DNA of 64,000 bases, from positions 1 through 64,000 of the forward strand of contig NZ_NFHZ01000005.1 of the NCBI RefSeq assembly GCF_002161555.1, given 5' to 3'. Below, piece after piece: positions 1 to 64,000 of this stretch. Position 1 is the stretch's first letter. Every line of letters starts with the position of its first letter. The notes under the pieces are model-generated. The model was not told where the DNA came from and made no database searches. It saw nothing but the letters and a program-made list of their open reading frames with translations. Position numbers and translations under genes: made by a program. The stretch comes from Barnesiella sp. An55 (GTDB lineage Bacteria; Bacteroidota; Bacteroidia; Bacteroidales; Barnesiellaceae).

Positions 1-423
1 TCCATTGCCCTGCCCGAAATTCCCGAAGGAGCCTACTTGGGTACACCCTCGGGCGACACCCGCATACTCGACGCCCACATAGCCGACGGCTACCTCTACT
101 ATACGGGTAGCGACGACATTGAACCGGGTGAGGTATATACGCTCTTTGTCCCCGTGGGCGAAGGGGTGAACTACCGTATCTTTGCCATTCTCGTGCAGCT
201 CACCGGCAACGAGGTGAGCGGTATCCAGTCGGTCGATGGGGATAACCTCCGCATCTTCACTACCCCCGGCCAGTTGCATATAGCGGGTACGGCAGCCCCG
301 GCTACCGTCTATAACCTGCAAGGTCGCCCGGTATATCGGGGAACCGACCGTACCATCACGCTGCCCGGTGGGGTTTATATCGTGCAGGTGGGCGATACCG
401 TGCAGAAAGCGGTCGTGCGGTAA
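1..423 (+). CDS. C-terminal part of a T9SS-exported protein (5' end outside the window)
   Basis: The reading frame is open from the first base (S-I-A-L-P-E-I-P-E-G) to the TAA at 421-423, so the start lies upstream. The last 70 or so residues have the features of a type IX secretion (Por) sorting domain: a beta-rich segment with the pattern VYNLQGRPV, then a LPGGVYIVQV strand and a basic end (KAVVR). Such domains carry cargo across the outer membrane and are usually removed or anchored there. Nothing visible identifies the function of the N-terminal part. The family call for the tail is firm; the function is unknown. Confidence 0.75.
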   Translation, partial: SIALPEIPEGAYLGTPSGDTRILDAHIADGYLYYTGSDDIEPGEVYTLFVPVGEGVNYRIFAILVQLTGNEVSGIQSVDGDNLRIFTTPGQLHIAGTAAPATVYNLQGRPVYRGTDRTITLPGGVYIVQVGDTVQKAVVR

Positions 424-492
424 GTGCTGTCGTTGTAGCGGCATGTTGCCTGCGATAGCATGAGAAACAGAAATCGCGTAATGCACAAGATC

Positions 493-520
493 AAGTCTCG
501 GCTCTTGAGGTCGGGACTTT
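493..520 (+). terminator. Probable terminator of the first gene
   Basis: An 8-bp stem (AAGTCTCG with CGGGACTT, one G-U pair) encloses an 11-base loop and is followed by TTTGCTTTAT. It lies 70 bases after the stop codon. The T run is short, so efficiency is uncertain. The remaining bases between 424 and 634 show no gene I can support. Confidence 0.4.
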
Positions 521-634
521 GCTTTATCGAGAACCGGGCATCGCCGCCTACGGGTCGCCCTTCGCCTCGCCGGCCGGGGAGGTATAAATATGCCGGTTCC
601 CTTATTTTTTTGATGCGATTGCCCGGGGAAAGCC

Positions 635-666
635 CTTGTTTACATGAAGAAAAAAACTTATCTTTG
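635..666 (+). promoter_or_regulatory. Bacteroidetes-type promoter for the scaffold/GGGtGRT operon
   Basis: TTG at 636-638, a 20-base spacer, then TATCTTTG at 659-666, matching TAnnTTTG. The spacing is that of the Bacteroidetes primary sigma factor. It lies about 50 bases before the ATG at 716. Confidence 0.65.
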
Positions 667-715
667 CATCGCTGAAAAGAGCATAAAAATACTCATCAAA
701 TAAAAAGAGCGAATT

Positions 716-1417
716 ATGGTTTATTCACACGAAGTAGAACACATGTGTGTTGTAAAGAAAGGTCCTAATCACGGACCGGCTCCTATCCCCGAAGAGGGAA
801 AATGGGTGAAAGCAAAAGAAGTGATTGATATTTCGGGCTTGACCCATGGTATCGGTTGGTGCGCTCCTCAACAAGGTGCTTGCAAACTGACGTTGAATGT
901 AAAGAACGGTGTTATCCAAGAAGCTCTGGTAGAGACTATCGGTTGCTCGGGTATGACTCACTCGGCCGCCATGGCATCGGAGATTCTCCCCGGTAAAACC
1001 ATCTTGGAAGCCTTGAATACCGACCTCGTTTGCGATGCCATCAACACGGCTATGCGCGAACTCTTCCTGCAAATCGTTTACGGTCGTACTCAGTCGGCCT
1101 TCTCGGAAGGCGGTCTGATGATCGGTGCCGGTCTCGAAGACCTCGGTAAAGGATTGCGCAGCCAGGTAGGTACGCTGTATGGAACATTGGCCAAAGGTCC
1201 CCGTTACCTCGAAATGACCGAGGGTTACATCAAGACTCTGGCTCTCGACGAGAACGACGAAATCATCGGTTACGAATTTGTTCACATGGGCAAATTCATG
1301 GAAGAGGTGAAAAAAGGAACCGACGCCAACGAGGCTCTCAAGAAAGTAACCGGTACCTACGGTCGTTTCACCAAAGAAGCCGGCGCAGTGAAATATATTG
1401 ATCCCCGTAACGAATAA
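716..1417 (+). CDS. NifU/IscU-like iron-sulfur scaffold protein of the GGGtGRT pair
   Basis: A 233-residue cytosolic protein related to the NifU/IscU N-terminal domain. Three cysteines fall where IscU-type scaffolds hold a nascent Fe-S cluster: C49 (GIGWCAP), C77 (ETIGCSGMTHSAAMASE) and C106 (LVCDAIN); C56 is a fourth nearby. The protein is longer than IscU (about 130 residues), with an added C-terminal half containing a GYEFVHMGKFMEEV segment. It starts at ATG 716 and is followed after 18 bases, with a strong AAGGAGGA ribosome site, by the GGGtGRT gene, so the two are surely co-transcribed. No isc, suf or nif gene is nearby, so general cluster assembly is not indicated. The scaffold relationship is visible; the client protein is inference, with the GGGtGRT partner most likely. 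Confidence 0.85.
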   Translation: MVYSHEVEHMCVVKKGPNHGPAPIPEEGKWVKAKEVIDISGLTHGIGWCAPQQGACKLTLNVKNGVIQEALVETIGCSGMTHSAAMASEILPGKTILEALNTDLVCDAINTAMRELFLQIVYGRTQSAFSEGGLMIGAGLEDLGKGLRSQVGTLYGTLAKGPRYLEMTEGYIKTLALDENDEIIGYEFVHMGKFMEEVKKGTDANEALKKVTGTYGRFTKEAGAVKYIDPRNE

Positions 1418-1435
1418 AATAAGGAGGAAGAGACT

Positions 1436-2446
1436 ATGATTAGAGAAGTGAAATTTGAAAGTCAAGACCGTCGTATCAAGCAAATTCTTGCTGCCTTGAA
1501 CGCTAACGGCATCAAAGATATTGAAGAGGCCAACGCCATCTGCGAATCTTACGGACTCGATCCTTATAAAACTTGCGAGGAGACTCAACCCATCTGCTTC
1601 GAGAACGCCAAGTGGGCCTATGTAGTAGGAGCTGCCATCGCCTTGAAGAAAGGTTGCAAAAACGCCGCCGACGCTGCCGAGGCCATCGGTATCGGTCTGC
1701 AGTCGTTCTGTATCCCCGGTTCGGTAGCCGACGACCGTAAAGTAGGTCTCGGTCACGGTAACCTCGCTGCCCGTCTGCTCCGCGAAGAGACCAAATGCTT
1801 CGCCTTCCTGGCCGGTCACGAGTCGTTTGCCGCTGCCGAAGGTGCTATCAAAATTGCCGCCAAAGCCGACAAAGTACGTAAAGAGCCCCTCCGTTGCATC
1901 CTCAACGGTCTGGGTAAAGACGCCGCACAAATCATCTCGCGTATCAATGGTTTCACCTATGTACAAACTCAGTTCGACTACTATACGGGCGAATTGAAAG
2001 TAGTTCGTGAAATCCCCTACTCCAAAGGCGAACGCGCCAAAGTAAAATGCTATGGCGCCGACGATGTACGCGAAGGTGTAGCCATCATGTGGCACGAAGG
2101 TGTGGACGTATCGATCACGGGTAACTCGACGAACCCCACGCGTTTCCAACACCCCGTAGCCGGTACTTACAAGAAAGAGTGCGTAGAGAGAGGTAAGAAA
2201 TACTTCTCTGTTGCATCGGGTGGTGGCACGGGCCGTACCCTGCACCCCGACAACATGGCTGCCGGTCCCGCCTCTTACGGTATGACCGACACGATGGGTC
2301 GTATGCACAGCGACGCTCAGTTCGCCGGTTCTTCGTCGGTACCTGCCCACGTAGAGATGATGGGCTTCCTCGGTATCGGTAACAACCCCATGGTAGGTTG
2401 CACCGTAGCTTGCGCCGTAGATGTAGCTACCGCCCTGAACAAGTAA
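1436..2446 (+). CDS. GGGtGRT-family protein, function unknown
   Basis: A 336-residue protein carrying the family signature GGGTGRT at residues 262-268, followed by conserved LHPDNMAAGPASYGMTDTMGR and a C-terminal GNNPMVGCTVACAVDVA segment. Cysteines occur in the N-terminal part (ICESYGLDPYKTCEETQPICF) and near the end (GCTVAC). No signal peptide or membrane segment is seen. The family (Pfam GGGtGRT) is found in anaerobes and has no established function that I know of. It is the second gene of a two-gene operon with the NifU-like scaffold, so an Fe-S or other metal cofactor is a fair guess. A strong terminator follows, and ferritin is the next gene. Confidence 0.85.
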   Translation: MIREVKFESQDRRIKQILAALNANGIKDIEEANAICESYGLDPYKTCEETQPICFENAKWAYVVGAAIALKKGCKNAADAAEAIGIGLQSFCIPGSVADDRKVGLGHGNLAARLLREETKCFAFLAGHESFAAAEGAIKIAAKADKVRKEPLRCILNGLGKDAAQIISRINGFTYVQTQFDYYTGELKVVREIPYSKGERAKVKCYGADDVREGVAIMWHEGVDVSITGNSTNPTRFQHPVAGTYKKECVERGKKYFSVASGGGTGRTLHPDNMAAGPASYGMTDTMGRMHSDAQFAGSSSVPAHVEMMGFLGIGNNPMVGCTVACAVDVATALNK

Positions 2447-2748
2447 TCGATAACACACAAGTATCGATACAGCAAAACCCCGTGACTCCTGTGAGTCGCG
2501 GGGTTTTTTGTTAGTGGCATACCGTGCTGCCACGGCGGCATCCATGCCGGGTGTGGCTGCCAAAATGTCCAGCAGAGAATCGGACAAGATTGCGCCGGTG
2601 GCGAAAATACGGCACGAAAATAGGGGTGGAGCAGTGCCTTGGAACTGACAGTGGGGCATACTGGTTGCTGGTTTGGTAGGTGGTACAGTTTTTGTAGAAC
2701 TATCTGTGGTTTTGAAAACTGAATATTAAACTTAAAAAATATAGCATT
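2447..2748. other. Intergenic region with one terminator, no gene seen
   Basis: Apart from the terminator at 2474-2511 I see no coding or RNA gene. A short open frame on the minus strand (2317-2541) lies partly antisense to the GGGtGRT gene and shows no protein features. No clear TAnnTTTG promoter for ferritin could be placed. Confidence 0.5.
2474..2511 (+). terminator. Rho-independent terminator after the GGGtGRT gene
   Basis: AACCCCGTGACTC pairs with GAGTCGCGGGGTT across a short loop and is followed by TTTTT. It closes the two-gene operon and separates it from ferritin. Confidence 0.85.
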
Positions 2749-3234
2749 ATGATCTCACAGAAATTACAAGAAGCCATTAACGTACAGATTACGGCCGAGA
2801 TGTGGTCGTCGAACCTTTATCTGTCGATGTCGTTCTATTTCAAGAAATTGGGATATGACGGATTTGCCAACTGGATGCGTAAACAGTCGCAGGAAGAGTT
2901 GACTCACGCCTACGAACTGGCCGACTATATGGCTAAACGTGGTGGTGTGGCCAAAGTGGATAAAATCGATGTAGTTCCTCAAGAGTGGGAAAACGTGCTC
3001 GATGCTTTCGAGAACGTATATCAACACGAGTGCCACGTATCGTCGCTGATCGACGAGTTGGTCAATGTGGCTTCGGCCGAGAAGGATAAAGCTACCCAAG
3101 ACTTCCTCTGGGGCTATGTTCGCGAACAGGTTGAAGAAGAGGCCACTGCCTTGAATATTGTTGAGAAACTGAAACGTTGCAAAGACGAATCGGGTATCCT
3201 CTTCCTGGATGACAAACTGGGTGAGAGAGAATAA
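2749..3234 (+). CDS. ftnA: Ferritin (FtnA type)
   Basis: A 161-residue four-helix ferritin that oxidises Fe(II) and stores iron as a mineral in a 24-subunit cytosolic shell. All ferroxidase ligands are present at E. coli FtnA numbering: E17, E50 and H53 (QEELTH), E94, Q127 and E130 (REQVEEE); Y24 is also kept. There is no haem-binding feature that would suggest bacterioferritin. Length is normal for the family. It stands alone between two terminators, immediately after the NifU-like/GGGtGRT operon, so an iron-related neighbourhood is plausible, but it is a separate transcript. Confidence 0.95.
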   Translation: MISQKLQEAINVQITAEMWSSNLYLSMSFYFKKLGYDGFANWMRKQSQEELTHAYELADYMAKRGGVAKVDKIDVVPQEWENVLDAFENVYQHECHVSSLIDELVNVASAEKDKATQDFLWGYVREQVEEEATALNIVEKLKRCKDESGILFLDDKLGERE

Positions 3235-3272
3235 TCGATCGTTGAGTCTAAACCTCAGTTGTGATTGAAAAA

Positions 3273-3314
3273 AATGCTCCGATAGAAACAGTGTTCCTGT
3301 CGGGGTATTTTTTT
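3273..3314 (+). terminator. Terminator after ferritin
   Basis: ATGCTCCGATAGAAACA pairs with TGTTCCTGTCGGGGTAT, including several G-U pairs, and is followed by TTTTTTT. Confidence 0.75.
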
Positions 3315-3338
3315 GTGTAATCAAATAGGGAGTGAACG

Positions 3339-3545
3339 ATGAAAAAGTTGTTATGCCCGCAGTGTAAGGTATCGGCCCTGTATGTGAAGAACGGGCAGGG
3401 CGATCGGCGGTCGGTTTATGTAACGGACGACTATCGGGTGGTGCCCCGCAACGATGGCGAAAGTCTCGAGGGGTTCGACCTGGAGACGGTCTATTGCCTG
3501 GGTTGCTCGTGGAGCGGTTCGCCCAGGCGATTGGTTCTCAGGTAG
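3339..3545 (+). CDS. Small zinc-ribbon-like protein
   Basis: A 68-residue protein with two cysteine pairs, C6-P-Q-C9 and C53-L-G-C56, spaced like a zinc ribbon. It is followed closely by a strong terminator. A GGGAG ribosome site precedes the ATG. No function is recognised. It lies 25 bases downstream of the ferritin terminator and may be expressed by read-through; no TAnnTTTG box could be placed between them. The balanced cysteine pairs argue that it is a real gene despite its size. Confidence 0.65.
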   Translation: MKKLLCPQCKVSALYVKNGQGDRRSVYVTDDYRVVPRNDGESLEGFDLETVYCLGCSWSGSPRRLVLR

Positions 3546-3575
3546 TATCGATGGCCTGATGACCGTGACGCAACG

Positions 3576-3617
3576 AAAAAGTCCGGTTCCGCAGGTGTGC
3601 GGGGCCGGACTTTTTTT
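3576..3617. terminator. Bidirectional terminator between convergent genes
   Basis: AAAAAGTCCGG pairs with CCGGACTTTTT around a GC-rich inner hairpin. It has A and T runs on the two sides, so it can stop both the small zinc-ribbon gene (plus) and the M16 operon (minus). Confidence 0.85.
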
Positions 3618-3629
3618 GTAGCGATAACC

Positions 3630-4952
3630 CTATCGAGGCAGAGCCAGCGGGGGTATGTGGTTGCGGTCGCCTGCCACGGTTATGTAGAACTGTTGAGGGC
3701 AGAGGTAGCGGCGGGCGGCCTCCAGCAGGTCGTGGGCGGTGAGCCGGCGTATAGCCTCGTCCTGGCGGGCAAAGTAGTCGATGGTGAGGGCGTTGGCCTT
3801 GAGCGACAGGTAATAGTCGGCAATGGAGAAAGGCGAGTCGAGAGTGCGGGCCATCTCGCCACGCAGATAGTTCTTGACGACCGTCAGCTCGTCGGCGGGG
3901 ATGGCTTCGTTGCGCAGCCGTTCTATCTCGGCAAAGGTCTCGTCGATGAGGGGACGGGTAAACTCGGTGCCGGTCTGGGTCGAGATGACCAGGTAGCTGC
4001 CGTATCGCATGGCGGCTACCGACGAGGCGATGCCGTAGGTGTAGCCCTTCTCTTCGCGTATGTTCGACATGAGACGGCTGCCGAAGTACCCGCCCAGCGC
4101 CGTGCATAGCATTTTGAGGGCGAAGAAGTCGGGGTGGTCTCGGTTGATGACCGGCAGTCCCATCCGTATGCCCGATTGCAGGGCGTGCTCTTTGTGGGTG
4201 ATGACAATGTGTTGCCCGGAGGGGCAGATGGGATAACGAGCCTCGGGTTGCAGGGCTTCGACGGGGTAGGGCCACGACTGGCCGAAGTGTTGCTCCAGAT
4301 TGTCGAGCAGGCGGTCGGTCACTTTGCCGGCGATGAAGATGTGGCATCGGTCGGGGCGGATGTGCTGTCGGTGATAGGCCTTGAGGTCGGCGGTTGTGAT
4401 GCGCTCGAGATGAGCCGGGGTGACGGTGCGCCCGTAGGGATGTTCCGACCCGAAAATCTGGGCGAGGAAGGTGTCGGAGGCGAGCGAGTCCACCTTTTCG
4501 TTCTGCACGAGCAGTTGCTGGATGCGGCGCTCCCGTAACCGGTCAAATTCGGCCTGTGGAAAATCGGGACGCACAACCAGGTCGGCCAGCAGGCCGATGC
4601 AGGTGTCGAGATGCCGGTTGAGGGTATAGAGGGTCACATACTGGTAGTGGCTCGAGGTGGTGGTTTGCAGCCAGGCTCCGTGGTAGTCGAAGGCCTCGGC
4701 TATCGTTTCGGAACTTTTCCCGGCGGCTCCCTCCTTGAGCATGAGCAGCGTGAGCGAGGCGGTGCCGGGCAGCGTGTCGGCATAGTATCCGCCGTCGAAC
4801 ATGAGGTCGATGCGGCACACCTCTTCGTCGCCCTGGTTGCAAGCGACAACCTCTATGCCGTTGGAGAGGCGGTAGCGGTCGGGCTCGGGCAGCGAGAGGG
4901 GCGGAAAGGCCCCGACTGCCGGTGGTGTAATGCGGTCGAGAATCGTGTTCAT
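3630..4952 (-). CDS. M16 (insulinase-like) family protein lacking the zinc motif
   Basis: A 440-residue protein with the two-lobed M16 fold. The first lobe begins [14 protein letters not shown]; the second carries [19 protein letters not shown], the Tyr/Arg region that holds substrate in the partner subunit of two-chain M16 peptidases. The HxxEH zinc site expected in the first lobe is missing: the stretch reads [13 protein letters not shown]. It is therefore probably a non-catalytic M16 subunit or pseudoenzyme. No HxxEH partner is in the window and no signal peptide is seen. The start at 4952 is chosen because it overlaps the kdsB stop as ATGA; longer frames run into kdsB. It is the last gene of the nfeD-kdsB operon. 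Confidence 0.85.
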
Positions 4953-5692
4953 GGCAGTAGGGCGATAGCTTTTTGCAGGTCGGCGGGGGTGTCGATACCG
5001 ATGGTCTCCTGGGTGGTGATACCTACCTTGATGGTGTAGCCGTTTTGCAGCCAGCGCAGCTGTTCGAGCGACTCGGCCAGCTCGAGCGACGACTGAGGCA
5101 GACGGGTAATCTGGGCCAGCACGTCGGCACGGTATCCATACATGCCTATGTGTTTGTAGTAGGTGTGGCGAGCCAGCCATTCAGCCGGTTCCACGCCTCG
5201 CAGATAGGGGATAACCGAGCGGCTGAAGTAGAGTGCCTCGTGACGTTCGTTCATCACCACCTTGGGCGAGTTGGGGTTGGCCAGCGCCTCGTAGCCCTCT
5301 GTTGCCTCAAAGGGGCGAACGAGGGTAGCAATTTGGGTTTGCGGCGAATCGAAGCAGGCGATGAGGCTTTCGATTTGCTCGGGTTTGATAAAGGGCTCGT
5401 CGCCCTGGATGTTGATGACCACATCTTCGTGCCCGCCTAGGTTGTTGTAGGCCTCGAAACAGCGGTCGGTCCCGCTGCGGTGCAGGGTCGAGGTCATCAC
5501 CACCTGCCCGCCAAACGACTGCACGGCGTTGAAGATGCGGTCGTCGTCGGTAGCTACGCACACGCGGTCGAGCACTTTACTGGCCTGCTCATAGACCCGC
5601 TGAATCATGTATTTCCCTTTCATGTCGGCCAGCGGTTTCCCGGGGAATCGGGTCGATGCATAGCGGGCCGGAATGATGCCTATGAATTTCAT
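4949..5692 (-). CDS. kdsB: 3-deoxy-manno-octulosonate cytidylyltransferase
   Basis: A 247-residue cytosolic enzyme that activates KDO with CTP to CMP-KDO for lipopolysaccharide inner-core synthesis. It shows the nucleotidyltransferase start [36 protein letters not shown] and NIQGDEPF. Length is that of the family. It follows nfeD after 27 bases and overlaps the M16 gene by four bases (ATGA), so the three are co-transcribed from the promoter at 7111-7142. Confidence 0.97.
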
Positions 5693-5719
5693 ATCGATAG
5701 TTGTTTTTATAATTGTTTT

Positions 5720-7084
5720 TTATTTGTCTTCAACTACATACAGTTGGGCATTCTCATACTTGACTACCCGCACGGTGGCTCCCTGCTCGATATAGCCGTG
5801 CAGAGCTACGGCGTCGAACTGGTTGCCATCGATGACAATCTTGCCCGCAGGGCGCAGTATGGTAGCTGCCACGCCTGTGCTGCCGATGTATTGTTGCAAT
5901 TCGGTGGGTACACCTATATAACCCTCCTCCTTGTCTTGGACCGATTGCAGGGCCAGTCGGCCGATGGGACCTTTGCTCGTGAGTTTCTTGAAGAAGAGGA
6001 GCAGCAGCACGGCATAGACGATGATACCCGAGGTGACGATGATGAGTCCTTTGCCTATCTCGTGGGCCGGGACGAACTCGAAGTTGAAGTTGACATTCCC
6101 CACCAGTGCCAGTACGAGGGCGGCCAGGATGAGGATGAAGCCCGAGATGCCGGCAATGCCGAAGCCCGGGATGACGAATATTTCGAAGATGAGCAGGATG
6201 ATGCCCACGACAAAGATGAGTATCTCCCAGTTGGCCGCCAGCCCGTCGATGTAGAGCGGGGCAAAGTAGAGCACCGCGGCGGTGCAGGCTACGGCGGCGG
6301 GCAGACCCACGCCGGGGGTCTTCAGCTCCATGAATATGCCGCCGAAGATGAGGGTGACCAGGATGGCTTGCAGGGCGGGATTGGTGAGGAAGCCGGCAAT
6401 CTCGTCGAAGAGCGTGGGCTCGAACTGCCGCAGCGTGTAATGGGAGCGGTGCAGCTGTTGGGTGACAAGCTCATCGACATTCTCGACCACCCCTTCGCAA
6501 TAGCGTTGGGCCATGGCCTCGCTGGCCGTGAGGGTAAGCACCTTGCCCGAGTCGCACAGGTGGGGCACGACAATACGTTCATCGACCATGGCTTCGGCAA
6601 TGAGGGGATTGCGCCGCCAGTTACCGGTCGAGTCTTTGCCATGTGCTTCGGCCGTGGCCCGCATGGTAGCCCGCATGTACGACTGGTATTTGTCGGGCAT
6701 GGCGGCCCCCGTCTCGTTGACCACCGTGGCGGCTCCCATGCTGGCGCTGCTGCGCATGTAGATGCTGTCGCAGGCGATGGCGATGAGGGCACCCGCCGAG
6801 GCGGCGTTGTTGTCGATGAAGGCATAGACCGGCAGAGGGTAGTTGAGGATGGCGGTGCGCATGGAATCGGCATGAACTACGGTGCCCCCGTAGGTATTGA
6901 GCCTGAGTATGATGGCTTTGGCTCCCTCTTGTTGGGCCCGATGCAGGCCGGTACGCAGGTATCGCCAGGTGGTGCTGCCTATCTCCTTGTCGATATCTAT
7001 CTGGTATATAGTATCTTGTGAATTCGCCGCAAAGAGAGTGAAAAAGAATGAGATAAAAAGTATGTATTTGTGAAACTTTTTCAT
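5720..7084 (-). CDS. NfeD-family membrane-bound serine protease
   Basis: A 454-residue protein with a signal peptide (1-22), a ClpP-like periplasmic protease domain, a membrane block of several segments (about 240-375) and a C-terminal OB-fold (STGVAATILRPAGKIVIDG...). The likely catalytic pair of this family is visible: S96 in NNAASAGALIA and K132 in MPDKYQ, with NTYGG earlier as the oxyanion region. It is the long NfeD form. The usual partner, a stomatin/SPFH protein, is not adjacent; kdsB follows instead. A full TTTG-N20-TAATTTTG promoter lies 27-58 bases upstream. Confidence 0.9.
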   Translation of the reverse strand: MKKFHKYILFISFFFTLFAANSQDTIYQIDIDKEIGSTTWRYLRTGLHRAQQEGAKAIILRLNTYGGTVVHADSMRTAILNYPLPVYAFIDNNAASAGALIAIACDSIYMRSSASMGAATVVNETGAAMPDKYQSYMRATMRATAEAHGKDSTGNWRRNPLIAEAMVDERIVVPHLCDSGKVLTLTASEAMAQRYCEGVVENVDELVTQQLHRSHYTLRQFEPTLFDEIAGFLTNPALQAILVTLIFGGIFMELKTPGVGLPAAVACTAAVLYFAPLYIDGLAANWEILIFVVGIILLIFEIFVIPGFGIAGISGFILILAALVLALVGNVNFNFEFVPAHEIGKGLIIVTSGIIVYAVLLLLFFKKLTSKGPIGRLALQSVQDKEEGYIGVPTELQQYIGSTGVAATILRPAGKIVIDGNQFDAVALHGYIEQGATVRVVKYENAQLYVVEDK

Positions 7085-7110
7085 AAACGAATGTGTTTAT
7101 TGTCAGGAAA

Positions 7111-7142
7111 CAAAATTAAAGCGACGAGAAACATGTTACAAA
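7111..7142 (-). promoter_or_regulatory. Promoter of the nfeD-kdsB-M16 operon
   Basis: Read on the minus strand: TTTG (7142-7139), a 20-base spacer, then TAATTTTG (7118-7111). This is an exact match to the Bacteroidetes -33/-7 pattern. Confidence 0.75.
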
Positions 7143-7366
7143 GTAAATAAAAAAATAAAAAGAAGTGATATTGTTGTGTTGTATTTTGCGAAAATAGAAT
7201 CTTTTGGACTTTCATCGAGGTGGTTGTAAATCTCGGGATTGTTTTGAGAATATGGAATTTCAGATAGTAGTAGTTGATAACAGATTTTCGATGCATTTTC
7301 GTAATACAAAGTAGTAGTAAAAGGGATAAACAGAAATTACAAAAGTCATCAGGAGAATTATCAAAT

Positions 7367-7870
7367 ATGAACTCTTTAAAATTTCAAGATCGATTGCTCG
7401 ACCTGCAAGACAATCTGTTGAATTTTGCCTATATGCTCACTGCCAATCGCGAGGAGGCGAAAGATTTGCTCCAGGATACTACGCTCAAAGCGCTTGACAA
7501 CGAGGATAAATATATCGACAATGTCAATTTCAAAGGATGGGTGTTTACCATCATGCGAAATATTTTTATCAACAACTACCGCCGGGTAGTACGCAACCAA
7601 ACCATCATCGACCAGACCGAGGATTTGTATCACCTGAATTTGCCTCAGGACTCGGGTTTCACTTCGCCCGAAGGATCGTTTACCGTCAAGGAGATTACCA
7701 AGGCCATCAACAGTTTCGGCGAGGAGTATCGGGTGCCTTTTGCCATGCATGTGGCGGGGTATAAGTATCACGAGATTGCCGAGAAGATGGATTTGCCGTT
7801 GGGCACGGTCAAGAGCCGCATCTTTTTTGCCCGGCAACGGTTGCAGGAGATTTTGAAAGACTATAAATAA
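7367..7870 (+). CDS. ECF-type RNA polymerase sigma factor
   Basis: A 167-residue sigma-70-family protein with region 2 (LMLTAN-type helix YMLTANREEAKDLLQDTTLKAL, then GWVFTIMRNIFINNYRR) and region 4 (YKYHEIAEKMDLPLGTVKSRIFFARQRLQEIL). No region 1 or 3, as in ECF sigma factors. Start 7367 is preceded by AGGAG; an upstream in-frame start would add 31 residues without family similarity. No anti-sigma factor, FecR-like or TonB-receptor gene is adjacent, so its signal is unknown. A terminator follows and the next gene is convergent. Confidence 0.9.
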   Translation: MNSLKFQDRLLDLQDNLLNFAYMLTANREEAKDLLQDTTLKALDNEDKYIDNVNFKGWVFTIMRNIFINNYRRVVRNQTIIDQTEDLYHLNLPQDSGFTSPEGSFTVKEITKAINSFGEEYRVPFAMHVAGYKYHEIAEKMDLPLGTVKSRIFFARQRLQEILKDYK

Positions 7871-7912
7871 TCTGTCATTGTTATGGGTCAAACCGCGGGT
7901 TGCCCGCGATGA

Positions 7913-7957
7913 AACGCTCTCGACACCCTTTCCAGCAGGGGGTGTTCAGAGCGTTTT
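7913..7957 (+). terminator. Terminator of the sigma-factor gene, overlapping the convergent stop codon
   Basis: AACGCTCTCGACACCC pairs with GGGGTGTTCAGAGCGTT (one mismatch) and is followed by TTTT. The 3' arm contains the stop codon (7946-7948) of the convergent glycosyltransferase. Confidence 0.75.
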
Positions 7958-9091
7958 TTCGGTAATGGCCCGGACGAGTTGCTCGATGTTGCGGCGGTTG
8001 TCGTAGGGCTCGAGCAGGCGGATGCGCTTCTCCCTCTCGGCCTGTCCGAAGGGGGCCTTCAGCAGGGTGGTTACCGCATGGCTCAGGGCTTGCGGGGTAT
8101 CGGCTACGGTGCAGGCTCGGTCGAGCCCTGTGCCTACGAGCATCTTGCTGTTGACGATGCAGTGGCCTCCCGCATAGAGGGCATGGAGCAGCTTCAGTTT
8201 GAGGCCCGTGGGCTGGAAGGTGATGAGTACGTTGGCCGCGGCTCGGGCGATGAGTTGTTCTATCTCCTCGTCCGAAGGGTTGGCTACCAGCCGGGTGTCG
8301 GGTGTATCGGCAATCTTTCGGGCCAGGCGTTCAGCGGGGTTCTTGCCGGCAAAGATCCATTTCACACCGGGGGTAGCCGGTACCACCTGTTGCAGCAGGT
8401 ATTCGGCGGCCTCGATATTCTCTTCGACCGACAGGTTGCCGTGGTAGAGGACATACTCTTCGCGGGGCCCGAGGGGAGCTACCGTGTGGTGTGCCTGGAA
8501 GGCCGGGAGCCACAGCGAAGCAATCTGCGGATATTTCGAAGCAAAGTAGCAGCGGTCGCTCTCGGTAATGGCCAGGATGAGGTCGGCCTGGTTGAGGATG
8601 TGTTCGTAGCGTTTCAGCCGGGCGGCCTCGAGCCGGTAGTAGAGGCGTCGCCATCCGGTGGCTTTGCGGGCCAGCTCGGTGTAGTATTCGTGCTCGACGT
8701 TGTGCATGCGCACCAGTTTGTAACGGCCGGCCAGTCGGGGATCGGCCAAAAAGGCGCAGCAGTGTATCCCCTCGAAGAGGATGGGGGCATCGTCGCTCAG
8801 CAGGTCGTCGAGCAGTTTTGCCGAGCGTCGGCTCGAGACGATATAGGGCTCGACCGAAAATTGGCGCATGAGCGAGCGGTTGCGGGGATAGTAAAACACG
8901 CGGTCGGCCACCTCGTCGAGTTGCGGAGCCTGCTGCCGGTCGTACTGGTAGGTGTGCAGATAGACCTCACAGCCGGCGTCCTTGAGGGCCTTGAGCTTGT
9001 AGTAGATGTCGATTACTCCTCCGTAGTCGGGGGGGAAGGGTACTTGTAGCGATACTACATGGATGCGCAGGCGAGGAGACGACAGCGGCAT
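7946..9091 (-). CDS. Glycosyltransferase, GT4-like (GT-B fold)
   Basis: A 381-residue cytosolic protein. The N-terminal half begins with a Rossmann strand (IHVVSLQVPFPPDYGGVIDIYYKLKAL), where the GG loop is typical of GT-B enzymes; the C-terminal half carries a nucleotide-sugar domain (VLYHGNLSVEENIEAAEYLL, KWIFAGKNP, LKLLHALYAGGHCIV). Sugar donor and acceptor cannot be read from the sequence. It follows the small outer-membrane barrel gene by five bases, so both are on one transcript. A role in surface glycan synthesis is inference. Confidence 0.85.
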   Translation of the reverse strand: MPLSSPRLRIHVVSLQVPFPPDYGGVIDIYYKLKALKDAGCEVYLHTYQYDRQQAPQLDEVADRVFYYPRNRSLMRQFSVEPYIVSSRRSAKLLDDLLSDDAPILFEGIHCCAFLADPRLAGRYKLVRMHNVEHEYYTELARKATGWRRLYYRLEAARLKRYEHILNQADLILAITESDRCYFASKYPQIASLWLPAFQAHHTVAPLGPREEYVLYHGNLSVEENIEAAEYLLQQVVPATPGVKWIFAGKNPAERLARKIADTPDTRLVANPSDEEIEQLIARAAANVLITFQPTGLKLKLLHALYAGGHCIVNSKMLVGTGLDRACTVADTPQALSHAVTTLLKAPFGQAEREKRIRLLEPYDNRRNIEQLVRAITEKTL

Positions 9092-9096
9092 GGCGG

Positions 9097-9591
9097 TCAG
9101 AATTTATACCCCAGACCGATGGAGACATGGGCCTGGTGGAATTTGTCGATGAAGATATATTTCCCTTCGATGTGGAGGTCGAGCCGTCGCGAGAGGTTCA
9201 TCTCGAATCCGGCACCGGCGTTTATTCCAAATTTGTTTATGGTGTTGGAGAGTTCCTTGTCGGTTTGCAATGCGTTTCCTCGCCAACTCTGGAAGGTGAT
9301 ACCGGCCAGCGGATAGAACGAGAAGCGACCGGCAAAGGGTATCAGATAGTGTACATCGCCGTTGATATCGAGGTTGTATCGGTTGTGGTTCGAAAAGGCA
9401 TAGTTGATCGAGGGGGCTACCCGCCAGTGTTTGGAGACGGGCAGATGGATGAAAATGCCGCCTTGCACGTTTTCGGTGTCGAACAGATATCCGGCCGCAA
9501 CGCCCAGGCTCTTGGTGTTATAGGTTTGGGCTTGGGCCAACTGTACAGTCAACAATACAGCTAATGCTAAAAGTCCTATTATTTTTTTCAT
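9097..9591 (-). CDS. Outer-membrane beta-barrel protein
   Basis: A 164-residue protein with a clear signal peptide (MKKIIGLLALAVLLTVQLAQAQ) and alternating beta strands ending in an aromatic strand (HVSIGLGYKF), typical of small eight-stranded Bacteroidetes barrels. Start 9591 is chosen because the signal peptide begins there; the frame extends seven codons upstream. A TATATTTG box lies at 9617-9610 on the same strand. First gene of a pair with the glycosyltransferase. Specific function unknown. Confidence 0.8.
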   Translation of the reverse strand: MKKIIGLLALAVLLTVQLAQAQTYNTKSLGVAAGYLFDTENVQGGIFIHLPVSKHWRVAPSINYAFSNHNRYNLDINGDVHYLIPFAGRFSFYPLAGITFQSWRGNALQTDKELSNTINKFGINAGAGFEMNLSRRLDLHIEGKYIFIDKFHQAHVSIGLGYKF

Positions 9592-9609
9592 CTTCAAAAG
9601 TTTGAGCAA

Positions 9610-9617
9610 CAAATATA
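9610..9617 (-). promoter_or_regulatory. Possible -7 box of the barrel/glycosyltransferase operon
   Basis: TATATTTG on the minus strand matches TAnnTTTG 19 bases before the ATG. No good -33 element is seen at the expected distance. Confidence 0.4.
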
Positions 9618-9771
9618 CGGTATCTTTCTGGGAATGTGCGCACGATGAAATTTTTTTTGTTCTGGGAAGGGTTAAATAAAAAAAATTTTTCGGTCCTTGT
9701 CGGTGACGACAGGATGGTTTGCTTCCCGAATCTTTGACAAAAAAGGTTAATAACTTGGGATAGAGGAGATA

Positions 9772-9798
9772 AATGTAGCTACATTCTTGGTAATTTTG
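9772..9798 (+). promoter_or_regulatory. Palindromic operator and -7 box of the efflux-pump gene
   Basis: AATGTAGCTACATT (9772-9785) is a perfect 14-base palindrome. Five bases later comes TAATTTTG (9791-9798), a TAnnTTTG box 24 bases before the ATG. The palindrome sits in the spacer region, where a bound repressor would block RNA polymerase. No regulator gene is adjacent. Confidence 0.5.
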
Positions 9799-9822
9799 TG
9801 ACGGTTTTTAGAAAGGTAAGTT

Positions 9823-11061
9823 ATGAAAGGTAAAAATACGGGAATATTCTTGTTTATTCTTTTGGGAGCATTGACGGCATTCGGGCCATTTGTTACCGAT
9901 ATGTATCTGCCCAGTTTGCCGTCGATGGTCGATTATTTCGACACGCAGGCCTCGATGGTCCAGTTGGGCCTTACGTCGAGTATGATCGGGTTGGCTCTGG
10001 GTCAGCTCTTTTTCGGTCCGTTGAGCGATCGGTATGGTCGTCGTCCTCCGCTGCTGGCCGCCATGTTGCTCTTTATCGTATCGACGGTGTGCTGTCTCTT
10101 CTCGAGCACGATCGAGAGTTTCATCTTCTTCCGATTGATACAGGGTGTGGCCGGTGCCGGCGGCATAGTGATTTCGCGCTCGATAGCTACCGACCTCTTT
10201 ACCGGTAAAGATCTGGCCAAGGTCATGGCTATTATCGGGGCCATCAACGGTGTGGCACCGGTCGCCTCGCCGGTGTTGGGTGGATTCCTTACCGACTCGA
10301 TCGGGTGGAAAGGCATCTTTGTGGTCTTGTTGGGTATCGGGGTCTTACTGCTGCTGGGGAACCTGCGGTTCAGGGAGTCACTGTCTGTCGAACGCCGCAA
10401 ACAGGGCAGCCTGAAGGGGATGCTCACCGGTTTCGGTATCGTGTTGCGCAACCGCCGTTATCTCTACTATGTCTTGCAGATGGGCTTTGCCATGGGTGTG
10501 CTCTTTGCCAATATCTCTTCGTCGCCCTTTATCATGCAGCAGCACTACGGATTTTCGGCTTTCGGTTTCAGCCTGTTTTTCGGAATCAATGCGTTGGCAA
10601 TCGGGGTAGCTGCCGGATTGTCGGTCAAGTTCAGCAATCCCGAGCATGCCATGTTTGCGGGTTGTGTGGGCATGACGCTGCTGTCGATTCTCGAGTTTGT
10701 CGCACTCAGTTTGGGTTGCAGTTTTGCCGTGTATGAGCTGTTGCTCTTCCTGCTGCTTTTTGCTTTGGGGCTCACTTTCACGGCCAGTACCACACTGGCC
10801 ATGGATTGCGAGCGAGCCAATTCGGGCACGGCTTCGGCCCTCTTCGGGGCTGCGGGATTTGCTTTCGGTGGCATTGTTTCGCCTCTGGTAGGGTTGGGCA
10901 ACATACTCTCTACTACGGGGCTGCTTTTCCTGATCTGTTCGCTGTGTTCGTTGGGGTTTGGCCTGTTGGCATTGCGGCAGACACATCCCAGTTTGTGGCA
11001 CAGCTTCAAGGGGCGCTTGCGTCCCGTCGTGCGGCTGGTTTTTCTGCGACGTGCAAAATAG
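9823..11061 (+). CDS. Bcr/CflA-family multidrug efflux MFS transporter
   Basis: A 412-residue inner-membrane protein with 12 predicted hydrophobic segments. It has the drug:H+ antiporter features of the family: FVTDMYLPSLPSMVDYF in helix 1, the GPLSDRYGRRPPLL loop (motif A) after helix 2, and RLIQGVAGAGGIVISRSIATDLF in helices 4-5. Exports drugs or small metabolites by proton exchange; the substrate cannot be assigned. A monocistronic gene with a promoter-overlapping palindrome upstream and a hairpin downstream. Confidence 0.92.
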   Translation: MKGKNTGIFLFILLGALTAFGPFVTDMYLPSLPSMVDYFDTQASMVQLGLTSSMIGLALGQLFFGPLSDRYGRRPPLLAAMLLFIVSTVCCLFSSTIESFIFFRLIQGVAGAGGIVISRSIATDLFTGKDLAKVMAIIGAINGVAPVASPVLGGFLTDSIGWKGIFVVLLGIGVLLLLGNLRFRESLSVERRKQGSLKGMLTGFGIVLRNRRYLYYVLQMGFAMGVLFANISSSPFIMQQHYGFSAFGFSLFFGINALAIGVAAGLSVKFSNPEHAMFAGCVGMTLLSILEFVALSLGCSFAVYELLLFLLLFALGLTFTASTTLAMDCERANSGTASALFGAAGFAFGGIVSPLVGLGNILSTTGLLFLICSLCSLGFGLLALRQTHPSLWHSFKGRLRPVVRLVFLRRAK

Positions 11062-11090
11062 TAAGCCGGTCGATATGAATCGAATAAAAC

Positions 11091-11120
11091 AAGGGGCTGT
11101 ACCTCGCGGTACGGCCCCTT
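11091..11120. terminator. Terminator between convergent genes
   Basis: AAGGGGCTGTACC pairs with GGTACGGCCCCTT (one G-U) over the four-base loop TCGC. T-rich bases follow only on the minus strand, so it mainly serves the amidase operon. A second strong hairpin (CCCGGGCTG with CAGCCCGG, 11151-11179) sits between it and the amidase stop codon. Confidence 0.7.
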
Positions 11121-11193
11121 GGCACTTAAAAAAATAGAGGGCTAATCGGTCCCCGGGCTGATGGGTAACAGCCCGGAGCCGACTAATGAACAA

Positions 11194-14100
11194 TTATCGT
11201 TTGATTACCTTCACGGCCTTGCTGTCGTTTACTCTGACAAAGTAGATACCGCTGGCCAGATCGGAGAGGTCGATCGATACCGTGTGGGCACCGACGTGAG
11301 CCACTCTCATCACTTGAGCACCGGCGATGTCGTAAACCTCGACATTCTCGATTTCGGCAGTCGCCGAGATGTGAATGAGCCCGGTCGTGGGGTTGGGAGC
11401 GATGCGGGCGGTTACCTCTACATCTTCGATACCGGTGTAAACGCTATTGAGGACGAGCGATTTCTTGGCCGGGGTGATGCAGCTGTTGTTCGATGTAGGC
11501 ATGGCCCATACCGACAGGCGTTCGCCAGCGTTGGAAACGGCATAGAGGTTACCGGCGTAGTCGAACTCAAAGTCGTTGATCGACCCGCTCATCTCGGGCA
11601 TCACAATCTTGAACTCTTCGGTTACTTCGGGGATACCCTCTTTCATCTTGTAGGAGTAGATGGCTACGCCGCCGTTTACACTCAAGGCTACGAGCGACTC
11701 TTTCTCGTTGACAGCCAATGCGCCGTTTTGCGACGATTCGCTGATGATGTTGGGTTCGGCCGAGTTGAATACGGCATCGCCATACTGGTCGCTGTAATAG
11801 AACATGCAGGGGTTGGCGGTCGTGTTACTGCCGGCACCGCGGTAGCTGGCAGCCCAGTAACCGGTCGAAACGGGAACGATGCTGCTGTTGTCGTTGCCTA
11901 CATAGCTGCTGGCAGCTTTCGATTCGTTGGGAGCGGCAGTCCAGGTGTTGTTCTCGCCGATGTTATAGACATTGACAAACTTCTTCCACGAAGAGCCCGA
12001 AGCCGTTTTGTCCACGGCATAGAGTTGGGTCGATTCACCTTCGCCGCGTATGCCGATAGCCGTAATCTGGCCGCATACATACGTGCCGCCGATGGAGAGG
12101 CTGCCGGTGTTGTTGGTAGCACCCGGGAACAGGGTAGCGATTTCGAAGGTTTCGGGATTCATGTAGTAGATGCCGGCGTTATCGGCACTGGCATCGCACA
12201 GGAATACACGACCGTCGGCTGCTACGGCAGCTTTGCGGGGCCCCATACCGGAGGTGCCTGTCCACGAAATCGTGCCGGTGTAGGCGGCAGAGCCTTGGGC
12301 CGTGATGTCGCTGATGTCGGCACCCAGTACATATACACCTACACTCGAGGTTTGCGGTTGTGCGGGGTTACCGGCGCTTACGGTACCGGCTGCGGTATTG
12401 GTCACATAGATGCGTCCGAAGTAGTCGCTCTCGGGCGATTTGTCGATAGCCACGCCGTAGGGCGAGTAGTATTGATAGAGGGCGCTGTCGTCAGACAGTT
12501 TGGTAAACCGGGTTACATTGTCGGCCGTAGCCTTGATGCTCCAGTTGAGTTGTTCTGCAGGCAGTTCAGTGCGCGAGAGGGTTGTTTCGTTTTCACCCTT
12601 CTCAAGAGCGCCCAGCGAGATGGTCTTCACTGTTTCGCCACTCTCGGGATCGGTGAGGAGCAGATCGACTGCCGTGGCATTCTCGTTGAGTTTGAAGCTG
12701 ATGGTATAGCTGTTTTCATCCTCGGTGTAGGCGAGGTCGTAGGCAAAGATGCGAGCCGGCGAGGTGGCTTGCTCAATGCCCTTGGTCGTGTATCGCACGA
12801 TGTTGTTGCCCGCCATCAGGTAGAGGTCGATGTCGGCATTGTCAACGACGCCGGTGCTGGCCATGGGCAGCAGGTCGGTCGAGGTGATAACCGGCTCGGT
12901 GTCGCCTACGTTCTGGGCGTGGTCGATACCGTTGGTGATATCGTACAAGCGTACTTTGTAGGAGTAGCTTCCTTCGTTTTCTTCACAGATGGGAGCACTC
13001 ATGTAAATCTTGTCGGCATAGCGGAAGTAGTTGGCTCCGTTTGATTCTACCGGAATATCGTCGGAGAATTCGGCAAGTATTACACCCGTCTCGCTCATCC
13101 AGTCGAGCACAAACTCTTGAGGTTTGGTAATGGCGCCGTCGATGATGAAGCGGCTCTTGGCCAGCGGCGATAGGGTCATTTGGGCCTGTTCGCCAATTTG
13201 GGGAGCCGAGAAGGATGCATTGTTTTTCTGATATCCAATCCACTCTCCGTTCTTGAAGTTCCAGCAGAGGTAGCGCATGTCGTAGTCGGTTGTCCAGTCG
13301 TTGCCGGGGTGAGAGTCGAAGTAGAGCTGGAATTCGGCGCTCGAGCCGCTCACGGCAATGGTGTTGGCAATGAAGTTAGAGTTGTTGTTACCGGCTGCGG
13401 CCAGGCTGTTGCTGGTGTTGGTAGGCAGGGTGGCCAGTACGACGGGGGTAGCATCCTCGAGTGGAGTGGTGTCGTCGCCTTGCCATTTATAGACATAGAA
13501 GTCGCCCGTCTGGTACGCGTTGTCTTCTTTGCCGATAATGGTCGAGTTGGTACCGATGAGGGCTCCGTCGGTGGTGAAGCCGATATCGGAGAGTACATAA
13601 GGCATGGTCTTGCCGTTGTATCCCTCGGTCACGATACCCGTGGTGCTCATCTCTTTGATGAGTGTGCCCGTAGTGGGGTCGAGAACCATCAGTTTGGGAG
13701 CCTTTTCGGCATCCACGGCCAGCACATAGTATTTGCTGTCGCGCAGGATAGCCCGGCGCACGGTGAGACCCTCAAGGGCAGCTACGTTGGTGAGTTCGAG
13801 GTCTTTGGTGAAGTTGTAGTGGCCGGCGGCAGCGATATCGCCATCCTGTTCGGGATGCGGATAGTCGAGCACCTCTTCTACCACCTCTTCGTCAGAGGGT
13901 TCCTCGTGTTCGAGGTCGGTGAGGCGTTGGTTGATAAAGGCCGTTTCGTTGGCAACGACTTCGATGGGTTCGGTCTCGGGCCAGAAACCTTCGATGTCGA
14001 ATACCAGGTTGTAGGTGCCGGGTTCAAGGTCGGTAAATACAAACACGCCGTTGTATTCGTTGTCGGTGGTGTATCGTCCCACTTCCTGGCCTTCGGCATC

Positions 14101-15051
14101 CTGAAGAACAACCGTTACGTTGTTGAGCGGTGCATAGGCATCGACCGAGTTTACCTTGTAGTTGTAGAGGTTGTTTTCGAGGCTGTTGTATTTATCTTTC
14201 ACGGTACCCATGATGCAGCCCTGGGTCTCGCTGTTGTCGCCAAACCAGGCGCGTATGGCACGGGCATAGCGCATACCCTCCTGTTTGCAATAGTCCTTGT
14301 TGAGCAGGCGTTGGCGCTCGGGCTGGTAGGTGTGGAAGCACCCTTCGCTCAAGAATCCGTCGCAACTGTGCTTGAGCACGCCCAGATAGCCGGTGTAGCC
14401 CATGCTGTTGGTCGAGGAGCTGCCATAGAACGAGATATCGCCCCGGCTGTTGTTGGAGGTCTCGCTGGTGTAGGCCGACTTGTAGGTGATATCGTTTTTG
14501 TTGATATACTGCCAGGCTTCGCGAGCCATGTCGCGGGCGTTGGTCAAGCCGTTGCCCGAGGCGTCGTCGGTACCACGGTAGAGCAGCAGCGGGTAGTTGG
14601 TGCTGGTACCTTCGGTGGCGGCGTTACTGTGTATCGAGATGAAGTAGTCCATGTTGTTGGCCTCGACATCCTGGGTGATTACCGAGAGGGTAACCAGCTG
14701 TTGCGTGCCGCTTTCGCCGGGTTGAGTCTCGGTGTATTGGTCGTTTTCGGTTTTGTTTTTGTCGTCGGGGGCCACTACGCCGTTCACGGTACGCGACATT
14801 CTCACGTATCCCACGCCGGCCTTTTCGAGTTCGTCTTTAAGCGAGAGAGCCTTTACCAGGTTGGTGTTTGTCTCGAAAAATCCGAGGGTGTCCAGTACGG
14901 GATGGTTGATGGTGGCCATGGGACGGTCGTTGGGACCCCAGCCGCCATGCCCCGGGTTGATGTATATGCGGGCTTCGTTCAGATCGCTTGCATTGGCCGA
15001 GAATGCCAGCAGCACACCCAAACCCGCGCCAAGAAGTGTATGAAGTTTCAT
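11194..15051 (-). CDS. Exported N-acetylmuramoyl-L-alanine amidase with long propeller region and T9SS tail
   Basis: A 1285-residue surface or secreted protein. Signal peptide 1-21; Amidase_3 domain about 25-275, with zinc and catalytic residues in NPGHGGWG, FFETNTN, ISIHSNA and a late Glu in the TYQPERQR region. Next comes a carboxypeptidase-regulatory-like beta sandwich (about 290-375), then about 800 residues of repeated beta strands resembling a propeller (GRIYVTN, GTYVCGQITAIGI). The last 70 residues are a T9SS type A sorting domain (IAPNPTTGLIHISA ... GIYFVRVNDSKAVKVIKR). The reaction is cleavage between MurNAc and the stem peptide. An amidase exported by T9SS points to degrading other cells' wall rather than own-cell division; that is inference. 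Follows the propeller gene by eight bases. Confidence 0.88.
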   Translation of the reverse strand: MKLHTLLGAGLGVLLAFSANASDLNEARIYINPGHGGWGPNDRPMATINHPVLDTLGFFETNTNLVKALSLKDELEKAGVGYVRMSRTVNGVVAPDDKNKTENDQYTETQPGESGTQQLVTLSVITQDVEANNMDYFISIHSNAATEGTSTNYPLLLYRGTDDASGNGLTNARDMAREAWQYINKNDITYKSAYTSETSNNSRGDISFYGSSSTNSMGYTGYLGVLKHSCDGFLSEGCFHTYQPERQRLLNKDYCKQEGMRYARAIRAWFGDNSETQGCIMGTVKDKYNSLENNLYNYKVNSVDAYAPLNNVTVVLQDAEGQEVGRYTTDNEYNGVFVFTDLEPGTYNLVFDIEGFWPETEPIEVVANETAFINQRLTDLEHEEPSDEEVVEEVLDYPHPEQDGDIAAAGHYNFTKDLELTNVAALEGLTVRRAILRDSKYYVLAVDAEKAPKLMVLDPTTGTLIKEMSTTGIVTEGYNGKTMPYVLSDIGFTTDGALIGTNSTIIGKEDNAYQTGDFYVYKWQGDDTTPLEDATPVVLATLPTNTSNSLAAAGNNNSNFIANTIAVSGSSAEFQLYFDSHPGNDWTTDYDMRYLCWNFKNGEWIGYQKNNASFSAPQIGEQAQMTLSPLAKSRFIIDGAITKPQEFVLDWMSETGVILAEFSDDIPVESNGANYFRYADKIYMSAPICEENEGSYSYKVRLYDITNGIDHAQNVGDTEPVITSTDLLPMASTGVVDNADIDLYLMAGNNIVRYTTKGIEQATSPARIFAYDLAYTEDENSYTISFKLNENATAVDLLLTDPESGETVKTISLGALEKGENETTLSRTELPAEQLNWSIKATADNVTRFTKLSDDSALYQYYSPYGVAIDKSPESDYFGRIYVTNTAAGTVSAGNPAQPQTSSVGVYVLGADISDITAQGSAAYTGTISWTGTSGMGPRKAAVAADGRVFLCDASADNAGIYYMNPETFEIATLFPGATNNTGSLSIGGTYVCGQITAIGIRGEGESTQLYAVDKTASGSSWKKFVNVYNIGENNTWTAAPNESKAASSYVGNDNSSIVPVSTGYWAASYRGAGSNTTANPCMFYYSDQYGDAVFNSAEPNIISESSQNGALAVNEKESLVALSVNGGVAIYSYKMKEGIPEVTEEFKIVMPEMSGSINDFEFDYAGNLYAVSNAGERLSVWAMPTSNNSCITPAKKSLVLNSVYTGIEDVEVTARIAPNPTTGLIHISATAEIENVEVYDIAGAQVMRVAHVGAHTVSIDLSDLASGIYFVRVNDSKAVKVIKR

Positions 15052-15059
15052 GGTGATGA

Positions 15060-15974
15060 TTATTTAGAGGTTGCTACTTTCATTAAATAAATTTCTCCTT
15101 TTTGCGTAGTATAGACGATTTTCGAGGCATCGTCCGAGGCCGAGGGGTACATGCAGATTTGCGATTTGTCGGTCAAGGCCGTGCGGTGGGTGCCTTGTGC
15201 CGTTACGGCGAAGATTTGAGAGTAGGTTACGACTTCGCCATTGTCATAATCGACCATGCCTACTACCCAGTCGTTGCCCATCCATACGGGAGCCCGCAGG
15301 GTGCCCAGCGATACGGGGTTGGAGCCGTCGATGTTGCACACATAGGCTTTGGCTTCGTCGATGACATAGTAGAGCAGTTTGGTCCCGTCGGGCGAAACCG
15401 AAGGCCACAGGTAGCCTACGTTTGTGCCGTTGGGCGAGAGTTGGCGGGTCTTGCCGTTGACCGTGATGTAGAGTTGGCTGTTCTTGATGCTGGGAATGGC
15501 AGGAATCGTTTTCAATTTTGCGCCTGCAATTCGTTTGGTCACCAGTTTGCCGTTGTTCACGGCGAGAACCGTGCCGTCTTTTACGCTCACCCCCTCAAGG
15601 TTGCGGGTGGGTTTGATGAGCCGTTTGGTCTCACCCGATTGCAGGTTCACGCTGTTTAACGACGTGTAGCGCAGGCGCCCTTTGTATTCGCTTTTGCGAT
15701 AGACAATGGTCGAACCTCCGTCGGCAAATTGTGCGTTGAATCCGGCGTTGCGATCGGTGGTGATGGTGGTCATTTCGCCGGTGGCGAGATCGAATTTTCG
15801 TAAGCCGCTCATGTCGTCGCCGGTCACCAGGATGTAGTCTCCCTTGGGACTTATTTTCGGGAGGAATGCTCCTTGCCCGTCGAGTGTGAGCGCTTGGGTA
15901 CTGATTACCTCAATTCCTTGAGCAAAAATCAGCTGACTCATGAAAACGAGTACTCCTAAGAATGTTTTTCTCAT
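15060..15974 (-). CDS. Exported WD40/TolB-like beta-propeller protein
   Basis: A 304-residue protein with a signal peptide (MRKTFLGVLVFMSQLIFAQG) and at least four TolB-type repeats with the pattern P-S-hydrophobic-S-P-D-G-x-K (PKISPKGDYILV, WPSVSPDGTKLLYY, YPSASDDASKIVYT). It lacks a T9SS tail, so it probably stays periplasmic. It is the first gene of a two-gene operon with the T9SS amidase, eight bases apart, suggesting a shared task. No enzymatic motif is visible. Confidence 0.8.
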   Translation of the reverse strand: MRKTFLGVLVFMSQLIFAQGIEVISTQALTLDGQGAFLPKISPKGDYILVTGDDMSGLRKFDLATGEMTTITTDRNAGFNAQFADGGSTIVYRKSEYKGRLRYTSLNSVNLQSGETKRLIKPTRNLEGVSVKDGTVLAVNNGKLVTKRIAGAKLKTIPAIPSIKNSQLYITVNGKTRQLSPNGTNVGYLWPSVSPDGTKLLYYVIDEAKAYVCNIDGSNPVSLGTLRAPVWMGNDWVVGMVDYDNGEVVTYSQIFAVTAQGTHRTALTDKSQICMYPSASDDASKIVYTTQKGEIYLMKVATSK

Positions 15975-16425
15975 AATGATTAAAATTACGTGGTTAATAT
16001 AGATTATTAAGGATAATTTAGTGTCGTTTCGAGTCTTTGTGAAAATTTCAGATATTCAAAAGTAGTAAAATTTCTTTGATATTCTCGACTTTTAAATATA
16101 AAAAGTGTTTCTAATATGTAATAAATATGAATAAAGATAGGCCTTATTATTTTCTCGATGAGTCTTCGTCCCCAAACGGAATAAGGTTCGGACAGGTATA
16201 GCGTAGGAGCCGATGGCGTGGAGTGTGAAATGGCTCGAGTGTGGCAGATTGAAGTTGTGCCTTTGTCGTTGTTTTGTTGACTTGGGACCGGATATATAAA
16301 GATAGACTGGAATCTCCCCGATGCAGGGATAATTCCAGTCTGCTGTCTCTTCGCCTGTTTTCAATGGCGATCGTTCCTTTTGGGGTATCTCTCCTTTGCG
16401 GGGGAGGCGAGAGCTGATGACTTGT
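15975..16425. other. AT-rich intergenic region, no gene seen
   Basis: Holds a TACTTTTG box (16064-16057, minus strand) 82 bases before the propeller gene, possibly its -7 element, with no clear -33 match. It also holds an inverted repeat at 16304-16341. A minus-strand open frame overlaps the flavoprotein gene (16092-16460) but has no protein-like features. Confidence 0.45.
16304..16341 (-). terminator. Inverted repeat after the flavoprotein gene, possible terminator
   Basis: AGACTGGAAT and ATTCCAGTCT form a perfect 10-bp stem with an inner CCC/GGG pairing. On the minus strand it is followed by ATCTTTATAT, a weak T tract. It lies about 85 bases past the flavoprotein stop codon. Confidence 0.45.
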
Positions 16426-17040
16426 TTATCGAATGAAATGGGTGGGAGTCCACGGCTCACGTTCGGGAATAGCTTCTCCGCCCTGCTTCAGGTTTTTCAA
16501 CATCCAGGCCATGTTGCGACCCAGGGTGCGCATGGTTTGCAATCCCTCGATGTCTTGGGTGGCTTCACCGGGCCGGCGGCCGTGTACGCTGTTCCAGTAT
16601 TGCGACGAAACCACGGGCATGTTGTTGATGGTAAAGTACTTGTTCAGACGGTCGAATGTGGCGCTGGCTCCACCGCGGCGACACACGGCCACTGCGGCTG
16701 CCGGTTTGTAGGCGAGCAACTCACCTGCCGAGTAGAACAGACGATCGAGCAAGGCGCACAGCGAGCCGTTGGGGCCTGCGTAATAGACGGGTGAGCCCAC
16801 GACTATTCCATCGGCATCGGCCAACTTGTTTCTGATTTTATCGTACAGTTCGTCGTTGAATACGCATCGTCCCAATTCGACACATCGTCCACAGGCGATG
16901 CAACCTTGTACGGCCTTGGTGCCGATAGAGACGATTTCGGCTTCGACGCCGTTGGCTTCCAATGCCTTTGCTACTTCCGATAAGGCGATGAAGGTGTTCC
17001 CCTCTTTATGGGGGCTACCGTTGATGAGTAAAACTTTCAT
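16426..17040 (-). CDS. Iron-sulfur flavoprotein / NADPH-dependent FMN reductase-like protein
   Basis: A 204-residue flavodoxin-fold protein. The FMN phosphate loop is INGSPHKEGNT (residues 6-16) and GSPVYYAGPNGSLCALLDR is the isoalloxazine loop. It has a compact cysteine motif C47-x2-C50-x2-C53-x5-C59 like that of the Isf iron-sulfur flavoproteins of anaerobes, which carry a [4Fe-4S] cluster and pass electrons from ferredoxin. A role in reducing oxygen, peroxide or small electrophiles is inference from that family. Single gene. Confidence 0.82.
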   Translation of the reverse strand: MKVLLINGSPHKEGNTFIALSEVAKALEANGVEAEIVSIGTKAVQGCIACGRCVELGRCVFNDELYDKIRNKLADADGIVVGSPVYYAGPNGSLCALLDRLFYSAGELLAYKPAAAVAVCRRGGASATFDRLNKYFTINNMPVVSSQYWNSVHGRRPGEATQDIEGLQTMRTLGRNMAWMLKNLKQGGEAIPEREPWTPTHFIR

Positions 17041-17179
17041 ATGCAGTTCCTATGTCTATTATAAAAATGATGACTTTTTCACGTAAGTTCATATTCCCTC
17101 TTCAAAGATAACACTTCCTTGTCTTGTTTGTTTTTTTGCTTTCGAGTTTAGTCTCTTCCTTAAGGGGAATGTAAAAAGA

Positions 17180-17213
17180 AAAGGCCCGATAATCAATCGA
17201 TTATCGGGCCTTT
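17180..17213. terminator. Strong terminator after tRNA-Pro
   Basis: AAAGGCCCGATAATC and GATTATCGGGCCTTT form a perfect 15-bp stem with loop AATC. On the minus strand it is followed by TCTTTTT, placing it just downstream of the tRNA gene. Confidence 0.9.
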
Positions 17214-17220
17214 CATTCAG

Positions 17221-17296
17221 TCGGGGTGACAAGATTCGAACTTGCGACCACACGCCCCCCAGACGCGTACTCTAAACCGGGCTGAGCTACACCCCG
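17221..17296 (-). tRNA. tRNA-Pro (anticodon GGG)
   Basis: A full cloverleaf of 76 bases on the minus strand: acceptor CGGGGTG/CACCCCG with discriminator A, D stem GCTC/GAGT, anticodon stem CGCGT/GCGTG with loop CTGGGGG (anticodon GGG), T arm GCAAG-TTCGAAT-CTTGT. The CCA end is not encoded. It reads CCC and CCT proline codons. It is followed by a strong terminator; no integrase or attachment-site duplication is seen next to it. Confidence 0.93.
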
Positions 17297-17411
17297 CTGA
17301 TTTGGTGATGCAAAAGTAGCTCTATTTTTTACAATGACAAAATTTTTGTGGACTTTTTTTCGAACTTTTTTCGTTCCATTTCTTAACTGCTTGCAGGTGA
17401 GGATGCAACGT

Positions 17412-18470
17412 TTATAGCTTGAAAAGGTCGCGATAGAGGTCGAAGGCGACGAATATCTGCTCTTTGTCGGCATGCTGGTCGATGACGGGGTGGCCGATGG
17501 CCTGCAGCAGGGTGAAATTGATGTGTCCGCCCTCGTTTTTCTTGTCGTGGGTCATCAGTTCGTAGAGGGTCTCGTAGTCTTTGCAGGTGATGGCAAAGGC
17601 CCCGTAGTGGCGATAGATATAGTCGGCAAGTCCGGTAATGATGTCGCTGGGGAAGTGCAGGTAGTGGTGCGAGAGCAACAGTTCGCACACGAGCCCCCAG
17701 GCCACGGCATACCCGTGGGCAATGGGTTTGCCCCGGCGGTGCGAGAGGCTTTCGAAGGCGTGCCCTACGGTGTGCCCCAGGTTGAGTGCTTTGCGTATTC
17801 CTGTTTCGCAAGGGTCTTGGGCTACGATGCGCTGTTTTACCTGCACCGACTCTTCGAGCAGGAGGAGCAGTCGGTCCCAGTCGGGGTTCGAGAGATCGTA
17901 GTCGAGCAGGGCATGATAGGTGTCGGGGTTCTCGATGAGGGCGTGTTTCAGCATCTCGGCGTAGCCCGAGAGCAACTCTTCGTGAGGCAGAGTGTGGAAG
18001 AACCGGGTGGAGACGACGACGGCATCGGCCGGTCGAAAGGCGCCTATTTCGTTTTTTAATCCGTTGAAGTTGATACCCGTTTTTCCTCCTACGGCCGCAT
18101 CGACGGCACCGAGCAGGGTGGTGGGGATGTTGACGAAACGGATGCCCCGCTTGAAACAGGCGGCGGCAAAACCGCCCAGGTCGGTAACCATACCGCCGCC
18201 CAGATTCACGAGCAGCGATTTGCGGCTGGCGCCGTGGCGGCTCAACTCGTCCCACACATGGGCAAGCGCCTCGAGGGTCTTGTGGGTATCGCCGGCCTCG
18301 ATGTCGATATATTGGGTCGAGGGGGGCAGAGCCTCGGCAATGACGGGCAGCGCCAAAGCCCGGGTGTGAGTGTCGCAGAGGATAAAGAGGGCATCGGGGG
18401 CGATGCTGCGGGCTACGTTGGCGAGCGCTTCGCCGGGGTTGGGGGTGAATATGATTTTTTGCGGCTCCAT
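17412..18470 (-). CDS. aroB: 3-dehydroquinate synthase
   Basis: A 352-residue NAD- and metal-dependent enzyme of the shikimate pathway, converting DAHP to 3-dehydroquinate. Family motifs are clear: LVNLGGGMVTDLGGFAAA (NAD site), IPTTLLGAVDAAVGGKTGIN, NEIGAF, and metal ligands in EMLKHALI, LNLGHTVGHAFES and HGYAVAWG. Start 18470 (MEPQKIIF) is chosen over an upstream frame of 21 non-family codons. It follows the HAD phosphatase by 13 bases, so the two are co-transcribed. Confidence 0.96.
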   Translation of the reverse strand: MEPQKIIFTPNPGEALANVARSIAPDALFILCDTHTRALALPVIAEALPPSTQYIDIEAGDTHKTLEALAHVWDELSRHGASRKSLLVNLGGGMVTDLGGFAAACFKRGIRFVNIPTTLLGAVDAAVGGKTGINFNGLKNEIGAFRPADAVVVSTRFFHTLPHEELLSGYAEMLKHALIENPDTYHALLDYDLSNPDWDRLLLLLEESVQVKQRIVAQDPCETGIRKALNLGHTVGHAFESLSHRRGKPIAHGYAVAWGLVCELLLSHHYLHFPSDIITGLADYIYRHYGAFAITCKDYETLYELMTHDKKNEGGHINFTLLQAIGHPVIDQHADKEQIFVAFDLYRDLFKL

Positions 18471-18483
18471 AGCGGTGCGGGTA

Positions 18484-19224
18484 TTATCGGGTATTTCTGA
18501 GTGATTCGATGAGCGAGTCCACCTGGTCGGCAAACTCGGGCATGGAGGGATATACCAGGTCGGCTCCGGCCTCGGTGAGCGCTTGTGCCGGGATGGGCCC
18601 GGTATTGACGGCCACGGTAAATACCTGGGCGGCCACGCCGGCTACGACACCCAGGGGAGCGTTTTCGATAACGATGGCCTCGTTGGCGTTCACCCTGGCT
18701 TTGGAGAGCCCCATCAGATAGGGCTCAGGGCTGGGTTTGCCCACCTTCACGTCGTAGGCCGTTACCTTGTAGGCGGGGGCAAACACGTCGGGATAATCGT
18801 GGTCGAGCCGGTCGAGCAGCGAACCTTGTCCCGAGCCGGTAACCAGCACGGGGCGTATGCCGTTGGCGATGATGCGTTGCAGCATGCGGTCGGCTCCCGG
18901 CATGGGAGCGATTTCGGGCAGTTCGTTGAAATATTTTTCTTTGATGGCATAAATCTCGGTGCACTCCTCGTCGGTGAGTTGCCGGTTGAATTGCTTGTCG
19001 AACAGGTATTTGATGGTGCTGTTGCCGGTGCGGCCCTCGTAGAGGTAAAACTCGTCTTTGCTACATTTGATACCCATGGGGATGAGGGTGCGGTACCAGG
19101 CCTCGACGTGGTTCTTCATCGAGTCGTAGAGGACGCCGTCCATGTCGATGAGAGCGGCTTTGGGGGTGATGCACGGTACCTGGTGCTTGTCGAGATAATT
19201 CTTGATAGCTTTATTTACCAACAT
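18484..19224 (-). CDS. HAD-superfamily phosphatase (beta-phosphoglucomutase-like)
   Basis: A 246-residue soluble enzyme. HAD motif I is LIDMDGVLYDS with nucleophile Asp, motif II VTGSGQGS, motif III K in GKPSPEPYL, motif IV IVIENAPLGV. A helical cap between motifs I and II marks subfamily I, which includes sugar-phosphate phosphatases and phosphoglucomutases. The substrate is unknown. Start 19224 is chosen by the promoter and by family similarity beginning near LVNKAIKNYL. First gene of an operon with aroB. Confidence 0.9.
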   Translation of the reverse strand: MLVNKAIKNYLDKHQVPCITPKAALIDMDGVLYDSMKNHVEAWYRTLIPMGIKCSKDEFYLYEGRTGNSTIKYLFDKQFNRQLTDEECTEIYAIKEKYFNELPEIAPMPGADRMLQRIIANGIRPVLVTGSGQGSLLDRLDHDYPDVFAPAYKVTAYDVKVGKPSPEPYLMGLSKARVNANEAIVIENAPLGVVAGVAAQVFTVAVNTGPIPAQALTEAGADLVYPSMPEFADQVDSLIESLRNTR

Positions 19225-19247
19225 GTTATATCTTTTGTTTTCTCTTG

Positions 19248-19278
19248 CAAAAGTAGAACTTTTGGGGCAAATGGTCAA
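19248..19278 (-). promoter_or_regulatory. Promoter of the HAD-aroB operon
   Basis: On the minus strand: TTG (19278-19276), a 20-base spacer, then TACTTTTG (19255-19248), 24 bases before the chosen start. Confidence 0.6.
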
Positions 19279-19402
19279 GGGGAAGGTGGTTTCACTCGAA
19301 AAATCTTGAGCGACTTTCTCTCACTTTTTTCTGTGGAAGAGTGCTGAACAGAAGATAATTTGGCAAAAAAACTCACACAGGTTTAGCTTTTTCTACTCGC
19401 CT

Positions 19403-19500
19403 TTCACTATTTTTGCGGAAAATAGGTGCGGCCTGGCTTTGCCAGGTTTGAAATTCAGGGAGTTTTAGGTTGTCTCTGTTCGGGTCGTTCACTATTTTTG
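19403..19500 (+). promoter_or_regulatory. Tandem promoters with duplicated -7 region before the lipoprotein gene
   Basis: TTCACTATTTTTG occurs at 19403-19415 and again at 19488-19500, each followed by GAAAAT two bases later. The second copy has TTG at 19470-19472 with a 20-base spacer and so is a complete promoter. It would start transcription only a few bases before the ATG at 19510. Confidence 0.6.
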
Positions 19501-19509
19501 TAGAAAATT

Positions 19510-20310
19510 ATGGATAGATATATGAGTACAGTTTTGAAAAGATGGATTCCGGCTTGCGCACTGGGTATGTTGCTGTGCGCTTGTGGGAGCAAGGTTGCCG
19601 ATGGCGATTATGCAGGAGCGTTCAAGGAATATGTAAAATCGGAATTGGAGGCCGGGACGTGGGTCTTGACGGCCGACGAGGGGCTGACCCCCGATCAGGT
19701 CGATTCGATTCAGGTCGAGGAGCTGCATCCGGTGACGATTGCCGACAGTTTGCGGGTAGGTCGTCAGATGGCTATCGATACCTATATTTCTACCGAACAG
19801 CAGTTGAAATACGATATGGAGGTGGCCGAGCATAACTATAAACTCGACGAGAACAGTCTCTTTGCCCGTCGTGCCGAGTATGCCCGCCGACTGGCCGAGG
19901 CGCGTCGTACTCACGGCAACGATATCAATTATGCCTCGAAAATCAAGAGCTATGAGGAGTCGATGGAGAGCCTGCCCAAGGATCACCAGGCGTATGTCAA
20001 GTTTGATACCGATCGCGATTTCTCCTACATCCGCAAATATGAGGAGGCCAAGACGGCTTATGACCAGTTCGTGTCGGTGAGTGTCGAGAATTATATCGAC
20101 TCCTGCATGGTACAGTATGCCGGACGAGATACAACCGAGGTGCTGGGTAAGGTGGCCCGTGTAGAGTTTATTACCCCCGACGGATACCAGTCGGCCGTGG
20201 TGCTGTTTAACGAGTCGCCCACCTATGTAAAATCGATTATTACCGACTCGCAGGCTATGGAAGACGACGATGTCGAAGTCGATGCCATGGAGTATGAGGC
20301 TGATGAATAA
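19510..20310 (+). CDS. Lipoprotein of unknown function
   Basis: A 266-residue protein with a lipoprotein signal (RWIPACALGMLLCAC, lipid-bearing Cys at residue 26 before GSK). After the anchor the protein is acidic and helical, with charged stretches (ARRAEYARRLAEARRTHG, KIKSYEESMESLPKDH) that could form a coiled coil, and an acidic end (MEDDDVEVDAMEYEADE). I do not recognise the family. An alternative start at 19522 (MSTVLKRW) leaves a better signal peptide and a longer leader from the adjacent promoter. Confidence 0.75.
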   Translation: MDRYMSTVLKRWIPACALGMLLCACGSKVADGDYAGAFKEYVKSELEAGTWVLTADEGLTPDQVDSIQVEELHPVTIADSLRVGRQMAIDTYISTEQQLKYDMEVAEHNYKLDENSLFARRAEYARRLAEARRTHGNDINYASKIKSYEESMESLPKDHQAYVKFDTDRDFSYIRKYEEAKTAYDQFVSVSVENYIDSCMVQYAGRDTTEVLGKVARVEFITPDGYQSAVVLFNESPTYVKSIITDSQAMEDDDVEVDAMEYEADE

Positions 20311-20371
20311 TTGCGCCAATCGACAAGGTGGGGAGAGGTGAGCGCGCTTCTCCTTCGGTCCCGATACAAGC

Positions 20372-20404
20372 GAGGGCTCCACAAGGAATGTGGAGCCCTC
20401 TTTA
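20372..20404 (+). terminator. Terminator after the lipoprotein gene
   Basis: GAGGGCTCCACA and TGTGGAGCCCTC form a perfect 12-bp stem with loop AGGAA, followed by TTTATTAT. Confidence 0.85.
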
Positions 20405-20439
20405 TTATCTTATCGGTGCAAGGTACGGTCGAGTGGCTG

Positions 20440-22293
20440 TCAACGTACCACGACTTTGGTAGCGTAGCTGCCGCAGCGCAACAGGTAGAGCCCCGGTTGC
20501 AGGGCGATGGTGTTGTCGCCCTCGTGGCCGACCCGTTGCACGACGAGGTGCCCTTGCAGGTCATAGACGGCCAGGGAGGTAGCCTCGGTCAATTGTACCA
20601 CCAGGCTGCCGGGCAGGGTGATGACTTTCACCGGGGTGTCGTTGCCGGTTATCTGTTCGACCCCAGCCGGGATGGGAACCTCGGTCAGTGGAGTCCAGTC
20701 CGATTGGTAGAGCTTGCCATCGGCCTCGGCATAGGCACTCATGCGGAAGGCAAAGCGGTCGCCCCAGGCTTGAGGCAGATCGGTGAAGGTGCAGCTGTTG
20801 GTGCGCCGTCCCTCGATGAGAGCGTAGTCGTAGTTGTAGCTGAAGCTGTCGCCTTGTGCGAGATCTTGCGTGAGGGTAATTTCGTCGAGATACATCTCTT
20901 GGGTATAGTCTTTCTGGCGGAAGTAAATCTCGAGATAGGTTGCCTCGCTGCTATGGTCGAAGGTAATCGATATCACGTTGTAACCCGAGTTCATGAGGGT
21001 AGCGCTTTTCTTCTCGGCGGTTCCCGACAGGTAGTAGTTGTTGAAGTCGATTTGGTCGCCCATGTTGCCATACACGCGGGCTGTGACCGTGTAGCCGCTG
21101 CTGTTGCTCATGGCGATGGTGGGACTGGTGATGCTGATGCCGCCGAGCATGCCGCCGGTCCAGCAGCCGTAGAAGGCCGACCAGTCGGGCACGGTAGTAT
21201 AGTCGTCGTAGTTGGTGGCCCCCATGTCATCGACCGGCAGGTCTATGGTGCCGCCGGTGAAGGCGTCGAAGTTCTCATGGAGTACCGTCTGTGCCGGTTC
21301 GTTGCGCTGTGCGGTGTGTGTATAGACGTTGTAAACGACGTAACCGTCGGCTCCGATTACCGTATTCCAGTTGGCGGTATATTGCCCGCCATGCACCTCG
21401 GTGAAGTCGTTGAGCCGAGGTTGCTCGAGACTGCCGGCAAAGGCAAAGACATCGACGATGTTCGACTCGGCCGAGCTCTCTGCCTCCAGCGTGCTCTGTA
21501 CGGTGTAGAAGTAGTCGGTATTCTCTTGCAGACCCGTTACGGAGGCCGAGGTGTTGGGGGTGGCTTGGCCTTCGACCAGGTAGTCGCGGGTCTTGACCAT
21601 ACCGCCATAGGTGATGGATACGTCGTCGATGGCGGTGGGACTGTTCATGTCGGGAGCATCGTCGGTATAGGTGATTTTGAACTGGATGCACCCCACGGGA
21701 ATTTCGCGGGTATATTCTACGATACCGCCGGTGGGGTAGTAGATGGTCGAGGTCTCGCCCAGCAGTGTCCACGTGGAACCGTCGTATCCATAGACGGCCA
21801 CGTTACCGTTGCCATTGGCATTCTTAACCCAGAACGAGAATCGCGAAGCGGGAGCCGGTAGCACCGGGGTGACAATCGAGTCGCGCTCGGAGTCGAAGGC
21901 GAGGGCTATCGAGCCCGAGTGGACCGAGGTGGTGTCGGTGGCAACCGAGGTGGTGTAGAGCTGACGTACCGATCCGCCGGTTACGTCGAGGCTCCACCCT
22001 TCGGGTAGAACCGACTGCTCGAAGTCGATGTATTTGTTACGCTTTGAACCCAGGATGGTGGGGACCAATCCTTCGAAACTCTCGGTGAGTGTGGTCTCGG
22101 GAGAACCCGAGTCGGCCATTTTGTAGGCAAAGACGTGGAGCAGGTAGCCCGTAGCCTCTTCGGCCGGCTGCCAGTTGGCGGTGAACGAGTTGGCGGTCAC
22201 ATCGGTGGCCGGGAGAGCGACTGGTGCCTGAAGCGCGGCATGGGTAGCTTGAAGCCCACCGAGCGACAGGAGGATGACAATCAATTTTTTCAT
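20440..22293 (-). CDS. T9SS-exported fibronectin type III / adhesin-like protein
   Basis: A 617-residue protein with a signal peptide (MKKLIVILLSLGGLQATHA). FnIII-like modules lie near 25-65 (VTANSFTANWQPAEEATGYLLHVF) and 225-265; two jelly-roll modules of the choice-of-anchor/MAM type lie at about 70-215 (ESFEGL, FWVKNANGNGNVAVYGYDG) and 325-460 (ENFDAF). The last 80 residues are a T9SS sorting domain (LAVYDLQGHLVVQRVGHEG ... GLYLLRCGSYATKVVVR). No catalytic residues are recognisable; binding to a glycan or protein at the cell surface is the likely role. A single gene between two terminators. Confidence 0.8.
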   Translation of the reverse strand: MKKLIVILLSLGGLQATHAALQAPVALPATDVTANSFTANWQPAEEATGYLLHVFAYKMADSGSPETTLTESFEGLVPTILGSKRNKYIDFEQSVLPEGWSLDVTGGSVRQLYTTSVATDTTSVHSGSIALAFDSERDSIVTPVLPAPASRFSFWVKNANGNGNVAVYGYDGSTWTLLGETSTIYYPTGGIVEYTREIPVGCIQFKITYTDDAPDMNSPTAIDDVSITYGGMVKTRDYLVEGQATPNTSASVTGLQENTDYFYTVQSTLEAESSAESNIVDVFAFAGSLEQPRLNDFTEVHGGQYTANWNTVIGADGYVVYNVYTHTAQRNEPAQTVLHENFDAFTGGTIDLPVDDMGATNYDDYTTVPDWSAFYGCWTGGMLGGISITSPTIAMSNSSGYTVTARVYGNMGDQIDFNNYYLSGTAEKKSATLMNSGYNVISITFDHSSEATYLEIYFRQKDYTQEMYLDEITLTQDLAQGDSFSYNYDYALIEGRRTNSCTFTDLPQAWGDRFAFRMSAYAEADGKLYQSDWTPLTEVPIPAGVEQITGNDTPVKVITLPGSLVVQLTEATSLAVYDLQGHLVVQRVGHEGDNTIALQPGLYLLRCGSYATKVVVR

Positions 22294-22369
22294 GGCTCGG
22301 GTGAATAAAGTTTACTCGGTAAAGATAGGTAAATATGTGGAAAAATGTTACCGAAAGGCTATTTAAAGT

Positions 22370-22398
22370 AAAAGCCTGCCAAGAATTGGCAGGCTTTT
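22370..22398. terminator. Terminator after pgi
   Basis: AAAAGCCTGCCAA and TTGGCAGGCTTTT form a perfect 13-bp stem with a 3-base loop, with T runs on both strands. It closes lysS-gpsA-pgi on the minus strand. Confidence 0.88.
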
Positions 22399-22424
22399 GT
22401 ATAAAGTCTCTATAAAACGGATAA

Positions 22425-23768
22425 TCAGAGACGGGCTTGGATGGCTTTGCTCTCCTCTTCGTAACCCGGTTTGTTGAGCAGGGCAAACATGTTGCGCTTG
22501 TAGGCCTCTACGCCCGGTTGGTTGAAGGGGTTCACGCCCAGTATGTAGCCGCTGATTCCGCAGGCTTTCTCGAAGAAGTAGATGAGTTGGCCCAGATAGG
22601 TTTCGTTGAGTTCGGGAACCACAATCTTGAGGTTGGGTACACCGCCATCGACGTGGGCGATTTGCGTGCCGAGCTCGGCCATCTTGTTGACTTCGTCCAC
22701 CCGTTTGCCGGCCAGGTAATTGAGGCCGTCGAGGTTCTCCTGGTCGGAGGGAATGGTGACGGTGTGCTTCATCTGGGCCACCGAGAGTACGGTCTCGAAG
22801 ATGATGCGTTCGCCCTCTTGAATCCATTGCCCCATCGAGTGGAGGTCGGTAGTGAAATCGACCGATGCCGGGAAGATGCCCAGGTGGTCTTTACCCTCGC
22901 TCTCGCCGTAGAGTTGTTTCCACCACTCGGCGAAGTAGTGCAGTTTGGGGTTGAAGTTGACCAGAATCTCGATCTTCTTGCCACTTTGGTAGAGGGCATT
23001 GCGGGTAGCCGCATAGATGGCGGCGGGGTTCTGCTCGAAGGGAACCTCTTCGCCGCAGGCTTTCTCCATGGCTACGGCACCGGCTACGAGGGCACGGATG
23101 TCGAATCCGGCAATGGCGATGGGCAGCAGACCTACGGGGGTGAGTACCGAGAAGCGGCCGCCTACGTTGTCGGCGATAACGAAAGTCTTGTAACCCTCGG
23201 TATCGGCCAGTTTGCGCAAGGCGCCTTTGTGTGCGTCGGTAACGGCCACGATGCGATGTTTGGCCTCCTCTTTACCTACTTGAGCCTCGAGTTGCTCTTT
23301 GAGCAGACGGAAGGCGATGGCGGGCTCGGTAGTCGTTCCCGACTTGGAGATAACGACGATGCCAAACGATTTGCCCTTCAGGAGGGTTTGCAGTTCAAAC
23401 AGGTAGTCTTCGCCAATATTCTGTCCGGCAAAGAGGACAATGGGGTTTTTATGTTCGTGGCGGAGGAACTCGAAGGAGTCGGAGAGGGCTTCGATCACGG
23501 CTTTGGCACCCAGATAGCTGCCGCCAATACCGATAACCACTACGATTTCGCAGCGCTCTCTCAGTTGTTTTGCTGCGGCTTCGAGGTCGGCCAGATGGGC
23601 TTCGGATATCTCGGAAGGCAGGTGCAGCCAACCCAGAAAATCATTACCCTTACCGGTGCCTTTGTGCAGCATTTCGATGCCGTTGTCGGCTTTGTCTTTC
23701 AAAGCGAAAACGTCGCTCTTGGATACGGTTCCTAAAGCTTTTTCGATGTTCAATTCGATTGATTTCAT
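22425..23768 (-). CDS. pgi: Glucose-6-phosphate isomerase
   Basis: A 447-residue cytosolic enzyme interconverting glucose-6-phosphate and fructose-6-phosphate. The short bacterial form is seen, with [16 protein letters not shown] (phosphate site), [15 protein letters not shown], and [16 protein letters not shown] near the C-terminus containing the catalytic lysine. Last gene of an operon lysS-gpsA-pgi with gaps of 25 and 21 bases. The grouping joins glycolysis and lipid precursor supply with translation, as often found in Bacteroidales. Confidence 0.97.
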
Positions 23769-23789
23769 AGCTTTGTCTCTATTTGTTTA

Positions 23790-24788
23790 TTATAGAAATG
23801 TATCGTAAATATTTTCGATGGCATGCCGGGGCAATACTTTTTTGTAGAGTATATCATAAACGCATTGCAGGATGGGCATGTTCACGTGGTAACGTTCGTT
23901 TATTTCGTAGATGCATTTGGTGCCATAGTATCCCTCGGCAATCATCTCCATCTCCATCTTGGCGGCGTTGACCGAGTAGCCTCGCCCGATCATGGAGCCG
24001 AAGTTGTGGTTGCGGCTGAAGCGGGAGTAGGCGGTGACCAGCAGGTCGCCCAGATAGACCGAGTCGCTGATGTTGCGCCGCTCGCAGGGCGATACGGCCT
24101 GCAAGAAGCGATCCATCTCGTTGAGGGCATTGGAGACGAGCATGGCCTGGAAGTTGTCGCCGCTCTTCATGCCGTGGCAGATGCCGGCGGCGATGGCATA
24201 GACGTTCTTCAGCACGGCCGAGTATTCGATGCCTTTCACGTCGGACGATACGATGGTTTTCAACTTGGCACTGTTGAGGGCATTGGCCAAACAGTGCGCC
24301 TTTTCCAGGTCGTTGCAGCCTATGGTGAGGTAGGAGAGTCGCTCGAGAGCCACCTCCTCGGCATGGCAGGGGCCGCCGATGACGGCCAGTTGCGACTCGG
24401 GCACATGGTAGAAATCTTTCAGATACTCGGTGACAATCATGTTTTCGTCGGGGACGATGCCTTTGATGGCGGTCACCACAAACTTGCCGCTGATATCGGT
24501 CGTGAGTTTCTTGAAATGGGCCTTCATGTAGGGCGATGGCGTCACCAGTATCAAGGTGTCGGCCGCCTGGGCAATCTCGTTGATATCGGAGCTGAAATAG
24601 ATGCGCGAGGTGTCGAAGGCGACATCCGACAGATATACCGGGTTGTGGCCGGTCTGTTTGAAGTCGGCGATTCGGTCGTCGCGCCGCATGTACCACAAGA
24701 TACTGTCGGCATTATTCAGCGTCAACTTGGCCAAAGCCGTAGCCCAGCTTCCGCCTCCCATGATTGCTATTTTACCAGGGATGGTCAT
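23790..24788 (-). CDS. gpsA: Glycerol-3-phosphate dehydrogenase [NAD(P)+]
   Basis: A 332-residue cytosolic enzyme reducing dihydroxyacetone phosphate to sn-glycerol-3-phosphate for phospholipids. The dinucleotide site is IMGGGSWATALAKL; family motifs KGIVPDENMIVTEYL, IGGPCHAEEVA (normally GPS or GPC-HAxEV) and VKGIEYSAVLKNVYAIAAGI with the catalytic lysine are visible. Middle gene of lysS-gpsA-pgi. Confidence 0.96.
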   Translation of the reverse strand: MTIPGKIAIMGGGSWATALAKLTLNNADSILWYMRRDDRIADFKQTGHNPVYLSDVAFDTSRIYFSSDINEIAQAADTLILVTPSPYMKAHFKKLTTDISGKFVVTAIKGIVPDENMIVTEYLKDFYHVPESQLAVIGGPCHAEEVALERLSYLTIGCNDLEKAHCLANALNSAKLKTIVSSDVKGIEYSAVLKNVYAIAAGICHGMKSGDNFQAMLVSNALNEMDRFLQAVSPCERRNISDSVYLGDLLVTAYSRFSRNHNFGSMIGRGYSVNAAKMEMEMIAEGYYGTKCIYEINERYHVNMPILQCVYDILYKKVLPRHAIENIYDTFL

Positions 24789-24813
24789 GGCTTTGAGAAA
24801 TAAGGTTTGTTGG

Positions 24814-26547
24814 TTATTTTTTTGCGTTCTCTACCCAGTTCTTTACCTCCTCGGCCGTGGGGTTGGCCAGGTCGAGTTTGTATTTCTTGTTGATACCGCA
24901 AATCTCCTGATGCATCTTGTTGGGGTTGGCTTCGGCCAGATCGGCTACGGTAAGGTAGCCGGCTTTCTGGATGGGAGCCACCCATTGTGCCGGTACGCCC
25001 AGGGCCGTGTAGGCGGCCTCTTTGTCGCGTTTCTGTACCTTCTCGGGACGCATCTGCGGGAAGAAGAGAACCTCTTGTATAGTGGTCTGTCCGGTCATGA
25101 GCATGACGAGACGGTCCATACCGATACCCATTCCCGACGTGGGGGGCATGCCGTATTCGAGGGCGCGGATGAAGTCGTTGTCGATGAACATGGCTTCGTC
25201 GTCGCCTTTCTCCGACAGGCGCAGCTGCTCTTCGAAGCGCAGGCGCTGGTCGATGGGGTCGTTCAGCTCGGAGTAGGCGTTGCACAGCTCCTTGCCGTTG
25301 ACCATGAGCTCGAAGCGTTCGGTCAGTTCGGGGTTGTTGCGGTGACGCTTGGTGAGAGGAGACATCTCGATGGGGTAGTCGGTAATGAAGGTCGGTTGTA
25401 TGTAGTTGGCCTCGCATTTGGCACCGAAGATTTCGTCGATGATTTTGCCTTTGCCCATGGTCTCGTCAATCTCCACACCAATCTTTTTGCACACTTCTCT
25501 CAACTGCTCTTCGTTCATGCCGCTGATGTCGATGCCGGTGTGCTCTTTGATGGCGTCGAGCATGGTGATGCGCTTGAACGGCGGTTTGAAGCTGATGACG
25601 TTGTCGCACACCTTGATTTGGTCGGTGCCGTTCACATCGAGGCAGATCTTTTCGAGCATCTTCTCGGTGAAGTCCATCATCCAGTTATAGTCTTTGTACG
25701 AGACGTAAATCTCCATGCAGGTGAACTCGGGGTTGTGGGTGCGGTCCATACCCTCGTTGCGGAAGTTCTTGGAGAACTCATATACCCCCTCGAAGCCACC
25801 TACAATGAGGCGTTTGAGGTACAGCTCGTCGGCAATGCGCAGGTAGAGCGGGATGTCGAGGGCATTGTGGTGGGTGATGAAGGGACGTGCGGCGGCACCA
25901 CCGGGAATCGATTGCAGAATGGGGGTCTCGACCTCGAGGTAGCCGCGGGCGTTGAAATATTCGCGCATCGAGGTGTAAATCTTGGTGCGTTTGATGAAGA
26001 TATCTTTTACTCCCTCGTTGACTACCAAATCGACGTAGCGTTGGCGGTAACGCAACTCGGGGTCTTCGAACGAGTCGTAGGCTACACCGTCTTTCATCTT
26101 GACGATGGGCAGCGGGCGCAGCGACTTGGCCAGAACCGTCAGCTCCTGGGCGTGCACGGTGATTTCGCCCGTCTGAGTGCGGAACACGAAACCGCGTATG
26201 CCTACAAAGTCGCCAATATCGAGCAACTTTTTGAATACCGTGTTGTACAACTCCTTGTCCTCGCTGGGGCAAAGGTCGTCGCGCGAGATATATACCTGGA
26301 TGCGGCCTACCGAGTCCTTCAACTCGATAAACGAGGCCTTGCCCATGATACGGCGGCTCATGATGCGGCCGGCGATAGATACCTGGCGGGGAGGTTCGGC
26401 CCCATCGACAAAATTATCTTTTATTTCCTGTGAGTAAGCATTTACCGGATATTCGGCTGCGGGATAGGGTTCTATGCCCATTTTGCGCAACTCGTCAAGA
26501 CTGTTGCGGCGAATGATCTCTTGTTCGCTCAGATCGAGAATATTCAT
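24814..26547 (-). CDS. lysS: Lysyl-tRNA synthetase (class II)
   Basis: A 577-residue enzyme charging tRNA-Lys. It has an N-terminal OB-fold anticodon domain ([23 protein letters not shown]) and the class II core with motif 2 ([20 protein letters not shown]) and motif 3 ([15 protein letters not shown]). The bacterial enzyme usually ends soon after motif 3, at about 500 residues; here about 75 more residues follow (from [13 protein letters not shown] to NWVENAKK), resembling a helical HhH-like extension. First gene of the operon; a TATTTTTG box lies at 26578-26571. Confidence 0.96.
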
Positions 26548-26570
26548 AGACGTAAGTTTGTAAATTTTCG

Positions 26571-26578
26571 CAAAAATA
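26571..26578 (-). promoter_or_regulatory. Likely -7 box of the lysS-gpsA-pgi operon
   Basis: TATTTTTG on the minus strand, 24 bases before the lysS ATG. The -33 region does not match well. Confidence 0.45.
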
Positions 26579-26637
26579 CAAACTTTTGAGCGAAAACGGC
26601 TACGATTTGGCGTAAATTATTGTTATCGAGCGGCCGT

Positions 26638-27108
26638 TCAGGCGGTTGTGCCGGGTTGGGTCGGGTCGTCGTCCCGGGGTTTGTCGGTATCGTCGGGGGC
26701 GATGATGTCGCTCTTCCCCTTGAACCACTTGAAGATGTTGATGCGCACCCGGCTGCCGTGAGCCTCGAAGTAGTTGTTGAAACACGAGTTGATTTCGCAG
26801 CCATAGACTACCAGCAGCACGATGGCCGGTAGCACGGGTATGCCGAAGGGGGTACCAAAGGCCTCGCCAAAACTTGTGGCCACCAGTATCCAGCACAGGT
26901 AGTCGATAATCTTGTTGATGCTGCGACGCACGGCGCGGCTCTTGCGGATGACTTCGCCCCGATGGCGGGCGGCGTCGATACCAAATTTCAGGTCGGCCAC
27001 GACCAGGGCCAGGGCCGCCAGCAGAAACCAGCGGATGGGAGAGACGAAGTCGGCCACCCACGCCAAATACGAGGCCAGGGTGCCGTTGATTACGTTGCGT
27101 TCGTTCAT
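26638..27108 (-). CDS. Phage-holin-family-like membrane protein
   Basis: A 156-residue protein with hydrophobic segments near residues 20-35 (IRWFLLAALALVVADL), 55-75 (DYLCWILVATSFGEAF) and 78-95 (GIPVLPAIVLLVVYGCEI), followed by a polar C-terminal tail (DDTDKPRDDDPTQPG). The DLKFGIDAARHRGEVIRKSRAVRRS loop between the first two segments resembles the toxin-secretion/phage-lysis holin family. There is no endolysin or any other phage gene nearby, so it is a solitary chromosomal copy. Start 27108 is chosen because the protein-like region begins there. Family call is tentative. Confidence 0.6.
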   Translation of the reverse strand: MNERNVINGTLASYLAWVADFVSPIRWFLLAALALVVADLKFGIDAARHRGEVIRKSRAVRRSINKIIDYLCWILVATSFGEAFGTPFGIPVLPAIVLLVVYGCEINSCFNNYFEAHGSRVRINIFKWFKGKSDIIAPDDTDKPRDDDPTQPGTTA

Positions 27109-27218
27109 ATCGAAATTTGCATTTAAGTGGTTCTGCTGCAAATTTCGTCTGCTCGCCAAGCCTATCTGTGGCGTGGTGATAAAAAGAGCGGGGGCTCCCG
27201 CACGACGATGCACCCGGT

Positions 27219-27248
27219 GTCACCCCGCACAGCGATGCGGGGTCCAGG
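27219..27248 (+). repeat. Hairpin repeat, copy 1
   Basis: A 30-base imperfect palindrome beginning GTCACCCCGC and ending GCGGGGTCCAGG. It resembles the small GTCATTCC...GGAATCCAG-type intergenic repeats known from several bacterial groups. Its partner at 27335-27364 lies in the opposite orientation. Confidence 0.65.
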
Positions 27249-27334
27249 AGGTGTCGCAACGAGGGAAGTAGGGGCGCACGGCTCGTGTGTCCTGAGGAGA
27301 ATCCTTTGCCGGTATTCCCCTGGTTTGGGTATTC

Positions 27335-27364
27335 CCTGGATTCCGCGTCGTGGCGCGGAATGAC
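27335..27364 (-). repeat. Hairpin repeat, copy 2 (inverted)
   Basis: On the minus strand it reads GTCATTCCGC...GCGGAATCCAGG, matching copy 1 at 22 of 30 positions. Six of the eight differences form three compensated base pairs in the stem. The 86 bases between the copies encode nothing recognisable. Confidence 0.65.
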
Positions 27365-27411
27365 GAGCCCCTTTCGCGTCGTGGTGCAGGAAGGAGCCAG
27401 GTGCGGGAAAA

Positions 27412-27457
27412 AGAAAAATCCCGCGGGCTCGCCGGTGGTAGCGGGGCTCCGCGGGAT
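27412..27457 (-). terminator. Terminator of the DUF1349 gene
   Basis: ATCCCGCGG and CCGCGGGAT form the base of a long GC-rich hairpin with an inner GCTC/GAGC-like pairing. On the minus strand TTTTTCTTTTT follows. Confidence 0.8.
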
Positions 27458-27481
27458 GTGTATGGATGGTTGGAGGTATTG

Positions 27482-28138
27482 TTATTGTGCGCTGTTCTTT
27501 TTCAGCCATTCGAGGCGGCGCAGGTCGGGCAGGTGCTTTACCTTGAAGTGCTCGAAGGTAGCCTGGAAGCCTTCGCCGTCGGGGCTGGCACCCATGAGTC
27601 CCACTTGCACGGGGGGGTTGTCTTGCAGCCAGGCGTTGCGCATGAGGGTGTATTCGTTGTCGTCGAACGAGTAGAATATCTCGACGGCATCGAGACGGCG
27701 CACGGCCTTGATCCAGATGTAGGGCACGGCCCGGTCGAGGGTGATGACGCTCCAGTCGGAGGTGTGGTGGGTGACTACGGTGCTGAGGTTGAATTTGCCA
27801 TCGACAAACTCGATGCCGGCTTTGATGTAGTTCTCATGGTCGATGCGCAGCATGATGCCGGCCTGGTCGAAGCGGGCCTTGTAGTCGCCCGAGACTTTGA
27901 CCTTGACCTCGAACTCACCGCCATAGGTGGCGTAGTAGAAGGGGGCGTCATCGACGGTGAAGCCGTAGTGCGAGATGCGCCAGTAGTCGGTCTTGGGGGT
28001 TACAAACATGGAGAGGGTCTTGTCGTTGATTTCCCATTGTTCGGGTTCGTTGAACCATTGCATTTTTTCTAACGATTGGGCCATGCCAGGCATGATGGCC
28101 AGCAGCATGGCGAGGTTTAACAGAATTGAGTGTTTCAT
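27482..28138 (-). CDS. DUF1349-family exported lectin-like protein
   Basis: A 218-residue protein with a signal peptide (MKHSILLNLAMLLAIMPGMAQS). The mature part has the DUF1349 concanavalin-like beta sandwich pattern: MQWFNEPEQWEI, FYYATYGGEFEVKVKVSGDYKARFDQAGIMLRID, ENYIKAGIEFVDGKFNLSTVVTHHTSDWS, and YSFDDNEYTLMR. No catalytic function is established for the family; glycan binding is likely. Start 28138 is set by the signal peptide. It is divergent from the LuxR-type gene and shares a symmetric promoter region with it. Confidence 0.82.
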   Translation of the reverse strand: MKHSILLNLAMLLAIMPGMAQSLEKMQWFNEPEQWEINDKTLSMFVTPKTDYWRISHYGFTVDDAPFYYATYGGEFEVKVKVSGDYKARFDQAGIMLRIDHENYIKAGIEFVDGKFNLSTVVTHHTSDWSVITLDRAVPYIWIKAVRRLDAVEIFYSFDDNEYTLMRNAWLQDNPPVQVGLMGASPDGEGFQATFEHFKVKHLPDLRRLEWLKKNSAQ

Positions 28139-28177
28139 TTGTATTATTCGGTGTAGGTAAATAACCATTAAATTTTT

Positions 28178-28216
28178 TACATTTGCAAATGTAGAGTCTT
28201 GAAAAAGAATGTACAA
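28178..28216. promoter_or_regulatory. Symmetric divergent promoter between DUF1349 and the LuxR-type gene
   Basis: TACATTTGCAAATGTA (28178-28193) is a perfect 16-base palindrome that contains TACATTTG, a TAnnTTTG box, on both strands. On the minus strand TTG (28216-28214) stands 20 bases upstream of the box, giving a complete promoter for the DUF1349 gene. On the plus strand no good -33 element is seen. Confidence 0.55.
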
Positions 28217-28246
28217 TGATTATAAATAACCATTTTTTGCCGAACC

Positions 28247-29002
28247 ATGGGTATTGTCGATAAACTGAACCGCCTGATGCTCTCGCAGGATAGCGCCAAA
28301 GGCAAATGCTATCGCGATGAGATGGAGCGCTACAAGGCGGCGGCTCGCAGTTACAGCCTCGTCGAGGGGACGGTGGCGGTGTTGAGCGACATGCATGCCA
28401 ACGTGAGTTACATCTATTATGGAGGGTTTGCCCAGGCGCTCGGTCTGGCAGGTGCCGATACCGAGGAGTTGATTGGCTCGATATGGGAGGAGCGCATCTT
28501 GGGGCTGATTCCGCAGGAAGATCTATATGATAAGTATTTGCAGGAGTTGCGTTTTTTCAATTTTGTGAAGCGCATGCCCAAGGGCCGGCGGTCGCACTAT
28601 TTCCTGGTGAGCAAGTTGCGGATGAAGTCTTCCTCGGGCGACTACCTGTGGGTGTGCCACCGCATGGCTTACGTTCCCGACCCGTTCAACAACACGCTGT
28701 GGCTCACTCTGTGCCTGTATGGTCCGTTGACTTTCGACTGGCCGGGGGGTGGTCGGGCGGTCGATACATACACGGGCACGGTGACCGAGTTGGGGTTGCA
28801 GGGAAAGTCGAAGGTCTTGTCCGACAGGGAGACTCAGGTGCTTCGTCTTATCGATAAGGGTTTGATGAGTAAACAGATTGCCGATACGCTATCGATCAGT
28901 GTGTACACGGTGAGCCGTCACCGGCAGGAGATTCTGGCCAAGTTGCAGGTGAAAAACTCGATCGAGGCGTGCCGCGTGGCCAAGGATCTGGGGCTCTTGT
29001 GA
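28247..29002 (+). CDS. LuxR-family transcriptional regulator
   Basis: A 251-residue protein. The C-terminal part is a LuxR/GerE helix-turn-helix (LSDRETQVLRLIDKGLMSKQIADTLSISVYTVSRHRQEILAKLQVKNSIEACRVAKDLGLL). The N-terminal 170 residues look PAS-like (GGFAQALGLAGADTEELIGSIWEERILGLIPQEDL) with no phospho-acceptor receiver domain and no autoinducer-domain motif, so it probably senses a small ligand or acts by level. Divergent from the DUF1349 gene, which is a natural target. Confidence 0.88.
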   Translation: MGIVDKLNRLMLSQDSAKGKCYRDEMERYKAAARSYSLVEGTVAVLSDMHANVSYIYYGGFAQALGLAGADTEELIGSIWEERILGLIPQEDLYDKYLQELRFFNFVKRMPKGRRSHYFLVSKLRMKSSSGDYLWVCHRMAYVPDPFNNTLWLTLCLYGPLTFDWPGGGRAVDTYTGTVTELGLQGKSKVLSDRETQVLRLIDKGLMSKQIADTLSISVYTVSRHRQEILAKLQVKNSIEACRVAKDLGLL

Positions 29003-29054
29003 CACGATGGCGTGCCGGTGGGGTGGCTTGTATGTGGCCGCCGGTCGGCCGGGG

Positions 29055-29975
29055 TTACGCTTTGGGTTGGTAGGGTTCGATGTGCACGTTGACTTGGGTG
29101 CGTTTGCCAAAGGCTGCCTTGAGGTTGTTTTCTACCTGAGTAGCAATGTTGTGTGCCTCGACAATCGATGAGCGGGCATCGACCTTGATGTGCATGTCGA
29201 TGATGAAGGTATTGCCGTTCTTACGGGTGCGCAGGTGGTGGAAGGTGATGACTCCGGGAGTCTCTTGTATCTTCTGTTCGATATTCCGCTCGATTTCCTG
29301 TGGCAGCGACATCTCGAGCAACTCCTGTATGCTGGGGCGGGCCAGTTTGTAGGCTACGCCTATGATGAAGATGCCCACGATGACCGAGGTGATAGGGTCG
29401 AGTATGCGCCAGCGTTCGCCCAGGAACATGGCGCCCGAGATGCCGATGAGGGTGCCTATCGACGAAAAGGCATCCGACCGGTGGTGCCAGCCGTTGGCAA
29501 TGACGGCGGGGCTCTCGATCTTGCGCCCGATGATGATGGTGTACCAGTAGAGCGCCTCTTTCACCACAATCGAGACGGCGGCCATGATGAGGGCCAGGTA
29601 GGTGGGGCGCTCGATGGTGCGGCCGTTGAGTACCTCGTAGATTTTCACGCTGCCCGAGTAGAAGATGCCGATGGCCACGATGAAGAGGGCAAAGCTGATG
29701 AGCATGGTGGCAAAGGTTTCGAACTTGCCGTGCCCGTAGGGGTGGTCGCTATCTTCGTGTTTGGAGGAGATGCGGATAAAGATGATGACGATAAAATCGG
29801 TCACAAAGTCCGACAGAGAGTGGATACCGTCGGCAATCATGGCGCTGCTTCGGCCTACGACACCGGCTACAATCTTGGCGGCCGAGAGGATGAGGTTGGT
29901 GAAAAAACCTACCCAAGTGACCCGGGCTGCTTTTTTCTCCCGGGCAATATCGGTCATTTGGTCTGTCTCGTTCAT
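29055..29975 (-). CDS. Cation diffusion facilitator family transporter
   Basis: A 306-residue inner-membrane metal:H+ antiporter with six membrane segments and a C-terminal cytosolic ferredoxin-like domain (TFHHLRTRKNGNTFIIDMHIKVDARSSI). Metal-binding residues are seen in MIADGIHSLSDFVTDF (TM2; HSLSD) and GWHHRSDAFSS (TM5, HxxxD type). Likely exports Zn, Fe or Mn; the metal cannot be told. Start 29975 rather than seven codons upstream fits the TATATTTG box at 30006-29999. Confidence 0.92.
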   Translation of the reverse strand: MNETDQMTDIAREKKAARVTWVGFFTNLILSAAKIVAGVVGRSSAMIADGIHSLSDFVTDFIVIIFIRISSKHEDSDHPYGHGKFETFATMLISFALFIVAIGIFYSGSVKIYEVLNGRTIERPTYLALIMAAVSIVVKEALYWYTIIIGRKIESPAVIANGWHHRSDAFSSIGTLIGISGAMFLGERWRILDPITSVIVGIFIIGVAYKLARPSIQELLEMSLPQEIERNIEQKIQETPGVITFHHLRTRKNGNTFIIDMHIKVDARSSIVEAHNIATQVENNLKAAFGKRTQVNVHIEPYQPKA

Positions 29976-29998
29976 CGAGGTTTGGATAAAAAACAATG

Positions 29999-30006
29999 CA
30001 AATATA
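29999..30006 (-). promoter_or_regulatory. Likely -7 box of the CDF transporter gene
   Basis: TATATTTG on the minus strand, 24 bases before the chosen ATG. No clear -33 element. Confidence 0.45.
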
Positions 30007-30135
30007 GAGCGTTTTGTGCTATGTTATATCGTTTTTTGTTTCAAGAGTATTAATTTATACCTGTTCTATATAGCGTTTTGCTTGAGGAAGTGAAGAAAAA
30101 AGAATACAATCGTTCTGCATTTATCGGGTTTTTTG

Positions 30136-30143
30136 TAAATTTG
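30136..30143 (+). promoter_or_regulatory. Likely -7 box of the algH-like gene
   Basis: TAAATTTG, a TAnnTTTG match 23 bases before the ATG at 30166. TTC at 30113-30115 is a weak -33 element at 20 bases. Confidence 0.45.
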
Positions 30144-30165
30144 TAAGAAACAAATACGAAGGAAT

Positions 30166-30753
30166 ATGCATAGCGAGTCATTACACATACGCCGACAATT
30201 GATTGAACCTCACCGGGGAGCCCTGCTTGTGGCCGAGCCTTTTCTCGACGAGGGGTGTTTCCGCCGGGCGGTCATCTGTTTGGCCGAGTATTCCGAGAAG
30301 GGGGCGGTGGGCTTCGTGCTCAACAGCCCCACACATTATCATCTGAATGAATTGCTCGAGGGGTTGGGTTCTATCCCCTCGATACCCGTCTATTGTGGTG
30401 GGCCGGTGGGTACCGACCATCTGTTTTTTCTGCACGATATAGCCTCGTTGCCGGGAGCGGTCGAGGTGGCATCGGGGCTTTTTGCCAACGGCGACTTCGA
30501 TATGTTGCTCGATTTCATGCGAAGTGACGAAGGGGTGTGCCGGCATGTGAAATTTCTCATCGGGTACAGCGGCTGGTCGCCCGGTCAGCTCGACGGGGAG
30601 CTGCGGCAGGAGTCGTGGGCGGTCACTACTATGCAGTCGGCAGCCAGTTGTCTGGCGGCAACCGACGATGCCTTTTGGCGCGAGACGGTGCGCAGCATGG
30701 GCGAGGGCTATCTGTTGTGGCTCAATTCGCCTCAGGAGCCGTCGCTTAATTAG
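30166..30753 (+). CDS. YqgE/AlgH-family protein
   Basis: A 195-residue soluble protein of the UPF0301/AlgH family: RGALLVAEPFLDEGCFRRAVICLAEYSEKGAVGFVLNSPT at the N-terminus, VYCGGPVGTDHLFFLHD, and FLIGYSGWSPGQLDGELRQESWAV. The biochemical role of the family is not established; AlgH was named for a link to alginate regulation in Pseudomonas. Its TAG stop overlaps the stop of the convergent acetyltransferase by four bases, leaving no room for a terminator between them. Confidence 0.92.
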   Translation: MHSESLHIRRQLIEPHRGALLVAEPFLDEGCFRRAVICLAEYSEKGAVGFVLNSPTHYHLNELLEGLGSIPSIPVYCGGPVGTDHLFFLHDIASLPGAVEVASGLFANGDFDMLLDFMRSDEGVCRHVKFLIGYSGWSPGQLDGELRQESWAVTTMQSAASCLAATDDAFWRETVRSMGEGYLLWLNSPQEPSLN

Positions 30754-31286
30754 CCGATTTCGGCCGGATTGATTTTCTGGAGAACGATCGCGTCGGCATA
30801 GCCGTGAGGTAGCCGCACCCAGTCGGTCAGGTGGCCGCACTCGTTGAATCCGCAGGTGCGGAAGAGGGCCAGGCTGGCCGTGTTGCACGCAGCAATGTGT
30901 ACATAGAGCTGGTGCAGTTGCAGTAGCCCGAAGGCATATTCCATGAAGGTTTCAAGGGCATCACGCCCCAGTCCCCGGCGGGTATGGTTGGGGTCGATGA
31001 GTAGCCCTAAGGCGGCCCGGCGGTTTGTGGCGTCGTAGTCGAAGCAGTCGAGCACCCCCACACGTTCAAGACTGTCTCGCAGCACAATCATGAGTCGCAA
31101 CTGGTTGTCGCGGGTAATGTCGGCGCTGTAGCTCTCGATATAGCGTTTGATCAGGTAGCGCGAGTAGGGGGATACGGTGCAGCCATACTGCCACAGCGAG
31201 GTATCGTTTTCCCAGCGGTAGAGGTCGTCGAGATCTTCGGGCTCGAGGGCCCGCAAGGCTATCTGTTTTCCCGATAGGTAGTTCAT
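30750..31286 (-). CDS. GNAT-family N-acetyltransferase
   Basis: A 178-residue protein with the GNAT fold; the acetyl-CoA pyrophosphate loop reads DPNHTRRGLGRDALETFMEYAF, close to the RxxGxG/A consensus, and the later strands LYVHIAACNTASLALFRTCGFNECG are typical of the RimJ/RimL-like group. The acceptor is unknown. Its ATG overlaps the GT2 stop codon (ATGA at 31286-31283), so it is translated in coupling with that gene. Third gene of the recR operon. Confidence 0.9.
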   Translation of the reverse strand: MNYLSGKQIALRALEPEDLDDLYRWENDTSLWQYGCTVSPYSRYLIKRYIESYSADITRDNQLRLMIVLRDSLERVGVLDCFDYDATNRRAALGLLIDPNHTRRGLGRDALETFMEYAFGLLQLHQLYVHIAACNTASLALFRTCGFNECGHLTDWVRLPHGYADAIVLQKINPAEIG

Positions 31287-32455
31287 GGTTGCTTGTAGAT
31301 TTCTTTGGGTGAAACAATTACATGGGCGTGTGGGTTGTAGATGAGGAACCGGTTGCGGTCGTGGCAGCCCTGCTGTATGGTGTCGATAATTTCGCGGTAG
31401 GAGAGCCAGCCCGAGTCGAGTATGATGTAGCGCAGGGCCGACCCTTTGCGGGGCATCGGTAGCTGTTGAACCGACTCGATGGTCGTGACATGTGGGCCGC
31501 CGGGGATGAGACCGGCAATGCGTTCGGCCTCGTTGGAGAGGATGTACCATTCACCCCGTTCCCGTTTCTCGCCCTGGCGACGATGGCGGAAGGGATAGGC
31601 GACGATGCGGTGGGCGGCGGCCAGCATGGCCCTGAAGAAGATCGAGAACTTCACCGCCAGGTAGTAGCCCTTGCTGTAGTGGGGATAGTGTTTCTTGAAA
31701 AAGATGAGCATCGCCTCGTAGAAGATGCGCACGTAGCGCAGACTCCCCTTCTTGGTGCTCTCGCCCTTGTAGTGGATGATGGGCGTGGGCATGTAGTAGT
31801 TGTGATATCCCGCCAGTACCAGCCGGTAGGAGAGGTCGATGTCCTCGCCATACATGAAGAAGTCCTCGTCGAGCAGACCGCTCTTGTCGAGCGTAGCCCG
31901 TCGCATGAGCATGAAGGCCCCCGAGAGGATGTCGATGCGGTGGTACTCGTCGGGCGAGAGGTATTTCATGTGGTAGCGTCCGAAGAGAGGCGAGCGGGGG
32001 AACAGGGACGCCAGTCCGAATATCTTGCAGAACGACACCCACGGCGAAGGAAATCCCCGTTTCGACTCGGGCAGGAAACGCCCGTTGCCGTCGAGCATCT
32101 TCACCCCTACGCCACCGGCATCGGGGTGCGTGTCCATGAACTGGCATACCTCCTGGAGCGTATCTTCGGCGATGACCGTGTCGGGGTTGAGCAGCAAGAC
32201 ATACTCGCCCGTGGCCAGTGCCATGGCCTGGTTGTTGGCCCGGGCAAAGCCCACATTCTCGGCGTTGGCTATGAAGCGCACCTCGGGAAATAGGGGGGTG
32301 AGGTAGTCGAGCGAATCGTCCTGCGAGTGGTTATCGACTACGAAAATCTCGGCCTCCATGGGATGAACCGTCAGTGCAGCCCGCACCGACCGGAGCGCCT
32401 GCTCCAGAAAGTGTTTCACCCGGTAGTTGACAATGACGATGCTGATTTTTACCAC
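31283..32455 (-). CDS. Family 2 glycosyltransferase
   Basis: A 390-residue enzyme with the GT-A fold: ISIVIVNYRVKHFLEQALRSV, VVDNHSQDDS, NVGFARANNQAMALATGEYVLLLNPDT (DxD-like acceptor of the metal), and DILSGAFMLMRRATLDKSGLLDEDFFMYGEDIDLSYRL. It resembles rhamnosyltransferase-like enzymes of surface glycan synthesis. A C-terminal hydrophobic segment and a basic linker (YPFRHRRQGEKRERG) follow, then about 90 residues of unknown role. Lies between recR and the acetyltransferase in one operon. Confidence 0.92.
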   Translation of the reverse strand: MVKISIVIVNYRVKHFLEQALRSVRAALTVHPMEAEIFVVDNHSQDDSLDYLTPLFPEVRFIANAENVGFARANNQAMALATGEYVLLLNPDTVIAEDTLQEVCQFMDTHPDAGGVGVKMLDGNGRFLPESKRGFPSPWVSFCKIFGLASLFPRSPLFGRYHMKYLSPDEYHRIDILSGAFMLMRRATLDKSGLLDEDFFMYGEDIDLSYRLVLAGYHNYYMPTPIIHYKGESTKKGSLRYVRIFYEAMLIFFKKHYPHYSKGYYLAVKFSIFFRAMLAAAHRIVAYPFRHRRQGEKRERGEWYILSNEAERIAGLIPGGPHVTTIESVQQLPMPRKGSALRYIILDSGWLSYREIIDTIQQGCHDRNRFLIYNPHAHVIVSPKEIYKQP

Positions 32456-32515
32456 GGAACCCGACTCCTCTTATTTATATAATGTATAACGATGCCCTGC
32501 CGAAAATAGTGTGCG

Positions 32516-33139
32516 CTATCCCTTGAAACTTTCGCTGAAGAGCGTGCGGTTGAGAATCGAGCGACCCAGCGTGATTTCGTCGGTATATTCCAGTTCTCCT
32601 CCCACCGAAACCCCTCGGGCAATGATGGTAATCTTCACGTCGAAGGGGGCCAGTTTGCGGAAGATGTAGAAGTTGGTCGTGTCGCCCTCCATCGTGGCGC
32701 TCAAGGCCAGAATCACCTCCTTGATACCGCCTGCCGCCACCCGATCGACCAGACTCTCGATTTCGAGGTCGGCCGGCCCTATGCCGTCCATGGGCGAGAT
32801 GACCCCACCCAGCACATGATAGAGCCCGTGGAATTGGCGGGTATTCTCGACCACCATCACCTCCTTCACGTTCTCGACCACACACAGGGTCGAGGTATCG
32901 CGCGACGGGTCGCTGCAAATGGCGCAGGTGTCGGTGTCGGATATGTTGTGGCACACATGGCAGTGCTTGATCTCCTTGCACAGTTTGATAATGGTATTCC
33001 CGAATTTCTCGGCCTCGCCCTCCTCCTGCCGCAACAGGTAGAGCACCAGGCGCAGCGCCGTCTTGCGGCCGATGCCCGGCAGCTTGGCAAACTCGCTCAC
33101 CGCGTTTTCGAGAAGAACCGAAGAGTATTGTTGATCCAT
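32516..33139 (-). CDS. recR: Recombination protein RecR
   Basis: A 207-residue DNA-repair protein acting with RecF and RecO to load RecA at gaps. It has the N-terminal helix-hairpin-helix ([20 protein letters not shown]), the C4 zinc finger ([16 protein letters not shown]), and the Toprim domain ([15 protein letters not shown] ... [14 protein letters not shown]). Start 33139 gives a normal length; ATG 33151 is an alternative. Two tandem TATCTTTG promoters lie upstream. Confidence 0.96.
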
Positions 33140-33218
33140 ATGAATAGACATCCTTTCGCGGCTCTCCGCCGGGTTGTCGCAGCACTTTGCCACCCTATTC
33201 CCCGGCAGAACCGTGGTA

Positions 33219-33321
33219 CAAAGATAGTGAAAGGTGAGAGCAGAGGCAAAGGAAAACGCAGTTTTCAACTTTGCCTGGGCCGAGCCGCATCCTGTCTTAT
33301 TCAAAGATAGTGAAAGGTGAG
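33219..33321 (-). promoter_or_regulatory. Tandem promoters of recR built on a direct repeat
   Basis: The 20-base sequence CAAAGATAGTGAAAGGTGAG occurs at 33219-33238 and 33302-33321 (83 bases apart). On the minus strand each contains TTTCACTATCTTTG. The copy nearer recR has TTTG at 33250-33247 with a 20-base spacer, a complete promoter; the distal copy has no clear -33 element. Confidence 0.65.
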
Positions 33322-33347
33322 CGAGTAGGAAATCCGGGAAAAAACTG

Positions 33348-33355
33348 TATATTTG
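33348..33355 (+). promoter_or_regulatory. Likely -7 box of ysxC
   Basis: TATATTTG, a TAnnTTTG match 35 bases before the ATG. Diverges from the recR promoters. Confidence 0.45.
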
Positions 33356-33389
33356 TCCTCCCTGAAAATTCTGAAAACAAGAGATCGAT

Positions 33390-34007
33390 ATGGAGATTAA
33401 AAATGCCAAGTTTGTGGTGAGCAGCAGTCGGGTGCAGGATTGCCCGTCGCATCGGTTGCCCGAGTATGCCTTTATCGGACGCTCCAATGTGGGCAAGTCG
33501 TCGCTCATCAACATGCTCACCCGCCAGAAGGGGTTGGCCATGACCTCGGCCACGCCGGGAAAGACGATGCTCATCAACCACTTTCTCATCGACAACAGCT
33601 GGTATCTGGTCGATTTGCCCGGTTATGGCTATGCCCGCCGGGGCAAGGAGAGCCGCGAGGCGTTGCGCCAGATGATCGAGGGGTATGCCCTCTACCGGCA
33701 CGAGCTCACCTGTCTATTTGTGCTGCTCGACTGTCGGCACAAACCGCAGAAAATTGACCTCGAGTTTATGGAGTGGCTGGGCGAGAACGGCGTGCCTTTT
33801 GCCATCGTCTTTACCAAGACCGATAAGGTGGGTCCCGTGGCGCTCAGAGACAGTATCGAACACTATAAATCGGTATTGCACGAGACGTGGGAGGAGCTGC
33901 CCCCTATCTTCACTACCTCGTCGGAGCGGGGAACGGGTCGTGACGAGCTGCTAGACTACATCGACCGGGTGAACAGGAGTTTGACGGCCGAGGCGAACCC
34001 CGACTGA
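33390..34007 (+). CDS. ysxC: Ribosome-biogenesis GTPase YsxC/EngB
   Basis: A 205-residue GTPase needed for large-subunit assembly. GTP motifs: G1 [10 protein letters not shown], a [11 protein letters not shown] switch, G3 DLPGYG, G4 FTKTDK, and G5 TSS near the end. The order and length fit the YihA/YsxC/EngB family. A monocistronic gene divergent from recR. Confidence 0.96.
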
Positions 34008-34132
34008 AATCGGGTGGGGGAGGGAGAATAACCCCCTTTAAGACAGGCTCGATGCCGCAGCCGTGTGGACCGACCACGGAAATTGTCGAATGTCAATATT
34101 TCGACGGGCGGTTCTTTTTCGGCGAGAGTTCT

Positions 34133-34162
34133 TTTGTTCGTCCAATCTGTTTTGTATCTTTG
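34133..34162 (+). promoter_or_regulatory. Promoter of the guanine deaminase-like gene
   Basis: TTTG (34133-34136), an 18-base spacer, then TATCTTTG (34155-34162). Spacing is slightly short for the consensus. Confidence 0.5.
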
Positions 34163-34224
34163 CATTTGGCGCGTGTCGAAATCGACTTCGGTCGAGGCAG
34201 CACCAATTTTTAGAGTAAAAGATT

Positions 34225-34695
34225 ATGTGTGAGAAAGATACCTTTATGCGCGAGGCCATAGACCTCTCGCTCGACAACATAGACCATGGCGGCGGTCCCT
34301 TCGGAGCCGTAATCGTGAAGGATGGCAAAATCATTGCCCGCGGAGCCAACCGGGTGACGGCCTCGAACGACCCTACGGCCCATGCCGAGGTGAATGCCAT
34401 TCGCGAGGCGGCCCGTGTGCTGGGCACTTTCGACTTGAGAGGCTGCGAGATATACACCTCGTGCGAGCCTTGCCCCATGTGCCTGGGTGCCATCTATTGG
34501 GCCCATCTCGACAAGGTATATTATGGTAACACCAAGGCCGACGCCAAGGCCATCGGCTTCGACGACTCGTTTATTTACGACGAGTTGGCCCTGCCACTGG
34601 AGAAACGCCACCTCAAAATAGTTTCCCTCATGCGCGACCAGGCCATCAAAGCCTTCGAAAAGTGGGACAACAAGAGCGATAAAATAGAGTATTAA
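34225..34695 (+). CDS. Nucleoside/guanine deaminase-like protein
   Basis: A 156-residue zinc deaminase. The zinc site is H53-A-E55 (TAHAEVNAIREA) and C83-P-M-C86 in SCEPCPMCLGAIYWA. Length, MREAIDLSLDNIDHGGGPFGAVIVKDGKII and the C-terminal helical part resemble Bacillus GuaD (guanine to xanthine) more than TadA. A tRNA-adenosine deaminase remains possible. Likely purine salvage. The downstream DUF4494 gene starts 41 bases later. Confidence 0.88.
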   Translation: MCEKDTFMREAIDLSLDNIDHGGGPFGAVIVKDGKIIARGANRVTASNDPTAHAEVNAIREAARVLGTFDLRGCEIYTSCEPCPMCLGAIYWAHLDKVYYGNTKADAKAIGFDDSFIYDELALPLEKRHLKIVSLMRDQAIKAFEKWDNKSDKIEY

Positions 34696-34736
34696 ACGAT
34701 ATAACGAACACACCTCCTTTTTTTGAATAGAAACGT

Positions 34737-35204
34737 ATGGCAAACTGGTTTGAATGTAGAGTCAAGTATGATAAGATGCTGGAAAACGGCATGCAGAAAA
34801 AAGTAACCGAACCCTATCTCGTCGATGCCCTCTCCTTTACCGAGGCCGAGGCCCGTATTATCGAGGAAGTGTCGCCCTTCATCTCGGGCGAGTTTTCGGT
34901 GTCGGCCGTGAAACGGGCCAACTTCAGCGAACTCTTCTTCGACGAGACGGGCGACCGCTGGTACAAGTGCAAACTCAACTTCATCACCCTCGACGAGAAG
35001 AGCGGCATGGAGAAACGCACCGCATCGTATATGCTGGTACAGGCTGCCGACTTCGAAACCGCACTCAAGAATCTGAACGCCGGCATGAAAGGCACCATGG
35101 CCGACTGGGTAATCGTGTCGATAGCCGAGACCCCGCTCATGGATGTCTATCCGTTTAATCCCGAAGGCAAGACGCAGGAGGAGGACCGTCCGAAAGAACA
35201 ATGA
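34737..35204 (+). CDS. DUF4494-domain protein
   Basis: A 155-residue soluble protein beginning NWFECRVKYDKMLENGMQKKVTEPYLVDALSFTEAEARIIEE, the DUF4494 pattern found in Bacteroidetes. No known function, no membrane segment, no catalytic motif. Its stop codon overlaps the start of the yggS-like gene as ATGA (35201-35204), so the two are translationally coupled; a link to PLP homeostasis is therefore possible but unproven. Confidence 0.88.
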   Translation: MANWFECRVKYDKMLENGMQKKVTEPYLVDALSFTEAEARIIEEVSPFISGEFSVSAVKRANFSELFFDETGDRWYKCKLNFITLDEKSGMEKRTASYMLVQAADFETALKNLNAGMKGTMADWVIVSIAETPLMDVYPFNPEGKTQEEDRPKEQ

Positions 35205-35872
35205 ACGAGATAGCCCAACATATAGCCACCATACGACAGGAGCTGCCGGCGGGTACCCGCCTGGTGGCCGTGTCGAAGTTTCACCCTGCCGAGGCCCTGA
35301 TGGAGGCCTACGAGTCGGGACAGCGCATCTTCGGCGAGAGTCGGGTGCAGGAACTCGTGGGTAAATACGAGGCCTTGCCCAAGGATATCGAGTGGCACTT
35401 CATCGGCCACTTGCAAACCAACAAGGTAAAATATATTGTGCCCTTCATCACCCTTATCCACAGTGTCGATAGCGAGAAACTGCTTGCGGTAATCGACAGC
35501 GAGGCGGCCAAGTGCGGCCGGGTAGTCGATTGTTTGCTCGAGATACATGTGGCTCGCGAGGAGAGCAAGTATGGATTCACCCCCGAGTCGTGTCGCGAGT
35601 GGTTGCAAGGGAATCCCCTGGCTCGATATCCCCATGTGCAGGTGTGTGGCCTCATGGGTATGGCATCGCTCACCGACGACGAGCAGTGTATCGACCGGGA
35701 GTTTGGCGAGTTGAAGAGCCTGTTCGATGAATTGAAAGCTTCGGGCAAGGTCGATGCCGAAGCCTTCAAAGAGTTGTCGATGGGTATGTCGCACGACTAT
35801 CGGCTGGCCTTACGCCACGGCAGTACGCTGGTGCGCATAGGGACCTCGATATTCGGCGAGCGGGCCTATTAA
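35201..35872 (+). CDS. YggS/PROSC-family PLP-binding protein
   Basis: A 223-residue soluble protein of the PLP-homeostasis family. The PLP lysine is K26 in LVAVSKFHPAEAL; FGESRVQEL, WHFIGHLQTNKVKY, LLEIHVAREESKYGF, GLMGMASL and SMGMSHDYRLALRHGSTLVRIGTSIFG are all family motifs. It buffers free pyridoxal phosphate and has no known catalytic activity. It overlaps the DUF4494 gene by four bases. Confidence 0.95.
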   Translation: MNEIAQHIATIRQELPAGTRLVAVSKFHPAEALMEAYESGQRIFGESRVQELVGKYEALPKDIEWHFIGHLQTNKVKYIVPFITLIHSVDSEKLLAVIDSEAAKCGRVVDCLLEIHVAREESKYGFTPESCREWLQGNPLARYPHVQVCGLMGMASLTDDEQCIDREFGELKSLFDELKASGKVDAEAFKELSMGMSHDYRLALRHGSTLVRIGTSIFGERAY

Positions 35873-35914
35873 CCGCTCCGTGGCGTAGGCATGCGGCGGG
35901 GAATAATCTGTTTT

Positions 35915-35939
35915 TATGTTCAAGAACATATCTTTTTCG
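35915..35939. promoter_or_regulatory. Palindromic operator upstream of the sugar symporter
   Basis: TATGTTC-AA-GAACATA (35915-35930) is a perfect palindrome with 7-base half-sites and is followed by TCTTTTTCG. Almost the same 25 bases occur at 52149-52173 before the glycogen operon. A candidate -7 box, TAATTTTG, lies at 35964-35971, so the palindrome centre is about 55 bases before the expected transcription start, where a Crp-type activator would sit. Confidence 0.6.
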
Positions 35940-35963
35940 CGTCCGTGGCTAAATAATAAGCAT

Positions 35964-35971
35964 TAATTTTG
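35964..35971 (+). promoter_or_regulatory. Likely -7 box of the sugar symporter gene
   Basis: TAATTTTG matches TAnnTTTG; it implies a 5' leader of about 110 bases. No good -33 element is seen, which fits an activator-dependent promoter. Confidence 0.45.
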
Positions 35972-36090
35972 TCCTTAATTTTAAGTAGCCAGAAAACAGA
36001 AGGTCTAAAGAAAACAGTCCATGAAATAGACACGCTTATATCAATAGAAACATTTACATCTACTAAATACATTAATTAAAATCTTATAAA

Positions 36091-37617
36091 ATGAGTACGG
36101 TACAAGAAAAGAGAAATTATACATTGCCTATCATAGTAATGTTTTTTCTGTTTGCAATGATCTCGTTTGTAACCGGTTTTCAAAACCCGTTCGGCGTAAT
36201 TCTTAAAGAACAATTCCATTTGAGTAACTTGGAATCTCAACTGGGCAATGCGGCAAACTTTATTGCATATGCCTTTATGGGAATTCCTGCGGGACTCATT
36301 CTTCAGAAGAAAGGCTATCGCTACTCGGCTATTGCCGCAGTTCTCGTAGGCTTGGTAGGCGTGTTGTTGATGTTTGTGTCGAGCATGCTGGAGACAGGAG
36401 TATTTGCCGTGTATTTGATGGGCGCTTTTGTTGCCGGTTTTTCGATGTGTATGCTTAATACGGTAGTAAACCCCATGCTGAATACACTCGGTGGTGGTGG
36501 TAAAAAAGGTAATCAACTCATCCAGTTTGGTGGGGCCACTAATTCATTGGCCGCTACGATATGCCCTGTGTTGGTTGGTTATCTCATGGGCGATACGATG
36601 AAGGGTCTCACTCTTGAAGCCGCCCGTCCCGCCTTGTATATTGCCATGGGCATATTTGCTTTGGCTTTTGTTGTGCTCCTCCTCTCGAAGTTACCCGAGC
36701 CTATTTTGGAAGAGGCAGCCAAGGGCGAGAAGAGCAAGGCCGAGAAGGTATCGGTAAAAGGAGCATTGAAATATCGCCATTTTGCCTTGGGTGTTGTCGC
36801 TATCTTCCTGTATGTAGGTATTGAGGTGGGTATTCCCAACATGGCCAACCTCTATATGACTACCCAGACTCAAGCGAGCGCTCAGGCTACAGTCGATGAG
36901 TACAACAAGCAGCAGAGCGATCCCCTGTATCTGGCTTCGTTGCAAGCCGCCGATGCCCAGAATGCCGAGCAGATGAAAGCTTATCAACACGATAAAGGCC
37001 TCTTTACCCCGGCCGAGGTAGAGAAACTGGTGAATTATGAAAACAAAGTTATTTCACTCTCGCAGTACGAGGTAGCTTCTGAAATTGTGAGTGGCGTGAA
37101 ATCGCCGGGTGAAGGCATGAACCCGTCGGCCGCAGGCACACTTATCGGCATGTATTGGCTGTTGATGCTCGTGGGCCGTCTGATTGGAGGTTCGATAGGA
37201 GCCAAAGTGTCGAGCAAGGTACAGTTGATGGTTGTCTCTGCTCTGGCCATTTTGTTTGTCCTCATCTCGATGTATGTGCCCGACAAGACAATACCTATCC
37301 CGGGATTCCAAAATATGAGTTTTACTCTCATCGACGCTCCCATTAGCATCCTCTTCTTTATCCTGTGCGGTCTGTGTACGTCGGTAATGTGGGGTGGTAT
37401 CTTTAACTTGGCAGTCGAGGGCCTGGGCAAATATACAGCAGTAGCTTCGGGTTTCTTCATGGTGATGGTTTGTGGCGGCGGTATCTTGCCGTTGGTTCAG
37501 AGCGGTATCGCCGACGTAGCCGGCTTCCTCAGCAGCTACTGGGTGATTATCGTAGCGCTGGCCTATATTCTGCTGTATGCGCTGGTAGGCAGCACTCCTA
37601 AGAAAGTAGAAGAGTAA
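36091..37617 (+). CDS. FucP-type sugar:H+ symporter (MFS)
   Basis: A 508-residue inner-membrane transporter of the FHS group. N-terminal helices carry FVTGFQNPFGVILKEQFHLSN and GIPAGLILQKKGYRYSA; QFGGATNSLAATICPVLVGYLMG and WGGIFNLAVEGLGKYTAVASGFFMVMVCGGGILPLVQSGIAD are typical of fucose or glucose/galactose permeases. A hydrophilic segment of about 90 residues (roughly 265-350, QASAQATVDEYNKQQSDP to SGVKSPGEG) interrupts the second half and is longer than in FucP. The sugar is unknown. A terminator follows; transketolase is next but has its own leader. Confidence 0.9.
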   Translation: MSTVQEKRNYTLPIIVMFFLFAMISFVTGFQNPFGVILKEQFHLSNLESQLGNAANFIAYAFMGIPAGLILQKKGYRYSAIAAVLVGLVGVLLMFVSSMLETGVFAVYLMGAFVAGFSMCMLNTVVNPMLNTLGGGGKKGNQLIQFGGATNSLAATICPVLVGYLMGDTMKGLTLEAARPALYIAMGIFALAFVVLLLSKLPEPILEEAAKGEKSKAEKVSVKGALKYRHFALGVVAIFLYVGIEVGIPNMANLYMTTQTQASAQATVDEYNKQQSDPLYLASLQAADAQNAEQMKAYQHDKGLFTPAEVEKLVNYENKVISLSQYEVASEIVSGVKSPGEGMNPSAAGTLIGMYWLLMLVGRLIGGSIGAKVSSKVQLMVVSALAILFVLISMYVPDKTIPIPGFQNMSFTLIDAPISILFFILCGLCTSVMWGGIFNLAVEGLGKYTAVASGFFMVMVCGGGILPLVQSGIADVAGFLSSYWVIIVALAYILLYALVGSTPKKVEE

Positions 37618-37654
37618 AATACTGTTAAATAAGATATTGATTCTGTTTATTTCG

Positions 37655-37686
37655 AAGAGGCCGGAGTAAAAACTCTCGGCCTCTTT
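37655..37686 (+). terminator. Terminator after the sugar symporter gene
   Basis: AAGAGGCCG and CGGCCTCTT form the stem with a partly paired inner part, followed by TTCCTTTTTG. Confidence 0.8.
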
Positions 37687-37760
37687 TCCTTTTTGTGAAC
37701 TTTTGACCGTTTTTGTAGGTATATACTCGTGAATTGTATTATTTTTGTAAAAAAAATTCC

Positions 37761-39794
37761 ATGAACGATACGAACTTGTTGAACAGAGCGGCCGACAATA
37801 TAAGAGTATTGACGGCGGCAATGGTTGAAAAGGCAAAATCGGGACACCCCGGAGGTGCTATGGGCGGTGCCGATTTTACCAATGTGTTGTATTCCGAGTT
37901 TCTGGTGTACGATCCCCAAGACCCGAAGTGGATCAATCGCGACCGCTTCTTCCTGGATCCCGGGCACATGTCGCCCATGCTGTACAGCGTGTTGGCCATG
38001 GCGGGCTTCTATACGATGGACGATTTGAAGTCGTTCCGTCAATGGGGCAGTATCACCCCCGGGCACCCCGAGGTTGATGTGATGCACGGCATCGAGAACA
38101 CATCGGGACCTCTGGGACAGGGGCATACGATGGCCGTAGGTGCCGCAATTGCCGAACGCTTCCTGGCTGCCCGGTTTGGTGAATGGTGCAGCCACAAGAT
38201 CTATGCGTTTATCTCCGACGGTGGTATTCAGGAAGAGATTTCGCAGGGCGCCGGCCGAGTGGCAGGTTTCCTGGGCTTGCACAACCTGATTATGTTTTTC
38301 GACAGCAACGATGTGCAGCTCTCGACCGACACCGATGCCGTGACCGACGAAGATACGGCTGCCAAGTATCGTGCCTGGAATTGGAATGTGATAGAAATCG
38401 ACGGGTGCGACCCTGCCGCTATACGCGATGCTTTGGCTCTGGCCAACCGCGAGACCGAGCGGCCTACGCTCATCATCGGCAAGACCATCATGGGCCGTGG
38501 CTGTGTGACGGCTACGGGCGAGAAGTTCGAGGGGAAATATTCGACTCACGGTCAGCCCCTGAGCAAGTCGGGAGCTTCGTATGAAAAGACCATCGAAAAT
38601 TTGGGTGGAGACGTAGAGAATCCCTTTGTCATATTTCCCGAGGTGGTCGATCTCTATGCTCGCCGGGCCGAAGAGTTGAAGAAAATCGTAGCCGAGCGTA
38701 AAGCCGTACAGGCTGCTTGGGAGAAAGAGAATCCCGAGTTGGCTAAAGAATTGCACGACTTCTATGCCGGCAAACTGCCCGAACTCGACTTTGAGTCGAT
38801 TGAGTATAAACCCAACGTGGCTACCCGTACGGCCTCGGCCAACGTGCTCTCTTACTTGGGCGAGCGGGTGAAAAATATGATTGTGTCGTCGGCCGACCTG
38901 GCCAACTCGGACAAGACCGAGGCCTTCTTGAAAAAGACCGGAGCCTTTGTCAAGGGCGATTTCAGAGGGGCTTTCCTGCACGCCGGCGTAGCCGAGTTGA
39001 CGATGGCCTCGATCATGAACGGTATCTTGCTGCATGGTGGCATGCAGGCTGCCTGCGGTACCTTCTTTGTCTTCTCGGACTATATGAAGCCCGCCGTGCG
39101 CATGGCTGCCCTGATGGAGCTGCCTGTGAAATATGTGTGGACTCACGATGCCTTCAGAGTCGGTGAGGATGGACCTACACACGAGCCGGTAGAACAGGAG
39201 GCTCAGATACGACTCTTGGAACAACTGAAAAACCATAGCGGCAAGAACAGCGTGCTGGTATTGCGCCCTGCCGACAGCGCCGAGACTCTCGTCGCCTGGA
39301 AGCTGGCTATGGAAAACAGCGATACCCCCACGGCTTTGATTCTTTCTCGTCAGGATGTGCCCGATTTGCCGTCGGCTACGGGCAACCGCTATGCCGATGC
39401 CTTGCAGGCCGAGAAGGGAGCCTATGTGCTGATGCGTGACGAGAATCCCGACGTAGTGCTGGTGGCCAATGGTTCGGAAGTATCGACCCTGGTAGGAGCC
39501 AGTGAAATACTGCACGAACAGGGTGTGCGGGTACAAATTGTGTCGGTACCCTCGATAGGGCTCTTCCTGAATCAGCCACAGTCGTATCGCGAGGGTGTGA
39601 TACCTCCCGGATTGCCCGTGTTTGGCTTGACGGCCGGTCTGCCCTCGACGCTGCTGCAACTGGTAGGGTGCAAAGGTAAAGTCTATGGATTGGATCGCTT
39701 TGGCTACTCGGCTCCTTACAAGGTGCTCGATGAAAAGTTGGGATTCACTCCTGCGAACATCGCTCGCGAGATAGCCGCTTTTATAGGCAAATAG
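37761..39794 (+). CDS. tkt: Transketolase
   Basis: A 677-residue ThDP enzyme of the non-oxidative pentose phosphate route. Pyrophosphate-domain motifs SGHPGGAMGGAD, GPLGQGHTM and SDGGIQEEISQG, PYR-domain motif and DAFRVGEDGPTHEPVEQ are all present, as is the C-terminal domain (FGYSAPYKVLDEKLGFTP). Start 37761 (MNDTNLL) is chosen over an upstream frame of nine codons. A TATTTTTG box lies at 37740-37747, close to the start. Single gene closed by a terminator. Confidence 0.96.
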   Translation: MNDTNLLNRAADNIRVLTAAMVEKAKSGHPGGAMGGADFTNVLYSEFLVYDPQDPKWINRDRFFLDPGHMSPMLYSVLAMAGFYTMDDLKSFRQWGSITPGHPEVDVMHGIENTSGPLGQGHTMAVGAAIAERFLAARFGEWCSHKIYAFISDGGIQEEISQGAGRVAGFLGLHNLIMFFDSNDVQLSTDTDAVTDEDTAAKYRAWNWNVIEIDGCDPAAIRDALALANRETERPTLIIGKTIMGRGCVTATGEKFEGKYSTHGQPLSKSGASYEKTIENLGGDVENPFVIFPEVVDLYARRAEELKKIVAERKAVQAAWEKENPELAKELHDFYAGKLPELDFESIEYKPNVATRTASANVLSYLGERVKNMIVSSADLANSDKTEAFLKKTGAFVKGDFRGAFLHAGVAELTMASIMNGILLHGGMQAACGTFFVFSDYMKPAVRMAALMELPVKYVWTHDAFRVGEDGPTHEPVEQEAQIRLLEQLKNHSGKNSVLVLRPADSAETLVAWKLAMENSDTPTALILSRQDVPDLPSATGNRYADALQAEKGAYVLMRDENPDVVLVANGSEVSTLVGASEILHEQGVRVQIVSVPSIGLFLNQPQSYREGVIPPGLPVFGLTAGLPSTLLQLVGCKGKVYGLDRFGYSAPYKVLDEKLGFTPANIAREIAAFIGK

Positions 39795-39820
39795 ACCCGA
39801 AACTGTTGTCATATGTAATC

Positions 39821-39855
39821 AAAAACGCTTCCCTGTCTTACAGAGAAGCGTTTTT
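39821..39855 (+). terminator. Terminator after transketolase
   Basis: AAAAACGCTTC and GAAGCGTTTTT with an inner CTGT/ACAG pairing, followed by a T run. Confidence 0.85.
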
Positions 39856-39879
39856 CTTGTAAAATTAAATAAAAAATCC

Positions 39880-39910
39880 TTGTTGAGCCCAAAAAAAACG
39901 CTTACCTTTA
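39880..39910 (+). promoter_or_regulatory. Promoter of the OmpA-like gene
   Basis: TTG (39880-39882), a 20-base spacer, then TACCTTTA (39903-39910), one base from TAnnTTTG. It gives a leader of about 90 bases. Confidence 0.55.
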
Positions 39911-40008
39911 TCCGAAATTTTAGTTGGGTCTATGAAGCAGCCCATTCTTTTTTAACGAAAGAGATAGGTTGCAGATATTAAGTAGTTTAATTCTAAAAAG
40001 GAAAGAGT

Positions 40009-41184
40009 ATGAAGAAGACTGTATTTGCGGCTTTGCTTATGACTACGGCAGTAGCTACGCCGGCAATGCTCGCAGCAGCTCCCCAAGAGGAAGCTAAAAC
40101 AGAGCCTTCCAAAGAGATTGTCTTGAATAGCTTTAAAGACAATTGGATGATTTCGCTTGAAGGGGGTGCCGATTTTAGCTTAGGACGCTTTGACAGTCAT
40201 GCTGCTTTTGGGAAGCGTATTGCACCGGTTTTTGGGCTTAATGTCGAGAAATGGTTCTCTCCGGTTATCGGTTTGCGCTTAGGTGCCGATTACTATGGCT
40301 TGAAAGGAGCCGCCTTGTGGGGCAATGGTATTGGTGGCGAAAAATTTGATAACGGTTATTACAAACAATCCTATGCCCTTGTAACACCTGCACTTGATGT
40401 GATGGGCGATTTGGCCAGCCTGTTCTGCGGATATCGTGAGCGGGTTTACTCGCCTATCCTGTATATTGGTATGGGTATTCCTGTTGTTGTCGCAGGCGAT
40501 GGTACGACCGTCGATGGCGTCAATATGGGGATGCGAGGTGGTTTGCTCAACCGGTTCCGCTTGAGCGATGCCTGGGCTATTAACCTCGATTTGCGCTTTG
40601 ACGTGCTGGAGGCAACAATCGCCGATGAAGGTAATCATGCCAAGACATTCTCGGCTTTGGTAGGAGTCACTTATAAATTCAAAGATCGTGGCTGGAATTC
40701 GCCCGAGGTTCCCGTCGTAGCTCCCGTGGTAGGCAAGTATAGCGATGCCGAGGGCGATGCGCTGGTAGCTCAGTTGCGCGATGCCAACCGCAAGATTGCC
40801 AATCTGGAGCAACAGTTGGCCGAGTGCAAGAATCGTCCGGCCGAAAAGGTTGCCGAGGAGCAGGCTCCTGTTGTTACCGTTTATTACAACATCAACAGCT
40901 CCGACCTGCAATCGAAAGATCGCGTGGTGCTGAAAGCCGTAGCAAAGGCTATCAAAGCCAACGAAGGTAAAAAATATGTCATCACCGGTTATGCCGATAG
41001 CGAAACCGGTACGGCTGCCTTTAACAACAAGTTGCGTAAAGCTCGTGCCGAAAGAGTTTACGATGCTTTGGTTTCTTACGGCGTAAATCCCGACCAACTG
41101 GAGCAAAAGACCAGCGATGCCAAACTCGATCGCTTTGGTTCTTATATTCTCGATCGTGCCGCTACTATCTCGCCGGCCGAGTAA
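40009..41184 (+). CDS. OmpA-family outer-membrane protein
   Basis: A 391-residue protein with a signal peptide (1-24, MKKTVFAALLMTTAVATPAMLA). Residues about 40-230 form a membrane barrel (WMISLEGGADFSLGRF ... ALVGVTYKFKD), a short coiled coil follows (DALVAQLRDANRKIANLEQQLAECK), and the C-terminal 110 residues are an OmpA peptidoglycan-binding domain (VTVYYNINSSDLQ, VITGYADSETGTAAFNNKLRKARAERVYDAL). It anchors the outer membrane to the wall and is probably abundant. An AAAAAGGAAAGAG sequence precedes the ATG. Confidence 0.93.
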   Translation: MKKTVFAALLMTTAVATPAMLAAAPQEEAKTEPSKEIVLNSFKDNWMISLEGGADFSLGRFDSHAAFGKRIAPVFGLNVEKWFSPVIGLRLGADYYGLKGAALWGNGIGGEKFDNGYYKQSYALVTPALDVMGDLASLFCGYRERVYSPILYIGMGIPVVVAGDGTTVDGVNMGMRGGLLNRFRLSDAWAINLDLRFDVLEATIADEGNHAKTFSALVGVTYKFKDRGWNSPEVPVVAPVVGKYSDAEGDALVAQLRDANRKIANLEQQLAECKNRPAEKVAEEQAPVVTVYYNINSSDLQSKDRVVLKAVAKAIKANEGKKYVITGYADSETGTAAFNNKLRKARAERVYDALVSYGVNPDQLEQKTSDAKLDRFGSYILDRAATISPAE

Positions 41185-41212
41185 CTCTAAACGACAGATT
41201 TAACAAGATAAT

Positions 41213-41253
41213 AGAGAGGTTGCCCAATAAGTGGTAGCCTCTCTCTTTTTTTG
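41213..41253 (+). terminator. Terminator after the OmpA-like gene
   Basis: AGAGAGGTTGCCC pairs with GGTAGCCTCTCT (one bulge or mismatch), followed by CTTTTTTT. Confidence 0.8.
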
Positions 41254-41405
41254 AAAAGGGGGAGGGGTGGTGAAGTCCCTTTCGAGCTGGCAGGGCATAG
41301 CACTTTGGAGCCCGGATAGAAAGGCAGAGGAGGAGTTCTGGAGGTTTGAAAGAATGTTAAAACAAAAGGTAATATCTTCTATTTTGGTATAAATTGTAAG
41401 GTCGG

Positions 41406-41437
41406 CTTGCCAAAACGGCCAGCTTTTATTACCTTTG
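41406..41437 (+). promoter_or_regulatory. Promoter of the AAA ATPase gene
   Basis: CTTG (41406-41409), a 20-base spacer, then TACCTTTG (41430-41437). Transcription would begin only about 16 bases before the GTG start. Confidence 0.65.
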
Positions 41438-41459
41438 CTCCCTGTTTAAGAGAGAAGCC

Positions 41460-42638
41460 GTGGAATCGTTTTATAGGACACACAAGTATCTCGTTGAGCA
41501 TGTCGAGTCGCCGGTCAAACGCGACTTGATGTATCAAATCAACAAAAACAGCCGTCTGGTAGGCATCAAGGGCAGCCGGGGCGTGGGCAAAACCACCTTT
41601 CTGTTGCAATATGCCAAGGAAAATTACGGCTTGGATAGGTCGTGCCTGTATATCAATCTCAATAACCTCTATTTTACCGAACATACCTTAAAGGAGTTTG
41701 CCGAGCGTTTCTATGCCCAGGGAGGCCGGGTGTTGCTCATCGACCAGGTGTTCAAGTATCCCGGGTGGTCCGAGGAGCTGAAATACTGCTACGACAACCT
41801 GCCCGAGCTGAAGATTATCTTCTCGGGGTCGTCGGTCATGCGGTTGAAGGAGGAGAACCCGGTCTTGGTCGGGCTGGTCGATTCGTACAACCTGCGGGGC
41901 TTCTCGTTCAGAGAGTATCTGAACCTGATGGCATCGACCCACTTCCCCGCCTATACGCTCGACGATATCATGGCCCACCACAAGACGATTGCCCAGGAGA
42001 TATGCAGCAGGGTCAATCCGCTCGACTACTTCCCCGGCTATCTGCACCACGGTTATTACCCCTTCTTTCTCGATAAGGCCAATTTCTCGGAGAATCTGGT
42101 AAAGAACATCAACATGATTATGGAGGTCGATATACTCCTGATCAAGCAGATCGAGCTGTCGTATCTGCCCAAGGTGCGCCGGCTCATGTACCTGCTTTCG
42201 GTTCAGTCGCCGGCACCCACCAATGTGAGCCAGTTGAGCAAGGACATACAGATATCGCGAGCCACGGTCATGAACTACATCAAGAGTCTGAAGGACGCCC
42301 GCCTCATCAACATGCTCTATCGCGATGGCGAGGAGTTCCCCAAGAAGCCGGCCATGGTCTATATGCACAACACCAACATTATATACTCCAACCGCTCGGT
42401 CGAGGTCGATGACCAGGCCGTGCGCGAGACCTTCTTCTACAACACACTGCACAAGGACCACCGGCTGAACATGGGCAGTAAAAACGCCCAGTTCCTGGTC
42501 AATCGGGAGAAACTGTTCCGCATCCAGGGCAATGCACCCCGCAACCGCATCAACCCCAATTTCTATTATGCCATCGATAATATGAAGATTGGAAGCGAAA
42601 ACTTGATACCTTTGTGGCTGTTTGGGTTTGTATATTGA
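41460..42638 (+). CDS. AAA (AAA_14-type) ATPase with altered Walker B
   Basis: A 392-residue ATPase starting with GTG. Walker A is GSRGVGKT (38-45); Walker B is VLLID-Q (Asp95 kept, the catalytic Glu replaced by Gln96; the codon is CAG). FSGSSVMRL is sensor 1, and LSKDIQISRATVMNYIKSLKDARLINML (about 255-285) is a winged-helix part. The C-terminal region resembles DUF4143. Family members are common in Bacteroidetes and poorly understood. It lies 44 bases before the pyruvate:ferredoxin oxidoreductase gene on the same strand and may share its transcript. Confidence 0.82.
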   Translation: MESFYRTHKYLVEHVESPVKRDLMYQINKNSRLVGIKGSRGVGKTTFLLQYAKENYGLDRSCLYINLNNLYFTEHTLKEFAERFYAQGGRVLLIDQVFKYPGWSEELKYCYDNLPELKIIFSGSSVMRLKEENPVLVGLVDSYNLRGFSFREYLNLMASTHFPAYTLDDIMAHHKTIAQEICSRVNPLDYFPGYLHHGYYPFFLDKANFSENLVKNINMIMEVDILLIKQIELSYLPKVRRLMYLLSVQSPAPTNVSQLSKDIQISRATVMNYIKSLKDARLINMLYRDGEEFPKKPAMVYMHNTNIIYSNRSVEVDDQAVRETFFYNTLHKDHRLNMGSKNAQFLVNREKLFRIQGNAPRNRINPNFYYAIDNMKIGSENLIPLWLFGFVY

Positions 42639-42682
42639 CGTAACGATGAAAAAACAATATTAATTACTTAATAACAGAAAAG

Positions 42683-45600
42683 ATGAGTAAACAGAAAAAA
42701 TTCTTAACTTGTGATGGTAACCAAGCCGCTGCACATATCTCGTATATGTTTTCCGAGGTGGCTGCCATCTATCCTATCACTCCGTCTTCGACCATGGCCG
42801 AGTACGTAGATGAATGGGCCGCTGCTGGTCGTAAAAACATCTTTGGCGAAACCGTTCTCGTACAGGAAATGCAGTCTGAGGGTGGTGCTGCCGGAGCCGT
42901 TCACGGTTCGTTGCAGGCCGGAGCCTTGACGACCACCTATACCGCGTCGCAAGGTCTTTTGCTGATGATCCCCAACATGTACAAGATTGCCGGTGAGCTG
43001 CTCCCCTGCGTGTTCCACGTATCGGCTCGTACATTGGCTTCTCACTCGCTTTCTATTTTCGGTGACCACCAGGATGTCATGTCCACTCGTCAAACCGGTT
43101 TCGCCATGTTGTGCGAAGGTTCGGTGCAAGAGGTTATGGACCTGGCCGGTGTAGCTCACCTGTCCACGATTCGTTCGCGGGTACCGTTCATCAACTTCTT
43201 CGACGGTTTCCGTACCTCGCACGAGATTCAAAAAATCGAAGCTCTCGAGAACGACGACCTGGCTCCGCTCATCGACCAAGAGGCTTTGGCCGAATTCCGT
43301 GCCCGCGCTTTGAATCCCGAGAAACCGGTAATGCGTGGTATGGCCGAGAACCCCGATACCTTCTTCCAACATCGTGAGGCTGCCAACAAATTCTACGAGG
43401 CTGTACCTGCCATCGTCGAGGATTACATGCAGAAAATCAACGAAATCACGGGCCGTGACTATCACCTGTTCAACTACTACGGTGCCGAGGATGCCGATCG
43501 CGTAATCATTGCCATGGGTTCGGTAACCGAAGCTGCTCGCGAAGCCATCGATTACCTCATGGCCAAAGGCGAGAAGGTAGGTTTGGTAGCCGTTCACCTG
43601 TATCGTCCTTTCTCGGCCGAACACTTCTTGGCTGCTGTGCCCAAGACGGCCAAACGCATTGCTGTTCTCGACCGTACCAAAGAGCCCGGTTCGAACGGCG
43701 AGCCTCTCTACCTCGATGTAAGAGACGTATTCTATGGCAAGGCCGACGCTCCGCTTATCGTAGGCGGTCGTTACGGTCTGGCTTCGAAAGATACTACCCC
43801 CACTCAAATCCTGTCGGTTTACGAAAACCTCGCTTTGCCCGAGCCTAAAGATCACTTCACCATCGGTATCGTCGATGACGTTACCTTTACCTCGCTGCCC
43901 CCGAAAGAGGAGCTCGCTCTCGGTGGCGAAGGTATGTTCGAGGCCAAATTCTATGGCTTGGGTGCCGACGGTACGGTAGGTGCCAACAAGAACTCGGTAA
44001 AAATCATCGGTGACAATACCGACAAATATTGCCAGGCTTATTTCTCCTACGACTCGAAGAAATCGGGTGGTTTCACCTGCTCGCACCTGCGTTTCGGCGA
44101 TACACCCATTCGCTCGACCTACTTGGTAAATACGCCTAATTTTGTTGCTTGCCACGTTCAGGCCTACCTGCACATGTACGATGTATTGCGTGGTATCCGT
44201 CAGAACGGTACCTTCCTGCTCAATACCATCTGGACGGCCGACGAGTTGGCAAAACACATGCCCAACAACGTAAAACGTACGCTGGCACAGAAGAATATCT
44301 CGTTCTATATTATCAATGCAACGAAGATTGCTCAGGAAATCGGGTTGGGTAACCGCACCAATACCATCCTGCAATCGGCCTTCTTCCGCATCACCCAGGT
44401 AATCCCCGTCGATCTGGCCATCGAGCAGATGAAGAAATTCATCGTGAAATCCTATGGTAAGAAAGGTGAGGATGTAGTCAACAAGAACTACGCTGCCGTA
44501 GATCGTGGTGGTGAATATGAAAAAGTAGCCGTAGATCCCGCATGGGCCAATCTCCCCGACGATGAGGTAGTTGAAAGCAAGGCTCCCGAGTTTGTAGAGA
44601 AGGTAGTGAAGGTTATCAACGCCCAGGCTGGCGACGACCTGCCCGTATCGGCCTTCTCGGGTATCGAAGATGGTACCTGGCCTGCCGGCACCGCCAAATA
44701 TGAGAAACGTGGCGTATCGACCTTCGTGCCGGTATGGAACAGCGCCAACTGTATCCAATGTAACAAGTGTGCCTACGTTTGTCCTCACGCTTCGATTCGT
44801 CCCTTTGTACTCGACGAGAACGAACTCGCCGCTTCGCCTTTCAAAGAGGGTGAGACGCTCGAGATGAAAGTCCCGGCCACGATGAAGGGCATGCACTTCC
44901 GCATGCAAGTCGATGTGCTCGACTGTCTGGGTTGCGGCAACTGTGTGGATGTATGTCCGGGCAACAAGAACGGCAAGGCTCTCTCGATGGCCGATCTGGA
45001 AAGCCAGTTGAGCGAAGCTCCCCGCTGGGAATACTGCGCCGACGAGGTGAAGAGCAAACAACACCTGGTAGATATCAAATCGAATGTGAAGAACTCGCAG
45101 TTCGCTACCCCGTTGTTCGAATTCTCGGGCGCTTGCTCGGGTTGCGGTGAGACTCCGTATGTGAAACTCATTTCGCAACTCTTCGGCGACCGTGAGATGG
45201 TATCCAACGCCACGGGTTGCTCGTCGATCTATTCGGGTTCGATTCCTTCGACTCCTTATACTACCAACGAAAAAGGTAAAGGTGTGGCTTGGGCCAACTC
45301 GCTGTTCGAAGACTTCTGCGAGTTCGGTCTGGGTATGACGCTTGCCGTTGAGAAGATGCGTGACCGTCTGGAAAAACTCATGAAACAGGCTATCGAAAGC
45401 GACAGCTGCCCGGCTGAGACCAAAGAGCTGTTTGCCGACTGGATTGCCAACCGTGAGGATACCGACCGCACCGTCGAGCTCGAGGCTAAGATCACGCCTA
45501 TCGTAAAAGCCAATGCCGACAAATGCGAAATCTGCAAGGAGATTGCATCGCTCAGCCAGTACCTCATCAAGAAATCGCAATGGATTATCGGTGGTGACGG

Positions 45601-46246
45601 TGCTTCCTACGATATCGGTTTCGGTGGTCTCGACCACGTATTGGCATCGGGCAAGAATGTAAATGTGCTCGTTCTCGATACCGAGGTTTACTCCAACACC
45701 GGTGGTCAGGCTTCGAAAGCTACCCCGATGGGTGCCATCGCCAAATTTGCCGCTGCCGGTAAACGTGTACGCAAGAAAGACCTCGGTCTCATCGCTTCGA
45801 CCTACGGTTATGTATATTGCGCACAGGTAGCCATGGGCGCCGATCAGGCTCAAACCTTGAAAGCCATCCGTGAAGCCGAGGCCTACAACGGTCCTTCGAT
45901 CATCATCGCCTATGCACCCTGTATCAACCACGGTTTGAAAGCCGGTATGGGTAAATCGCAGGCCGAAGAGGCTGCTGCCGTAGCTTGCGGTTACTGGCAC
46001 CTGTGGCGTTACAACCCCGAGTTGGAAGCCGAGGGCAAGAATCCCTTCACGCTCGACAGCAAAGAGCCCGACTGGTCGAAGTTCCAAGACTTTCTCAAAG
46101 GCGAGGTTCGTTTCGCTTCGGTAATGAAACAATATCCCAACGAGGCAGCCGAACTGTTCAAAGCCGCCGAAGATAATGCAAGATGGCGTTACAACAACTA
46201 CCGCCGTCTGGCTAAACAACAGTGGGGCGTAGAGCAGGAAGACTAA
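42683..46246 (+). CDS. nifJ: Pyruvate:ferredoxin (flavodoxin) oxidoreductase
   Basis: A 1187-residue single-chain enzyme oxidising pyruvate and CoA to acetyl-CoA and CO2 with electrons to ferredoxin. N-terminal PYR domain with YPITPSSTMAEYVDEW, the transketolase-C-like domain, the gamma domain (GADGTVGANKNSVKIIG), two 4Fe-4S clusters (C690 in CIQCNKCAYVCP, C748 in CLGCGNCVDVCPGN), and the C-terminal ThDP domain (GGDGASYDIGFGGLDHVLASG about 970) with a third cluster held by CSGCGE and CEIC. Length is that of the family. Central enzyme of anaerobic energy metabolism. Confidence 0.98.
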   Translation: MSKQKKFLTCDGNQAAAHISYMFSEVAAIYPITPSSTMAEYVDEWAAAGRKNIFGETVLVQEMQSEGGAAGAVHGSLQAGALTTTYTASQGLLLMIPNMYKIAGELLPCVFHVSARTLASHSLSIFGDHQDVMSTRQTGFAMLCEGSVQEVMDLAGVAHLSTIRSRVPFINFFDGFRTSHEIQKIEALENDDLAPLIDQEALAEFRARALNPEKPVMRGMAENPDTFFQHREAANKFYEAVPAIVEDYMQKINEITGRDYHLFNYYGAEDADRVIIAMGSVTEAAREAIDYLMAKGEKVGLVAVHLYRPFSAEHFLAAVPKTAKRIAVLDRTKEPGSNGEPLYLDVRDVFYGKADAPLIVGGRYGLASKDTTPTQILSVYENLALPEPKDHFTIGIVDDVTFTSLPPKEELALGGEGMFEAKFYGLGADGTVGANKNSVKIIGDNTDKYCQAYFSYDSKKSGGFTCSHLRFGDTPIRSTYLVNTPNFVACHVQAYLHMYDVLRGIRQNGTFLLNTIWTADELAKHMPNNVKRTLAQKNISFYIINATKIAQEIGLGNRTNTILQSAFFRITQVIPVDLAIEQMKKFIVKSYGKKGEDVVNKNYAAVDRGGEYEKVAVDPAWANLPDDEVVESKAPEFVEKVVKVINAQAGDDLPVSAFSGIEDGTWPAGTAKYEKRGVSTFVPVWNSANCIQCNKCAYVCPHASIRPFVLDENELAASPFKEGETLEMKVPATMKGMHFRMQVDVLDCLGCGNCVDVCPGNKNGKALSMADLESQLSEAPRWEYCADEVKSKQHLVDIKSNVKNSQFATPLFEFSGACSGCGETPYVKLISQLFGDREMVSNATGCSSIYSGSIPSTPYTTNEKGKGVAWANSLFEDFCEFGLGMTLAVEKMRDRLEKLMKQAIESDSCPAETKELFADWIANREDTDRTVELEAKITPIVKANADKCEICKEIASLSQYLIKKSQWIIGGDGASYDIGFGGLDHVLASGKNVNVLVLDTEVYSNTGGQASKATPMGAIAKFAAAGKRVRKKDLGLIASTYGYVYCAQVAMGADQAQTLKAIREAEAYNGPSIIIAYAPCINHGLKAGMGKSQAEEAAAVACGYWHLWRYNPELEAEGKNPFTLDSKEPDWSKFQDFLKGEVRFASVMKQYPNEAAELFKAAEDNARWRYNNYRRLAKQQWGVEQED

Positions 46247-46278
46247 AAACTGCAAGCGTTTAATCGCTCAATAACACA

Positions 46279-46317
46279 AGAGGCCCGGGTCCTTGATTGG
46301 TCCCGGGTCTCTTTTTT
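46279..46317 (+). terminator. Terminator after nifJ
   Basis: AAGAGGCCCGGG and CCCGGGTCTCTT form a 12-bp stem with one G-U pair, followed by TTTT. Confidence 0.85.
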
Positions 46318-46391
46318 GTCGCTAAATGAAATCGACGTGTATATGAAACTTTGGGGATAGGAGTATATTGGTAATGTTCTTGCCGGGTGGA

Positions 46392-46620
46392 ATAATAAAG
46401 ATATTTATTTAGTTTAGACTTTTTATGTATTTTCTTTTGGATAAATTGGACAAGCAGGGAAAGCCGGTCAAGATTGCATGGTGTGACAATCTTTGTTAAT
46501 CGTTTGTGTTTTAGCTCGAATTGGAATTGAGGTGCGATGTCTTTTGGGAAATATTTAAATTTTTAAAGGAATGTATTGTAAAACATATTTTTGCAGATAA
46601 TAAAAATATTTATTTAATAT
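46392..46620 (+). repeat. Pair of AT-rich direct repeats upstream of the sialidase gene
   Basis: Copies at 46392-46415 and 46597-46620, 205 bases apart, differ at three positions. Shared core AATAAARATATTTATTTA. Could be UP-like or regulator-binding DNA, or chance in AT-rich sequence. Confidence 0.4.
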
Positions 46621-46642
46621 GAGTTTTTAAATGCAATATTTG

Positions 46643-46650
46643 TATATTTG
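46643..46650 (+). promoter_or_regulatory. Likely -7 box of the sialidase gene
   Basis: TATATTTG, 31 bases before the ATG at 46682. A second candidate, TATTTTTG at 46586-46593, lies farther upstream. Neither has a good -33 element. Confidence 0.4.
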
Positions 46651-46681
46651 CGCCACGTTTCATATTAATTCACATAATATC

Positions 46682-49600
46682 ATGAAGTTTACTAATTATG
46701 TACTGCCTGCAGTCATGTTATTGACCAGCTATACTGCGGCTTTTTCTCAACCACAAAGCTATATTGAGTTTAATGGGACTGATCAATATGCTATGATTCC
46801 TTCTCATGAAGACTTCGATATTACTTCGGAAAAGAGTTTCTCAATCACCTGCTGGGCAAGTGTCGATGCCCTTATAAACGGCCAACGGTTTGTATCGCGC
46901 CGAGTAATGGGTGAAAGCTCTCAAACCACAGGTTATGAAATGTGGGGAGGTGAAACCAGTTCCCAGTATTATGCCGTGAATACACCTATTCCCGGTGGAG
47001 GCAATATCTTCTCGGACTGGTGTAAAGCCGGAACAGGAACTACCGATACCTGGATGCACCTGGCTATGGTCATCAATCGCGCCGACAATACCGTGACCCT
47101 CTATCGCGACGGTATGCAAGGAAATCAAAAACAAAACGATGCCCTCGACACGTGGACGGTAGTCAACAGCAACGACATCTATATGGGATGCTGTTTCAAT
47201 GTCACTTCCAATGATGTTGAGCACCTGATGGATGGCAAGTTGGGTAACGTGCGTTTCTGGAACAAGGCGCTGACTGCCGCCGAGGTGACCGCCGATATGA
47301 CCGCTACGGTGGGCCCCGATACCGAAGGCCTCATAGCCGCCTATGACTTTACCGGCATATCGGGTGTAACTGTTCCCGATATCAGTGGTCATGGCCATGC
47401 CGCCACCCTCTCAGGCTTCGATCCCGTAGGTTCCGACCTCTCTCTCTATTCGGTTACGGCAAAAGCCGATCCCAACTTTACCGGTCGTGGTAACACCAAT
47501 GAACTCGCCTCTTCGATGGTTGTAGCCATCACGGGCCAAGACGACAGCAGCTATACCTTTGGCAACCTTTCGCTCGATTTGACAGGTACCACCAACGTGC
47601 AGGACATTGCTGCCATCAAGGTCTATATGACCAGCCAAAACTCGTTCGACAGCCGCAACCTGTCGGGCGCCGAACTGTTGGGTACTTGTGTCCCCGAGGG
47701 TAATACCGTAGAATGTACGCTGGAGGGTTCGAGCCCCGTAGGAACCAAATACCTGTGGGTAACATTCGATGTTGCCGAAAACGCTACTGAAGGCAACCGC
47801 ATCGCTATCAAACCGACTATGCTCGACACCAAGGCCGTGAGCAACATGACCACGGGCAGTCGCGAAATCCTGTTGGCTCGCAAACTGCTCTTCGCTCCCG
47901 GCGATTACAGCTCGGTAGCCTATCGTATCCCGGGTATCATTACGGCTTGGGATGGTTCGCTCGTGGCCGTTACCGACAAACGTAAATATAATCAGGGCGA
48001 TATTCCCGAAGACATCGATATTGTGGTACGCCGCAGTACCGACAATGGTAAGACTTGGTCCGAGCCCGTAACCATGGCTCAAGGTACGGGCGTGGGACAT
48101 GGTTATGGCGATGCCGCTATCGTGAGAACCAATACCGAAAACGAGTTGCTCTGTATCTTTATCGGTGGTAACGGCTTGTTTGCCTCGACGACTTCCAACC
48201 GCATCAGAACCTATATCTCGCGCAGTGCCGATAATGGTCAATCCTGGAGCGAACCCGAGGATATTACCGACCAACTTTTCAGTGGCGAGCGTGCCTCGTG
48301 GACCGCTTCGTTCTGCGCTGCCGGTAACGGTCTGAAGACCCGCAACGGTGTGCTGATGTTTGTGGCCGCCATGCGTCACGATTCGGGCAATACCCTCTAC
48401 AACCATGTAGTTTATTCGAATGACAACGGTGTAACCTGGAATGTATCGAACAGTGCCATGATGGGCGGTGACGAGTCGAAGGTGGTAGAGCTGAACGACG
48501 GCCACATCTTGATGAGTATCCGTCGCCAATCGAAAGGTGCCCGCTACTACACGATTTCGGACAACGTGCCCAGCAAGACCGAGCCCGTCAGCTGGACCGA
48601 GAAGAATACCAACACCGTAAGTTCGTGGCCCGAGATGATCGAGCCTGCCTGCAACGGCGACATCGTAAGATATACCTCGAAACTCGACGGTTACGATAAG
48701 GACCGTATTCTCCACACGGTTCCCAACCACGCTTCCGAAAGACAAAATGTATCGCTTTTCCTCAGCTACGATGAGGGCAAGACCTGGGATGTGAAGAAGA
48801 CGCTTTGCGCTACCGGTTCGGCCTATTCGTCGATTGCCATACTCGACGATGGGACCATTGGCGTATATCTCGAAGAGAACTACAATACGACGAATTACAG
48901 TACCTATTTCTTGAACGTGTCGCTCGACTGGCTCACCGACCATGCCGATACTTATACCGAACCGTCGGGTATGGAGTCGGTAGCTACTCCCGTATTCTCG
49001 CTCGAAGGCGGATACTATACCGAGGAGCAGACCCTCACCATTACCACCGAGACCGAAGATGCTCAAATCTATTACACGCTCGATGGAACGACTCCTACTA
49101 CCGAATCGATTCTCTACGAAGGCCCTATCACACTGAACCAAACCGTAACGGTGAAAGCCATTGCCGTGAAAGAGGGCATGTCGAACAGTGTGATGGCTTC
49201 GGCCACCTACACCTTCCTTACCGGATGGGAACAACCTACCGGTACGATTCACTCGACCGAGAATCGTTATGTGACTTCGGCTACTACAACCGATGCCGTT
49301 GACAATCTCAGTTACAGCCAGTCGTCCAAACCTTCGACCGTGTTTATCGACACCGAGGCTCCCTTCACGGTTGAGGCCGGTCAAACCTTTACGCTGCGTG
49401 TACAATGTACAGCCCAAATGGTTTGGTGTCATGCTGTTCTCTTTGCCGATTGGAACCGCGACTACGACTTCAATGACGAGGGTGAGATGATCGAGCGAGT
49501 AGGTAAAGAACCGTTTGAAGATAGCAATCTGTCCTCCAATGGTAATACCATGATGAAAGATTTCTCGCTCGATATCGCCGTTCCTGCCGATGCCAAGATT

Positions 49601-50254
49601 GCCGAGACTCGTTTGAGAATTCAGTTTACTGATGCATGGCATAAGAAAGATGACCAAGGCCATACCCACACGGCTATGGACAACATCGATAAAGGTGGTT
49701 GCTACGACTTCGTGATGAATATCGTGGAACCTGCTCCTGTAGATTTGGCTGTGTTGACTTTCAATTCGCCCGCCAATGGTACCATCGAGGTTCGCTATGC
49801 CGGTGAAGATGCTTTGCTCAACAACAACGACGAGGTAATCGTTGGCGAGCAGGTAGAGATAACCCTTATCCCCGATGAGAACTATCAGGTAGCAAGCCTT
49901 ATGGTTAACTCGGTTGATAGAACTGCCGACGTGGTGGCCAACAAACTCACCGTGGATGTACCTGCCGAAAGTCTCGACATTGCAGCCGAGTTCGAAGATG
50001 TTCCTTCGGCTATCGAAGAGAACCCGATGGCTCAAACGAAGGTTTATCCCACGCTGTTCACTCAGTCTGTCAACCTCTTCTCGACAGCTGCCGGTGAGGC
50101 TCGCATCTACGACTTGGCCGGATGTCTGCTCAAGAGCGTGGCTGTAGCCGAAGGCGAGAACACGATCGAGGCCAATACGCTCCCGACCGGTAGCATGATT
50201 ATGGTTGTGACTACCGCCGAGGGTACGAAGAGCTTCCACATTGTGAAGAAGTAA
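46682..50254 (+). CDS. Exported sialidase (GH33) with T9SS tail
   Basis: A 1190-residue exo-sialidase that releases sialic acid from host or diet glycans. Signal peptide 1-22 (MKFTNYVLPAVMLLTSYTAAFS); LamG-like domain about 24-205; GH33 propeller about 400-750 with the YRIP motif at 414-417 and four Asp boxes (RSTDNGKTW, RSADNGQSW, YSNDNGVTW, LSYDEGKTW); chitobiase C-terminal-like domain about 770-845 (QIYYTLDGTTPT); GEVED domain about 890-1030; an InlB-repeat-like module; and a T9SS sorting domain in the last 75 residues. Start 46682 is set by the signal peptide. No sialate lyase or epimerase gene is adjacent. Confidence 0.93.
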   Translation: MKFTNYVLPAVMLLTSYTAAFSQPQSYIEFNGTDQYAMIPSHEDFDITSEKSFSITCWASVDALINGQRFVSRRVMGESSQTTGYEMWGGETSSQYYAVNTPIPGGGNIFSDWCKAGTGTTDTWMHLAMVINRADNTVTLYRDGMQGNQKQNDALDTWTVVNSNDIYMGCCFNVTSNDVEHLMDGKLGNVRFWNKALTAAEVTADMTATVGPDTEGLIAAYDFTGISGVTVPDISGHGHAATLSGFDPVGSDLSLYSVTAKADPNFTGRGNTNELASSMVVAITGQDDSSYTFGNLSLDLTGTTNVQDIAAIKVYMTSQNSFDSRNLSGAELLGTCVPEGNTVECTLEGSSPVGTKYLWVTFDVAENATEGNRIAIKPTMLDTKAVSNMTTGSREILLARKLLFAPGDYSSVAYRIPGIITAWDGSLVAVTDKRKYNQGDIPEDIDIVVRRSTDNGKTWSEPVTMAQGTGVGHGYGDAAIVRTNTENELLCIFIGGNGLFASTTSNRIRTYISRSADNGQSWSEPEDITDQLFSGERASWTASFCAAGNGLKTRNGVLMFVAAMRHDSGNTLYNHVVYSNDNGVTWNVSNSAMMGGDESKVVELNDGHILMSIRRQSKGARYYTISDNVPSKTEPVSWTEKNTNTVSSWPEMIEPACNGDIVRYTSKLDGYDKDRILHTVPNHASERQNVSLFLSYDEGKTWDVKKTLCATGSAYSSIAILDDGTIGVYLEENYNTTNYSTYFLNVSLDWLTDHADTYTEPSGMESVATPVFSLEGGYYTEEQTLTITTETEDAQIYYTLDGTTPTTESILYEGPITLNQTVTVKAIAVKEGMSNSVMASATYTFLTGWEQPTGTIHSTENRYVTSATTTDAVDNLSYSQSSKPSTVFIDTEAPFTVEAGQTFTLRVQCTAQMVWCHAVLFADWNRDYDFNDEGEMIERVGKEPFEDSNLSSNGNTMMKDFSLDIAVPADAKIAETRLRIQFTDAWHKKDDQGHTHTAMDNIDKGGCYDFVMNIVEPAPVDLAVLTFNSPANGTIEVRYAGEDALLNNNDEVIVGEQVEITLIPDENYQVASLMVNSVDRTADVVANKLTVDVPAESLDIAAEFEDVPSAIEENPMAQTKVYPTLFTQSVNLFSTAAGEARIYDLAGCLLKSVAVAEGENTIEANTLPTGSMIMVVTTAEGTKSFHIVKK

Positions 50255-50265
50255 ACCTCTGCACG

Positions 50266-50345
50266 GTTTCCCGGCACAGACCGGGAAACTGCTTGAAATA
50301 CAAAAGAACCCCAAAAGTCAAATAGACTTTTGGGGTTCTTTCTTT
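50266..50345 (+). terminator. Double hairpin terminator after the sialidase gene
   Basis: First hairpin GTTTCCCGG/CCGGGAAAC (50266-50289, perfect 9 bp); second hairpin AGAACCCCAAAAGTC/GACTTTTGGGGTTCT (perfect 15 bp), followed by TTCTTT. The first may protect the 3' end, the second terminates. Confidence 0.85.
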
Positions 50346-50429
50346 ATGCAGGGACGCTTGACAAGACTCCGTTTCAGGTGGTTGTCTCTGCGATAGTGCC
50401 CTTAGCCTATGATGCGATTGGCAGGCCGG

Positions 50430-51125
50430 TTAGAAATCTTCCTGGCTCGAGCTGAGCAGTAAATCTTTCAGGCGGGAGCGGTCGAGCACGACAATTTCTT
50501 TGGTGTCATAGTCGATAATACCCTCCTCTTTGAGTCGGTCGAGCGTTGAGAGAAATACCGATCGCTGTACCCCAAAGAAAGAGTAGAGGTCTTTCTGTTT
50601 GCAGATGACGTGAATATCGGTCGATTTCTGTTGCGTAAGGCTCAGAATCCAAAATGCCAGTCTCTCTTTCAGGTCGCTCGACGAGAAAGAGGTGAAACTT
50701 TCGAGCGCTTTTTGAGACCGCCGGGAAAGAATATTCAACAGGTTAATCAGGAAGATAGGCTCTTCTTGTAGCATCTGTACTACCGAGGCTTTTTCGATTT
50801 GCATGATACCTACGGTGCCTACGGCATAGAGGTTAGCCGGGAAATAAGTATCTCGGCCAAAGAGGTGCTCGGGTGCTATAACGTTGGGTGCCAGTATCTT
50901 TTCTGAGATTTTCATCTTTTCGTTTTGGGTAACCAGCTCAGATCTTATCTCTCCCGAGATGAGGAATTTCAAGTGATTACATTCTTCACCGCAGGTAACG
51001 ATTTTTTCGCCGTCGGGGTATTTGAGAAAATGGAATTTCATCTTCTCAATCAACTCCGATATTTTATTTCGGCTTACTCCCTGGAAGATAGGGAGCTGTA
51101 ATAAAACATCATACATGCTGTCCAT
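50430..51125 (-). CDS. Crp/Fnr-family transcriptional regulator
   Basis: A 231-residue protein with an N-terminal cyclic-nucleotide-binding-like barrel (LPIFQGVSRNKISELIEKMKFHFLKYPDGEKIVTCGEECNHLKFLISGEIRSEL) and a C-terminal winged helix (LKERLAFWILSLTQQK, KQKDLYSFFGVQRSVFLSTLDRLKEEGIIDYD). Only scattered cysteines, so it is not an Fe-S sensor of Fnr type; the cAMP phosphate loop is not obvious. The ligand is unknown. A TAGTTTTG box lies at 51155-51148. It diverges from marC. Confidence 0.9.
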   Translation of the reverse strand: MDSMYDVLLQLPIFQGVSRNKISELIEKMKFHFLKYPDGEKIVTCGEECNHLKFLISGEIRSELVTQNEKMKISEKILAPNVIAPEHLFGRDTYFPANLYAVGTVGIMQIEKASVVQMLQEEPIFLINLLNILSRRSQKALESFTSFSSSDLKERLAFWILSLTQQKSTDIHVICKQKDLYSFFGVQRSVFLSTLDRLKEEGIIDYDTKEIVVLDRSRLKDLLLSSSQEDF

Positions 51126-51147
51126 ATACTGTCTCCTTTAGATTTTT

Positions 51148-51155
51148 CAAAACTA
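51148..51155 (-). promoter_or_regulatory. Likely -7 box of the Crp/Fnr-type gene
   Basis: TAGTTTTG on the minus strand, 22 bases before the ATG. No clear -33 element. Confidence 0.45.
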
Positions 51156-51236
51156 ACAAAATTTTTTTACTATGTTTCGTCAGAAATGCTAAAACATCTT
51201 CTTTGTTTAGAAAGTATTGATTTCTTTTTTTTTCAT

Positions 51237-51244
51237 TAACTTTG
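51237..51244 (+). promoter_or_regulatory. Likely -7 box of the marC gene
   Basis: TAACTTTG matches TAnnTTTG, 90 bases before the ATG; TTG at 51217-51219 lies 17 bases upstream, a short spacer. Confidence 0.45.
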
Positions 51245-51333
51245 CGGCGGCCCGAAAAGGAGCAAAGCCAAGTGAGGAGCGCTTTTGAACCCTTTTGGAA
51301 GAAGAGGATAAACACACCTAAACTATATGGAAT

Positions 51334-51930
51334 ATGGATATACTGTCGTTTAAATTTCAGGATTTCCTGAGTGCATTTATTATTTTGTTTGCCGTGATCG
51401 ATATTACGGGTCTTACCCCTATCATTATCGACATGAAACAAAAGGGTCATAACATTGTGGCATGGAAGGCTGCCGTCTATTCGCTCATTACCTTCCTGGC
51501 TTTCCTGTTCATGGGGAACATGATACTCGAGCTGTTCCAGGTCGATATCTCGTCGTTTGCCATCGCCGGTGCGTTGGTAATCTTTGTGATGGCCATTGAG
51601 ATGCTGCTGGGTATCGAAATTTTCAGAAACGACGGTCCCGAGGGCGCTGCATCGATTGTACCCATCGTATTCCCGCTCATCGCCGGTGCCGGTTCGTTTA
51701 CCACCCTGTTGTCGTTGCGGGCCCTTTATGGGTTGGGCAGTATATTGGCAGCCCTGGTACTCAACATCGTCGTGATTTATATTGTCATTCGCAACGTGCA
51801 TATTCTGGAGCGTGTGTTGGGTAAGACGGGAGTGTATGTGCTGCGCAAGTTTTTTGGTATCATTCTGCTGGCCCTCTCGGTGCGCATGTTCCTGCAGAAT
51901 CTGGCCGTAGCGCTCGAGTCATTCAAATAA
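51334..51930 (+). CDS. MarC-family integral membrane protein
   Basis: A 198-residue inner-membrane protein with six hydrophobic segments: FLSAFIILFAVIDITGLTPIIID, AAVYSLITFLAFLFMGNMIL, FAIAGALVIFVMAIEMLLG, IVPIVFPLIAGAGSFTTLLSL, ILAALVLNIVVIYIVIRN and FFGIILLALSVRMFLQNL. The FPLIAGAGSFTT signature is that of the MarC/UPF0056 family. Despite the name, MarC is not linked to multidrug resistance; the transport role is unknown. Divergent from the Crp/Fnr-type gene. Confidence 0.93.
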   Translation: MDILSFKFQDFLSAFIILFAVIDITGLTPIIIDMKQKGHNIVAWKAAVYSLITFLAFLFMGNMILELFQVDISSFAIAGALVIFVMAIEMLLGIEIFRNDGPEGAASIVPIVFPLIAGAGSFTTLLSLRALYGLGSILAALVLNIVVIYIVIRNVHILERVLGKTGVYVLRKFFGIILLALSVRMFLQNLAVALESFK

Positions 51931-51951
51931 GTCATATTGTTCCACTTTATA

Positions 51952-51989
51952 GTCAAGGGGGAGACATCGACCGATGTCTCCCCCTTGAC
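51952..51989. terminator. Terminator-like perfect hairpin after marC
   Basis: GTCAAGGGGGAGACATCG and CGATGTCTCCCCCTTGAC form a perfect 18-bp stem with a two-base loop, followed by GCTTTTATAAA. Confidence 0.75.
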
Positions 51990-52148
51990 GCTTTTATAAA
52001 TTGCAACCTTTTGTGTCTTTTCATTTTGCATGTGTTGTCAAACGGGGAAAAAGAGTTGAACTTTACAGAGAAAAGGTCTCGATTCGGGTCGGAACCTTTT
52101 TCATTTTATAACCGTTCTAAGCTACTGATATATTGCCATTTGTGAATA

Positions 52149-52173
52149 TATGTTTAAGAACATACCTTTTTCG
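52149..52173. promoter_or_regulatory. Operator upstream of the glycogen operon
   Basis: TATGTTT-AA-GAACATA followed by CCTTTTTCG. It matches the element at 35915-35939 at 23 of 25 positions, including the eight-base tail outside the palindrome. One half-site differs by a single base. Confidence 0.6.
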
Positions 52174-52341
52174 GTTGAAAAATGTTTGCATTTTATTTCG
52201 GTATATGTTAAATTCGAGTCAAATATGAATTGCTTGTTTCGGGTTCTTTGAAATAGGGCAAGGGGATATAGAACTTGCAAGAAGAAAAGGAGCCGATACA
52301 ATTGTGAAAAAGAGAGAGTAAGAGAATTTTAATAGAAAGAT

Positions 52342-54288
52342 ATGAGTTATCTGAAATTTGACAAGAACCTGATGATAAACCTCGAATGGTCGCTGCCCAA
52401 GGAGATGCTGCGTACCAACAAATCGGGCGCCTATCATTGCACAACAATCGTCGATTGCAACACTCGCAAACAACACGGGTTGCTGGTGATTCCTATTCCC
52501 GAGCTGGACAAGGATAACCATGTGATGCTGTCGTCGCTGGACGAAACGGTGATTCAGCACGGTGCAGCGTTCAACTTGGGTTTGCACAAGTACAAGGGCG
52601 ATTGCTTCAGCCCCAACGGGCACAAGTACATTCGAGAGTTTAATTGCGAGTCGGTACCCCAGACAATGTATCGTGTGGGCGGTGTGATTTTGACCAAGGA
52701 GAAAGTGTTTATCTCGCACGAGAACCGTATATTGATCAAATATACGCTCGTCGATGCCCACTCGCCGACGATTTTGCAATTCCGTCCGTTTCTTGCCTTC
52801 CGTAATGCCAACGATCTGTGCGTGGAAAACTATGCGCTCGACCAGCGCTACGAAGAGGTTGCCAACGGCATAAGCTGCTGCCTGTATCAGGGATATCCCC
52901 GGTTGTACATGCAGTTCAACAAGCCGCCCAAGTTTGTGTTCGATCCCCATTGGTACAAGGGTATAGAGTATATCAAGGACCAGGAGCGAGGCTATCCCTA
53001 CCAGGAAGACCTCTATGTGCCCGGTTATTTCGAGATTCCCATCAAGAAGGGCGAGAGCATTATCTTCTCGGCCGGAACCGTCGAAGCCAAACCGCGTTCG
53101 ATGGCCCGCACCTATGAAGAGGAGCTGGCCAATCGCCATATGTGCCGCTCGAGTTTCTATAACTGCCTGAAGAACTCGGCCCAGCAGTTCTACTTCAAAC
53201 AGAAGAAGGGGCACTACCTGCTGGCCGGTTATCCCTGGTTCAGGGTGCGTGCCCGCGACCAGTTCATCGCCCTGCCGGGTTGTACGTTGGCCATAGGCGA
53301 CGACCAGACGTTTGAAGATGTCATGAACTCGTCGGAGAAAGCCTTGCGTCACTTCATGACCACCGGCGAGCTCGACGAGAACATAGGCGAACTCGATTTG
53401 CCCGATATCCCCCTGTGGGCCATCTGGACGGTCTATCATTATGCCAAGGAGAAGGGCATGGAGGTTTGCCGTGAGAAGTACGGCCGCTTTGTGTGTGATA
53501 TTCTCGACTACATCATCAAGGGCAAGCACCCCAACCTCTTCCTGCACGACAACGGGTTGCTCTACTCCAACGGCAAGGACCGGGTTATTTCGTGGATGAA
53601 TGCCGTAGTCAACGGTCGTCCCGTGAACCCGCGTAGCGGCTATCTGGTAGAGTTCAATGCCCTGTGGTACAATGCCCTGAAGTTTGCTGCCGCACTCTTT
53701 GCCGAAGATAAGGATTTGGCTTCGAAGGTAGAACAGTGGAACACGATTGCCGACAAGGCCGGCGAAACCTTTATCGCTACCTTCCTGAACGATTATGGCT
53801 ACCTCATCGACTATGTAGATGGGTCGATGTCAGATTGGAGCGTAAGACCCAATATGCTGATTGCCCTGGCTCTCGACTATTCGCCGCTCGACAAGCGTCA
53901 GCGCAAACGCGCGCTCGAGGTTGTTACTCGCGAGTTGCTCACTCCCAAGGGTATCCGCACGCTCAGTCCCAAGAGCTATGGATATAACCCCACCTATGTG
54001 GGTTCGCAAACCGAACGTGAGTATGCCTACCATCAGGGCCCCGCACGTCCCTGGCTCATGGGCGCTTATGCCGAAGCCTACCTCAAGGTATTTGGTATCA
54101 GCGGTGTGTCGTTCCTGGAGCGGATGCTCATTGGCTTTGAAGATGAGATGTCGCAAACCTGCATCGGCTCCATCTCCGAGTTGTTCGACGGAAATCCGCC
54201 CTTTGCCGGTCGAGGCGCCATCAGCTACGCCGCCAACGTGGGCGAGATCTTGAGAGTGTTGAAATTGTTGAAAAAGTATAATATGTAA
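52342..54288 (+). CDS. Glycogen debranching enzyme (GH133, amylo-1,6-glucosidase)
   Basis: A 648-residue enzyme. The N-terminal beta domain (NKSGAYHCTTIVDCNTRKQHGLLVIP) is followed by an (alpha/alpha)6 barrel (FRVRARDQFIALPGCTLAIGDDQTF, GELDLPDIPLWAIWTVYHYAKEKG, YLIDYVDGSMSDWSVRPNMLIALALDYSPL). It hydrolyses alpha-1,6 branch points of glycogen. No signal peptide: it acts in the cytosol. First gene of a three-gene operon with gaps of 18 and 19 bases; the leader carries the palindromic operator shared with the sugar symporter. Confidence 0.94.
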   Translation: MSYLKFDKNLMINLEWSLPKEMLRTNKSGAYHCTTIVDCNTRKQHGLLVIPIPELDKDNHVMLSSLDETVIQHGAAFNLGLHKYKGDCFSPNGHKYIREFNCESVPQTMYRVGGVILTKEKVFISHENRILIKYTLVDAHSPTILQFRPFLAFRNANDLCVENYALDQRYEEVANGISCCLYQGYPRLYMQFNKPPKFVFDPHWYKGIEYIKDQERGYPYQEDLYVPGYFEIPIKKGESIIFSAGTVEAKPRSMARTYEEELANRHMCRSSFYNCLKNSAQQFYFKQKKGHYLLAGYPWFRVRARDQFIALPGCTLAIGDDQTFEDVMNSSEKALRHFMTTGELDENIGELDLPDIPLWAIWTVYHYAKEKGMEVCREKYGRFVCDILDYIIKGKHPNLFLHDNGLLYSNGKDRVISWMNAVVNGRPVNPRSGYLVEFNALWYNALKFAAALFAEDKDLASKVEQWNTIADKAGETFIATFLNDYGYLIDYVDGSMSDWSVRPNMLIALALDYSPLDKRQRKRALEVVTRELLTPKGIRTLSPKSYGYNPTYVGSQTEREYAYHQGPARPWLMGAYAEAYLKVFGISGVSFLERMLIGFEDEMSQTCIGSISELFDGNPPFAGRGAISYAANVGEILRVLKLLKKYNM

Positions 54289-54306
54289 AGCCTAATTCCT
54301 ATATCT

Positions 54307-55575
54307 ATGAAAGCGCTAATGTTTGGTTGGGAATTTCCCCCTCATATCCTGGGAGGTTTAGGCACGGCCAGTTATGGTTTGACCAAAGGCATGGCAGAGT
54401 GTGGCGGTATCGAAATCACCTTTGTCATACCTAAGCCTTATGGAGACGAGGATAAAACTTTTGCTCATATAATCGGGGCCGCCAATACCCCCGTCGCCTG
54501 GCGCGATGTAAGTTGGGACTATGTGCAGCAGCGGTATGGCTACTGTATGGATCCCCAGGAGTATTTCGACCTGCGCAGTCATATCTATGCAGATTTCAAT
54601 TATCTGAAGACCAATGACCTGGGTTGTATCGAGTTCTCGGGACGTTATCCCGACAATCTCATGGAAGAGATCAATAACTATTCTATCGTAGCCGGTGTGA
54701 TAGCCCGTACCGAGCAGTTCGATATCATTCACTCGCACGACTGGCTCACCTATCCTGCAGGCATCCATGCCAAGCAGGTGAGTGGCAAGCCGCTGGTGAT
54801 TCACGTGCATGCGACCGACTTTGACCGCAGCCGGGGTAATGTGAACCCTACCGTTTACAACATCGAACGCGACGGCATGCTGCACGCCGACCACATTATC
54901 ACGGTGAGCAACCTCACGCGCCAGACCGTTATCGAGAAGTATCACATCGACCCGGCCAAGGTGACCACGGTACACAATGCCGTGGAACCGTTGAGCGATG
55001 AAATCAAGTCTATCGAGATGCCCCACAATCCCAAGGAGAAGGTGGTTACCTTCCTGGGACGTATTACCATGCAGAAGGGGCCCGAATACTTTGTTGAGGC
55101 TGCTGCCCGGGTATTGCGCAAGACCAACAATGTGCGTTTCGTGATGGCCGGTAACGGCGACATGATGAACAAGATGATCATGCTGTCGGCCCAGCGAAAC
55201 ATTTCGGACCGCTTCCACTTTACCGGTTTTTTGCGGGGACGTCAGGTCTATGAAATGCTGAAGGCGAGCGATGTGTATGTGATGCCTTCGGTTTCCGAGC
55301 CCTTCGGCATCTCGCCCCTCGAGGCCATGCAAGTAGGAGTGCCCTCGATTATCTCGAAACAGTCGGGGTGTGCCGAGATTCTTACCAATGTCATCAAAAT
55401 CGACTATTGGGATATCGATGCCATGGCCGACGCCATCTACTCGATAATCACCTATCCCGCCATTTATAAACAATTGCGCGAAGAGGGCGAGCGGGAAGTC
55501 AATGAGATTAAGTGGAAATATGCCGGACAAAAGGTACTCGACATTTACCATAATGTGCTGCGCAATTATAATTAA
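54307..55575 (+). CDS. GT4/GT5-type glycosyltransferase of glycogen metabolism
   Basis: A 422-residue GT-B enzyme. The start MFGWEFPPHILGGLGTASYGL has the GGLG nucleotide-sugar loop of glycogen synthases; IIHSHDWLTYPAGIHAK, VTFLGRITMQKGPEYFVEAA and SEPFGISPLEAMQVGVPSI complete the signature. Position between a debranching enzyme and a GH57 enzyme marks it as the glycogen synthase of the trio. Acts in the cytosol on ADP- or UDP-glucose; the donor is not settled by sequence. Confidence 0.92.
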   Translation: MKALMFGWEFPPHILGGLGTASYGLTKGMAECGGIEITFVIPKPYGDEDKTFAHIIGAANTPVAWRDVSWDYVQQRYGYCMDPQEYFDLRSHIYADFNYLKTNDLGCIEFSGRYPDNLMEEINNYSIVAGVIARTEQFDIIHSHDWLTYPAGIHAKQVSGKPLVIHVHATDFDRSRGNVNPTVYNIERDGMLHADHIITVSNLTRQTVIEKYHIDPAKVTTVHNAVEPLSDEIKSIEMPHNPKEKVVTFLGRITMQKGPEYFVEAAARVLRKTNNVRFVMAGNGDMMNKMIMLSAQRNISDRFHFTGFLRGRQVYEMLKASDVYVMPSVSEPFGISPLEAMQVGVPSIISKQSGCAEILTNVIKIDYWDIDAMADAIYSIITYPAIYKQLREEGEREVNEIKWKYAGQKVLDIYHNVLRNYN

Positions 55576-55594
55576 TGAAAAAACACAACCTTAT

Positions 55595-56968
55595 ATGAAA
55601 ACAATTTGTTTCTATTTTCAAATTCATCAACCGTTTCGTCTGAAACGCTATCGTTTCTTCGACATTGGTAACGATCATTACTACTACGACGACTTTGCCA
55701 ACGACGATATCATTACCCGCATTGCGCAACGCTCGTATCTGCCGGCCAATGCCACTCTGCTCGAGATGATCAAAAATGCCAACGGCAAGTTCAAGGTAGC
55801 CTTCTCGATATCGGGTGTGGCTCTTGAGCAACTCGAACTCTATGTGCCCGAGTTTATCGACAGCATGAAGGAGCTGGTCAAGACCGATTGCGTGGAGATT
55901 CTCTCGGAGACTTATGCCCACTCGTTGGCTTCGTTGGCCGATCCCGAGGAGTTTAAGATTCAGGTGCAACATCACGACGAGAAAATCGAGCAGCTCTTTG
56001 GCGTGAAGCCCAAGGTATTCCGCAATACCGAGTTGATATTCTCCGACGATATTGCCTCGATGATTGCTGCCATGGGGTTCAAAGGTGTGATTACCGAAGG
56101 TGCCAAGCACATACTGGGTTGGAAGAGTCCCAACTATCTCTACTGTTCGGCTGCGGCTCCCAAACTGAAAATGCTGCTGAAGAACTACAAGATGAGCGAC
56201 GATATCTCGTTCCGCTTCTCCAACTACGAGTGGAGCGATTATCCGCTCACGGCCGACAAGTTTATTTCGTGGATAAAGAACACCCCGGCCGAGGAGCCCA
56301 TTGTCAACCTCTTCATGAACTACGAGACGTTGGGCGAGTTGCAACCGCGCGAGTCGGGCATCTTTGAATTCATGAAAGCTCTGCCGCGTTTCGCCGAGCA
56401 AGAAGGTATAGGTTTCTGCACGCCTACCGAGGCCATCAGCAAGCTCAAGCCGGTCGATGCATTGTCGGTACCATACCCCATGTCGTGGGCCGACGAGGCA
56501 CGCGATACCAGTGCCTGGTTGGGTAACACGCTGCAAAACGAGGCCTTCAACAAGCTCTATTCGGTGGCCGAGCGGGTGCGCCTGTGCGACGACCGTCGGT
56601 TGAAACAAGACTGGAACTATCTGCAAGCCAGTGACCACTTCTATTACATGTGCACCAAATATCTCTCCGATGGTGCCGTGCACAGCCATTACAGCCCATA
56701 CGACAGCCCCTATGAGGCCTTCACCAACTACATGAACGTGTTGAGCGACTTTATCGTGCGGGTTGAGGCTCAATATCCCGAGTCGATCGAGAATGAGGAG
56801 TTGAATGCTCTGCTGACCACCATCAAGAACCAGGCTGCCGAGATAGAGATGCTGCAGAAGGAACTGAAGTCGGCTCGCACCGAGCGTCACTCCAAACGGG
56901 CCGAGGCCAAGAAGGAGAAAGAGACCAAGAGCGAAGCTCCCAAGAAAGCCGCCGAGAAGAAAGAGTAG
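55595..56968 (+). CDS. GH57-family glycoside hydrolase or branching enzyme-like protein
   Basis: A 457-residue cytosolic protein. GH57 begins with ICFYFQIHQPFRLKRYRFFDIG (HQP motif 1), continues with VEILSETYAHSLASLADPEEF and FRNTELIFSDDIASMIAAMGFKGVITEG with a likely catalytic Glu in FRNTEL. The last 70 residues form a charged coiled coil ending in a Lys/Glu/Ala tail (KRAEAKKEKETKSEAPKKAAEKKE), which is not part of the catalytic fold. Acts on alpha-1,4-glucan. Third gene of the glycogen operon; start 55595 is chosen because HQP motif 1 follows directly. Confidence 0.92.
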   Translation: MKTICFYFQIHQPFRLKRYRFFDIGNDHYYYDDFANDDIITRIAQRSYLPANATLLEMIKNANGKFKVAFSISGVALEQLELYVPEFIDSMKELVKTDCVEILSETYAHSLASLADPEEFKIQVQHHDEKIEQLFGVKPKVFRNTELIFSDDIASMIAAMGFKGVITEGAKHILGWKSPNYLYCSAAAPKLKMLLKNYKMSDDISFRFSNYEWSDYPLTADKFISWIKNTPAEEPIVNLFMNYETLGELQPRESGIFEFMKALPRFAEQEGIGFCTPTEAISKLKPVDALSVPYPMSWADEARDTSAWLGNTLQNEAFNKLYSVAERVRLCDDRRLKQDWNYLQASDHFYYMCTKYLSDGAVHSHYSPYDSPYEAFTNYMNVLSDFIVRVEAQYPESIENEELNALLTTIKNQAAEIEMLQKELKSARTERHSKRAEAKKEKETKSEAPKKAAEKKE

Positions 56969-57094
56969 TCCTTGTCGGGCGAGCCCCCGGGCCGTACTGC
57001 CGCTATCGGTGAGGCGTGCGGTAGGCAATCGGCGTTATTTTAGACAAAATTAGAACAAACAATTTCGCAGATTCATACACAATCTGTATATTCG

Positions 57095-57127
57095 TACCAC
57101 GCCGTCCTCCGATAGGGCGGCGTGGTA
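57095..57127 (+). promoter_or_regulatory. Strong hairpin in the nucleoside phosphorylase leader
   Basis: TACCACGCCGTCC and GGGCGGCGTGGTA pair (one G-U) with a seven-base loop, ending 14 bases before the ATG and followed by AAAATTTTT. The candidate -7 box TATATTCG lies immediately upstream (57087-57094), so the hairpin would be at the very 5' end of the mRNA. Confidence 0.6.
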
Positions 57128-57141
57128 AAATTTTTAGCACT

Positions 57142-58011
57142 ATGAAACATTTCCCAGAGTCAGAATTTATTATCAATGCCGATGGCAGTGCGTTCCATTT
57201 GCATTTGCTCCCCGAGCAGTTGAGAGACAAGGTAATCTTGGTAGGAGACCCGGGCCGGGTCAATTTGGTCGCTTCGTTTTTCGACACGCGCGATTTCGAG
57301 GTATCGAGCCGGGAGTTTCATACCATAGGCGGAACCTATAAGGGCAAGCAGGTGATGTGCCTCTCGCACGGAATCGGCACCGACAATATCGACATTGTGG
57401 TCAACGAGCTAGATGCCTTGGCCAATATCGATTTTGCCACACGTTACGAGAAGCCCCAGTTCCGCCAGTTGACCCTCGTGCGGGTAGGAACCTCGGGTGG
57501 TTTGCAGCCCCATGTACCCATTGGTACACCGGTCATTGCCGAGAAGGCCATCGGGTTCGACGGCGTGCTCAATTTCTATGCCGGGCGTAACGAGATATGC
57601 GATCTTGAGTTCGAGAAAGCCTTTTGCGAGGCAGTCAAGTGGAACCCCTTGTGGGCAGCCCCCTATGTGGTCGATAGCGATCCCGAGCTGGTGGCCCGTA
57701 TCGGGGGTGACGATATGGTGCGGGGCGTGACCATATCGGCCAACGGGTTCTATGGCCCTCAAGGGCGTGAACTGCGTTTGCCGCTGGCCGATCCCGACCT
57801 GAACAAGAAAATCGAAGCCTTCAAGTATGGCCGTTATGTGGTGACCAATTATGAGATGGAGAGTTCGGCACTTGCCGGTTTATCGAAACTGATGGGGCAC
57901 AAAGCCATGACCGTGTGCAGCATCATTGCCAACCGGGTGGCCCACCATGCCAATCCCAATTACAAGACAGCCGTATCTGATCTGATTCAAACCGTACTGG
58001 ACCGTATATAA
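57142..58011 (+). CDS. Nucleoside phosphorylase (uridine phosphorylase-like)
   Basis: A 289-residue cytosolic enzyme of the PNP/UDP family 1. Phosphate loop VILVGDPGRVNLVASFF, LSHGIGTDNIDIVVNEL, LVRVGTSGGLQPHVPIGT and the nucleoside-binding TNYEMESSALAGLSKLMGHKAMTVCSIIANRV are visible. It cleaves a nucleoside with phosphate to a base and (deoxy)ribose-1-phosphate. Uridine is the likely substrate by the overall pattern; purine nucleosides are not excluded. Single gene with a leader hairpin and a terminator. Confidence 0.92.
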   Translation: MKHFPESEFIINADGSAFHLHLLPEQLRDKVILVGDPGRVNLVASFFDTRDFEVSSREFHTIGGTYKGKQVMCLSHGIGTDNIDIVVNELDALANIDFATRYEKPQFRQLTLVRVGTSGGLQPHVPIGTPVIAEKAIGFDGVLNFYAGRNEICDLEFEKAFCEAVKWNPLWAAPYVVDSDPELVARIGGDDMVRGVTISANGFYGPQGRELRLPLADPDLNKKIEAFKYGRYVVTNYEMESSALAGLSKLMGHKAMTVCSIIANRVAHHANPNYKTAVSDLIQTVLDRI

Positions 58012-58038
58012 TAAGACCAGAACCGCAACGAATAGTCA

Positions 58039-58080
58039 GGGCCGCGATTATACTCAATAGTCGCGGCCTTGTCGTTTTTT
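58039..58080 (+). terminator. Terminator after the nucleoside phosphorylase gene
   Basis: GGCCGCGATTA pairs with TAGTCGCGGCC (one G-U or mismatch) with a seven-base loop, followed by GTCGTTTTTT. Confidence 0.8.
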
Positions 58081-58176
58081 ATTTCGACAGATAAATCGGT
58101 GAATTTGTGCCATAAAAGGTCTGTGAGAAAACAGAAAAAAGGGGCAATCCCCGTCATGTTGTTTGTGAAAAATGGT

Positions 58177-58184
58177 TACCTTTG
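58177..58184 (+). promoter_or_regulatory. Likely -7 box of the lipoprotein gene at 58232
   Basis: TACCTTTG matches TAnnTTTG, 48 bases before the ATG. No good -33 element at 19-21 bases. Confidence 0.45.
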
Positions 58185-58231
58185 AAGCACAAAACCGGGA
58201 TAGAACAATCATCATATTAGGAGAATAGCAA

Positions 58232-58831
58232 ATGGTAGCATTAAAAAGACTTTCGAGCGTATTGCTGTGCATGGCGGCATTGCTCTCTTTTACTTCGTGT
58301 AGTGAGTTGATGGACGAACTTTTTGGGGGAGACGACGAGCCCATACAGAACAACTATTCGACAGCCCTGGCCGGTAAATGGCGGGTAGTGAGCGCTGGCA
58401 GTATTCGTAGCGTATCGGGCGAAGTAGAGAGTGTCGAATCGGGTACCGAGGTAGCCACCTCGCTCGAGTGGATCGAGTTTTCCGACGGAAAGGCTCATTT
58501 CCATTTTTCACAACCGGTTGACCTTGAATATTGGGTCTTGGGTGGCACGCACATTCCCTCCACTCAAATCACCGACTATACCTGCAATTGTGAACTCGAT
58601 GGTCGCGGATTCGGCAACTTTGTCTTTGGATTCAAGTCAAACGAAACGGGCGAAGGCTATGTCGAGACTTATACCGAGTATGTCATGGGCGACAGCGATT
58701 ACCAGATTTACAATTCGGCCCGGTTGTGTGCCTATGGTCGGGACGAGGATTACGCCACTACGCTGATACTCTATGTCACTACCGACGAGTGTGTCGATTA
58801 CGGTTATGTCATGGAGCGTTACGACAAGTAG
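58232..58831 (+). CDS. Lipoprotein of unknown function
   Basis: A 199-residue protein with a lipoprotein signal (LKRLSSVLLCMAALLSFTSC, lipid Cys at residue 23) followed by an acidic linker (ELMDELFGGDDEP). The rest is beta-rich and starts LAGKWRVVSAG, a pattern seen in lipocalin-like extracytoplasmic proteins of Bacteroidetes. No enzymatic residues are recognised. A single gene closed by a bidirectional terminator. Confidence 0.78.
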   Translation: MVALKRLSSVLLCMAALLSFTSCSELMDELFGGDDEPIQNNYSTALAGKWRVVSAGSIRSVSGEVESVESGTEVATSLEWIEFSDGKAHFHFSQPVDLEYWVLGGTHIPSTQITDYTCNCELDGRGFGNFVFGFKSNETGEGYVETYTEYVMGDSDYQIYNSARLCAYGRDEDYATTLILYVTTDECVDYGYVMERYDK

Positions 58832-58919
58832 TGTCATACGGTGTGCCGGGTATGTTTTTGTCGCGCCGGGGCCAACCGGCGTGTGGACCTTTCGCACACG
58901 ACGAGATAAACAAGAGAAT

Positions 58920-58961
58920 AAGAAAAGAGCGGCTCGAATTTCGAGTCGCTCTTTTCTTTGT
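58920..58961. terminator. Bidirectional terminator between the lipoprotein gene and rpsO
   Basis: AAGAAAAGAGCGGCTCGAA and TTCGAGTCGCTCTTTTCTT form a 19-bp stem with one G-U pair, with A/T runs at both ends. Confidence 0.85.
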
Positions 58962-58975
58962 GGTTGTGAGACCAA

Positions 58976-59251
58976 TTACTTTCTGATACCCAGCTCTTTT
59001 TGAGCAATGATGGCACGGTAGCGGTTGATGTCAACCTTGATGAGGTAGTCGAGCAAACGACGACGTTTACCTACCAACATTTTAAGGGCTCGTTCGGTGC
59101 TATGATCTTTGTGATTTGACTTCAAGTGCTCAGTCAAATGGGCTATACGGTAGGAAAATAATGCAATCTGCGCTTCGGGTGAGCCAGTATCAGTATTGGA
59201 CTTTCCGTATTTCCCAAAGATCTCTTTCTTTTTCTCAGAATCTAAGTACAT
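58976..59251 (-). CDS. rpsO: 30S ribosomal protein S15
   Basis: A 91-residue protein binding 16S rRNA in the platform of the small subunit. TGSPEAQIALFSYRIAHLTEHLKSNHKDHSTERALKMLVGKRRRLLDYLIKVDINRYRAIIAQKELGIRK is split here only to note its parts: TGSPEAQ, the HLKSNHKDHSTER loop and the KRRRLLDYL helix are the signature. Start 59251 (MYLDSEKK) gives the usual length. A full promoter lies at 59320-59290; divergent from typA. Confidence 0.97.
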   Translation of the reverse strand: MYLDSEKKKEIFGKYGKSNTDTGSPEAQIALFSYRIAHLTEHLKSNHKDHSTERALKMLVGKRRRLLDYLIKVDINRYRAIIAQKELGIRK

Positions 59252-59289
59252 TTCTTTGAGTTTTGTTGTTAATAAAATTATTGAGCGCA

Positions 59290-59320
59290 CAAAGGTAAGC
59301 ATTTGTTCTTGAGTTACAAA
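59290..59320 (-). promoter_or_regulatory. Promoter of rpsO
   Basis: On the minus strand: TTTG (59320-59317), a 19-base spacer, then TACCTTTG (59297-59290). Confidence 0.7.
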
Positions 59321-59458
59321 AAAATCGATACTCTTTTTTAGACTGGATTTCTGCTTTGCTCTATTTATTACATTGGTAGGCCGGGACAGGAGGGGATGAC
59401 CACGCGTCGAGGGGAACACTAAAAATGGCAGAGAGATGCATCATTTAAAAAAATATAG

Positions 59459-59466
59459 TAACTTTG
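59459..59466 (+). promoter_or_regulatory. Likely -7 box of typA
   Basis: TAACTTTG matches TAnnTTTG and implies a leader of about 70 bases before the ATG at 59542. The -33 region is weak. Confidence 0.5.
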
Positions 59467-59541
59467 CACCTTGAAACGTGGAGGCTGGCGCATGCGTAAC
59501 CCGCGTGACGGGCAGCTCTTTACTTGGTTAAAATAGGTTAT

Positions 59542-61338
59542 ATGCAGAAAATCAGAAACATTGCGATTATCGCTCACGTCGATCACGGCAAGACGACCCT
59601 GGTTGACAAAATGCTTTTGGCCGGACACCTTTTTCGCGAGAACCAGAACTCCGGTGAGTTGATATTGGATAACAATGATTTGGAGCGTGAACGAGGTATC
59701 ACGATTCTCTCCAAGAATGTTTCTATTCGGTACAAAGATTACAAAATCAATATTATAGATACTCCGGGGCACGCCGATTTCGGTGGCGAGGTGGAGCGTG
59801 TGCTCAACATGGCCGACGGCTGTCTGCTGCTGGTCGATGCCTTCGAAGGCCCCATGCCGCAAACCCGATTCGTGTTGCAAAAGGCTATCGAGATAGGATT
59901 GAAACCCATTGTGGTTATCAACAAGGTCGATAAGCCCAACTGTCGCCCCGACGAGGTGCAGGAGATGGTGCTCGACCTCATGTTCAGTCTCGATGCTACC
60001 GAAGACCAGCTCGATTTCCCCACCATATATGGTTCGGCCAAGCAGGGGTGGTTCTCGACCGACTGGCGTAAGCCTACCGACAACATCACTCCGTTGCTCG
60101 ATGCCATTATCAAATACATTCCCGAGCCCCAGTATCTCGAGGGTACCCCTCAGATGCTTATCACCTCGCTCGACTATTCGCCCTATGTAGGCCGTATAGC
60201 CGTAGGCCGTGTGCACCGCGGTGAGTTGAAAGAGGGGATGGAGGTTTCGCTGTGCAAGAAAGATGGCTCGACGGTCAAGCAACGCATCAAGGAGCTCGAC
60301 GTGTTCGAGGGTATGGGTCGCACGAAAGTGCAATCGGTAGGCTCGGGCGACATTTGCGCGCTCGTGGGTATCGAGAATTTTGAGATTGGCGATACCATTG
60401 CCGATGCCAACGAGCCTGAGGCTTTGCCGCGAATTGCCATCGACGAGCCCACGATGTCGATGTTGTTCACGATTAACGATTCGCCTTTCTTCGGGAAAGA
60501 CGGTAAATATGTCACTTCGCGTCACATTGCCGAGCGCCTGAAACGGGAACTCGACAAGAACCTGGCGTTGCGTGTAGAGCGTGGCGACAGCGACGATGCC
60601 TGGACGGTCTATGGTCGTGGCGTGTTGCACTTGTCGGTCCTGATCGAGACGATGCGTCGCGAGGGCTATGAACTCCAGGTAGGACAGCCGCAGGTAATCA
60701 TCAAGGAAATCGATGGACAGAAGTGCGAACCTGTCGAGTTGCTCACCATCAATTTGCCCGAGGAATATGCCAGCAAGATTATCGATATGGTTACCCGCCG
60801 CAAGGGCGAGATGGTATCGATGACCACGCAAAACGACCGCATCCATATCGAGTTCCAGATTCCTTCGCGCGGTATCATCGGGTTGCGTACCAATGTGCTC
60901 ACGGCTTCGGCCGGCGAAGCCATCATGGCACACCGTTTCCTCGAATACCAACCTTGGAAAGGAAATATCGATCGCCGCACCAACGGGTCGCTCATCGCCA
61001 TGGAGTCGGGCACAGCCTATGCCTATGCCATCGACAAGCTGCAAGACCGGGGGCGTTTCTTCATCTTCCCGCAAGAGGAGGTCTATGCCGGTCAGGTAGT
61101 GGGCGAGAATGCCAAGGAAAACGATATCGTGGTGAACGTAACCAAGTCGAAGAAGCTGACCAACATGCGTGCGTCGGGTGCCGACGACAAGGCTCATATC
61201 GTTCCGCCGGTAATCTTCAGCCTCGAGGAGGCTCTTGAGTATATCAAGGAGGATGAGTATGTAGAGGTAACGCCTCACCACTTGCGCTTGCGCAAGATTA
61301 TTCTCGACGAAACCGAGCGTAAACGCGCCAATCGTTAA
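59542..61338 (+). CDS. typA: Ribosome-associated translational GTPase TypA/BipA
   Basis: A 598-residue GTPase of the elongation-factor group, acting on ribosome assembly and stress or low-temperature growth. G1 [10 protein letters not shown], switch [10 protein letters not shown]3 [17 protein letters not shown]4 NKVDKP; the C-terminal BipA-specific domain ([57 protein letters not shown]) is complete. Start 59542 is chosen over six upstream codons because the family begins [16 protein letters not shown]. Confidence 0.97.
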
Positions 61339-61376
61339 TCTGTTTCAGAAGGCCCGTTGCCGGGCTTGTAAGATAT

Positions 61377-61410
61377 ACGGGATGCGAAACAATTCGTGTC
61401 CCGTTTTTTT
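61377..61410 (+). terminator. Terminator after typA
   Basis: ACGGGA and TCCCGT with an inner GAA/TTC pairing, followed by TTTTTTT. A second hairpin, AAGGCCCG/CGGGCTT, precedes it at 61349-61367. Confidence 0.8.
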
Positions 61411-61499
61411 TGAGGGGTGGGGTGGTGGTCTATCTCCAAAAAATTGACTACCTTCACCAACGTTTCGCCGATGGTTCTATTCCCCACGCGATACTTGTT

Positions 61500-62465
61500 A
61501 TGGAAAAGAAACGAGCCAAGAACAACAGAACCCTGACCGTCGAGCCCGACGAGATAGAGCGTTTGCAGCGCCTCATTACCCCGGCCGAGCAGTTGACCGT
61601 GGGGCTCGACTTCGATAACCGCATCATCCAGGGCGACCTTCTGTGCGTGCTCGATCGCATCCCCGACGGGGTGGCCGACCTTATTATCATCGACCCCCCT
61701 TATAACCTGTCGAAAAACTTTCACGGGCTCAATTTTCAGGCCCGTTCGCACGACGCCTATCTGGCCTATCTGCGCAGCTGGTTCCACCGGGTGTGTGCCA
61801 AGCTGAAGCCTGCCGGCTCGCTCTACCTGTGTGGCGACTGGCGTTGCACGGCGGCCCTGCAGACGGTGATGAGCGAGGAGCTCACGGTGCTCAATCGCAT
61901 CACCTGGCAGCGCGAGAAGGGCAAGGGGGCGATGCACAACTGGAAGAATGGTATGGAGGATATCTGGTTTGGCGTGAAGGATGCCCGGCATTACTATTTC
62001 GATGTCGAGGCTGTCAAGCAGAAGCGCCGGGTGATAGCTCCTTACCGGCAAAATGGCAAGCCCAAGGATTGGGTGGAGACGAGCGAAGGAAACTTCCGCC
62101 TCACCTATCCCTCTAATTTCTGGGACGATATAAGTGTCCCCTTCTGGTCGATGCCCGAGAATACCGACCATCCTACCCAGAAGCCCGAAAAACTTTATGC
62201 CAAGCTCATCCTGGCTTCGTCGCGCGAGGGCGACCTCGTGTTCGATCCCTTCCTGGGCAGCGGCACGGCGGCCGTGGTGGCCAAGAAGCTGAACCGTCGT
62301 TATCTGGGCGTGGAGCTGAACGGTGAGTATTGTCTGTGGGCGGCCAAGCGGCTTTGCCTGGCCGAGCAGGATGCGTCGATACAGGGGTATGTCGATGGAG
62401 TGTTTTGGGAGCGCAACACATTGGCGGTGCAACGGTCGCATACGGCCTTGCCCGATGAGGAGTGA
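61500..62465 (+). CDS. Solitary DNA methyltransferase (beta class, DPPY type)
   Basis: A 321-residue site-specific methyltransferase. Catalytic motif IV is D65-P-P-Y68 (LIIIDPPYNLSKNFHG), and the AdoMet loop motif I is DPFLGSGTAAVVAKKL at about 249; this order, with the recognition domain between, is the beta arrangement used by many adenine-N6 enzymes. PTQKPEKLYAKLILASSREGDLVFDPF is typical. The start is uncertain: ATG 61500 is chosen, but the frame is open up to 61410 and homologous-looking residues (LQKIDYLHQRFADGSIPHAIL) precede it. No restriction endonuclease gene is adjacent, so it is an orphan. Confidence 0.85.
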   Translation: MEKKRAKNNRTLTVEPDEIERLQRLITPAEQLTVGLDFDNRIIQGDLLCVLDRIPDGVADLIIIDPPYNLSKNFHGLNFQARSHDAYLAYLRSWFHRVCAKLKPAGSLYLCGDWRCTAALQTVMSEELTVLNRITWQREKGKGAMHNWKNGMEDIWFGVKDARHYYFDVEAVKQKRRVIAPYRQNGKPKDWVETSEGNFRLTYPSNFWDDISVPFWSMPENTDHPTQKPEKLYAKLILASSREGDLVFDPFLGSGTAAVVAKKLNRRYLGVELNGEYCLWAAKRLCLAEQDASIQGYVDGVFWERNTLAVQRSHTALPDEE

Positions 62466-62499
62466 TGGTTTGCCGTGAGCCAGAGATGGCCGATGAAAA

Positions 62500-63264
62500 T
62501 CAGTCGATAGACTCTTGTACCAGCATACGCTCCAGGTCTTTACCCGAAATCTTGGTGGTGATTTTTCCGTTGTGGGCGAGCGAGATGTTGCCTGTCTCCT
62601 CCGACACGACGATGGCGAGGGCGTCGGTTACCTCGGTAATGCCCAGAGCCGAGCGGTGGCGCAGGCCCATCGATTTGGGTATCTTGTTGTTGTGCGACAC
62701 AGGCAGAATGCAGGCGGCCGAGGCTATGCGGTTGTCGGCAATGATGAGGGCTCCGTCATGCAGGGGACTGTTCTTGAAAAAGATATTCTCGATGAGCCGG
62801 GCGTTTACGTTGGCATTGATGGTGTCGCCGGTGCTTTTGTAGTTGTCGAGCGACACCCCTTGCTCGATGACGATGAGGGCGCCGGTCTTGGTCTTGGACA
62901 TGTTCATGCAGGCATAGACCACGGGTATGATGTAGGGTTTCTCGCCCGTCTCTTTGTGCTTGAGGAAGAAGTTGAAGAAAAACCTCCATCGCTTGTGCGA
63001 GCCCAGCTGCACGAGAAATCGCTTGATTTCGTCCTGGAACAGAATGACGAGAATGAGCAGACCCACGCTCATGAACTTGTCCATGATGGAGCCGATAAGC
63101 CGCATGTCGAGAATCTGTTTGACCACGATCCACACGCCCACAAAGGCCAATACACCGGTAAAGATGCTTATCGTGCCCGACTCTTTCATCATCTTGTAGA
63201 GCGTGTAGAGCAGCAGAGCCACGATGAGTATGTCGATAATGTCTTTTATGCCGAATGAAAACAT
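62500..63264 (-). CDS. cdaA: Diadenylate cyclase CdaA
   Basis: A 254-residue membrane enzyme making cyclic di-AMP from two ATP. Three N-terminal membrane segments (about 9-23, 33-52, 64-78) precede the DAC domain, whose motifs are D170-G-A (HDGALIIADNRI) and R202-H-R204 (GLRHRSALGIT). Cyclic di-AMP controls osmotic and cell-wall balance. folP ends one base upstream, so the two are co-transcribed, an arrangement seen in other Bacteroidetes. Confidence 0.96.
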   Translation of the reverse strand: MFSFGIKDIIDILIVALLLYTLYKMMKESGTISIFTGVLAFVGVWIVVKQILDMRLIGSIMDKFMSVGLLILVILFQDEIKRFLVQLGSHKRWRFFFNFFLKHKETGEKPYIIPVVYACMNMSKTKTGALIVIEQGVSLDNYKSTGDTINANVNARLIENIFFKNSPLHDGALIIADNRIASAACILPVSHNNKIPKSMGLRHRSALGITEVTDALAIVVSEETGNISLAHNGKITTKISGKDLERMLVQESID

Positions 63265-63265
63265 G

Positions 63266-64000
63266 CTATTCTGTCGATTGTAAGGTTTTAGAAACTATTT
63301 TTATCGTCTCGACGGCCTCTTTCACATCGTGTACCCGCAGAATGTGAGCGCCACCCAGCAGGGCGAGCGTGTTGAGTACCGAGGTGCCGTTGAGACTCTC
63401 GTCGGGCGATGTGCCCAGCATCTTGTATATCATCGATTTGCGCGATATACCCACCAGCAGGGGGAGTCCTATGCGGGCAAATTCGTCGAGCCGGTTCATG
63501 AGCCGGTAGTTGTCGTCGAGTGTTTTGCTGAATCCGAATCCCGGGTCGATGATGATGTCGTTGACCCCGAGGTTCTCGAGCCGGGCAATGCGTTCGGCAA
63601 AGTAGTAGAGCATCTCGGCCATGAGGTGGTCGTAGCGGGTTTGCTGCATCATCGTTTGCGGGGTTCCCTTCATGTGCATGAGGATATAGGCTACCTTGAG
63701 ATCGGCTACGGTCTCGAACATGTGGGAATCGAGTTCGCCGCCCGATATGTCGTTGACGATTTGTACCCCGTATTCCCGCACGCAGCGCGAGGCGATTTCG
63801 GCACGGAAGGTATCGACCGAGACGTGGGCCCGAGGGTAGAGTGTGCGTATGATTTCGAGGCCGGTGGCAAGACGCCGCATCTCTTCGTCGGGCGAAATGT
63901 CGGTAGCCTGGGGACGCGACGAGTAGGCTCCTATGTCGATGATGTCGGCACCCTCGTCGATAATCTGGCGCACCCGTGCGGCAATTTGCTCCCGCTCGGG
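63266..64000 (-). CDS. folP: Dihydropteroate synthase, 5' end outside the window
   Basis: 244 residues of the C-terminal part of the folate enzyme that joins p-aminobenzoate and dihydropterin pyrophosphate. Motifs seen: DIGAYSSRPQA (DIGxxSxRP), SVDTFRAEIA, VNDISGG, MHMKGTPQTM, DPGFGFSKT, GISRKSMI and RVHDVKEAVE. The frame is open to base 64000 (PEREQIAARVRQIIDEG), so the start is missing, including the first strand. Followed by cdaA after one base. Confidence 0.95.
   Translation of the reverse strand, partial: PEREQIAARVRQIIDEGADIIDIGAYSSRPQATDISPDEEMRRLATGLEIIRTLYPRAHVSVDTFRAEIASRCVREYGVQIVNDISGGELDSHMFETVADLKVAYILMHMKGTPQTMMQQTRYDHLMAEMLYYFAERIARLENLGVNDIIIDPGFGFSKTLDDNYRLMNRLDEFARIGLPLLVGISRKSMIYKMLGTSPDESLNGTSVLNTLALLGGAHILRVHDVKEAVETIKIVSKTLQSTE

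What the first reader, a model, noticed from the sequence alone, without database searches (positions are those of the whole stretch)
716..3234. NifU-like scaffold and GGGtGRT protein form a two-gene unit of unknown function next to ferritin
The scaffold keeps the three cluster-binding cysteine positions of IscU/NifU (C49, C77, C106) but is nearly twice as long and lies outside any isc, suf or nif locus. It is tightly coupled (18-base gap, strong AAGGAGGA) to a GGGtGRT-family protein with an uncharacterised signature and several cysteines. This suggests a dedicated scaffold that builds or stores a cofactor for one client. Ferritin, the next gene, stores iron but has its own transcript. I know of no assigned function for the pair.
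Basis: partly seen in the sequence, partly recalled or inferred. Interest (0 to 1): 0.62.

Follow-up and report, generated by a model that had tools for sequence, protein, structure and literature searches.

The report
Iron-induced Fe-S scaffold-like protein pair
Many anaerobic bacteria carry an inseparable pair of highly conserved genes, one a changed relative of the protein that builds iron-sulfur clusters and one of unknown function, whose products two published studies found at higher levels when iron is plentiful; the likeliest role is holding iron-sulfur clusters in reserve, but this is untested.

Summary
The pair is real. U (716-1417) has an IscU-type core; G (1436-2446) is Pfam GGGtGRT. 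They are 18 bases apart, and a terminator separates them from ferritin. Of 295 Bacteroidales genomes 55 have both genes and 4 only one; of 245 clostridial-class genomes 115 have both and 3 only one; all seven exceptions lie at or near contig ends.

Published tables show both genes fall 11-13-fold in iron-depleted Bacteroides thetaiotaomicron, and both proteins rise with iron in Clostridium pasteurianum. U keeps the fold and invariant C49, C77 and C106, but lacks the Asp that lets IscU donate its cluster and the LPPVK chaperone site. The pair coexists with SUF or ordinary IscU, has no other widely conserved neighbour, and 28 of 57 Bacteroidales carriers lack [FeFe]-hydrogenase. This speaks against that single client and for an Fe-S holding complex (confidence 0.4). 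Metal binding and U-G contact are untested. Side finding: tyrosine-recombinase elements integrate at the 3' end of G.

The parts
659..666 (+). Promoter-like TATCTTTG upstream of U (resembles the TAnnTTTG element of Bacteroidetes; that consensus is recalled)
   Evidence: Read; the stretch around it is alike in the four loci of the genus (L001, L022, L023, L031)
716..1417 (+). U: IscU/NifU-like protein, 233 aa; IscU-type core about residues 39-128 and an extra C-terminal part; invariant C49, C77, C106, near-invariant C56
1421..1428 (+). AAGGAGGA ribosome-binding site of G, 7 nt before its ATG
   Evidence: read
1436..2446 (+). G: GGGtGRT protein (PF14057), 336 aa; invariant C121 and H107, H128, H239, H270, H291, H305
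2474..2507 (+). Terminator-like hairpin (15 pairs) ending the two-gene unit
   Evidence: 8 such sites of any strength found in the region, 2.9 expected
2749..3234 (+). Ferritin gene (PF00210), a separate neighbour and not part of the conserved unit

Best explanation
U and G form one functional unit that anaerobes make in large amounts when iron is plentiful. U descends from the IscU/NifU N-terminal scaffold: it takes up an iron-sulfur cluster (or its iron) at a site built from C49, C77 and C106, with C56 as possible extra ligand, but it has lost the Asp that lets IscU give its cluster away and the LPPVK loop that the HscA chaperone recognises. G is its obligate partner: its invariant glycine-rich loops and six invariant histidines cap the cluster on U, receive it, or enlarge it. 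The complex acts as an iron-sulfur buffer or reserve for an iron-hungry anaerobic metabolism, made when iron is abundant and not when it is scarce. Shown here: inseparability, extreme conservation, IscU-type fold of the U model, loss of Asp and LPPVK, coexistence with ordinary Fe-S assembly genes. Shown in print: iron-dependent levels and high abundance. Inferred: cluster binding, U-G contact, the storage role, any release mechanism.
For: Obligate pairing across phyla. Residues 39-128 of U superpose on IscU (Z 8.9, rmsd 2.0, 85 residues); profile match to six canonical IscU 95.8 %. CAPQQGxC with no Asp in 58 of 58; no LPxxK motif in 58 of 58 U against 6 of 6 IscU; PMC2644719 says loss of that Asp stabilises the cluster and obstructs donation (passages). 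Both genes -12.8 to -11 fold on iron depletion in B. thetaiotaomicron (PMC10434189, passages); both proteins up with excess iron in C. pasteurianum (PMC5395762, section). Proteins so named are abundant in rumen and chicken gut (PMC6043501 section; PMC11204068 passages and section). No single conserved neighbour; separate IscU or SUF present in the carriers tested.
Against: No metal, cluster or complex has been measured. Many plain iron-using enzymes also fall when iron is short, so iron dependence alone does not show storage. G is constrained like an enzyme (82 % mean column identity), more than a store would seem to need; in locus L059 G and U are 71 % and 75 % identical to the window's while the ferritin is 32.5 %. 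The U model is of middling confidence (pLDDT 69.9), Foldseek alone gave no match at E <= 0.001, and the third IscU cysteine is not matched by sequence. The organisms also have ferritins (284 of 295 Bacteroidales genomes hit PF00210).
Confidence: 0.4

Rival explanations
1. U and G are two subunits of an uncharacterised anaerobic metalloenzyme. U carries the cluster as a fixed cofactor, not as cargo, and G supplies the Rossmann-like substrate-binding domain and the catalytic loops.
For: Extreme constraint on G: about 150 invariant columns in 58 sequences, six invariant His and one invariant Cys. The invariant stretches 263-268 and 297-303 are the least confident part of an otherwise good model, as ligand-ordered loops often are (inference). 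Loss of release features in U suits a fixed cofactor as well as a store. Strict pairing is typical of subunits.
Against: No fold match that names an enzyme class. No pathway neighbour. Abundance in metaproteomes is high for a minor enzyme.
Confidence: 0.27
2. U-G is a general Fe-S carrier or alternative scaffold of anaerobes that passes clusters on to many enzymes, with G taking the place of the HscA/HscB release step.
For: IscU-type core, iron-replete expression beside Fe-S enzymes; in three Bacteroidales carriers U is the only NifU_N-type protein found.
Against: The Asp needed for donation is missing. Carriers already have SUF or IscU, and most genomes of the order do without the pair (238 of 295). 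No cysteine desulfurase is linked to it apart from one Collinsella case.
Confidence: 0.17
3. One reading: U builds a cofactor for one client, G itself being that client.
For: One-to-one pairing; correlated divergence of U and G, r 0.64 against at most 0.18 in 1000 permutations (species history is not removed, so this shows joint inheritance only).
Against: No assembly gene joins them. A client outside the pair is not seen: [FeFe]-hydrogenase is rarer in carriers (29 of 57) than in non-carriers (170 of 238). A scaffold for a single client should release its cluster, yet the release Asp is gone.
Confidence: 0.13

Closest known systems
IscU / NifU N-terminal scaffolds (PF01592; NCBIfam iscU, NifU_clost)
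   Same: Core fold over residues 39-128 of U, second cysteine, N-terminal YSxxV stretch, TIGCSG against TFGCG motif
   Different: 233 aa instead of about 130-150; no Asp at the first site, CAPQQGxC instead of CGD; no LPxxK; shortened stretch before the last helix; extra C-terminal part; under the curated cut-offs; obligate partner G
SufU
   Same: Same IscU fold superfamily, no LPPVK
   Different: SufU has a 19-residue insertion between the second and third Cys and keeps the Asp (PMC2644719); U is shorter there and lacks the Asp; NCBIfam score 18.5 against a cut-off of 92.5
GGGtGRT family (PF14057)
   Same: G is a full-length member
   Different: Nothing; the family has no assigned function in the papers seen
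IssA, iron-sulfur store of Pyrococcus furiosus (PMC5524996, abstract)
   Same: Proposed role only: storing Fe and S in an anaerobe
   Different: IssA belongs to the NifB/NifX-related family and its expression is sulfur-responsive (section title); no such domain hit in U or G at E <= 0.001
Ferritin
   Same: Neighbour in the window's genus; in B. thetaiotaomicron the ferritin gene also falls on iron depletion, 2.7-fold
   Different: Unrelated protein, separate terminator, adjacency rarely seen elsewhere

Membership tests
GGGtGRT (PF14057) | Match over the curated cut-off along the whole profile | tested here: met
   642.6 bits against 27, positions 1-326 of 327
IscU/NifU_N scaffold (PF01592) | Score over the curated family cut-off | tested here: not met
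   U of the window 20.5 bits against 22; relatives at 21.3, 22.1, 22.6 and 23.5 straddle it
IscU/NifU_N scaffold (PF01592) | IscU fold | tested here: met
   Ranks 1-23 of the second look are IscU or SufU chains, best Z 8.9 over 85 residues; Foldseek alone had no match at E <= 0.001
IscU/NifU_N scaffold (PF01592) | Three cluster-ligand cysteines | tested here: inconclusive
   Three invariant Cys; one aligns firmly, one depends on the alignment, one not by sequence
IscU/NifU_N scaffold (PF01592) | Asp just after the first Cys, needed for donation | tested here: not met
   CAPQQGxC, x not Asp or Glu, in 58 of 58; CGD in 6 of 6 clostridial IscU
IscU (ISC system) | LPPVK chaperone motif | tested here: not met
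   LPxxK in 0 of 58 U and 6 of 6 clostridial IscU, exact LPPVK in 3 of those 6
IscU/NifU_N scaffold (PF01592) | Transient Fe-S cluster assembled with a cysteine desulfurase | not testable with these tools
   Needs biochemistry; no desulfurase in the conserved unit, one SufS nearby in Collinsella
SufU | Insertion between second and third Cys, Asp kept | tested here: not met
   U lacks the Asp and is shorter than IscU in that stretch; NCBIfam 18.5 of 92.5 bits
NifU proper (TIGR02000) | Full three-domain NifU score | tested here: not met
   14 bits against 273.3
IssA-type iron-sulfur store | NifB/NifX-type (IPR003731) domain | tested here: not met
   No such Pfam match in U or G at E <= 0.001

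The most novel reading that the evidence does not exclude
The U-G pair is an unrecognised iron-sulfur cluster reserve of anaerobes: an IscU descendant locked in the holding state by loss of its release Asp and chaperone loop, capped or enlarged by GGGtGRT, made in bulk when iron is plentiful, widespread in gut and rumen bacteria and hidden under the label 'nitrogen-fixing protein NifU'.
Probability: 0.28. Interest if true: 0.85.

Novelty: new variant of a known kind. Interest (0 to 1): 0.58.

Why it matters
Strict anaerobes run on Fe-S enzymes, and how they buffer clusters, as opposed to bare iron, is largely open (my judgement). Here is an inseparable pair, very conserved across phyla, abundant in gut and rumen metaproteomes and iron-responsive in two phyla, with no function given in the open-access passages I saw. 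One member is reported as 'Nitrogen fixation' in a rumen metaproteome (PMC6043501), a label probably carried over from its name. Gene removal and metal analysis in one laboratory Bacteroides would settle most of it.

Tried and rejected
Ferritin partnership: not a conserved link. A relative of the window's ferritin lay in the flanks of 3 of 32 Bacteroidales loci, all of the window's genus, the window itself among them, and of 1 of 80 further loci, L059 at 32.5 % identity. Flanks were 1.5 kb and up to 6 kb; distant ferritins could be missed.

Client [FeFe]-hydrogenase: 29 of 57 carriers have it, 170 of 238 non-carriers, and this genome does not. Other clients were not tested.

Alternative to ferritin: not testable by co-occurrence, since 284 of 295 genomes hit PF00210.

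Chance pairing or assembly artefact: rejected. One-gene genomes: G only in G318 and G448, U only in G431 and G475 (Bacteroidales); G only in G744 and G827, U only in G598 (clostridial class). All seven hits run into a contig end or, for G827, stop 48 bases from it. G827 has only pieces of the 3' end of G.

Fold of G: no PDB chain and no BFVD model at E <= 0.001, one PDB sequence at E 0.02 taken as chance, VIA best Z 8.3 (GmhA), which the tool's own note calls a common level. The two highest rows are SIS-domain proteins by recall; not relied on.

C-terminal part of U and N-terminal helical part of G: not searched alone, both prediction jobs being used; nothing is claimed about their folds.

Iron-regulator box: the upstream alignment of 32 loci showed a promoter-like element, no clear common regulator site by eye.

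Neighbours: the gene picker chose U and G in only 58 of 80 loci each, apparently because antisense ORFs won; apart from U, G and an antisense cluster of 27 loci the widest cluster covers 14 of 80 loci at scattered places. Genes under 70 aa and remote homologues were not seen.

C. difficile iron study PMC6311696: the NifU named there lies with iscR-iscS2, not this pair (passages).

Codon bias: G is the most biased of 46 mechanically chosen window ORFs (ENC 33.9, median 42.9); U is not among the 12 lowest. Weak evidence.

Literature: 9 open-access papers name GGGtGRT. I saw passages of five (PMC10434189, PMC5395762, PMC11204068, PMC7035244, PMC9942572), one section each of PMC5395762 and PMC11204068 and listings of the other four. 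None of what I saw gives a function. Further searches. Subscription papers and preprints could not be searched.
Full report
What is there. Two genes on the + strand: U 716-1417 (233 aa) and G 1436-2446 (336 aa), 18 nt apart, with AAGGAGGA seven bases before the start of G. G is a full-length GGGtGRT protein (PF14057, E 1.4e-193); U touches NifU_N over residues 57-113 only and below the curated cut-off. A 15-pair terminator-like hairpin follows G at 2474-2507, so ferritin at 2749-3234 is probably a separate unit.

Is the pair conserved? In 32 loci from this order (the window's own locus L001 among them) U is next to G in all; in L021 only its last 23 residues are visible because the contig ends. 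U lies directly upstream on the same strand in 78 of 80; L098 and L105 start too close to G to show it; in L077 only residues 103-231 of U were matched. Record titles name mostly Clostridia, and also Gastranaerophilales, Spirochaetes, Desulfoarculaceae, Elusimicrobiales, Succinivibrio and others (many are MAGs, so titles may err). In the plasmid collection the same 10 records hold G and U, among them Collinsella, Vibrio and Persicobacter. Over 115 loci with both genes the median gap is 14 nt and 102 gaps are at most 60 nt.

Whole genomes. Bacteroidales: 57 of 295 have G, 57 of 295 have U, 55 both. Class of G589 (the genome of the Anaerotruncus locus L055): 117 of 245 have G; 152 match the U profile at E <= 0.001, of which I set aside 36 whose best match is weak (E 1e-7 or worse; those listed cover a short part of U, as ordinary IscU and SufU do), leaving 116; 115 have both. 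The seven one-gene genomes all lie at or within 48 bases of a contig end. In the phylum at large 3 of 296 sampled genomes have G, all of this order, and of 14 control genomes only Bacteroides ihuae rings. G390 holds a decayed remnant of both genes.

The proteins. Residues 39-128 of U superpose on IscU (Z 8.9, rmsd 2.0, 85 residues; ranks 1-23 are IscU or SufU chains), though Foldseek alone gave no match at E <= 0.001 (its best rows were IscU) and the model is middling (pLDDT 69.9, pTM 0.58). Profile comparison with six canonical clostridial IscU gives 95.8 %. U and IscU share the N-terminal YSxxV stretch. The site differs: CGD in 6 of 6 IscU, CAPQQGxC without Asp in 58 of 58 U; LPxxK in 6 of 6 IscU (exact LPPVK in 3), in 0 of 58 U. 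Vibrio U has lost C56. PMC2644719 states that replacing this Asp stabilises the cluster and obstructs donation, and that LPPVK is the HscA contact (passages). C49, C77, C106, H44 and H82 of U are invariant, C56 nearly so; of G's cysteines only C121 is, with H107, H128, H239, H270, H291 and H305. G is modelled well (pLDDT 84.1, pTM 0.86) as a helical N-terminal part and a Rossmann-like part, except the invariant stretches 263-268 and 297-303, which I read as a ligand or partner site. No solved relative was found. Mean column identity over 58 sequences is 76 % for U and 82 % for G. Their divergence is correlated over 83 sequences (r 0.64, permutations at most 0.18); species history is not removed.

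Ordinary Fe-S assembly. Two SufB/SufD-type genes are present in the window's genome and in four other Bacteroidales carriers; of four carriers of other groups two have one weaker match and two none. PF01592 finds only U in three Bacteroidales carriers, but a strong separate IscU/NifU in the four others. The pair thus sits on top of whichever system is there. No third gene is widely conserved beside it. [FeFe]-hydrogenase is not a general client: 29 of 57 carriers against 170 of 238 non-carriers (Fisher p 0.004, species not independent).

Expression in print. PMC10434189 lists BT0173-74 (GGGtGRT, NifU) at -12.8 to -11 fold in iron-depleted B. thetaiotaomicron, P printed as 0 (passages). PMC5395762 Table 2 lists F502_05012 (GGGtGRT) 7.1 and 2.2-fold and F502_05017 (NifU-related; two spots) 2.4 and 3.7, 1.6 and 2.9-fold higher with excess iron in early and late phase of C. 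pasteurianum; 7.1 is the largest early-phase excess-iron ratio I see there (section). That these are the U-G pair rests on names and neighbouring tags. PMC6043501 lists 'nitrogen-fixing protein NifU' among the 25 most abundant rumen protein families in 3 of 3 cows (0.28, 1.72, 1.47 %; section), a name that RefSeq gives to U in Collinsella and Parabacteroides. PMC11204068 calls GGGtGRT highly expressed in vivo (passages and section). The iron papers, in what I saw, put the NifU gene with the nitrogen cycle or list the GGGtGRT protein as hypothetical.

Interpretation. Iron-replete induction in two phyla, abundance, an IscU-like site shorn of its release features and an obligate, nearly unchanging partner fit a complex that holds Fe-S clusters in reserve (0.4). 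The chief rival is a metalloenzyme with U as cluster subunit (0.27), favoured by the constraint on G. A general carrier (0.17) and a single-client scaffold (0.13) remain possible. None of the chemistry was tested.

Side finding. The 3' end of G is a recurrent integration site. Seven clostridial-class genomes with a complete G also hold a displaced copy of its last codons (G608, G609, G705, G719, G759, G768, G808), as do G552 and G403 in Bacteroidales and viral or phage contigs. Regions of eight of these genomes were fetched (G768 not): in five a tyrosine recombinase lies directly downstream of G (L142, L143, L144, L147, L149; PF00589), in three none of 150 aa or more was recognised (L145, L146, L148). 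Four of four viral contigs tested (L035-L038) encode one. The longest exact stretch shared by G and the displaced end is 29-83 bp in seven regions (no chance control). The Bacteroidales and viral-contig enzymes carry an Arm-DNA-bind_5 domain, the four clostridial ones show none at E <= 0.001.

Noticed in passing
L142, L143, L144, L147, L149; viral contigs L034-L039: The conserved 3' end of the GGGtGRT gene serves as integration site: displaced gene ends, shared stretches of 29-83 bp and adjacent tyrosine recombinases, in Bacteroidales and in the clostridial class.
   Followed up: partly
L044:3791-3982, L013:1294-1485; similar small ORFs in L010 and L016: In some Bacteroidales a small hydrophobic, membrane-like protein of about 63 aa is coded between U and G.
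   Followed up: no
G390:C33:34763-35456: Decayed remnant: the first 66 residues of U with stops run directly into residues 163-327 of G, so the pair seems to have been lost together.
   Followed up: no
G634 contigs C66 and C4: One clostridial-class genome carries two complete U-G pairs.
   Followed up: no
window 3339-3545: A 68-aa ORF with two CxxC motifs follows ferritin; not searched further.
   Followed up: no
literature: PMC6043501, PMC9942572: U is filed under 'Nitrogen fixation' in a rumen metaproteome, and GGGtGRT is listed beside haemolysin-type genes in a section on putative factors of Clostridium innocuum (one passage); both look like effects of naming.
   Followed up: no
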